A DNA stretch of 34,383 bases from Coemansia sp. RSA 487 (lineage: Eukaryota; Kickxellomycota; Kickxellomycetes; Kickxellales; Kickxellaceae). Position numbers and translations under genes: made by a program. This document shows, in pieces, positions 1 to 34,383 of the stretch. Every line of letters starts with the position of its first letter. The first letter of the stretch is position 1. The DNA lies in the NCBI GenBank assembly GCA_027577595.1, contig JANBRJ010000131.1, forward strand, positions 1 through 34,383, read 5' to 3'. Under the pieces are notes generated by a model. The model was not told the origin of the DNA. It saw only the letters and a list, made by a program, of their open reading frames with translations, and made no database searches.

Positions 1-965
1 CATAGGAACAGAAGGAACCAAGTCTCGCGTTTATAAGTACATAAGAAAACCTGGATCCAAGTAGCATATTCTTATATACGTAGAAATGAAGTACACAATA
101 AATTTCGCATTCAAGCGTATAAATAATGCTTATCAGAGGTACTCATATAGCATTATTAAATAAGCAAAACCTTACTAGAACAAGGGTCACCTTTTAGTCA
201 CTAGCAACAGATATGTCTCGGATACCTGTTTGTTTACTATAAAGGTACAACAAACAGGCCCTTAATTATATAACAGTTGTCATCTGCTTATATATTATTT
301 ATCTTGTTTCGCGATCGAGGTAAACAAAAGCATGTTTACGTTTTGTCCATGGGTGCAGTCCGCCAAAAGCGTTTGTAAGGCAGTAGAACTCGGCAGCAGG
401 TGCCTACACTATAAAAATGAGGCAAAGCGTTTGCTGATGTACAAAATCAAAACAAGCAGTAAACTATGGAAAGTAAGAACGCAACGTCGTATTACAAGCA
501 GCAAATAATAAGCAATCTTGGATTAACAAAAAATTATTTTTCAGACGTTTTGTCAACATTCTTGGATCTATGTAAATATTGCAGTTACACGTTGGTTTAG
601 TTAACGTTTTAGATAACATTGAACATATTTACTGTTACCTGTGGCCCCTTTTGGTAAGCATTGTTATTATTTTGCAAACATAGATTACAGATACGAGAAT
701 GCGTTTTTTCTCGCATGTGCGCTTTGCGTTTATATAGATATTTGGTAAACAAATAACGAAACGTTATCCGCCAGCATTTCGCAGAAAGGCAATCCATTAT
801 ACGAATGCAAACACAAAATTTGGCAAGAGACCTTACAAAAAGCGGCCGACTAGGAGCATGCTACTAGAAATTGCAAGTCGTTCTAGCTGCCCCTTCGCTT
901 ATTTTTATTCAGTTATTTAGTTACATAATCCAGGTTTATACTTTTATAATAGATAGAGTATAAAA
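1..965. other. AT-rich intergenic region, no gene seen
   Basis: This stretch is strongly AT-rich with short, compositionally random ORFs only, and I find no convincing protein, tRNA or other RNA gene. It holds the upstream region of the forkhead gene that starts at 966. A TATA-like string sits at about 411-417 and an AT-rich TATA-like patch at about 940-950. A second TATAAAA string directly abuts the forkhead ATG and so is unlikely to be its TATA box. Confidence 0.6.
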
Positions 966-2345
966 ATGAATAAGCTCCATCGGTCTTCTCCACTAGAAAA
1001 AGACGACAATAAAAGGTCTGCAATTGATACTTCAGCAAACACACCACCCGCAGCTTCCATACCGTTCCCTAAAGATATAGTGTATGCCAAAAAGAGACGA
1101 CGCCCTCCGTATTCATACACTGCCCTAATTGCGCAAGCCATTATTTTGTCAAAGTCAAAGCAGCTGACGCTCCGCGAGATATATGACAGCATCAATGATA
1201 TGTATCCGCAGATATGCCAAGGGCCAGATATTGGGTGGCAGAACACAATTCGGCACAATCTCAGCCTGAACCAGTGCTTCAAGCGCATCCCTAGAAATCA
1301 GCTTCCACCGAGCCTCAGCTCAAAGTTACGGGGTAAAGGCAGCTACTGGACAGTTGACGTTACGCTCATGGACCCAAACACACGCAAGCGTCTTCAAGAA
1401 GCCATTGCACTGGGGAAACCGGCACCAGCCTCCGCCTTTAATCAGTCAGAATCGCAGCCAACACAGAGCAAAAGAACAAAGAAGAGTACTGGTACCTGTG
1501 CTCCGCCAATGCCTTCGCCGAGATGTTTCCCTGAAAGCACCGTCAGCTACCCTGTTACGTTTACACCACGCTCTTTTGGACCGTCGGAGGTGAATAGCCT
1601 ATCATCTTTTGCACGCTACAATGGAGATGACATCCATTATGTCAGCCCTGCAGTCCAGTCCTCGTCTCCTTATTTCCAGAGTACGATGAATTCTCCGATA
1701 ACAACCCTTCCAAGCATAACCGCAAAGCACGCTCATAAAAACTTTGCTCAAGGCTATTTCCCTACCAATAGCAGCAACAGTGGCGGAAATAACACTTGTC
1801 TTCCGCCCATTCTTCCTACAATACCTTCAGCCATTCCGTATGGGCTTTCAAGCGATAGGCAGTATATCCGAACACATAAGATTATGAATGGCAGCAACGA
1901 CGACAATAAAGGCCAATATGCTCCACTGATTCGACTTGAGCCACAAGCATCATATGCAGGTATCCCGCGCCTACCAAGTATCGAGAATAGATCCGCATGG
2001 GAAAGCAGCCCCGACAGCCCCCCACCATTGGGTGAAGCTAGTGCAATACAAGTTAATAAGTACGCAGGGTATCATTACGCTTACAGCACGGCAATATCAC
2101 ATACTCGATCAACTGCAAGAGTGGTTAACAGAACTAAGGAGCCTGCTTCACTCCGGTATTGGCCTGCTGTAGAGCCTGGGCCATCATCTGCTTCTTCAAC
2201 ACTAGAGTCAAGACAGCAAACACCACATTCCCTCTCTCCTGTTTCTACATGCTTGCCGTTGTCGGATAACACCACTTCACATACTATGAGTGAAGGAACA
2301 GCTGTAGAGGCTGAAAAATTAAACATCAAGCATTTGTTAAACTAG
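966..2345 (+). CDS. Forkhead (FOX) transcription factor
   Basis: A 459-residue nuclear DNA-binding protein with a forkhead (winged-helix) domain at about residues 46-145. The domain opens with RRPPYSYTALIAQAI. The recognition helix at 91-108 reads WQNTIRHNLSLNQCF, almost the family consensus, and wing 1 reads GKGSYWTVD. The rest (150-459) is Ser/Pro/Thr/Asn-rich, low complexity and probably disordered, as expected for an activation or regulatory tail. The start is the first Met of the frame, 45 residues before the domain; the next Met (residue 79) lies inside the domain, so no shorter start is possible. No intron is needed. Family assignment is very strong; target genes and subfamily cannot be told from sequence alone. 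It converges on the acyltransferase gene with 24 nt between stop codons. Confidence 0.95.
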   Translation: MNKLHRSSPLEKDDNKRSAIDTSANTPPAASIPFPKDIVYAKKRRRPPYSYTALIAQAIILSKSKQLTLREIYDSINDMYPQICQGPDIGWQNTIRHNLSLNQCFKRIPRNQLPPSLSSKLRGKGSYWTVDVTLMDPNTRKRLQEAIALGKPAPASAFNQSESQPTQSKRTKKSTGTCAPPMPSPRCFPESTVSYPVTFTPRSFGPSEVNSLSSFARYNGDDIHYVSPAVQSSSPYFQSTMNSPITTLPSITAKHAHKNFAQGYFPTNSSNSGGNNTCLPPILPTIPSAIPYGLSSDRQYIRTHKIMNGSNDDNKGQYAPLIRLEPQASYAGIPRLPSIENRSAWESSPDSPPPLGEASAIQVNKYAGYHYAYSTAISHTRSTARVVNRTKEPASLRYWPAVEPGPSSASSTLESRQQTPHSLSPVSTCLPLSDNTTSHTMSEGTAVEAEKLNIKHLLN

Positions 2346-2369
2346 CAGAATTTATATTTAAAAATTAAT

Positions 2370-3725
2370 CTATACTATTACCTGACAATATTCTAGCAAT
2401 TCATTATCCACCGACAAATTGTCAAAGTCAATATCCAGCATGCTTATTATTGCATCAATGCCGCCAGAGCCATTAATTGGCAGCCATATAGAAAATCCAG
2501 GGGTCAAATAATGCGGCACAAGGATCCTATCTGGTTTTCCATATCCAAAGTCGGTCTCGTAAAACGGAAAGCGTGAGCAGTTTGTAGTACAAAAGAACGA
2601 ACTGTCGCTATCGCATTTTGATTCCATATCGAGAATTGGCCCATGCTGGTTCAGAAAACGTAGGCACTGCTGAAGATACTTTGCATTGACGCCGCTGACC
2701 AAAGTACGAATAACGGCTGCTATTGTGTGCTTTGGTTGTTCGAGTAGCTTTTGCCGTGCAAGATCAATTTGCAAAGGAAAAGAAGCATTACCCATGTAAT
2801 TCTGCGGCAATTTAACCCGTCTTCTCACATCGCAAGCAAACATTAACCGGTGTTGTGTGGTTGCGTAAGATGATCGGGCAATTGCTCGCCATATAAGTGC
2901 AGTCAAAGCATCGTTGATAGAAACGGCGGCTTCACTAACTGAAAAGTCGGTTTTTAGACGGTTTAGCGAGTCATTTGAGAATCTAAATATGTGCATTGAT
3001 CCAGAGCCCTGTGGTGTGGAGGGTGTAAACGAATCACACGACTCTCTGTCGCTTTCCTGAGGTCTTTGCATATTCAACGTGTTGCTGTTATTTGGCTCAC
3101 TAATGTAGCCTATAGCTTTGAGTAGTGTTTGGCGGTCAAAGTTCAATACAGGATATTCTACAGGCGTTTTTTGATGGGAACCAGTACAGATTTCCACACC
3201 TGAGCGAACAGCGTTGCTCCAAAAGCGCATAAACGATGTAAACCCAGTGCCATCCATTACGCTGTGGCGAGTCTTGACACGCAACGCCACTCCAGTGTTG
3301 TCTCCAAATCGCAATAGTACTGCCGACAAAAACAGCGGACTTCCTTTGTGTAGCTCGACTGTATCTTGAGTATCCAGCCCTTCTGGCCAGCTGTTCCAGT
3401 GGTACTTTGATCCTGCTAGCGTTTCAAACAACATGTCTGTGTGTATTTCCTTAAAACATGGGACGTTGGGGCATAGTTGATCGACAAACACTGTTTCATG
3501 ATTGCGTTCAGTGTTTATGTGGCCAAGCAAAATACTAAAATGCTGTGCTGCTTTGGCAAACCCGTCGAGAAGAGAAGCAGTTGGCATAAAATCTGGCCGT
3601 TTTTGTCCATTTGGATAAAAGTAAACAAACATGATGTGCGAGTCCCCTTGCGCTATATCAATAGGTGCTAGCACGTACTCTTGGTCTGTGCGTTTTACGC
3701 AAGAGTTTTCTATTGCAACAACCAT
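2370..3725 (-). CDS. BAHD-like (HXXXD) CoA-dependent acyltransferase
   Basis: A 451-residue soluble protein of the transferase/BAHD superfamily, which moves acyl groups from acyl-CoA to an alcohol or amine. The catalytic HXXXD motif is RHSVMDG at about 153-159 (His154, Asp158). The structural DFGWG motif of the family appears as DFGYGKP near residue 390, in the expected C-terminal place. The length fits the family (about 430-480). A BAHD-like start (VLAPIDIAQGD) and a complete C-terminus suggest an intact gene without introns. The acceptor is unknown: fungal members act on secondary metabolites, trichothecenes, sterols and similar substrates, and no biosynthetic cluster surrounds this gene. 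It is convergent with the forkhead gene. Confidence 0.88.
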   Translation of the reverse strand: MVVAIENSCVKRTDQEYVLAPIDIAQGDSHIMFVYFYPNGQKRPDFMPTASLLDGFAKAAQHFSILLGHINTERNHETVFVDQLCPNVPCFKEIHTDMLFETLAGSKYHWNSWPEGLDTQDTVELHKGSPLFLSAVLLRFGDNTGVALRVKTRHSVMDGTGFTSFMRFWSNAVRSGVEICTGSHQKTPVEYPVLNFDRQTLLKAIGYISEPNNSNTLNMQRPQESDRESCDSFTPSTPQGSGSMHIFRFSNDSLNRLKTDFSVSEAAVSINDALTALIWRAIARSSYATTQHRLMFACDVRRRVKLPQNYMGNASFPLQIDLARQKLLEQPKHTIAAVIRTLVSGVNAKYLQQCLRFLNQHGPILDMESKCDSDSSFFCTTNCSRFPFYETDFGYGKPDRILVPHYLTPGFSIWLPINGSGGIDAIISMLDIDFDNLSVDNELLEYCQVIV

Positions 3726-4464
3726 TGGGGGCTATCTGTAATGTTATATAAACTAAGGAATATAGCAAGAAAAAGTATATTCTAAATAATTTTATACAGG
3801 AAAATCATAAGGATGGAATAGCAAAAAGCAAAGTGCTTTATTCCCTTTGGTTTTGTTTCATTATCAACACAAGCGTTAAGGAACTGCAGTCAAGCCTTTT
3901 TAAGCGCTGGCGGTTTCTCGTCTAACTGCGCTTTGGGTACATTGTTTTGGTGCTGTTTGGATAGCTCTGACAATTTAGGGACTTGTCCCTCTTCCAGCCT
4001 CGATTATATTGGGCAAAGACAATTGCACTATTGAGTTTTTGTCAAACTAATGGTGGCTTTGAAGAGAGATGTGGCAGAAATAAACAAACACAAGCTCGTT
4101 TTGATCGTCAATTTTGGAAGGAAAAAGCCCCTACTTGTCTGGATATATCCCCCCTTTTTTCTTGGATAGATTTTATTGTCTATGTTGGGAACGGTAAACC
4201 ATCAACTTATCAAAGGAGCAATTCTGTGAATGCACACTATACAGGAATATGATAACTAGCAGTGTTATTCGATAATGATGTCTTGGCGAAGACGCTACAC
4301 AATTATCTTGTGGCCACAATCCTCAAGCGATATCTTTAAATATAAATTATTAGCTATATTCCAAAAAAGAAATAGCAATTACTAGCATTAGATGGTGAAT
4401 GAATATCTTTGAAATTAATGTATATATGTAGAAGCAAATGTATGTAAGAATCTGAATAGTCTGC
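3726..4464. other. Intergenic region, no gene seen
   Basis: This AT-rich spacer contains the upstream region of the acyltransferase gene on the minus strand. The longest open frame (89 codons, plus strand, about 3983-4252) has no recognisable domain and its composition matches the flanking non-coding DNA, so I do not call it. I see no RNA gene. Confidence 0.5.
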
Positions 4465-4701
4465 CTATTTTGCAAGCGCCGAAGCTACACGCGCCTCATA
4501 GTTTGGTTTTTGTGATCTGACGTTCAATGTGCTGGCCGTGGGAGATTTTACTGCTACTTCTAGCGTTATTGATGAGCGAGGTGTTCCGGCAGAATATACA
4601 GTGGCCGTTTCCTCTGCAGGAGAGGGCTTGGCGCTGCTACGCTTGAATAGGGCTTTGACCTTGGCAGAAAGGCTGGCTTTTAGAGAGGCGTTTGGTTCCA
4701 T
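4465..4701 (-). CDS. Small basic Ser/Ala/Lys-rich protein, function unknown
   Basis: A 78-codon ORF. The protein is rich in Ser, Ala, Lys and Pro and starts with a possible amphipathic basic helix (SLKASLSAKVKALFKRSSAK). A Ser/Thr/Pro-rich middle follows, and it ends NYEARVASALAK. There is no signal peptide or membrane segment. Support is compositional: the ORF is visibly GC-richer than both AT-rich flanks, its codons look like those of the confident genes, and a TATA-like patch lies just upstream on the same strand. A shorter 64-codon ORF runs on the opposite strand over the same bases, so the strand call is not certain. I recognise no family. Confidence 0.45.
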   Translation of the reverse strand: MEPNASLKASLSAKVKALFKRSSAKPSPAEETATVYSAGTPRSSITLEVAVKSPTASTLNVRSQKPNYEARVASALAK

Positions 4702-5476
4702 TGTTTCGGCACGTATGTTATAGAATAAATGTATACAGTATATTAATTGGGGATTGATTGAAATGGATGGAATGTCAAGTAAATGTGAGCATGCCAGACA
4801 ACGAGCTTCCTTTTATACCAGGTTCTCTTATGCGCGGTACAAAGTGGTGTATAATTTGCTGATGACAAATAAAGTATGCAGTTTTCTTGAAATTTTGAAT
4901 GCGAGGTGTCAACAACAAACTTCATGTGGACAAACTGCGTATAGTTTCCTCTTTGCGATGAAACCGCAGCAACATCAACAGGACAGTGCATTAATTTAGA
5001 ATACCCATTGCTTGAATGATTAGTCAGTAGACGAGATTATCCACAAAAATAGTGACAGGCATGTGTTTTTTTTTGGCAATCAGCACTGGCCATGCGTAGA
5101 AACTTGCATCACACATTCTAAAAGGAAGCAAAGTTGCTGAAACAAACCATAAAAATTGAATACATTCTCCTCTGCCACAACGAAACCGTGCTTCGAAGGA
5201 CCAAAAATACAAGTTTATTTTACCATTTTCCTTTTATGTTATCAAACATGACCCTTTATCATTGGCAAGGTATAACCAATATCTGACCAATGCTGTGTTC
5301 GGGATTGACGCCAGTCAATTATTTTGTTGGAAAAAGCATATTTATCGGATGGCCATCTGGATGATCAGCCAAGAAGGAAACCCAAATCTGTAACCGCAGC
5401 TTACAAATTGCCAAGTAGTATTCTACGCTGTTCTTCATCCTTCAGCTTTGCCAAAAATATAATGATGAACATGTAG
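4702..5476. other. Intergenic region, no gene seen
   Basis: AT-rich spacer between the small protein and the 3' end of the FH3-like gene. Short ORFs on both strands show no domain or coding composition. A TGATGA string near 4860 resembles a box C element, but I find no matching box D with flanking complementarity, so I do not call a C/D snoRNA. Confidence 0.5.
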
Positions 5477-6589
5477 CTATTCATCAGAAGGCATTGCAGG
5501 GTTGTGTAGTCTAATATCCTCACCATATGTGTGCCGAAAGCGCTTGGCTTCATGGTGTGCTTTGGATCCGGCAAGCTCAGGCTCCTCAAGCAGCTTTAAG
5601 CACCTGTACAGTGGTGTATCAAGAAGCTCTTTGCGCACACGAAGCCTTTCATCCGCAGCTCCATGTGCTTCGACAATTGCATTGGCCAGAGCAAGCGCAC
5701 AAGCAACGGTTCTATCGGATAATGCGGCCTGATCGTTGCTGTGGTTTTTGGCCCGGTTCTGAATAGATACAGTTTCTACTCGTGGATCGCCCTCCTTGTG
5801 ACTGTTTTCCCTGAGTGGAGCCTGCTGTTGGTGCTGCGGAAACTCTAGACACGCAAAGTCCGAAGCAAACGCAAACGCAGAGTTTCCCAGGGTATCGAAG
5901 CGATTGCGCAATGTAAGAGCGTCCATTGCACGCGAAAAGGCGTCCATGACGGCATAGATGCCTGTCTCAGACTCCCACCTACCATCAGCCTTGGCTCGCC
6001 TAACCGAATGTTTTGTGCAAAGCTTGGTAAGAGTCCGAAAAACAGCAGTAAGCATTGTTGGGTTGTGAATGAAGCAAATAGATAAAACAAGACTGGTTGG
6101 TATCGATGTGCGTGCAACAGCCGCGGTTCCTACGCTCATCGTGACCAAATACGAAACGCATTGTACGGCTTCCATAGCCGTCTTCTCTGGGATTTCTGCA
6201 TACTTGTCGAATTGTCCATCGTCTGTTTCGACCACGCTTGCAAGACTGTAGTTTTGGGCATCAGCTTGCGAGGCTTGCGCACAGACCCAGCATACGACGA
6301 TGTGCTCGAGCACTTCGATTGCATTTGTTTTGGCTGCTGGATGGGCATTGGTGTAGTTTTGCGGCGACTCGAGATGGCGTCGTAGTGCTTTGAGCGCTAG
6401 CTCCAGTGCCGGCACATCAATTGGTGTGGAATAGAGGGTGCTGCTGACGACATTTACAAGTGCTTGGGTGTGGTGGGTCCGCAGATTGTCTAGATGCAGG
6501 GTTGGTGTCGATGATACAGAGCTGTCGCACCGACTTGGCGTTGGTACACGGTTGTTGTTTCTGCTGCTCGATGTGTCTGGGCTGTTCAT
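5477..6589 (-). CDS. Formin GBD/FH3-like (armadillo) protein lacking FH1/FH2
   Basis: A 370-residue, mostly helical protein. Residues about 135-190 (AVQCVSYLVTMSVGTAAVAR, then a hydrophobic helix and TAVFRTLTKLC) follow the pattern of the armadillo repeats in the GTPase-binding/FH3 region of diaphanous-type formins. So do GIYAVMDAFSRAMDALTLRNRF (210-230) and VACALALANAIVEAHGAADE followed by LRVRKELLDTPLYRCLKLLEE (295-336); these correspond to the formin pattern of an asparagine-alanine helix followed by RxRxEL and a leucine-rich helix. In formins this part binds Rho GTPases and places the protein in the cell. Here the chain stops 35 residues later, with no proline-rich FH1 and no actin-nucleating FH2. 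Residues 1-30 are Ser/Asn-rich and residues 250-290 form a disordered loop. The family call rests on pattern recognition only; another ARM-repeat protein is possible. No intron is evident. Confidence 0.6.
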   Translation of the reverse strand: MNSPDTSSSRNNNRVPTPSRCDSSVSSTPTLHLDNLRTHHTQALVNVVSSTLYSTPIDVPALELALKALRRHLESPQNYTNAHPAAKTNAIEVLEHIVVCWVCAQASQADAQNYSLASVVETDDGQFDKYAEIPEKTAMEAVQCVSYLVTMSVGTAAVARTSIPTSLVLSICFIHNPTMLTAVFRTLTKLCTKHSVRRAKADGRWESETGIYAVMDAFSRAMDALTLRNRFDTLGNSAFAFASDFACLEFPQHQQQAPLRENSHKEGDPRVETVSIQNRAKNHSNDQAALSDRTVACALALANAIVEAHGAADERLRVRKELLDTPLYRCLKLLEEPELAGSKAHHEAKRFRHTYGEDIRLHNPAMPSDE

Positions 6590-6919
6590 CTCCTGTGGTT
6601 CGATAAATCAGCAATGTTTAATGAAAGAGTGTGGAAGGGAAAAACTGGTTTGCAGCATCAAAATCCACATTGGGTGTGCATATATATCCAGAAAATGCCG
6701 TCTCATTCTCTGAACATGTAGGCAAAAGAATGCTAGGGGAACCAAACCCCTTCCCCCCCCGAGAAAGAGGAACAAATCGTTAGCTACTGCAAACCATCAT
6801 TGAAACCCAAAGGCAGTAGAAATCGAGATAGAATGTGTATATATTGTAGTTCGACAACAGATAAAACAGAACTGGACTGAACTGGACAAAAAATACCAAT
6901 CAATTGGGCATTGTATAAG
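6590..6919. other. Intergenic spacer
   Basis: This holds the upstream region of the FH3-like gene and the 3' region of the mitochondrial carrier, both on the minus strand. A run of eight or more C residues lies near 6751-6760. No gene or RNA is seen. Confidence 0.5.
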
Positions 6920-7843
6920 TTAGAAATCCAGAGACTTGACGGTCCATTCGTAGGCAACAAATGTAGCAGCGTTTGCGGGGAAGGCCCTGAGGATGGTCGG
7001 CCCAAAGCCACGGAACATGATCCGAATGCCAGATGTCTTGATCTCGCTCACCAAAGCCTTGGAAGCATCCAGAGCAGACTTGTACTTGTAGTTCATCTGA
7101 ATGCGCGACTTTACCACATCCTGCGGGTATGCGGTCAGCCATGCCGAGATACCTGCACATCCACCAGCAAAGAACTGCTCAAAGCCGTTGCTCTTTGCGC
7201 CATCAGCTATGCCCAGGCGACGGTAAACAAAAATGGACTTTAAACCCTCGTACAGGCCAAAGTACGCCCAGAAGCTGGGGATATCGCGCAGAATAGTGAT
7301 TCCCAATCCACGATATAGCCCACCGAATCCGCGCTCCTGGACCGTACGCACGCCACAGTTGAAGACACCCGTGTACGGCTTGTGGCCAGGCACTGTTGCT
7401 GCTCCGAACTGCGTCTGGAGCTTGACTTTGAGCAGCTCCACAGGGCAGTTGAGGAATGACATGACGCCGCCAGCAAGCCCACCGGCAACGGCCTTTTGGG
7501 ATATTGTCAGCGGCTGCGACGAGTTTGCCTGCAGCAGGCGCTGGAAGTAGCCGTTTGCAGCAAACACCACGGCGTTGCAGAAGCCGATCCCGGTCAGCGG
7601 AGACGTGACACCCTTGTATAAGCCTGCAAATCCTTCGCCGCGGATAGTCGCCCGCACGCAATCCATGCTGCTCGAGTAGAGCGGCGGGCTCGGCTGCGTC
7701 TGCATGCGCACCTTGACGGTGTCGAACGGATGGCCCACCACCACTTGCGCCCAGCCGCCCATCGTGCCGGCGGCAAACTCGACCATCGCCTTGGGGACGA
7801 TGGTCTGCTTTTTCTGCGTCGGTACTACTGTCTCTGCCTCCAT
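6920..7843 (-). CDS. Mitochondrial carrier (SLC25), carnitine/acylcarnitine-YMC-like group
   Basis: A 307-residue inner-membrane solute carrier with the three tandem ~100-residue repeats of the SLC25 family. The three signature motifs are HPFDTVKVR (38-46), CPVELLKVK and YPQDVVKSR, and repeat-end motifs such as GLYKGV, GLYRGLG and MFRGFGP are present. The matrix-side substrate region of helix 4 reads ILRDIPSFWAYF; an Arg-Asp pair here is typical of carnitine/acylcarnitine carriers, whereas ornithine carriers usually carry Arg-Glu. Helix 6 reads LRAFPANAATF, as in the CAC/ORT/YMC branch. The N-terminal repeat (AAGTMGGWAQVVVGHPF) also resembles yeast Ymc proteins. The exact substrate (carnitine esters, basic amino acids or others) is therefore unresolved. 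It is divergent from the ABHD gene. Confidence 0.93.
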   Translation of the reverse strand: MEAETVVPTQKKQTIVPKAMVEFAAGTMGGWAQVVVGHPFDTVKVRMQTQPSPPLYSSSMDCVRATIRGEGFAGLYKGVTSPLTGIGFCNAVVFAANGYFQRLLQANSSQPLTISQKAVAGGLAGGVMSFLNCPVELLKVKLQTQFGAATVPGHKPYTGVFNCGVRTVQERGFGGLYRGLGITILRDIPSFWAYFGLYEGLKSIFVYRRLGIADGAKSNGFEQFFAGGCAGISAWLTAYPQDVVKSRIQMNYKYKSALDASKALVSEIKTSGIRIMFRGFGPTILRAFPANAATFVAYEWTVKSLDF

Positions 7844-8317
7844 GTGCGCGGTTTGTTCGATGAAGCGCTGCTTGCTGGTTATTACAAATATAAAACAAAG
7901 CCTTGAACTATTTGAATGTGTGGGAAAGGAGATAAAAGAAGCAAACTAAAAAGGAACAAGGTGTGCAACAGCAAAGTCCTTCTTGCCCAACCGGAAGAGC
8001 GATCGGCTGTGGGCAACAGCAGTCTCCTTGAAAAAATTGCAGCAGGTTCTGCTTTTGACTCATTTCTTGGGCGAGCACCAATGGCACGTGAGTGAATCAA
8101 GCAAAAAGGGAATAAAAAGCCTATCAAGATCTAGCCAGTCAGAAGCGGCCAAATTATTCGCTTTTGTCTGATCACCAGTTCCGTTTTTTTGCTCTTTTCA
8201 CTGTTTGCTTTCATCTCTTTTTTGCCTTCTTTGCTGTTACTACTTTGCCTTTGAGTTTACACATACTATCCTCATACTTTGCCAGCAGAAGAGCGGGTAA
8301 AAAATCAAACATAATCC
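7844..8317. other. Divergent promoter region of carrier and hydrolase
   Basis: This 474 bp region lies between the starts of two divergently transcribed genes and must contain both promoters. It carries adjacent CCAAT and CACGTG strings (listed separately) and a TATA-like AT-rich patch on the carrier side at about 7885-7900. No separate gene is seen. Confidence 0.6.
8078..8090. promoter_or_regulatory. Adjacent CCAAT box and CACGTG E-box
   Basis: CCAAT at 8078-8082 is followed two bases later by the palindrome CACGTG at 8085-8090, within the divergent promoter. In fungi, CCAAT is the site of the Hap2/3/5 (CBF) complex and CACGTG is bound by bHLH factors. Hap control of mitochondrial carrier genes is common, so a role in both flanking genes is plausible but inferred from two short strings only. 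Confidence 0.4.
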
Positions 8318-9436
8318 ATGATTTACGCAATCCTAGCAGCGATGGGAGGAACGGAGGAAACGGTTTCGTCAATTGTGAATTGGGCGCCGACGGTCTCCTA
8401 TTACACGCTTCTAATGGTATGTGGAGTGTCAATGTTTGGGCTTTCCGCAGTATGGTTGTTCCAGCGTGACATGGTGTACCCGGCAGCATTCCCAGCGCAT
8501 TCGCGCGAAAGAGTACCGCTGCCTTCGCAATTTGGAATGCCGCATTTCGATGACATTCGCCTAGAGACGCCCGACAAGGTGCTGATACGTGGATACCTGA
8601 TCAAGCAAGCGACAGACGAGGAGACAAAGCGGGCATCGACACTGCTGTACTTCCATGCCAACGCCGGAAACATGGGCCACCGACTGCCGATAGCAAAGCA
8701 TATGTACGACCAGATGAAGTGCAACATCTTCATGCTGTCGTACCGCGGATACGGGCTGTCTGACGGGCAGCCATCGGAGACTGGAATCAAGGCCGATGCG
8801 CTGACAGCGCTGGAGTTCATCCGGTCGCATCCGCTCACAGCCAACACCAAGCTTGTGGCATACGGACAGTCGCTGGGTGGTGCGGTGGCCATCGACCTTG
8901 TAGCTGCCAACGAACCCGAGTTTGCTGGACTCGTTCTGGAGAACACTTTCCTGTCAATTCCGAAGCTGGTGCCGCATGTGCTGCCGGTCCTCAAGTACCT
9001 GACGTTTCTGGCGTCAGAAAAGTGGGTGTCCGAAGCGGCCATCCGCAAAATCACCGCAGTGCCGATTCTCTTCCTCTCTGGGCTACAGGACGATCTAGTG
9101 CCGCCGCCGCATATGCGCAAACTGTATGAGTTGGCGCAGCGCAACCAGGATGGCGAGAAGATGAAGGTCGCGTGGGAAGAGTTCCCAGACGGCAAGCACA
9201 ACGACACATGCGTCCAGCCAAACTACTTTGAGGCCATCGCAAAGTGGTGGAAAGATACGGTCGATGCTGCCGACCCCTACGTGCCAACTGGGCGTCTTGG
9301 CACGCTGGAGGCACGCGAATCTGTTGAAAAGTCGGATGGTGAGAACATTTACAAGGTCGAATCTGCCGCCTCGGCCTCTGCTGAGAAGAGCCACTCGGAT
9401 GTTGACCTTGCTGCTTCTGACAAAAAGACCGATTAG
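8318..9436 (+). CDS. Alpha/beta hydrolase, ABHD13/Bem46 type
   Basis: A 372-residue, probably membrane-anchored serine hydrolase. A single hydrophobic segment lies at about 25-48. The hydrolase fold follows, with the oxyanion-side motif YFHANAGNMGHR (111-122), the YRGYGLSDG loop (142-150), the nucleophile elbow GQSLGG with Ser185, the acid at about Asp258 (SGLQDDLVPP) and His294 (GKHNDT). All three triad residues are present, so it should be active. These motifs, especially HANAGNMGHR and SYRGYGxSxGxPSE, are typical of the ABHD13/Bem46 group, whose natural substrates are poorly defined. The C-terminal 50 residues are acidic and Ser/Ala-rich. A second Met at residue 9 is an alternative start that leaves the membrane segment intact. 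Confidence 0.92.
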   Translation: MIYAILAAMGGTEETVSSIVNWAPTVSYYTLLMVCGVSMFGLSAVWLFQRDMVYPAAFPAHSRERVPLPSQFGMPHFDDIRLETPDKVLIRGYLIKQATDEETKRASTLLYFHANAGNMGHRLPIAKHMYDQMKCNIFMLSYRGYGLSDGQPSETGIKADALTALEFIRSHPLTANTKLVAYGQSLGGAVAIDLVAANEPEFAGLVLENTFLSIPKLVPHVLPVLKYLTFLASEKWVSEAAIRKITAVPILFLSGLQDDLVPPPHMRKLYELAQRNQDGEKMKVAWEEFPDGKHNDTCVQPNYFEAIAKWWKDTVDAADPYVPTGRLGTLEARESVEKSDGENIYKVESAASASAEKSHSDVDLAASDKKTD

Positions 9437-9720
9437 TTTATATCTATGTTTAACCAAATTATGAGTAAATAAATTTATATTCTAGCTTTTTTCTTTAATT
9501 TTTCAATCCAATCAATCTCCTAAAAAAATGTGTGTATAGGTGATTCTTACACTTCCATTTGTTAAATTTTGGCATGTCCAAAATTTTTCTGCAATCATCC
9601 CTTGGCTCTGCTCTCCTTTTTTCAACTTTTTTTTTTTCCAAAATATAAACGGATTCTTAGATACCAATAAAAAAGTGGATTTTTTCGTATAGCTTTTTTC
9701 CATATAACAACTAAAGAACA

Positions 9721-11025
9721 ATGGTCCCCACTATTTCTGAGAATGACAATGTTCCTGTATCGGCAGTGATAATTGACATGGATGAGCCATATGTCCAAAA
9801 GATCCTAGAGTCGGTCTTTGCCAAGTACTCGCCTATCGTAGTTACAGCACCACAGAACGGCCACCCGCAGGCCAAGCGTCTAATGCACTGGCGTGAGTAC
9901 GAAAGAATCGACTGGGACGCCGTGCACCGCTCAACAAGCGTATTTTCCAACGCATACTGTTTCCGCAAGGGTCTTATTCGCAAGGCGCAAATGTCGTTCA
10001 ACCTCAGACTCTACACCGCTAAGCATCCGGAATCTATTCTCGTGCGGGGGGTTCCCGAAACGTGGATCTTGGAGCTGGACGACATCGACTACCTGGATGA
10101 GGCACTTATGGAGTGCTATGAAGTCGAGAACGAAATGAAGGACAATGAGGGCGTGGATCCCGTGGAGAGAACCCAGTTTATCCTTAAGCCATCGCTGACT
10201 GGCCGTGGTGCTGGGATCCACATCTTTGATACCAGAGCACGGCTCGAGTCGTTGCTGGAAAAGGAATTCGAATCTGATAACGAAGAGGAGGAGGAGGAGG
10301 AGGAGGAGGAGGAGGAGGAGGAGGAAGGAGAGCAACGGCAAAATGGCACCAGCTCGTACGAAGCGGTTTCCCAGATCCGCGAATGGGTGGTGCAGCGGTA
10401 CATCAGCAAACCGCTCCTGCTCAGCGCGCATGGCGACCGCAAGTTCCACATCCGCGTATATGCGTTAGCCGCAGGCGACCTCAGTGTCTACGTGTACCGA
10501 CACATGCTTGCACTGTTTGCGCCCGAGCCCTACGCGCAGTCCGCAAGCAACCTGGACAACCAAGCTGCGCATATCACAAACACGTGCGTCCAGGAGAAGC
10601 ACAAAGGCTTCGACGAGTCCAAAGCAGTCGAACTCTTCTGGAACCTCAAGATGCCGCAGCAAAAGCTCGAGTCGATTTTTGATCAGATCTGCAAGATTCT
10701 CTCAGAAACATTTGCGGCGGTCTCAAGCGAGTCAACATCATTCCAGGCCTGGTCAAACTGCATGGAGCAATTTGGCTTTGATTTCCTGGTCGATGAAAAC
10801 TACAGCGCCTTTATGCTGGAAGCCAACGCGTATCCGGACTTTAAGCAAACCGGCGAGCGTCTAAAGTCTGCGGTCGAAGGCTTCATGGCCGCCTCTGCTG
10901 CCACTGCTGCCGAATCCTTTTTGCTGGACAAGGAAACAATACCTGATGGTATGCGCCAGACTATAGAAAAGGACAAGATGGATCTTGTGCAGGTCTTCAC
11001 GCACAAAATCTCGAGGAAATGGTAA
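9721..11025 (+). CDS. Tubulin-tyrosine ligase (TTL)-family protein, Pby1-like, with poly-Glu insert
   Basis: A 434-residue ATP-grasp ligase of the TTL family, which ligates an amino acid to a protein carboxylate. ATP-site motifs are ILKPSLTGRGAGIHIF (about 153-168), WVVQRYISKPLLL, DRKFHIRVYAL, ITNTC and, near the C-terminus, DFLVDENYSAFMLEANAYPDF, which holds the metal-binding Glu/Asn pair. Fungal members resemble the TTL domain of yeast Pby1. An uninterrupted 15-Glu tract (residues 188-202) lies between the nucleotide-binding strands, where the family has a flexible loop. The last coding bases (SRKW, stop) overlap GTAAGT, a perfect 5' splice-site string; if used, the C-terminus would change, but the conserved domain is already complete. 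It converges on the 713-residue ABCG gene with 24 nt between stops. Confidence 0.9.
   Translation: MVPTISENDNVPVSAVIIDMDEPYVQKILESVFAKYSPIVVTAPQNGHPQAKRLMHWREYERIDWDAVHRSTSVFSNAYCFRKGLIRKAQMSFNLRLYTAKHPESILVRGVPETWILELDDIDYLDEALMECYEVENEMKDNEGVDPVERTQFILKPSLTGRGAGIHIFDTRARLESLLEKEFESDNEEEEEEEEEEEEEEEGEQRQNGTSSYEAVSQIREWVVQRYISKPLLLSAHGDRKFHIRVYALAAGDLSVYVYRHMLALFAPEPYAQSASNLDNQAAHITNTCVQEKHKGFDESKAVELFWNLKMPQQKLESIFDQICKILSETFAAVSSESTSFQAWSNCMEQFGFDFLVDENYSAFMLEANAYPDFKQTGERLKSAVEGFMAASAATAAESFLLDKETIPDGMRQTIEKDKMDLVQVFTHKISRKW
10282..10326 (+). repeat. GAG trinucleotide repeat coding for poly-Glu
   Basis: Fifteen consecutive Glu codons, nearly all GAG, within the TTL gene. Near-pure codon use means the tract grew by replication slippage rather than by selection on each codon, and its length is likely to vary between strains. 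Confidence 0.9.
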
Positions 11026-11049
11026 GTGTTTATTTAATTTAGTGTTACT

Positions 11050-13191
11050 TTAAAGCAAAATATATTTCGGCATCGACTTCCAACGCAGCAGTGCGTAACC
11101 AACGATATTAAATACTGCGGCTATGAGGAGCAGGAACAGCGAGTCCTGCAGAATGCTAAACCGGTCCATCCCGTAGACATGTATAACCTGCTCGCCTGTT
11201 GTGTAGCACTGTGTGCCTGGGGCGCAGCTAAACGTCTGGCCGCTAAACTCGTTCTTCACCAGCGCCGCGTATGTGTAGTAGACTGGGTTGATCCAGCGCA
11301 CCCACTTGAGCGCCGCCGTGATTGTGGTTGGGTTGGCAATCAGGCCGCCAAACAGCAGCTCGATGATCACAATGGCTGGTGCAACAACAAACGCAACATC
11401 CATGCTCTTGACTGCCGACCCGATCATCAGCATGAACGATATGGATACGACGTTTAGGCACGAAAACACGCCCAAGGCAGTAAAGAACTTTGAGGCGCCG
11501 AAGGACAGACGGCTTATAAAGTAGACGCCAGTAGTGAATATTACCCCACATACCAGCGCTATCGGCGCAAATGTCGTGATCTTGGACATGTAAAAGGCCG
11601 TGGCGCGGTAGACACCCGCTGCCCGTTCGCGGAGCATTATGTCGCGCTCCTCGAAAAACGCTTGAAGCGCAGGCATTATTATAGGAAACGTGGCATTCAG
11701 CGCAATGGTGTACAGGATCCCCATGCGATTTTGCACACTAATCGAGTCGTGCTTCAAATAAAAGAACATGAACCCTACGATTAGCCCGGTAAAGAGCGAC
11801 TGCATTAGCTGGCTGACAAGGTAGGGTCTGTTGCGCAAGATGTTGACCCAGTCACGCTTGACCAGTGTCTTGTACTCGTGCATCCAGCTGTTCCGAGAGT
11901 TTTGCGATAAATGTAAGCTTTCCGTCTGCGGAAGAGGCAGCGACGACGGCTGTATATCCGAAATCTGCGTTTCCGAGACGTCCTTGTCGCCCAGTATCAA
12001 ACTAGAGCCAACATTATTCTGTCCGTCGTACAGGCGTTTGGCCTTGTAGCGTATAAAGTTATACACAAGTATCGATACACGACTCTTGCTTTCGGCAAGG
12101 ACGCGCTCGTTGCGATAGTCCAGCGTCATCAGGTCGACAAAGTAATCGGCTGGATTTTCGTGCACTGGGCACTGATACCCAATATTGGCAAAGTACTCGA
12201 TTGCAGTGGATGTCGGGCCAAAGTACACCAAATGTCCCTGAGACAACAGTATTATTTTGTCAAACGTGTTGAAGATTCGGGCACTTGGCTGGTGTATCGT
12301 CATCAACACTGCGATGTTTCTTTCCCTGGCAATAGTCTTTACGAGCTCAACGACTTGCTGCGACGAATTGCTGTCTAGTCCAGATGTCGGCTCATCAAGG
12401 AACAACAGCCGTGGGTCCGTCAGAAGCTCAGTTCCGATGCTAACGCGCTTGCGCTCTCCTCCAGATATGCCCCGAGCTGTTTTGACGCTTCCAATCTGTG
12501 CTCCTCTTACGCTTCCAAGCCGTAGCTGCTTTATGATACTAGACACACGCTTGTTCTTTTCATGGATTGAATAATGATTGTTTGGAAGCCGTAGTCTCGA
12601 TGCAAATGTCAGGGTCTCCTCGACGGTCAGCAGCGGGTGCATTAGATCATCTTGTTTGACATAGGATGTGTCTCGCTTGAACGTTTCAGCATTACGATGC
12701 GTACCACGGTAAATAATCTCGCCAGTCAAGTGGCCGCCGACAATGCGCCCAGATAAGGCATTTAGTAATGTGGTTTTGCCGGCTCCCGACGACCCAATGA
12801 TGGCAATAGTTTCGCTGGCTCGTACCTGGCCGCTGACTTGGCTCAGAATCGTGCGCGTTGCTGTCATGTTGCTGTTATTTATGCCGGCTTCGATCTCGTA
12901 CGACAGGTTGTCCCATGATAAAACAACTTCCTTTGGCGGTGCGCGAGCGAGTTTTGGCGTGCACAGCAAATCTGACGCGACATTAAATGTGTTGAGTGCA
13001 AAATCGTTAGGTATGTCATTGTAAAAGGATACAGACGCATCGTCATATATTGATACATGCGACATTGTTGCATCGTACATGTTTGCTGTGCTGTCCTCGG
13101 TTGGAATGTGAGAGCTACCACTACCACTACCACTACCACTCTTGTGTGGAGAGTGTAGATTTTTAGCCTCTTCGCATGTATTAAGGCTCAT
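11050..13191 (-). CDS. ABCG (White/WBC) half-transporter, first tandem copy
   Basis: A 713-residue half-size ABC exporter with the reverse NBD-TMD order of the G family. The NBD carries Walker A GSSGAGKTT (133-141), the Q-loop YVKQDDLMHPLLTVEETL, the signature ISGGERKR (242-249), Walker B LLFLDEP with TSGLDS (262-273) and the H-loop MTIHQPSARIF. The C-terminal half holds about six membrane helices after the ERDIMLRERAAGVYR loop and ends PKYILL. It would work as a homo- or heterodimer; the substrate is unknown. Residues 18-27 are a Gly-Ser repeat. It lies upstream-to-downstream in tandem with a close paralogue (13863-15794) on the same strand. The first 85 residues are an N-terminal extension the paralogue lacks. 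All catalytic motifs are intact. Confidence 0.95.
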   Translation of the reverse strand: MSLNTCEEAKNLHSPHKSGSGSGSGSSHIPTEDSTANMYDATMSHVSIYDDASVSFYNDIPNDFALNTFNVASDLLCTPKLARAPPKEVVLSWDNLSYEIEAGINNSNMTATRTILSQVSGQVRASETIAIIGSSGAGKTTLLNALSGRIVGGHLTGEIIYRGTHRNAETFKRDTSYVKQDDLMHPLLTVEETLTFASRLRLPNNHYSIHEKNKRVSSIIKQLRLGSVRGAQIGSVKTARGISGGERKRVSIGTELLTDPRLLFLDEPTSGLDSNSSQQVVELVKTIARERNIAVLMTIHQPSARIFNTFDKIILLSQGHLVYFGPTSTAIEYFANIGYQCPVHENPADYFVDLMTLDYRNERVLAESKSRVSILVYNFIRYKAKRLYDGQNNVGSSLILGDKDVSETQISDIQPSSLPLPQTESLHLSQNSRNSWMHEYKTLVKRDWVNILRNRPYLVSQLMQSLFTGLIVGFMFFYLKHDSISVQNRMGILYTIALNATFPIIMPALQAFFEERDIMLRERAAGVYRATAFYMSKITTFAPIALVCGVIFTTGVYFISRLSFGASKFFTALGVFSCLNVVSISFMLMIGSAVKSMDVAFVVAPAIVIIELLFGGLIANPTTITAALKWVRWINPVYYTYAALVKNEFSGQTFSCAPGTQCYTTGEQVIHVYGMDRFSILQDSLFLLLIAAVFNIVGYALLRWKSMPKYILL
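13115..13140. repeat. Hexanucleotide tandem repeat coding for Gly-Ser
   Basis: Four copies of CTACCA plus a partial one, read on the minus strand as Gly-Ser repeats near the N-terminus of the first ABCG protein. It looks like a slippage-born linker and is absent from the tandem paralogue. Confidence 0.8.
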
Positions 13192-13862
13192 TCTGTATTA
13201 AATTTTTCCAAAAAAAATATTGACGATAAAGAAGCAAAATGATAATTTTCTTTTAAAAATAGAGAGTAATTTTTATAGAAGCAAACCGAAAAAAATAAGA
13301 ACGTCAGCTTACACTTTTGATAAAGTATCAGAAAGATAAAAGAACAGTAGAATAAATATATGTAAATTACGAGCAGAGTTATTTGTCGTTTCTGCAAATT
13401 GGCGCAATGCTGCAGTAACCTAATGGCGCATAGTCTACTTTTTTCGAATGAAGAAAGCTAGGACTCGGAGGAATCAATCTAGCTGCAAGCCACGAGGGGA
13501 AGATATCAAGCAATGGGAAGGAGGGTGTGGAAAAGGGGCTATTGTATATCATCCATCGTGGTGTTAATTTATATATAAAGTGCATTTGCTGGTCTATTGA
13601 CGAATAGCGTAACAATTGCCCGTCAAGACTTTAATCAATATAACTAACGAGTGCTGCTTTATTTGTGAATAGCAAGCCACTAACCCATCAAATAATTACT
13701 ATGACTCTCTCTTTCACGGATGTTTTTGCTCCTAACATTTATAAAAGCAGGCACTTCTCAATGAAAAATAAACGTATGTGTAAAAAAACAAAAACAAAAA
13801 TATCAAACTGTAAAATTGAAGCAGACGAAAAAAATGTAGCAGATGGGAGAGGGGAGAGTTAT
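13192..13862. other. Spacer between tandem ABCG genes
   Basis: An AT-rich 671 bp region containing the promoter of the first ABCG gene (minus strand) and the 3' end of the second. A good TATA-like string on the minus strand lies at about 13568-13582 (TATATAAA), about 380 nt from the start codon. No RNA gene or further ORF is convincing. Confidence 0.55.
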
Positions 13863-15794
13863 TTACAGCCAAATGTACTTTGGCTTGGCCTTCCAGCGAA
13901 GAGCGATATAGCCGACAACCATATCCACGGCAGCAAGCATAAGCAACATCAAGACGTTCTGCCAGACAGTAAAACGGCCCACGGCATATGAGTCGATAAC
14001 GGCTTGGCCATCGCTGTAGCATTGCTCACCAGCCTGGCAGTCAAACACCAGTCCGCGGAACTCGTTCTGGACAAGCGCAGCGAATGCATACTGGACGGGG
14101 TTGACCCAACGGATCCACCTGAGCACTGGCGTGATGGTATGTGGGTTGGCAAACAAGCCGCCAAAGAGCAGCTGGATAGTGAGCAGAGCCGGGGCAATAA
14201 CGAAGCCGACCTCCATCGACTTTACGGCCGAGCCGATAACCATCAGATACGAAATAGACACGGAAGTCACGCAATAGAACACGGCAAGACCGATAAAGAA
14301 CTTTCCAGCGTCGATTGTCAGGCGGCTGATAAAGTAGACGCCGATGAAGAACACTGTGTTGCAGACAAAGGCGATCGGGAGATACGTTGTGAATTTGGAG
14401 ATAAAGAACGACGTGATGCGGAATGTTGCCGACGAGCGCTCACGGACCATGATATCGCGCTCCTTGTAGTAGAGGGTGAGCATCGGCATGACAATCGGGA
14501 AGGTTGCGTTAACGGCGATAATGAAGAGCACGCCGAGGCGGTTCTGCACACTGTGCGCGTCGTGCTTCAGGTAAAAGAACATGAATCCGATCAGCAGAGC
14601 CATGAACAGCGACTGCGTGATTTGGCCAGAGAGGAACGGTATGTTGCGGAGCGCATTGTGCCAGTCGCGTCTTGCAAGCGTTGAGTACTCGTAGAGCCAG
14701 CTATTGCGCGGGAGCTTTTCTTCGCCGCTAGACCGCGGGGAGCTGGCACCGCCGGACTTTGAGCTCTCCTTGGCCGAAGACGGCTCTTGCTTCTCGCTGC
14801 TTGCCGAACTTGTTAGCTGATTGTTGCCCGAGTGCTCTTGGAACTTGTTGGCCAGCAGCTTTACCTGTTCCTTACTCTTCTCGAGAGCCTCTTCGCTGCG
14901 GTAGTCCAGGGTCATGATATCGACAAAGTAGTCGGCAGGATTCTCGTGCACAGGGCACTGGTAGCCGATGCTGGCAAAGTACTGGATAGCCGATGCCGTG
15001 GGTCCAAAGTACACAACGCGCCCCTGTGACAGCAAAATAACCTTGTCAAAGATGTTAAAGATGCGCGCGCTGGGCTGGTGGATAGTCATCAGTGTTGCGA
15101 TGCCTTGCTCGATGGAGATCTTCTTGACCAGCTCAACGACAAGCTCAGACGAATTGCTGTCAAGACCCGACGTCGGCTCGTCGAGGAAAAGAAGCCGCGG
15201 GTCGGTCAGCAGCTCCATACCAATGCTGACGCGCTTGCGCTCACCACCGGATACACCGCGGGTCGCCGCATCGCCAATAGGCGTGTTCCGCGCGCCTTCG
15301 AGACGAAGCTGCCTGATGACCTCGTTTACACGGTCGTTCTTTTGGCTGGCGCTATACTGGTTGTTCAGCATGCGCAGCTTTGACGCGTACGTCAGTGTTT
15401 CTTGCACCGTCAGAAGCGGGTGCATAAGATCGTCCTGCTGGACGTAGGCTGTGACGCGCTTAAAATTTCCGGGGTGGCGGGGTGCTCCACGATAGAGAAT
15501 GCGCCCCGACAGCTTTCCTCCGACAATACGGCCCGACAGCGCGTTGAGAAGAGTGGTTTTGCCGGCTCCAGACGACCCGATGATTGCAATCGCCTCGCCA
15601 GCGCGCGCCTCGCCTGTTATTCCGTGCAGGATGGCGCGCCATTCGTCCTTCTTGTCCACCTTTGTTTTGACCTTGTAAACAAGATCATCCCAGCTGAAAA
15701 CGACATCGGCGTTGGGTGCTGCTGGCAAGGGGTGGATGGATCCGGACTGCTGGCCATATTGGGTTGCGGCCTCTTCGTCAAAGATTGCAGACAT
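13863..15794 (-). CDS. ABCG (White/WBC) half-transporter, second tandem copy
   Basis: A 643-residue ABC half-transporter with NBD then TMD. Walker A is GSSGAGKTT (73-81), the Q-loop is YVQQDDLMHPLLTVQETL, the signature is VSGGERKR, Walker B is LLFLDEPTSGLDS and the H-loop is MTIHQPSARIF. It has about six C-terminal membrane helices and ends PKYIWL. It is highly similar to the neighbouring 713-residue protein across both domains, including the unusual shared string YQCPVHENPADYFVD, so the pair arose by tandem duplication. The linker between NBD and TMD (about 310-360) is Ser/Lys/Glu-rich and differs from the paralogue. Coding GC is clearly higher than in the first copy. Which lipid or drug it moves cannot be told. 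Confidence 0.95.
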   Translation of the reverse strand: MSAIFDEEAATQYGQQSGSIHPLPAAPNADVVFSWDDLVYKVKTKVDKKDEWRAILHGITGEARAGEAIAIIGSSGAGKTTLLNALSGRIVGGKLSGRILYRGAPRHPGNFKRVTAYVQQDDLMHPLLTVQETLTYASKLRMLNNQYSASQKNDRVNEVIRQLRLEGARNTPIGDAATRGVSGGERKRVSIGMELLTDPRLLFLDEPTSGLDSNSSELVVELVKKISIEQGIATLMTIHQPSARIFNIFDKVILLSQGRVVYFGPTASAIQYFASIGYQCPVHENPADYFVDIMTLDYRSEEALEKSKEQVKLLANKFQEHSGNNQLTSSASSEKQEPSSAKESSKSGGASSPRSSGEEKLPRNSWLYEYSTLARRDWHNALRNIPFLSGQITQSLFMALLIGFMFFYLKHDAHSVQNRLGVLFIIAVNATFPIVMPMLTLYYKERDIMVRERSSATFRITSFFISKFTTYLPIAFVCNTVFFIGVYFISRLTIDAGKFFIGLAVFYCVTSVSISYLMVIGSAVKSMEVGFVIAPALLTIQLLFGGLFANPHTITPVLRWIRWVNPVQYAFAALVQNEFRGLVFDCQAGEQCYSDGQAVIDSYAVGRFTVWQNVLMLLMLAAVDMVVGYIALRWKAKPKYIWL

Positions 15795-16891
15795 TGCAGT
15801 TGTGGCTGTGTGTAGTGGTTGTTTGCTGAATCAACTTTTTGTTTCTAGGCTGGCAGTGGGAGATGTTGTGCAAATACCGTTAAGTTATCAAGAGAAGATT
15901 AAAATGTTTAATGACTGAGGCGATGGTTCTTGAGAGACAGAAGCGATGGGTGGAGGAGACGCTCGTGCTTTCTTTTATACGACTTTTCCATTTTCGAACA
16001 TCCCGCCAAGATGTTTTCTTTTCTCTCTTGTCAGAAAAATTTAACAAGACGGAAACACCTAAACTGACTTATTTTTGGCAACGGGTAGAATGAGTAACAT
16101 GCATGAAGGAGTGGCGATTTTAGTGTGCAATTCCCGTTTCCGTTTTTTCTAATTGCCCAACAGATCTCCTTTTTCTGCCATGCTAAAAACGCAGGCTTTT
16201 TTTTAGTGAAAAAAAAGGATTGACACGGAAAAAAAATTGAGGATTTGCAGTTTTTTTTGCCAAATAAATAAAGACGTGTAAAAAAGGGTGTCATACACTT
16301 TGCCTGCCCGATTCGGTGCCGATTTCGGATACCAAATTGCTGCCCAAAAGAGTGTGCAATTGATTTCAAAGCACCGAACCTGCCGCCGACTTCGCCACCG
16401 GTCGCACCCATGTCGTAAATAAGCAGGAAGTACATATAGTTTCACTCTTACTCGGCATATCAAAGCTTATCTAAACATATGCCATTTGTAATTGCATCAT
16501 TTTGTTAATATTGGCACGTCAGCGCTTTGCTTGGTGAAATTGTCAGTATGGGAGGATTTCCAGCTAAGCTGGCAGTAGTCCATTTAAAAAAATATGAACC
16601 AAGTTTTTGTCAAAGCGCCGAAATGCCAAGAAATCCATCATATGACTCCAGGCTTTATTCATATGCCATTTCTTTTGTGCCCCGAAGTTCCAAGCTTCTA
16701 TTAAAAGAAGATTTAGTGGCTGAATCCCCGTTGTGGCGGATCAAAAACGTCAATTTTTTAAAAAAAAAAAAGTATCCCTGGTGCTTGAACACTATTTATA
16801 AATCCAGAAGAAAAGAGCGTGCAAATGTCAGGGCAACAGAAGAAAAAGCCCTATAAAAAGAAAACGAGGCAAGGTGGCTTTTTTTTATCGT
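15795..16891. other. 1.1 kb spacer upstream of the second ABCG gene
   Basis: AT-rich with many homopolymer runs of T or A. It contains the ABCG promoter and the 3' region of the CDF gene, both minus strand. A GC-richer island at about 16290-16420 contains repeated CGGTGC/GCACCG strings and could hold a short structured RNA or a remnant ORF; I recognise no family there. Confidence 0.5.
15971..15979 (-). promoter_or_regulatory. TATA box candidate for the second ABCG gene
   Basis: TATAAAAGA on the minus strand, about 180 nt upstream of the start codon at 15794, is the best TATA match in this promoter. The call rests on sequence match and position only. Confidence 0.4.
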
Positions 16892-18280
16892 TCATGCGCC
16901 AGCATTCTGATGTTCGGACCTGTGTGTCACCTCATAGTCCACATGCACATGGCAGCGTCCAACCACCGGCATGCGCTCGTACTTTTCCTGGAGCGACTCT
17001 GCCACGTCGTGCAGCGTGACCAGCGTCGTCTCTGGCGCCATGACAATGTCAACCTCGACAAACAGATTTGCACCCGAATGATAGGCCACAACACGATCGA
17101 CCTTTTGGATCCGCGGGTCGTGCGTGATGGCTGTGTACGTCAGCAGCTGCATAAGCTGCGGGTCAGCTCTGATTCCAACGATGAGCTTGATCTGCTCCCA
17201 TGCTTCGTTTACCCACGACCGCAGGATCATCAGCGCAATGATAAGCGATCCAAGCGGGTCCATCCATGGCATCATATGCTTGCCGACTATCGCCATTGCC
17301 AACCCAAACGCATTGACCATCACGTCGTTCTTGTGGTCCGTCATAAGAACATGTGCTGTGTTATACTCGCGCAGTGTGTAGCAGTACAAATAGAGCGCTA
17401 TCTTTGCCAGCAGCGCGGCAACAACACATATGATGTCGTATGCAGAAAGCCTGTTTGGAGTGTTCTCGGCGACAACCAACGCGCTGATAGACTCGACCAG
17501 CAGCGCAACCGAAAACGTGCCCATCAGCACTGCAAATATGATGACGCCGATGGTCTCAAGCTTGAAGCGGCCCGATGGATAAAGCGAAAAGCGGTCATGG
17601 CGCCTGGCAGCCATCGACGCAAGAAGCAGGATCACCGACGACAGCAGATCCATTGACGCCTCGCTCATTGTTGCAAAGAGCGCCAGCGACCTGGAAGACA
17701 CCGCCGCATATAGCTGTGCTATGACAACAAAGACGTTTACAATAACGGATATATACACAGCCCTGTCGACTTGGCGCTGCTTGACCCGCCGTTGCTCGTT
17801 CTGGAGCTCAAACGCCATGTCGGTGTGGTTCTGGTTGACTCCCAGGAACCGTGATATCAGGTCGTTCTGTGCCTCGTAGAACGACGCAACTGGCCCACCT
17901 TTGCTTCGTGAGATTTCTTTTAGTTCGTCGTCGCTTATCTGCGCTTTAATGAACTTTGGAACTAGCATCGCCTCCGTTGCAGTGTTGGTTGTGGCGCTTG
18001 AATTTGCCGACTCGCTTCTGCCGCATGAACCCGCTCTTTGCTTGCATTGCCCTTCTGCAGCCGCCGTGGCCTTTGCTGACGTCTCGGCTGTGTGGGAAGA
18101 CATGCTTGACGATCTGGTCTCTCCTCTGCTGCGATCGCTGAGCCCGACTGCGCCATAGTTGTTGGCGGACTCGCTAGGCCCTATGGAGGACTGCGCATCA
18201 GAAGCTGTCGACAGAGTCTTTGTCTTTTTCCCAGCCCTTTTGCTGGATTTTTTTATGGACTGCTGCTTGCTGCGCGGCAT
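16892..18280 (-). CDS. Cation diffusion facilitator (CDF), Mn-type fungal group
   Basis: A 462-residue metal/proton antiporter with about six membrane helices at 172-355 and a C-terminal cytosolic domain. Motifs typical of the fungal Mn-CDF-like group include SLALFATMSEASMDLLSS in TM2, YPSGRFKLETIGVIIFAVLMG, TDHKNDVMVNAFGLAMAIVG in TM5 and DPLGSLIIALMILRSWVNEA in TM6. The C-terminal domain carries YHSGANLFVEVDIVM and VHVDYE. The TM5 site is DxxxD (Asp315, Asp319), as in Mn carriers, while the TM2 site is Glu207xxxAsp211 rather than DxxxD or the HxxxD of zinc carriers. The likely cargo is manganese (or iron) moved into an organelle or out of the cell. Residues 1-105 are basic then Ser/Ala-rich and disordered. 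Confidence 0.92.
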   Translation of the reverse strand: MPRSKQQSIKKSSKRAGKKTKTLSTASDAQSSIGPSESANNYGAVGLSDRSRGETRSSSMSSHTAETSAKATAAAEGQCKQRAGSCGRSESANSSATTNTATEAMLVPKFIKAQISDDELKEISRSKGGPVASFYEAQNDLISRFLGVNQNHTDMAFELQNEQRRVKQRQVDRAVYISVIVNVFVVIAQLYAAVSSRSLALFATMSEASMDLLSSVILLLASMAARRHDRFSLYPSGRFKLETIGVIIFAVLMGTFSVALLVESISALVVAENTPNRLSAYDIICVVAALLAKIALYLYCYTLREYNTAHVLMTDHKNDVMVNAFGLAMAIVGKHMMPWMDPLGSLIIALMILRSWVNEAWEQIKLIVGIRADPQLMQLLTYTAITHDPRIQKVDRVVAYHSGANLFVEVDIVMAPETTLVTLHDVAESLQEKYERMPVVGRCHVHVDYEVTHRSEHQNAGA

Positions 18281-18567
18281 CAGGGTGCAAGTAAAGAAGG
18301 ATAAGAAAAGATTGAATTAGAATTAGTACACCAACATTCAATGCAAAGAGTTTAAAAATAAAAAAGCTGGCGGAAAAATAAATAAAAAAGGAAAAGGATG
18401 GCTGCTTTCTTTACATGAGCTGTTTTTTCTCTTTGTGAAGCTATCTCTCATTTTTTGTATAGGCAAAAAAAGTGCAAGATGAATCCATATAGTACACCAG
18501 TATCAAAGGACTGACGAATCACCAACATGTGTTTGTTTTGCATTTGAGGATTGGGGTTAAAAGTCTT

Positions 18568-18611
18568 GAGAGAGAGAGGGAGAGAGGGAAAAGAGGGAGG
18601 GAAAAGGAGAA
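18568..18611. repeat. Polypurine (GA-rich) tract
   Basis: About 44 bases of almost only G and A on the plus strand, CT-rich on the CDF coding strand and about 290-330 nt upstream of that start codon. CT-rich tracts are common in fungal promoters; the tract may also form non-B DNA. Confidence 0.7.
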
Positions 18612-18827
18612 CACTAACACTATCAACAGTACAAAAATTTTCCATTTCATCGAGATCTATTGTGATCTGGACAAGAACAGATCCTTCCGTCATCATCTTT
18701 GATTGTTAATATTTTTATTAGGTAAGAATCAAGCTTGAAACATTTTAAAAATAACTATATATTTACATTAAAGAGCGAAGCAAGAAGGAATTATCCTAGC
18801 TTTTTTAGCGAGCCAGAGCAGCAATGG

Positions 18828-18864
18828 CGAGAGGAGGGGGAAAGAGAGAGAGGGGAAGGGAGAG
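18828..18864. repeat. Second polypurine (GA-rich) tract
   Basis: About 37 bases of nearly pure G/A on the plus strand, just beyond the stop codon of the 209-residue gene, where it would be a CU-rich 3' region of that transcript. Confidence 0.65.
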
Positions 18865-18906
18865 TGCGGCGTAGACGATAGATAGCCTTTTTGCCACAAG
18901 TGTTAA

Positions 18907-19536
18907 TCACAACAAAGTGAGCTCATGAACTGCAACGCCACCACTACCGCAAGGAGAAGGAACAGAGCTGCCGTTAAAAGAAGAGGGCGTGTCGTCATTT
19001 GCATGCATGTCACCACCGTACAGCTTGCGGCGCAAGTCAGCAAACGTACCCAGCTGTCCCGGGGTACATGATAAAAGGGAGCCATCATCTGCACTGTCCA
19101 ATGCAGCATCGTCAAACGGGTAGTGTTGGCTGCAGAGTGTTGCTGTGATGCTGCTGCTTCCCTTGCAGCCATCAACATCAACAGCGGCTGCTGACGGGCT
19201 AAGCGGCGACAGAAGCCCAGTGTCCATGGGCACTGCGCCTGATCCTTGCCTGTTTGCGAAGGCTGAATATACATCTACATTGAGCAATGGCGCAGCAGAC
19301 AGTGGGCGTGGACGCAGCTGGCGGTGCTCGCGGCTGAAAGGGCTGCTGCTGCCGTCGATGTCACCTACATACTGGTTGCCTGCTGCGATCGGGAATGTGG
19401 CTGTAATGGGCGTCATGCAGTGGTCGAATAGCTCGCTCAGGGCCTCGCGCTTGATATCCGGGTCGGTGCATTGGACCTCGATTCGGTTGTACAGCGGTTG
19501 CAGCGATAGCGTGGACGGTCTCTTTGCGTTCCTCAT
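18907..19536 (-). CDS. Unknown, mostly disordered protein
   Basis: A 209-residue protein with no family I recognise. Residues 1-45 could be ordered (SLQPLYNRIEVQCTDPDIKR then EALSELFDHCM, helix-forming). The remainder is Ser/Pro/Ala/Asp-rich with proline-directed sites (LLSPLSPS) and one more possibly ordered patch at about 160-175 (LGTFADLRRKLYGGD). It has no signal peptide or membrane helix. The ORF is much GC-richer than its flanks and uses codons like its neighbours. Its long upstream gap (over 1.5 kb of non-coding DNA) would suit a regulated gene. A short conserved motif at the N-terminus with a disordered tail would fit a regulator or adaptor, but that is a guess. Confidence 0.65.
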   Translation of the reverse strand: MRNAKRPSTLSLQPLYNRIEVQCTDPDIKREALSELFDHCMTPITATFPIAAGNQYVGDIDGSSSPFSREHRQLRPRPLSAAPLLNVDVYSAFANRQGSGAVPMDTGLLSPLSPSAAAVDVDGCKGSSSITATLCSQHYPFDDAALDSADDGSLLSCTPGQLGTFADLRRKLYGGDMHANDDTPSSFNGSSVPSPCGSGGVAVHELTLL

Positions 19537-21131
19537 TCTGGTTTTTTACGAAGCTAGTTTATACTTTCAAGATATGTGATGGCGGGAACAAGTGGAGGCA
19601 AGAAGCGTATATATCGACAAATGTATTTTCTTTGTTCCTGGTCTATAGAGTTGTGCCAGATAAAGTCAGTAGATGTTGAAACACAAAATAAAAAAAATGA
19701 GACAACACAAAGCACACGACGGATACAGAGAAATAGGGAGGGGAGGGAGAAACTTGCAAAATAAAAGCTGGGGAGGAAAGGCCAGTAGAAAAGAATGGCT
19801 GCGCCAGAAAACGAATACTTTATATGAATTCTGGAGATGTGAGGGAGAGAGGCTGTCACACAAAAAACACATTCCATTTCAACTCGGACAATGCCAGCGC
19901 AATAAAAGGCAAGAAAAAGCCTTTCTGCGGCTGAGAACAAGAGTGCAAAAATATGTGGGACTCTTTCAGCGCGCCGTTTTCCTTCACAGTGACCAAAGAG
20001 GAAGAAGAAAACTGCTACCCGTTATGCAGGCCAGCTCTTCAGGGCGAGAGCCACAGCCGCAAAGGTTCTAGGGGCGCGAGTGACTGTTGTAAAATAAAAA
20101 TAAAAAAGACTGCAAGAGGCAGTAAATGCAGGCTGGACTTGCTGACCATTGGGCAGGCAGAGTGAGTGGGCGAGTGAGAAAAAGGATAAAAAAGCAGGGC
20201 AGGGTGAAAGATGTACAACCAATGTGAGCTGGCTGTTCAAGTCCATCATTAGGAAATGAGCGACATTGCTGTATTTCCGCGCTCAAGCTCTTGCCTTTTT
20301 CGCGTTGTGATGGGTACTGTGAGTAAAAAGGAGTATTTCCCAGATTTCTCACTCCTGCACAAAAGTTCAACAATCAGAAGCAAATGACGCGTATCTGCAG
20401 GCAAGGGAACAGGGAAAGGGCTTGCAAACATGTTTTATTTTTGTGCGCAATTGATTGCAAATTTACCACTTAATTGGGCGTTTGTGCGATGTTTTTTATT
20501 CTTGGTGGCGATACAGCCATACAGCTCAGCTTGTGCGGTCTGTTAACAAAAATAAAAGAACAAGCACCCCGCTTGGCTCTTCCAATTAATACAAGACAAA
20601 ACAGAATGAAATGAAATCCGCAAAAATGAAAAATTCCTGCTTTTGTTTTTGTTGCTTTATTTTGCGCACAGATGCGAAGCCAGTCTTTGAAGAGACCACC
20701 ACCCTGTGTACTGTAGCGCTCTCCTGAATGCAATAATTTAAACAGTGCCTGACGCACGCACGCAATACATGGCACACAGTGTGTAAGGAATGGAAAGCCA
20801 GAAATATCCATGCAGGTTTACGTTCTGTTTGTTTTTGGTTTGCTGCGATGATATCCTTCTGATATATCATTGATGTTTTGCACCCTGCTGTTGCAAATTA
20901 CATCGCATTGCATCAGGGTCGCATTTTCATGTCCTCTGCATTATCTGCGTGCAGACAGCTCTTCTTCCCCTCAAGCAAGGCAAAATCAGGCTTTTTTGAT
21001 CCAATCCTTTTGATTACGGCTGGCTGATTGTGATTATTGAAGTAAAATTTTCTTACTGCGCAAACCAAACAAAAGGGTCCGGTAGTAAAAAGTTTTTTCC
21101 AGCACTTAAAGGACCTAATAGGTTGAACCTA
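19537..21131. other. 1.6 kb gene-free region
   Basis: This region lies upstream of the 209-residue gene. Composition is mixed, with purine-rich stretches near 19720-19760 and 20160-20200. No ORF has a domain or coding composition, and I recognise no tRNA or snRNA. At its right end, 21119-21131 is a perfect inverted repeat (TAGGTT, one base, AACCTA) directly before a possible structured RNA. Confidence 0.5.
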
Positions 21132-21738
21132 TGCTGTCTTTGTTCTTTGGGGTTCTGTCGCGCGCGCGAAGAGCAGCAGCCTTCAACGTGTGTTCGATTC
21201 CCAGAGACAGCAGCGTTTGTTCCGGCGGATATAAGTTTTAATCTATTTGTTTGAGGGATTATCTCTTGTAGAGAGATTGGGAGGGGGACGTGCAGCATGT
21301 GTGCTTTTCCCGTTGTCTGCGGTTACGAAGTCTTCAAGGTACTTGCAGATGAAGAGCTTTGTTTCTTCTTTGTTCGATGCTCGGGGGCACAAGCTTCTCT
21401 CTGCAACCGACACGGTGGATATGCGCCAGCTGTCTTGGGCTTAAGCGGGGCACTCTCATTTCTATAGTGTATAGCCCGTATTCCAACGCGTCCCAGAGAG
21501 ATAGGCACGGGGTTTACATCCTTTGGCTGTCTTGTGTTCCTTGGGTCCTGTCTCTGCATCGCGTCAATGGCAAACGCACTTTCTCCTTGGCTGCTTGCCC
21601 ATCTTTGGGTGGACTTGAGCACCGGAGGCTGCTGGGTTTGTTGTGGATGCTTTGCACTAAGGAGGCTGGGGCCATCCAAGGGCACAAGGTTTACGCAGCC
21701 GGGGAGGCAATTTCAATGGCTCGAACCCGTCGCTATTG
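21132..21738 (+). ncRNA. Possible 5' and middle part of the U17/snR30 snoRNA
   Basis: This gene-free, relatively GC-rich segment precedes the snR30 3' hairpin on the same strand. It shows local self-complementarity. TGCTGTCT (21132-21139) can pair with AGACAGCA (21205-21212), giving 8 bp around a loop of 65 bases. ATCTCT (21261-21266) pairs with AGAGAT (21272-21277), and CAATGGC (about 21713-21719) pairs with GCTATTG (21732-21738) directly before the 3' hairpin. Yeast snR30 is about 600 nt with extra internal structure, so an RNA reaching back this far is possible. I cannot place the 5' end or a convincing box H, and some of this may simply be promoter. Confidence 0.35.
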
Positions 21739-21814
21739 CACGCTCATATTCCTAGGCGGGCTGTAGCAACTACGTTGCCCTGACGGCCGCGTCACATCCA
21801 TGAGCGTGACAATC
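21739..21814 (+). ncRNA. snR30: U17/snR30 H/ACA snoRNA, 3' hairpin and ACA box
   Basis: This is the conserved 3' domain of the U17/snR30 snoRNA, the H/ACA RNA that pairs with 18S rRNA and is required for early pre-18S processing in the nucleolus. CACGCTCAT (21739-21747) pairs perfectly with ATGAGCGTG (21800-21808). ATATTCCTA (21746-21754) on the left strand of the internal loop equals the universal m1 element in all nine positions. CATCCAT (21795-21801) on the right strand sits where m2 (AAACCAU) belongs and matches five of seven. The upper stem is GGGC, a bulge, GTAG (21758-21766) with CTAC and GCCC (21770-21780), followed by a small TGACG/CGTCA hairpin. Box ACA (21809-21811) starts directly after the stem, giving a 3' end near 21814; a T run follows at 21818. 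MED14 converges from the right. Confidence 0.85.
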
Positions 21815-21902
21815 CACTTTTTTCTATTATTTTCGATCTTTAGTGGTTTGCTCTAGATGAAATGATTAAACTAAAAGAAAATCAGCTGATATCGAAAGAA
21901 AA

Positions 21903-24900
21903 TTACTTTTCTGGAGCATCCGACAGTGGCGACTCAATAAACGCCTCATACATGTTCGCCACAATGTCGTACCAGCGCGACTTGCCGCTCTTGCCCATGT
22001 CCCGCGTAAACGCAGTCTTGCCGTCAAGCTTTTCAACAACATCGTCCATCATCTTGATCCATGGTGCAAGCTTCGTTCGCGACTCAGCCTTGTACACTTG
22101 TGCCTCGTCCGCAGCCATACCCTCATACTCGGGCCCAAGGACATACAGGAGCTGTGCCGTTCCCGACAGCAGCGCATAGTCAGCGTACAGACGGAACCAC
22201 TTGTTGTCACGTCCGCATATCTGCATCGCAAAGAACACCTTCGATTGTCCCGCGTCCAGCCGGATATCGTGTTCGTTCCCGTCCCGTAGCGCACATACAA
22301 CAACTTTCCCGCTAAGCTTCCTTGCAATGTCGACAACGTCCATGACAAGCTGTGGCGGCAGCGCAAGGACACGCACGAGCACGCCAGCTCTCTGCCTGAA
22401 GGACGTCGTCTGCGCCTTGAATGCGTCCACCAAGAACGCCGCTGCGGCATCTGTGATTCCATTCGGCGGCCGGTTCATCGGGACTATGCGCACATCTAGA
22501 TCAACGTGCATGATATTCGACGGTATTGTAAACAGCTCACACGAAAGTGACATCACGCTGGTGCCGCCATCCTCGTCGCCGGGCGCTGTATACGTCTGCT
22601 CCTTGCTGGCACTGCTGCCATCGACATCCATCGACACGGCTGCTTGAACGTCTGTTGTGTGGGCTTCCTCCTCGCCAATGTCTACGCTACCATCGCCGCT
22701 GCCCTTCACGGCTGCCTGCATCAAAAACTCGCAACGCACTGACTCTTTGGCACCAGTGAATCCGACAATCATCACGCGCCTGCTCTCGGAGCTATTGGCG
22801 TCACTGCTGTTGCTGACCACCAGTTTTTCCTTCACGCCAAACAGCGGTTCCTTTGTTTTTGCCACCTGCGTCTGTTGCCCATCGACGGGCCACTCCGAGC
22901 CCGGCGCTGCCATGCTCTCTTCAATAACCTCCTGTGTGCGCGATATCGCCATACCTAGCTGGTCCCGCACATGCACTGAGCGCACAAGCCATTCCATAAG
23001 CGACCGCAGCACCACCACTAGCTGGAGCTTCGAGCACAGCAGAGCCGACGGCGGTAAAGGCACGAAAATCGGCGACTTCGACGAGTTTTGCTTCTGTGCT
23101 ATCTGGCGCAGATGGTACATCATCCACTCAGCCCTTGTTGCTTCAGGACGCAGACGGAAAACGCCGCGCTGAAGCAGTTTGATCCGTTCGTATGCGTTCA
23201 GCACTGCACCCTCTTTAGCTTCGCCACTCATATCCTGCCATATTTCGTCCCCAATAACCGACGAGATGTGCCGCTCAAGCACTCCCCACTCAAGTCTCAT
23301 CTTGCACGAAACAGCTTCCACCCATTCGGCAAAGAGCGGGATAGGTTCGGTGCCGGCCGTAACCAGTGGGGCAGGCGCCATTGCCGCGCCGCGCCCATAT
23401 ACAGGAATGTGCTGCTTCGAAAGCAGCTGTGCCACCCCAACCGCGTCGCTGATCTGGAACATCTCGCCACTGACCAAGCGCAGATCAATGACATAGCGCG
23501 AGTTGAACACCAGACGGATGTTGTCGGCTGCAGTATACATATGCATTATGTACAGCCCCTTGACAGACTTGAACGCATCTGCCAGCCCTCCCGATGAGGA
23601 CATGATCTTCTGCAGAAACAGATACGATTTATCGTCATCCGACATCGCCATATCTTTCTGTCCATTCGTGTTGGGTGCTTCGCCTTTGCTATACAACCCT
23701 AGTTTGCTCTCAATCTCGTTCACATCGTCTTGGTTGACACTATCGCCTGTCAGCAGATTCCTTAGCTGGTACCGAATAAGCGTGTCTCTGGAGTCAAAGT
23801 GCAGCGACGGCGACAGTGAGCGTATGTTGACCTGCGACGAAATAGCATCAATAATATAATTGACTGGCATCAGGTGCAGGATCATCGACAGTACGGGCAA
23901 AGGGTTGCCCGACAGATTAAGCCTGGCCTGCAGTTTACGCAGCCAGCGAGATAGACTCGTCGAAACCTCAAACCCAACAAACCGAGCTGCTCGATTAGAC
24001 TGGGTCCCGACGATATACTCACTCTGCGCAAAGTCCTGGTCGGAGATCTCCGGCCCTTGGCGGCTGCTGTGCGCAACTGCCCACGGCCATGTAGATGCAA
24101 TGCGCAAGATCTTATTGGTCTTTGGGTCAACGTTAGCAAGCGTCAGGTGGAACGAAAGATCGTTACCTCCAGAGTCCTCATATCCGGGCGGATACATAGA
24201 CTTGTCAGAGTCCTCGTTGGCAAACGGGTAGGGCACACGACAGGAGATGGACAGGAACCATGAGCTTATACATTGGATAACAATCTCCGTTGACTGGCGC
24301 CCTCGCCATGAGCCAAGCATATCGGCGATGGAGCCGGTGTATGGCCCCGCATTAAACGGATAGTATGCAGTGGTTGTTGCTATGACGCGCCGCATCGACG
24401 GCTGCTCCCAGGAGTGCATATTTCGCGAGATGTGTGTCATTAAATGGTGCTCTGACCAATCTCTGATAAGACACTGCAGCGCCCGACTCACTTGCTTGTA
24501 TACCAATACAACCTTGCTGTAGCCACCCTTGCTTCGGGCCGAATCGCGCTTGCAGGCAGAACTAGAACCATCTCTACCACTGCTATTGTTGTCGTTACTA
24601 TCAGCCTCGGCAAGATGGTATCCACCATCAGGTGCTGCATGCGCACCAAAGTAGACAGCATCAGAGTAAGCCTTTGCAACAGGAGCCGGAAGATTGTCCA
24701 GCGCTATAGGGATCGAGGCAATGACTTGGCATGGGACGACATGGCGCCCGATAAGCGAGTGCTTGGCGGTATGTAGCGCTGACGAGGACCCATCTCCGTT
24801 GGAATCGGCACGGCTCAAGGCCACCGAATTGGACATCGATGCATATGTGGCACGCGGACGCTCGGCAAAGGGTGAGATTTTACCAGCCACCTTCGCCAGT

Positions 24901-27900
24901 GCTGCTTGTCGGTGCTGGTCGACGCGGGTAGATGAAGACAGATCTGCACGCAACGACGGGTCTAGCTCGTCTGATGCTATGCGAATTGAGACCATGCGAC
25001 GGGCTTCGTCAGATAGAACACCACGATTGGCTACATTCCAGTTGATTGGTGAAGCACGCATCAGCCCAAAGATTGGGATGTACAGAACCGGCACCTGCTC
25101 GTCCAGCTCGTAAAGCCCCATTTTGTCTAACCCAACCACAGACAGCTCCTTGGATACTGCAGCACGATGGCCATGTGGCGAAGTAGAAAAAGACGGAAGC
25201 CGGAAACTATAAGGTATTTTCCAGCGTGTAAGCTGCGTCTGCAGCAGCCGCAGTGCAAGGCGAGCCCTGCACGCAGAGGCAAGCGCATTCAGATAATCCA
25301 GTGTAATGCTTGTGCGTCCGGTTAGCATGGCATCGACCTTTTCAGTGATCTCGAGCTCATCTGCCGAAAGTTCAGTGTCGGAACTGCCGTCAGTACTTGC
25401 TGGTGCTGCCGTAGATCGGCGGTTGCCAGAGCCATCTCCGCGCTTGCCCTTCGACTGTGAAACACCTGTACTTGTAAACATACCTGCATCAAGGTCCTTT
25501 TCTGCGAGCAATCTGCGTGCTACCGAGTAGAAAAGCCGGTCCACTTGAAGCGAAATAATCTGGCCAACAACATACATAAGCCGGTCTGTTGGGTGTGGGT
25601 TCAAAAGAACCAAGCGGAACCGCAGCCGATCAGTCATTGCGACCATAATGTACCACTCGCCTTTCCCGTGCGAGCCGGTATCCACCTGCCCCTCAACGCC
25701 TTCAGTGCCTTCGATCATATAGAAGCGAATTCGGTTCAGTGGGTGGTCAACTCCAGCAACCTCCCGCACCAACGCATCAGCTTCCTGCTGTGACACACGC
25801 AGGGGAAAATTGGTAGCCATGCCCGACGAGGATGCAGAAGAGGTGTATCCATGGCCCGCTGTTAATACCCCTGCCGCGCCCAGCCACGAGCCCATAGGAA
25901 CGGAGCCAGCAGCGTTTGCAAATTCGGGGCGCTTGCCCAGGCCAGACTGCACAAAGCCGGGCAATGTCGCTAGCCCCGTCGTTTGTATGTTCTGAGCACG
26001 CAGTCCAAGCGACCGGAACGACAGACTATCTAAATCAACAAGCGCCAGGCTTGAGCGCATGTCAACCAAAAGTCCTGCTAAACGCCACGGGGCACGGTTA
26101 AGCTGCTCTGCCAACTGCCCAACCATCGACTCGTTCAAAGCAGTGCTAGCCGCAACAGCCTCTGACGCACGTACAACCAGCCGCCCGGTAAATATATCAA
26201 CAGTAATGTCAATGGCACCCTCGTTTTCCCGATACCATGCACGCAACCGGGGTATAGATGTACCTAAATTGACCTCATCTCTGGTCAACTCGTGAGCCTT
26301 CTTTGTTGCCCCCGATGCCGTCACAAAATGCAGATCAACCGCATCGCTGCTGAACAACTCGGATGCAGCCATAGACACATGAAGCGACTCCAATATCGCG
26401 CATGCATGGCGCCAAGTGACTTGTCTAAGAAGCTTTTCGGTGTTGACTTGTTCTGGATCCAAAACAAGAGAGAATTCGTCAGAGCCAGTAATATACCCAC
26501 GTTGCTCAATATCGTCCTTATCAGTGCCTTCCGAGAGCTCGCTTGCGTGAGAGACTGTGTGCGACCATACCTTGGGAGATGTGAGCCCCGAATACGCAGA
26601 CCAAGTAACACGCAAACCGAGCTTTGGTATTAGGTTCCGTCGATCACGCTCAATGCTCACAAAACTGCTGCTGTCTGGACTGTCTTTATAAGCTGGCGAC
26701 GTCTCCAGTGCATCTGGACCATCGGCAGCAGATGCATGGATCGGCCGAGGCACTGCGAGCGGAACTAGTTGGAAGACAATCGAGTCACACTTGCCACTAG
26801 TGCCATGCGTGTTAGCAGAGCCGGAATATGCTGCGGTTGCGGCACGTGGAGATGTCCAATATTTTAACGTAAGTGCCGAGCGATTAGCACTCATCTCGAT
26901 CTGCAACAAGTTCTCCCACCGCGTTCGGCGCAATACGGTGGCTTGCTTGAATATAGATTCAAGCAACACGGTTAGGCACTGATGATGCAAAAAGTCGTAC
27001 ATCAGTGAAAGCGGTGGTTGCTGTGCATCTGGGGCCTTTTCGCTAGCACTATCAGCTGTTTCACCACCTCCCTGCTCAGCAACGCGCTCCCTCTCGCACG
27101 CTGCACTCGATTCAATTAGCATATTCTGTGCCCGATCTACAATCTGCCAAGTGTTTACAGTGATCTGCTGCTCGGACGGAAGAGATTTGTCGCCGCTGAC
27201 AAGCACCTTTACGCCAACTATATGCCATGGAATGGCGTTTTCGAACTGCAGAAGTGTAAGAGTGGCTTCAAATTCTTTGGCCACGGTAAACACTATGCGG
27301 CCATTTTCAATCTTGTACTGCCGCATTGCGAGTGGCACAGGCTCGCCACGCAGGATCCTACTACGAATGATGTCATCAATGGCATCCAGGGTCTCGCGGA
27401 TCTGTCTTTTCGAGAGCTTTGGTGGCGGAACGGACTGCTTGATTGCAAGAGGCAGGCGCTGGTATGTGCCTGTAGTGAGTACATCGACAGCGTTGGCAAC
27501 GTCGTAGTTCCTCATCCGGACATTGGGCATCGACATGAAGATGTGCATGATCGCGTCAACCGAAAACTCAAAAAACTTGTTTTGCGAGTCGAGATAAGCA
27601 ATGACATTCTGACACTTTTGTATTTGCGGTGCATTCTTTGCCCAGCGAACGAGCACAAGTAGCTTTGTAAGCAGATCTGACACATGCTCTGTGTATTTGA
27701 GTATATCGTTGCGTCTGTCGGGCTCAGAGCGGCTGGGCAGCGTGTCAACCAGCGTCACAAGTTCGGTGTACGCGTAGGTAACTAGGCGCCCAACTATCAC
27801 ACCCAACGGGATCATCTGCACATCGACCTGCGGCAGGTCTTCCGTTTCTGACAAGCCATCGCCGGCATCACTTGAGCTGCCATCGTTGCCGCCACTTCTA

Positions 27901-28166
27901 TTCCCACCCGAACCGTTGGTCTGTCCGTTAGCGTTATTGCGATTGTTACCCCATGGTCCAGAGTCATCTGTGCCATTTAGCATTGTAATGTGTTGGCTGT
28001 TCTCAGCACCACTACTGCCGGCACGCGTGCTTTGGCTATGTGCAGAGTCGCTTGCTGGTCCCATGCTGGAGTCCACTGGAGCTGGCGTGCTTGGAACTAG
28101 AGTGCGTCCTGCGCTGTCTGCTGTGGGAGGCTGGTGCGATGGAACACGCTGCATCGCTGTCCACAT
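21903..28166 (-). CDS. MED14: Mediator complex subunit 14 (Rgr1/MED14)
   Basis: A 2087-residue subunit that forms the central backbone of Mediator, joining head, middle and tail modules and linking activators to RNA polymerase II. The conserved MED14 N-terminal domain spans about 111-320, with IPLGVIVGRLVTYAYTELVTLVDTLPS, LLVLVRWAKNA, CQNVIAYLDSQNKFF and the string LPLAIKQSVPPPKLSKRQIRETLDAIDDIIRSRI; these are diagnostic. Residues 1-110 are Ser/Gly/Asn-rich and disordered. The remaining repeats are divergent, with Ser-rich insertions (for example near 900-930 and 1150-1210). The protein is longer than human MED14 (about 1450) or yeast Rgr1 (about 1080), and the whole gene is one open frame of over 6 kb. 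Met5 is an alternative start. It converges on the snR30 RNA and diverges from the dioxygenase gene. Confidence 0.93.
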   Translation of the reverse strand: MWTAMQRVPSHQPPTADSAGRTLVPSTPAPVDSSMGPASDSAHSQSTRAGSSGAENSQHITMLNGTDDSGPWGNNRNNANGQTNGSGGNRSGGNDGSSSDAGDGLSETEDLPQVDVQMIPLGVIVGRLVTYAYTELVTLVDTLPSRSEPDRRNDILKYTEHVSDLLTKLLVLVRWAKNAPQIQKCQNVIAYLDSQNKFFEFSVDAIMHIFMSMPNVRMRNYDVANAVDVLTTGTYQRLPLAIKQSVPPPKLSKRQIRETLDAIDDIIRSRILRGEPVPLAMRQYKIENGRIVFTVAKEFEATLTLLQFENAIPWHIVGVKVLVSGDKSLPSEQQITVNTWQIVDRAQNMLIESSAACERERVAEQGGGETADSASEKAPDAQQPPLSLMYDFLHHQCLTVLLESIFKQATVLRRTRWENLLQIEMSANRSALTLKYWTSPRAATAAYSGSANTHGTSGKCDSIVFQLVPLAVPRPIHASAADGPDALETSPAYKDSPDSSSFVSIERDRRNLIPKLGLRVTWSAYSGLTSPKVWSHTVSHASELSEGTDKDDIEQRGYITGSDEFSLVLDPEQVNTEKLLRQVTWRHACAILESLHVSMAASELFSSDAVDLHFVTASGATKKAHELTRDEVNLGTSIPRLRAWYRENEGAIDITVDIFTGRLVVRASEAVAASTALNESMVGQLAEQLNRAPWRLAGLLVDMRSSLALVDLDSLSFRSLGLRAQNIQTTGLATLPGFVQSGLGKRPEFANAAGSVPMGSWLGAAGVLTAGHGYTSSASSSGMATNFPLRVSQQEADALVREVAGVDHPLNRIRFYMIEGTEGVEGQVDTGSHGKGEWYIMVAMTDRLRFRLVLLNPHPTDRLMYVVGQIISLQVDRLFYSVARRLLAEKDLDAGMFTSTGVSQSKGKRGDGSGNRRSTAAPASTDGSSDTELSADELEITEKVDAMLTGRTSITLDYLNALASACRARLALRLLQTQLTRWKIPYSFRLPSFSTSPHGHRAAVSKELSVVGLDKMGLYELDEQVPVLYIPIFGLMRASPINWNVANRGVLSDEARRMVSIRIASDELDPSLRADLSSSTRVDQHRQAALAKVAGKISPFAERPRATYASMSNSVALSRADSNGDGSSSALHTAKHSLIGRHVVPCQVIASIPIALDNLPAPVAKAYSDAVYFGAHAAPDGGYHLAEADSNDNNSSGRDGSSSACKRDSARSKGGYSKVVLVYKQVSRALQCLIRDWSEHHLMTHISRNMHSWEQPSMRRVIATTTAYYPFNAGPYTGSIADMLGSWRGRQSTEIVIQCISSWFLSISCRVPYPFANEDSDKSMYPPGYEDSGGNDLSFHLTLANVDPKTNKILRIASTWPWAVAHSSRQGPEISDQDFAQSEYIVGTQSNRAARFVGFEVSTSLSRWLRKLQARLNLSGNPLPVLSMILHLMPVNYIIDAISSQVNIRSLSPSLHFDSRDTLIRYQLRNLLTGDSVNQDDVNEIESKLGLYSKGEAPNTNGQKDMAMSDDDKSYLFLQKIMSSSGGLADAFKSVKGLYIMHMYTAADNIRLVFNSRYVIDLRLVSGEMFQISDAVGVAQLLSKQHIPVYGRGAAMAPAPLVTAGTEPIPLFAEWVEAVSCKMRLEWGVLERHISSVIGDEIWQDMSGEAKEGAVLNAYERIKLLQRGVFRLRPEATRAEWMMYHLRQIAQKQNSSKSPIFVPLPPSALLCSKLQLVVVLRSLMEWLVRSVHVRDQLGMAISRTQEVIEESMAAPGSEWPVDGQQTQVAKTKEPLFGVKEKLVVSNSSDANSSESRRVMIVGFTGAKESVRCEFLMQAAVKGSGDGSVDIGEEEAHTTDVQAAVSMDVDGSSASKEQTYTAPGDEDGGTSVMSLSCELFTIPSNIMHVDLDVRIVPMNRPPNGITDAAAAFLVDAFKAQTTSFRQRAGVLVRVLALPPQLVMDVVDIARKLSGKVVVCALRDGNEHDIRLDAGQSKVFFAMQICGRDNKWFRLYADYALLSGTAQLLYVLGPEYEGMAADEAQVYKAESRTKLAPWIKMMDDVVEKLDGKTAFTRDMGKSGKSRWYDIVANMYEAFIESPLSDAPEK

Positions 28167-28261
28167 CAGTTACCAATAAGGTGCAGTAGATATGGTCGCG
28201 CTGGTTGAACAGTTCAAAGCACAAAGGACAAATACTAGAGTAAAGTATAATATGATATATA

Positions 28262-28293
28262 CGTGCGTGCGTGCGTGCGTGCGTGTGTGTGTG
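28262..28293. repeat. CGTG/TG microsatellite
   Basis: About six tandem CGTG units run into TG dinucleotides, about 100 nt upstream of the MED14 start codon. Alternating purine-pyrimidine sequence of this kind can adopt Z-DNA and is likely length-variable. Confidence 0.85.
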
Positions 28294-28670
28294 GATATAA
28301 ACAATGATTGCAGCAGGGCAATGCTTTTTTTGTGTATTGTAGAGAAACGTCTCCTCAGCTCGAAATCGCCGCTTGCACGCGAGTTGTTTTGGCAGCAATA
28401 AAAAAGCGCCCTTTATTAAGTAGAAACGCGTTTACGAATGAAATGCAGGAATATAAAGTAGAGATAAGACAAGTAGCAAAAGCCAAAAAAAGTGGTGAGG
28501 CAATAGACTCTCACGTCAAGAGAATCACTTTTACAGCAAGCAAGAGGACTCGATGTTAAAGAAGGCAAAATGAAGTGAATTGAAAAGAAAAAGAGTATGA
28601 AAAATATTTGAGCTCCAAAACCTTTTACGCGCCGACTTTTCAACTCTCGTTTCGCTCATCGCGTTGTGTG

Positions 28671-28695
28671 ATTGGCTGAAGAGTTGATATAAGAA
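28671..28695 (+). promoter_or_regulatory. Inverted CCAAT box and TATA box of the dioxygenase gene
   Basis: ATTGG (28671-28675, CCAAT on the other strand) is followed by TATAAGAA at 28688-28695, about 110 nt upstream of the start codon at 28802. Spacing and match are reasonable for a core promoter, though based on sequence only. Confidence 0.4.
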
Positions 28696-28801
28696 AAGAC
28701 TCAGCCCAGGAAAAACTTTGGTTTTCCGTTTCACTCCATCCTTTTTTTTAGACAGATAGCTTGAATCGCTCTTATTCATTCATTTTATTACAAGCTCCAA
28801 T

Positions 28802-30487
28802 ATGAGTCTCGCCGATACAAAAGAGCTTGATAACAGCAGCAGTAGCTTCAGCTTCAAGCGGGCGTGTACGCGACTAGACGCTGACGATAACAGAAAGAAT
28901 ACTGCTGGATCCAGCACTAAAAGCACCGTAGCAGGGAACAGCGCCATTGTACGCATGAACCAGAGCTATTTAGATCCAGAGTTTATTGACAGTTTCCACA
29001 AGGCATTTACATGCGAAGCTGCAAAGCCAGAAGACGCAAGCCAACCACAAACGGTCTCAGTTCCTGTGGAGAGCGGAAAAGGAATTGTGGTCGCCAGCCC
29101 GTTCCACACAGGAAAGCTTTGCAATATACTACCGAAAGAGTTTCTGCAAGGTCTAAGAAAGGAGCTTAGCGAGCTGAACTGGCATGAGCGCCTGAACGAT
29201 CTCTATTGGTTCTACCAAACCGACGATCTTGCTCTTAATGGGAAGGCACACATAAAGGCACTGCGTGACTATTTAGCAGGCGAAGAGTTTGTCGGGTTTA
29301 TGGAGAAGATTACGGGGGTTGAGCTTACCCGCGGTTACCTGGACCTTGCAGCCCAAAGATATAAAAGGGGGAATCACCTTCTCTGCCACGACGACGATGT
29401 GCAGCGCGGAAGGCTGACCCGAAAGATTGCCTATATCATCTATCTTGTTGATGAAGGCTGGTGCCCAGAGGACGGCGGTGCGCTGGGCTTGTTTGAGAGT
29501 GATGCCGACATGTGTCCCACACGTGTTGTTGCTAGAATTGTTCCGGAATTCAACTCTATTGGATTTTTCCTTACTGGCCATGCATCGTATCACACAGTTG
29601 AGGAAGTTACGGTGGGCAATGCCGATCGCGAAAGATGGTCGGTGACAGGTTGGTTCTATGGCCCAGCTCCACCGGAACCCGCTGCACCTAGAAACAGTGA
29701 TACCGCTACTTTGTCCTTGCAAGATTCGGTGCTACCGCAGGTTGTGGACTTTGCAGTTTCTGATGATATAGCATCCAAGCTACGCAAGGGGGATCATGCG
29801 GAGCTTGAAAAGTGGATCAATGCAGATTACACAAGCGCAAAGGTTATAGACCGCATCCAAGACGCATTTTTGAGTGAGAGCAGCGTCGAGCTTCGCGATT
29901 TCCTACGTGCCGAGCTTTTTGACAAATGTGTAGCTGAGCTTGACGACGGCTTTTGGTCAAACGCTGCTTTGCTTGGTCCTGCGCACGTTGCAAAGTACAT
30001 TCGCGCCAACGTAACCAGCTTGAGCGCGCCTACTCTCTACGAGTTGCTAGCGTTCCTTCGGTCACCGACATTTGCTCGTTTCCTGTCTGGCGTGACGTCG
30101 CTGGAGTTTACGGGCGTTTCTCAGGAGGTTCGCCGGTTCAAGCATGGCGATTACACGCTGATTCACGATCAGATTGTAGAACCCTTTGGGGTGGATGTGA
30201 CGCTGTCGCTGGTTCCCAGGCCTGAAGCAGGCTTGGACGGGCAATGGGAGGAGTTGTGGGGCGGAGCAACCCACTACATCGCCGACAGGGACGAACTTTT
30301 GCGAATCAGCCCCGAAACAAACTCACTTTCTCTGGTTTTACGCGACGAGGGGACGCTGCGCTTTGTAAAGTATGTGAACTATATGGCCAAGGCAGTACGT
30401 CAAGACATATCGATGGTTTTTGTCGAGCCTCCTCATGAAGAAGAGGAGGAAGAAGACGGTGATAGTGACGCTGCTGCCAGCGAGTAA
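28802..30487 (+). CDS. OFD1: Prolyl 3,4-dihydroxylase Ofd1/Tpa1 (OGFOD1) family, 2OG-Fe(II) oxygenase
   Basis: A 561-residue dioxygenase of the Ofd1/Tpa1/OGFOD1 family, which hydroxylates a proline of ribosomal protein uS12 and, in fission yeast, regulates the SREBP hypoxia response. The N-terminal catalytic domain (about 95-290) carries the iron ligands His196 and Asp198 (CHDDDV) and His264 (SYHTVEEV), and the 2-oxoglutarate arginine Arg278 (RWSVTGWFYGP). Flanking strings YIIYLVDEGW and DGGALGLFES are family-typical. The second, catalytically inactive double-stranded beta-helix domain follows at about 310-540 (FLRAELFDKCVAEL, YTLIHDQ, GTLRFVKYVNYMA). The length matches the family, and it ends in an acidic tail. 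An N-terminal Ser-rich stretch of about 50 residues precedes the domain. All key residues are present, so it should be active. It converges on the coiled-coil gene. Confidence 0.93.
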   Translation: MSLADTKELDNSSSSFSFKRACTRLDADDNRKNTAGSSTKSTVAGNSAIVRMNQSYLDPEFIDSFHKAFTCEAAKPEDASQPQTVSVPVESGKGIVVASPFHTGKLCNILPKEFLQGLRKELSELNWHERLNDLYWFYQTDDLALNGKAHIKALRDYLAGEEFVGFMEKITGVELTRGYLDLAAQRYKRGNHLLCHDDDVQRGRLTRKIAYIIYLVDEGWCPEDGGALGLFESDADMCPTRVVARIVPEFNSIGFFLTGHASYHTVEEVTVGNADRERWSVTGWFYGPAPPEPAAPRNSDTATLSLQDSVLPQVVDFAVSDDIASKLRKGDHAELEKWINADYTSAKVIDRIQDAFLSESSVELRDFLRAELFDKCVAELDDGFWSNAALLGPAHVAKYIRANVTSLSAPTLYELLAFLRSPTFARFLSGVTSLEFTGVSQEVRRFKHGDYTLIHDQIVEPFGVDVTLSLVPRPEAGLDGQWEELWGGATHYIADRDELLRISPETNSLSLVLRDEGTLRFVKYVNYMAKAVRQDISMVFVEPPHEEEEEEDGDSDAAASE

Positions 30488-30496
30488 GCGCGTGAT

Positions 30497-30512
30497 AATA
30501 AATATATTTATT
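30497..30512. terminator. Shared bidirectional poly(A) signal
   Basis: AATAAA reads on the plus strand at 30497-30502 and on the minus strand at 30512-30507, in a near-palindromic AT block between two convergent genes whose stops are 71 nt apart. On the plus strand it lies about 10 nt beyond the dioxygenase stop and on the minus strand about 45 nt beyond the coiled-coil stop, so one element may serve both. Confidence 0.55.
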
Positions 30513-30558
30513 TTGTATACATGGAGCTTGAAAGACTAAAGGTGCAATTTGCTTTATT

Positions 30559-32817
30559 TTACAGCATTCTGTACTCAAGAGTGCGGTTTCCACGGCGGCT
30601 AAACATGTTTTCCTTCATGTCATAGGCATCGTTGCCGGTATCCAAACGAGTATCAAATACCTTTTTAGAGGCACTGCGACTATCTGCTGGAACGCGGTTC
30701 AAGTGAATGCGCGGCGTCACAGGCTTGTTTGTATAGGATTTGTATGGAGTGCGTCCTGACGACAGCCTTCGGTTCGCATTTTTGTTCGTGCGTGGTGGTG
30801 TGGGAGTGACAATGTTCGCATCGCTTACATTTTCTGTGCCAGTGTATCTTTGCAACTTGCGTCTGCGGCTCTGAGCAAACTCACCAGCACTCACAACCGC
30901 TTGCTGGCATTCTATCCTGCTGTTGTTGTGTGTATTAAGCTCGCCTATTGTCATCGCAGTTTCCTGCGACATCAATTCAGCAGTATTGACCGACGCTATG
31001 GTCTCTGCGTCGGAATGGCAATCCGCCTTGCGCTTTCTTGGAGTTACGTTGGTAACACTTGCCATGGACTCTAGCTCCATGACTCTGATACGCATGCACT
31101 CGTTGCCTGCCTTCTCGCTTTCCAATTGTTGCTCAGCACGCGCCAAGCTCTCCTTTGCTACTTTTGCCTCGCTTCTTGCCTCAACAAGCTGGGCGTCCCA
31201 GTGGCGTCGGTGGTCAGCAAGAATATCGATCGGCTCGACTGGATCAGCAAGCTTCCGCAGCGCATCCCCAAGCCGTGCCTCCAGAGCCCGGTTTGTGCCG
31301 AGAAGCAGACGCTCTCTGTTCTGCGCCCTTAACAGTTGCTCTCTGAGTTCTGAGAATACCTTGTCCGCTCTGTCCCTATTTTGCTCGCTCGCTCTGCTTT
31401 CTTGAACATTTAATGGCTTTTCCGACGTATTCTGCAGCTTGTTTTCAACACGCTCTATCTGGGATCCCAGAGAAGCACACTTACTGGCAAAATCTTTTCT
31501 CTCGCGCTCAACTGCAGAAAGAGTAATTATAGTCGTTTGCAGCTCCTCATCCTTTGCAGAAAGTCTTCTCTTAAGTTCAGCTACGTCCTTCTCAAGCTGA
31601 TCCACATTTTGTTTGTACTCGTGATTGGCCTTTTCCAGAAAGCTTGCATGTTTGCATAATCCATTCCGTTCTGTATCCAGCTGGAACAGCTCCGTGTTTA
31701 GCTTTACGAGTTGCGCGTTGAGCTTGTCTTGCTGCGCAGAAGCCTCTGCTCGAATGCGCTCAATCTCAGTTTCTATGTTGGTGCTCTTTAGCAAGTACTC
31801 TCCATGAATCAATGAGCTTGAGCCATTTCCGTGCGTGTTGCCGTTCTCATCTTGTCTGCGTTCATTTATGATGCCTATGTAGTCGGTATTAAGCGCAGTG
31901 GCTGCCACTTCACTGCATATGGCATATATATCGTTGGCCAGTTCATTTGACCTATCGAGGCTTTCGTTGATAGTCTTGGACATCTCGTCAAGTGGAGGCA
32001 GCGGCTGTGTTGGAAGAAGGATTTGATTTTTCAGATATTGGTCGTTCTCCTTTGCTGTTGGTACTGCTGAGATATCTGTGTTCTCATAGTTGACAGACTC
32101 AAGAGTCACAGATGTAGATACAGCGGCTGCTTGCTCGGCCAGATCTGCTAGAAGGAGCGCTGGACCGGAGATAAGAGGTTCGCTACCACCACCTGACAGA
32201 TCTGCCTGACCAACGTGTGCTTGTGCATCATCTCTGGTATTGAACTCACCCTCTTCGTCTTCGTCCTCATCAGACGAAGTGATGCTGATAATATTTTCAT
32301 TGTCCACATCCATGGACTGATGTTCATCGGAGCTCCAGTCCTGTGTGGCTCTAAGCCAAGCTCTATGAACGTCAGACGGATCCTGCTCCCTTTCTTCATC
32401 TTCATCTTCATCTCCGTTGGAGTACTGATCAGAACTGTCGTAGACATACGATATATTATCAATGTCGCTGTTTCCTTCCAGGGCAGCATGGACTTGCATC
32501 CACTGGTCAAAGTCTACCTGCGAAAGCGTGTGGTTTTCTGTACGGCGTGGGCTGCTCATCGTAAACTCCTGCGTCATGCTCAATTCATCGTTGTTACCGT
32601 ATTCGTTGGCGCTTTCGATGCCTGCATCCTCGCCAGAATATCCAAAGGCTTCACTTGTGTCTTTGTTTTCTGCTGGAAACCCAAGGCCGCTCTGTTGCTC
32701 TTGCTGAAGCGCTTGAAGAGCGTGGCTAATTGCCAACGACATTGTGGCTGCACTTGGGTCGTCGTATGTGTTGTTGATATTGTAGCCCTGGTCGGTGGGC
32801 TGGTCGGTAACAGTCAT
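30559..32817 (-). CDS. Coiled-coil protein with SIM-like motif and CDK sites, function unknown
   Basis: I place the start at 32817 (MTVTDQPTDQ, 752 residues). The frame stays open 30 codons further upstream, but that extension is Phe/Leu-rich, encoded by A/T runs and looks like untranslated leader. Numbering from this start, residues 1-280 are acidic and disordered. They contain DEDEDEEREQD (about 137-147) and ENIISITSSDEDEDEEGE (about 174-191), a textbook SUMO-interaction pattern of hydrophobic core plus acidic serines. Coiled coil runs at about 345-465, with further segments to about 585. The C-terminus is basic with an NLS-like PRKRKAD (593-599) and full CDK consensus sites TPRK, TPPR and TPYK; another (SPRR) is N-terminal. 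The layout suggests a nuclear, cell-cycle-regulated scaffold. I recognise no family. Confidence 0.75.
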   Translation of the reverse strand: MTVTDQPTDQGYNINNTYDDPSAATMSLAISHALQALQQEQQSGLGFPAENKDTSEAFGYSGEDAGIESANEYGNNDELSMTQEFTMSSPRRTENHTLSQVDFDQWMQVHAALEGNSDIDNISYVYDSSDQYSNGDEDEDEEREQDPSDVHRAWLRATQDWSSDEHQSMDVDNENIISITSSDEDEDEEGEFNTRDDAQAHVGQADLSGGGSEPLISGPALLLADLAEQAAAVSTSVTLESVNYENTDISAVPTAKENDQYLKNQILLPTQPLPPLDEMSKTINESLDRSNELANDIYAICSEVAATALNTDYIGIINERRQDENGNTHGNGSSSLIHGEYLLKSTNIETEIERIRAEASAQQDKLNAQLVKLNTELFQLDTERNGLCKHASFLEKANHEYKQNVDQLEKDVAELKRRLSAKDEELQTTIITLSAVERERKDFASKCASLGSQIERVENKLQNTSEKPLNVQESRASEQNRDRADKVFSELREQLLRAQNRERLLLGTNRALEARLGDALRKLADPVEPIDILADHRRHWDAQLVEARSEAKVAKESLARAEQQLESEKAGNECMRIRVMELESMASVTNVTPRKRKADCHSDAETIASVNTAELMSQETAMTIGELNTHNNSRIECQQAVVSAGEFAQSRRRKLQRYTGTENVSDANIVTPTPPRTNKNANRRLSSGRTPYKSYTNKPVTPRIHLNRVPADSRSASKKVFDTRLDTGNDAYDMKENMFSRRGNRTLEYRML

Positions 32818-32966
32818 TTTGCTAAAAGTAAATAATAAACAAAAGAACAAATTTGTGGATAGAGAAAAGAAAAGTTTTTTTAAAGAAAATAAATAAAAAC
32901 TAGGCATACAAAACTATGCCATTATTCGCGAACGGAGAAAGGGGAGTGTGAAAATTCTCAAGCAAT

Positions 32967-33905
32967 TTAACATCCCTTGTAAACAGGCTTGCGCTTTTCC
33001 TTGAATGCGCGTAGCCCTTCTAGCCTGTCCTGCGTAGGGATCACTTGAGCATAGCAGAGCTGCTCGACGTCCAGCCCTGTCGCCGGATCCACTGTGCTTG
33101 CATGATCGATGGATCGTTTGGCCATGCGCACTGCAACTGGCCCATTCGGAAGTATCTCGCGAGCCCAACCAAGAGCGCGTTCGTACCCGAGGCTATGGTC
33201 TGCCGTGTCTTTGTCGTCCATGCATTCGCTTGCCTCAACAACATCATTAACGATACCCATAGACAGGGCCGGGAAGGGGCCAAAGCGCCGCGCAGTGAAT
33301 ACTAGTGCCTTTGTGCGCGACGGGCCAATAAGTTTTGTCAAGCGAAGCGTGCCACCCGCACCAGGGATAATAGCAAGCGATGTTTCCGGTAGTCCCAGAA
33401 GGGCTCGTGGTCCAGCTACACGCAGATCGCAACACAGCGACAACTCAAACCCGCCGCCAAGCGCTGCTCCATCGAGCGCCGCTATTGTCGGCTGTGGTAG
33501 CGTCTCGAGCTCCTTGAACGCCATCTTCATGCTGTAAAGGAACTGCTCGACTTCTAGGGGCGACATTGTTGCGCGTTCCTTGAGATCCGCTCCAGCACAA
33601 AAGACCCCTGGAACAGAGCTTCGCACAACCACCACACGCGCCTGGGGATCGCTTCTTATCTCATCTAGCGCGCTGCGGAACTGAGAAACCAAGCTCCGTG
33701 ACAGTGCATTCTTTGCCTTTGGCCGGTTCAGTGCTAGCGTTACTATTCCCGCGTCAGCTCCCAAGTGATGCACAACATCGACTTCTTTTGCTGACGAATC
33801 TGTCGAAACAAACCTGCTGAGGCTCTTTATCAGGCTGGAACGATTGCTTTTGAGTACATTCAGAGTAGTACGTAAGGTGATATGCGAAATCCGCGAGGTG
33901 AACAT
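32967..33905 (-). CDS. AUH: Mitochondrial enoyl-CoA hydratase, AUH (methylglutaconyl-CoA hydratase) type
   Basis: A 312-residue crotonase-fold enzyme. The first 35 residues are rich in Arg, Ser, Thr and Lys and lack acidic residues, a mitochondrial presequence. The fold shows LNRPKAKNALSRSLV (59-73), the oxyanion-hole strings FCAGADLKERATM (102-114) and DGAALGGGFELSLCCDL (145-161), and GLPETSLAIIPGAGGTLRL (171-189). Both catalytic glutamates are present (about Glu154 and Glu174), so it should be an active hydratase. CAGADLKER plus SSVPG just before it is the hallmark of the AUH group, which hydrates 3-methylglutaconyl-CoA in leucine breakdown; a related ECHDC2-like or general enoyl-CoA hydratase is the alternative. 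The C-terminus (EGLRAFKEKRKPVYKG) is family-typical. The upstream coiled-coil gene on the same strand is a separate unit with its own leader. Confidence 0.92.
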   Translation of the reverse strand: MFTSRISHITLRTTLNVLKSNRSSLIKSLSRFVSTDSSAKEVDVVHHLGADAGIVTLALNRPKAKNALSRSLVSQFRSALDEIRSDPQARVVVVRSSVPGVFCAGADLKERATMSPLEVEQFLYSMKMAFKELETLPQPTIAALDGAALGGGFELSLCCDLRVAGPRALLGLPETSLAIIPGAGGTLRLTKLIGPSRTKALVFTARRFGPFPALSMGIVNDVVEASECMDDKDTADHSLGYERALGWAREILPNGPVAVRMAKRSIDHASTVDPATGLDVEQLCYAQVIPTQDRLEGLRAFKEKRKPVYKGC

Positions 33906-34383
33906 TGTATTTTTGAAGTATTACGTTTCCAAGAGAGCAGAAATAAAAAACTTAAGCGAAGAGAAACAGCTTGTGTTCGTTTTCAAATACACGACTGGAT
34001 CTTGTTTTGATTGCTTATTTTTTCCCACGCTTTTTTTCAATAAACTGGAGGAGCCTCCTCCACCTTTTGCTCTTTTTGTGGCACTGAGCTGCATAAAACT
34101 TTGTAAACATGCGGTTTCTGGGTTTCTTTCGATATCAGCACTTTCCCGCAACCTTATTTGTCTACTTTAAATAAGTGCCAGCAGGGAAAATTGTACGTAG
34201 ATTTAGACTCAATTACTTCTATATCAATACGTTTATATGGGGCATGTATTGTGGATGATTTGGTAGCAGTGCTAACGCGGGTATAATGTTTAGCAAAGTA
34301 AATACTTTTCGGTTTTGCTTTTACAAAGTTAATAAAGACAGTTCGCTTGGATCTATATATTTTTATTCATATTCCGAAGCCCA
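33906..34383. other. Right-hand edge, no complete gene seen
   Basis: AT-rich region holding the promoter of the AUH-type gene. At the extreme end (about 34366-34383) the minus strand reads six sense codons, then a stop overlapping AATAAA. This could be the 3' end of a gene lying beyond the window, but it is too short to support a call. Confidence 0.4.

Follow-up and report, generated by a model that had tools for sequence, protein, structure and literature searches.

The known RNAs that the locus reported here most resembles are yeast snR30 (RF01271) and vertebrate U17/SNORA73 (RF00045). In the 3' hairpin of yeast snR30, as described in PMC12095548, two short words at the pocket's stem side, named m1 and m2, pair with rm1 and rm2 in expansion segment 6 (ES6) of 18S rRNA, a pairing that forms a three-way junction bound by the C-terminus of Utp23 and keeps ES6 from forming prematurely (PMC12095548). 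Table 1 of the review PMC7601244, from which we took the spelling of m1, gives S. pombe U17 as 325 nt and has AAACCAU as m2 in all 14 of its rows, and the review describes m1/m2 variation as matched by changes in rm1/rm2. The same source describes the 5' hairpin of yeast snR30 as unusually long and human U17 as intronic, with two similar-sized stems before the H box (PMC7601244). S. cerevisiae snR30 measures 606 nt, and the yeast 5' hairpin has no pocket above its first stem. In H/ACA RNAs the distance from the top of the pocket to the ACA is stated as 14-16 nt (PMC7601244, PMC2780460).

Here we analyze a candidate RNA gene of this kind in a 34,383-nt contig of Coemansia sp. RSA 487 (JANBRJ010000131.1; the whole stretch is referred to below as the window), at which an original prediction made from the letters had placed a U17/snR30 snoRNA. 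The candidate resembles yeast snR30 in what appears to be a free-standing gene, in its proposed long 5' hairpin, in an m1 that sits unaltered where the pocket begins, and in its ACA and 14-16 nt spacing, but differs in carrying CATCCAT in place of AAACCAT, in showing no ANANNA in our search and in receiving no score from the Rfam model. With vertebrate U17/SNORA73 (207 nt in human) it shares an exact m1 and the layout of the 3' hairpin, whereas its m2 differs and the Rfam model again does not score it. Because it would comprise two hairpins and a 37-nt hinge, its predicted length is about 290 nt, shorter than S. cerevisiae snR30 and within the range of the listed snR30/U17 RNAs.

The 3' hairpin

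The features of the 3' part of the candidate are as follows.

21739-21808, plus strand: H/ACA-type 3' hairpin of the candidate RNA, from the predicted fold
21739-21747, plus strand: 5' strand of the lower stem, CACGCTCAT, its final two bases common to m1
21746-21754, plus strand: m1 word ATATTCCTA, its predicted partner being rm1 of 18S ES6
21755-21793, plus strand: upper stem and apical loop in the predicted fold
21794-21799, plus strand: 3' pocket strand ACATCC, unpaired in the predicted fold
21795-21801, plus strand: m2-like word CATCCAT, which differs from AAACCAT at 21795 and 21797
21809-21811, plus strand: ACA box, directly after the lower stem

The exact m1 of U17/snR30 claimed in the original prediction reads as ATATTCCTA at 21746-21754 on the plus strand, the sole copy in the window as compared with a mean of 0.08 in shuffles. 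Its claimed position at the base of a helix is borne out in the predicted fold, where nine consecutive Watson-Crick pairs join 21739-21747 to 21800-21808 and include CACGCTC/GAGCGTG together with A-T pairs contributed by m1 and m2. The site presents this element in its snR30/U17 form, which reads AUAUUCCU(A/G/U) and lies beside the lower stem in the 5' strand of the 3' pocket; the 5' side of the pocket in the predicted fold of 21739-21814 is ATTCCTA, and the upper stem is predicted to pair 21755-21758 with 21790-21793, 21759-21764 with 21783-21788, and 21766-21770 with 21774-21778. An ACA stands right behind the closing stem, as had been described, and the canonical 3' end (ACA plus three nucleotides) would fall at 21814. 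When counting begins with the pocket's first unpaired position on the 3' side and stops just short of the ACA, the spacing is 15 nt, within the 14-16 nt of an H/ACA 3' hairpin, with the 3' end itself a prediction.

The predicted energy of this hairpin is -31.8 kcal/mol (z -3.9; one shuffle in 500 did equally well), as compared with -28.1 (z -1.7) for the opposite, minus strand, and slightly extended ends bring its z to -4.4. Among 76-nt tiles of the window on both strands, 0 of 458 match its stability and 2 of 458 show a lower z, the latter count being a rough estimate from 20 shuffles each. Both the letters and the predicted fold make an H/ACA-type 3' hairpin with an exact snR30 m1 in place well supported.

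The upstream hairpin and the hinge

Analysis of the sequence before the 3' hairpin revealed a second element, absent from the original prediction: a 178-nt hairpin at 21524-21701 on the plus strand, in a position corresponding to that of the long 5' hairpin in snR30.

21524-21701, plus strand: proposed 5' hairpin, with a 7-pair base helix followed by a one-sided 6-nt bulge at 21689-21694
21702-21738, plus strand: hinge between the hairpins (37 nt), with no ANANNA

The segment 21524-21702 folds at -83.2 kcal/mol (z -4.9, with 0 of 200 shuffles as good), a z that is a selected value because the borders were picked once 13 starts, all with the end at 21738, had been compared and had given z from -0.15 to -4.44. 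The minus strand of the hairpin reaches -57.7 (z -2.3), 154 window tiles of equal length have z values no lower than -2.9, and when 21540-21822 is folded instead the z is only -2.0; the segment just before the hairpin, 21353-21523, shows no structure beyond chance (z 0.42). The one-sided bulge of the predicted fold sits roughly where a pocket would lie. The presence of a long hairpin beside the 3' hairpin strengthens the snR30/U17 reading.

The ANANNA sequence of a box H/ACA RNA is missing from the hinge, where there are only two-of-three matches to the H box (at 21705, 21710 and 21735), and no ANANNA starts between 21348 and 21815, a search covering about 390 nt upstream. A more distant H box, AGATGA at 21347, was rejected: a 5' hairpin ending at 21346 showed no unusual fold with any of the eight starts tried (z 1.1 to -1.1). 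As a separate observation on composition, about 360 nt of the plus strand at 21380-21740 lack any ANANNA, and T exceeds A in this segment, with an AT skew as low as -0.45 in 21525-21674.

Chance expectation and other sites in the genome

Nine uninterrupted Watson-Crick pairs that close a loop of 40-75 nt and have an ACA directly after them are seen once in the window, whereas its dinucleotide-shuffled versions contain the pattern 0.22 times on average (both strands, 60 shuffles). The 17.8-Mb genome contains 137 m1 words (65 + 72), and simple arithmetic from these 137 sites and the rate of 0.22 per window yields an expectation of about 0.0004 m1 sites genome-wide with a chance 9-bp helix and ACA. 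We examined 109 of these sites, each a distinct context, with their flanks, the remaining 28 being covered only by the list of m1...CCAT places given below, and re-tested every ACA-followed helix at the 109; nine uninterrupted Watson-Crick pairs with a direct ACA were found at the window site only. When G-T pairs are counted, two A/T-rich m1 sites scored a helix longer than that of the window. One, at C30:8343, scored 13 pairs with three G-T, and the re-test gave 12 (nine Watson-Crick and three G-T) with a direct ACA; we set it aside because shuffling costs it no stability (-7.6 kcal/mol, z 0.24; 58 of 100 shuffles did equally well). The other, on L116, with 11 pairs including one G-T, has no ACA.

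Viral contigs served as a control from beyond this genome, and two scans of them for the ordered set m1, m2 and ACA yielded at least 120 and 104 stretches. Among the matches listed, 97 distinct sites with AAACCAT and 73 with CATCCAT had a longest flanking helix of 4 bp, as compared with 7 bp for the window site by the same rule. The arrangement in the window is more than chance.

An exact m1 and an exact m2 lying 15-75 nt apart occur nowhere in the genome, and thus no canonical rival locus was found. Looser patterns gave 28 places for m1...CCAT, the one in the window among them, and 37 for ATTCCT...AAACCAT; 30 of the latter were scored for a flanking helix, the longest being 4 bp, and inspection of folds by eye revealed no helix beside both motifs followed by ACA at the other seven. 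The pattern ATATTCCTN...ACCAT...ACA occurs at three places genome-wide. One of these three is the nearest mimic, C115:33988-34035, where an m1 with T as its last base and the word ATACCAT are accompanied by an ACA and a short stem; it was rejected on three grounds: it folds no better than shuffles (z -0.90), it lies inside an open frame of at least 216 aa, and its predicted fold leaves about 11 nt from pocket to ACA rather than 14-16. To our eye this frame is reminiscent of cytochrome P450, an identity unconfirmed by Pfam and by PDB sequences. A place on C43 with an m1 ending in G and an exact m2 was also rejected, with a lower stem of at most 4 bp and no ACA. A second, better snR30 locus, which the original prediction had named as evidence that would count against it, did not appear with the patterns searched in the assembled sequence, patterns that would miss an snR30 with both words more changed or one lying in unassembled sequence.

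Covariance-model searches

The Rfam snR30 and SNORA73 models, proposed with the original prediction as a check in which the lack of a hit would count against it, did not lend it support: neither matched within 20800-22300 at E up to 10, and Rfam at the gathering score gave no match in the whole window. Membership as defined by a match to RF01271 or RF00045 is accordingly not what these searches returned. Across the genome the two models gave 0 matches, a silence that says little because the same search detected neither in any of 14 control genomes.

m2, rm2 and 18S rRNA

The m2-like word carries the two differences already reported, with CATCCAT at 21795-21801 equal to AAACCAT at five of seven positions, and the 3' side of the pocket holds this word instead of the snR30/U17 m2, AAACCAU. 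Three sequence probes run without a positive control (88 bases of 18S, a conserved word of ES6 and the word universal at the SSU 3' end) found no 18S/SSU rRNA in the 184-contig assembly, from which rDNA is therefore probably missing. As surrogates we used 13 GTDB contigs and one viral contig matching the conserved ES6 word, and took nine of these 14 as genuine eukaryotic 18S by their ES6 sequence. In these, rm2 reads TTGGTTT in eight of nine and TTGGTTA in the ninth (L397), a difference that leads us to think that rm2 varies in nature. Because the window has CATCCAT rather than AAACCAT, its m2 would pair poorly with the usual rm2, TTGGTTT: reading of the aligned letters gives three consecutive pairs (UGG/CCA) and one isolated pair, and a scripted pairing search placed the best site for the window's m2 in the rm1 area, not at rm2.

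We tentatively raise the possibility, in our estimate a rather doubtful one, that an essential and otherwise near-invariant contact has been rewritten here, with m2 changed from AAACCAU to CAUCCAU and rm2 co-changed, for example to a UGGAUG-like word, the pair of changes compensating each other in nature, or that the RNA docks through m1 only and has lost the canonical H box. The snR30/U17 literature searched, mostly at the level of listings, contained no altered-m2 snR30 that we met. If the candidate is a bona fide snR30, its altered m2 would let nature itself answer whether the m2:rm2 helix has to be maintained, would also illustrate how m2:rm2 can co-evolve with 18S rRNA, and an unchanged rm2 would raise the question of how much of the m2:rm2 contact is dispensable.

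The surrogates also yielded an observation on public records. The L397 sequence, near 2717 on the reverse strand, is a eukaryotic-looking 18S with rm2 TTGGTTA in a bacterial MAG record, and L396-L401 and L403-L405 are bacterial GTDB assemblies (e.g., Blastococcus, Brenneria, Planomonospora) with contigs bearing eukaryotic 18S ES6, which looks like contamination.

Identity of the RNA and proposed role

We consider it likely that the locus encodes a free-standing snR30/U17-like H/ACA RNA that docks on ES6 of pre-18S rRNA. The identification as U17/snR30 is upheld as far as the H/ACA 3' hairpin and the exact m1 are concerned, but the Rfam score, the H box and the canonical m2 did not follow. The earlier naming is probably right, and family membership is not established, because the canonical m2 and the H box are lacking and because the decisive comparison, complementarity to the organism's own 18S rRNA, had no 18S to draw on.

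The m1 word and the ACA are present in the letters, and the two hairpins and the pocket spacing in the predicted folds; from these we infer transcription, the RNA's ends, binding of Cbf5, Nop10, Gar1 and Nhp2, and docking on ES6. Under the snR30/U17-like reading, the plus strand would carry a free-standing gene for an H/ACA RNA, spanning roughly 21524-21814 (about 290 nt) and probably corresponding to snR30/U17 in Coemansia sp. RSA 487, and each of its hairpins, the long 5' one and the 3' one, would carry the H/ACA core proteins. The 3' pocket would use its stem side to dock on ES6 of pre-18S rRNA, with m1 (AUAUUCCUA) pairing with rm1 and the opposite strand, CAUCCAU, pairing with rm2 if rm2 has co-changed. 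Such docking would hold ES6 in an immature three-way junction and may thereby allow the early cleavage steps by which 18S rRNA is released.

An ordinary pseudouridylation guide, or an orphan H/ACA snoRNA, would share the candidate's 3' hairpin geometry and its ACA, and would have the m1 word in its left guide strand by coincidence. The 15 nt from pocket top to ACA is the geometry of any H/ACA guide, and the mismatched m2 also speaks for such an RNA. The candidate nevertheless differs from ordinary guides in the position of m1 on the stem side of the pocket and in its lack of a convincing target in surrogate rRNA. A genome contains H/ACA hairpins on the order of 100, and an exact 9-base m1 at the pocket base together with CC before the stem would be expected far less than once per such set of roughly 100. 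When seven eukaryotic rDNA contigs were taken as surrogates, the pocket had no target in them above the chance level: the best totals were 5 to 9 pairs and 300 shuffled guides on one surrogate gave 6 to 13, a comparison that weighs weakly because the surrogates stand in for the organism's own rRNA and most hold only part of the rDNA. We judge this explanation unlikely.

It is likewise improbable, in our assessment, that the site is a chance hairpin or a structured piece of a UTR with no snoRNA function. Such an origin would agree with the silent Rfam models, the missing H box and the m2 off by two, and the genome does contain chance mimics, at C115:33988-34035 and C30:8343; these mimics, however, fold no better than shuffles, whereas both hairpins of the candidate are strong fold outliers with the same preference for the plus strand, and the genome-wide expectation of roughly 0.0004 for an m1 site that combines an ACA with a pure 9-bp helix argues further against coincidence.

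Gene context

The neighbor on the 3' side is a protein-coding gene.

21903-28166, minus strand: MED14 coding frame (PF08638, E 1.1e-54), a convergent neighbor outside the RNA

The original prediction had set the RNA opposite the 3' end of MED14, and the PF08638 frame agrees: because it occupies 21903-28166 on the minus strand, the two genes would lie tail to tail, 88 nt apart. The proposed RNA gene region is single copy in the assembly, and Pfam gave no match for the three frames that overlap the gene or for one just upstream. Rfam does not find the proposed gene and protein annotation would not either, and the candidate snR30/U17 locus is at the least an annotation gap.

Two further features of the window lie outside the proposed RNA. 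At 21190-21202 on the plus strand, GTGTTCGATTCCC is similar to the B box of Pol III genes; 21132-21212 is spanned by a weak tRNA-Sec match below threshold, and ARAGORN reported no tRNA in the window. On the minus strand, the neighboring frames 11050-13191 and 13863-15794 encode similar putative half-size ABC transporters, ABCG-like by eye, and are perhaps a tandem duplicate.
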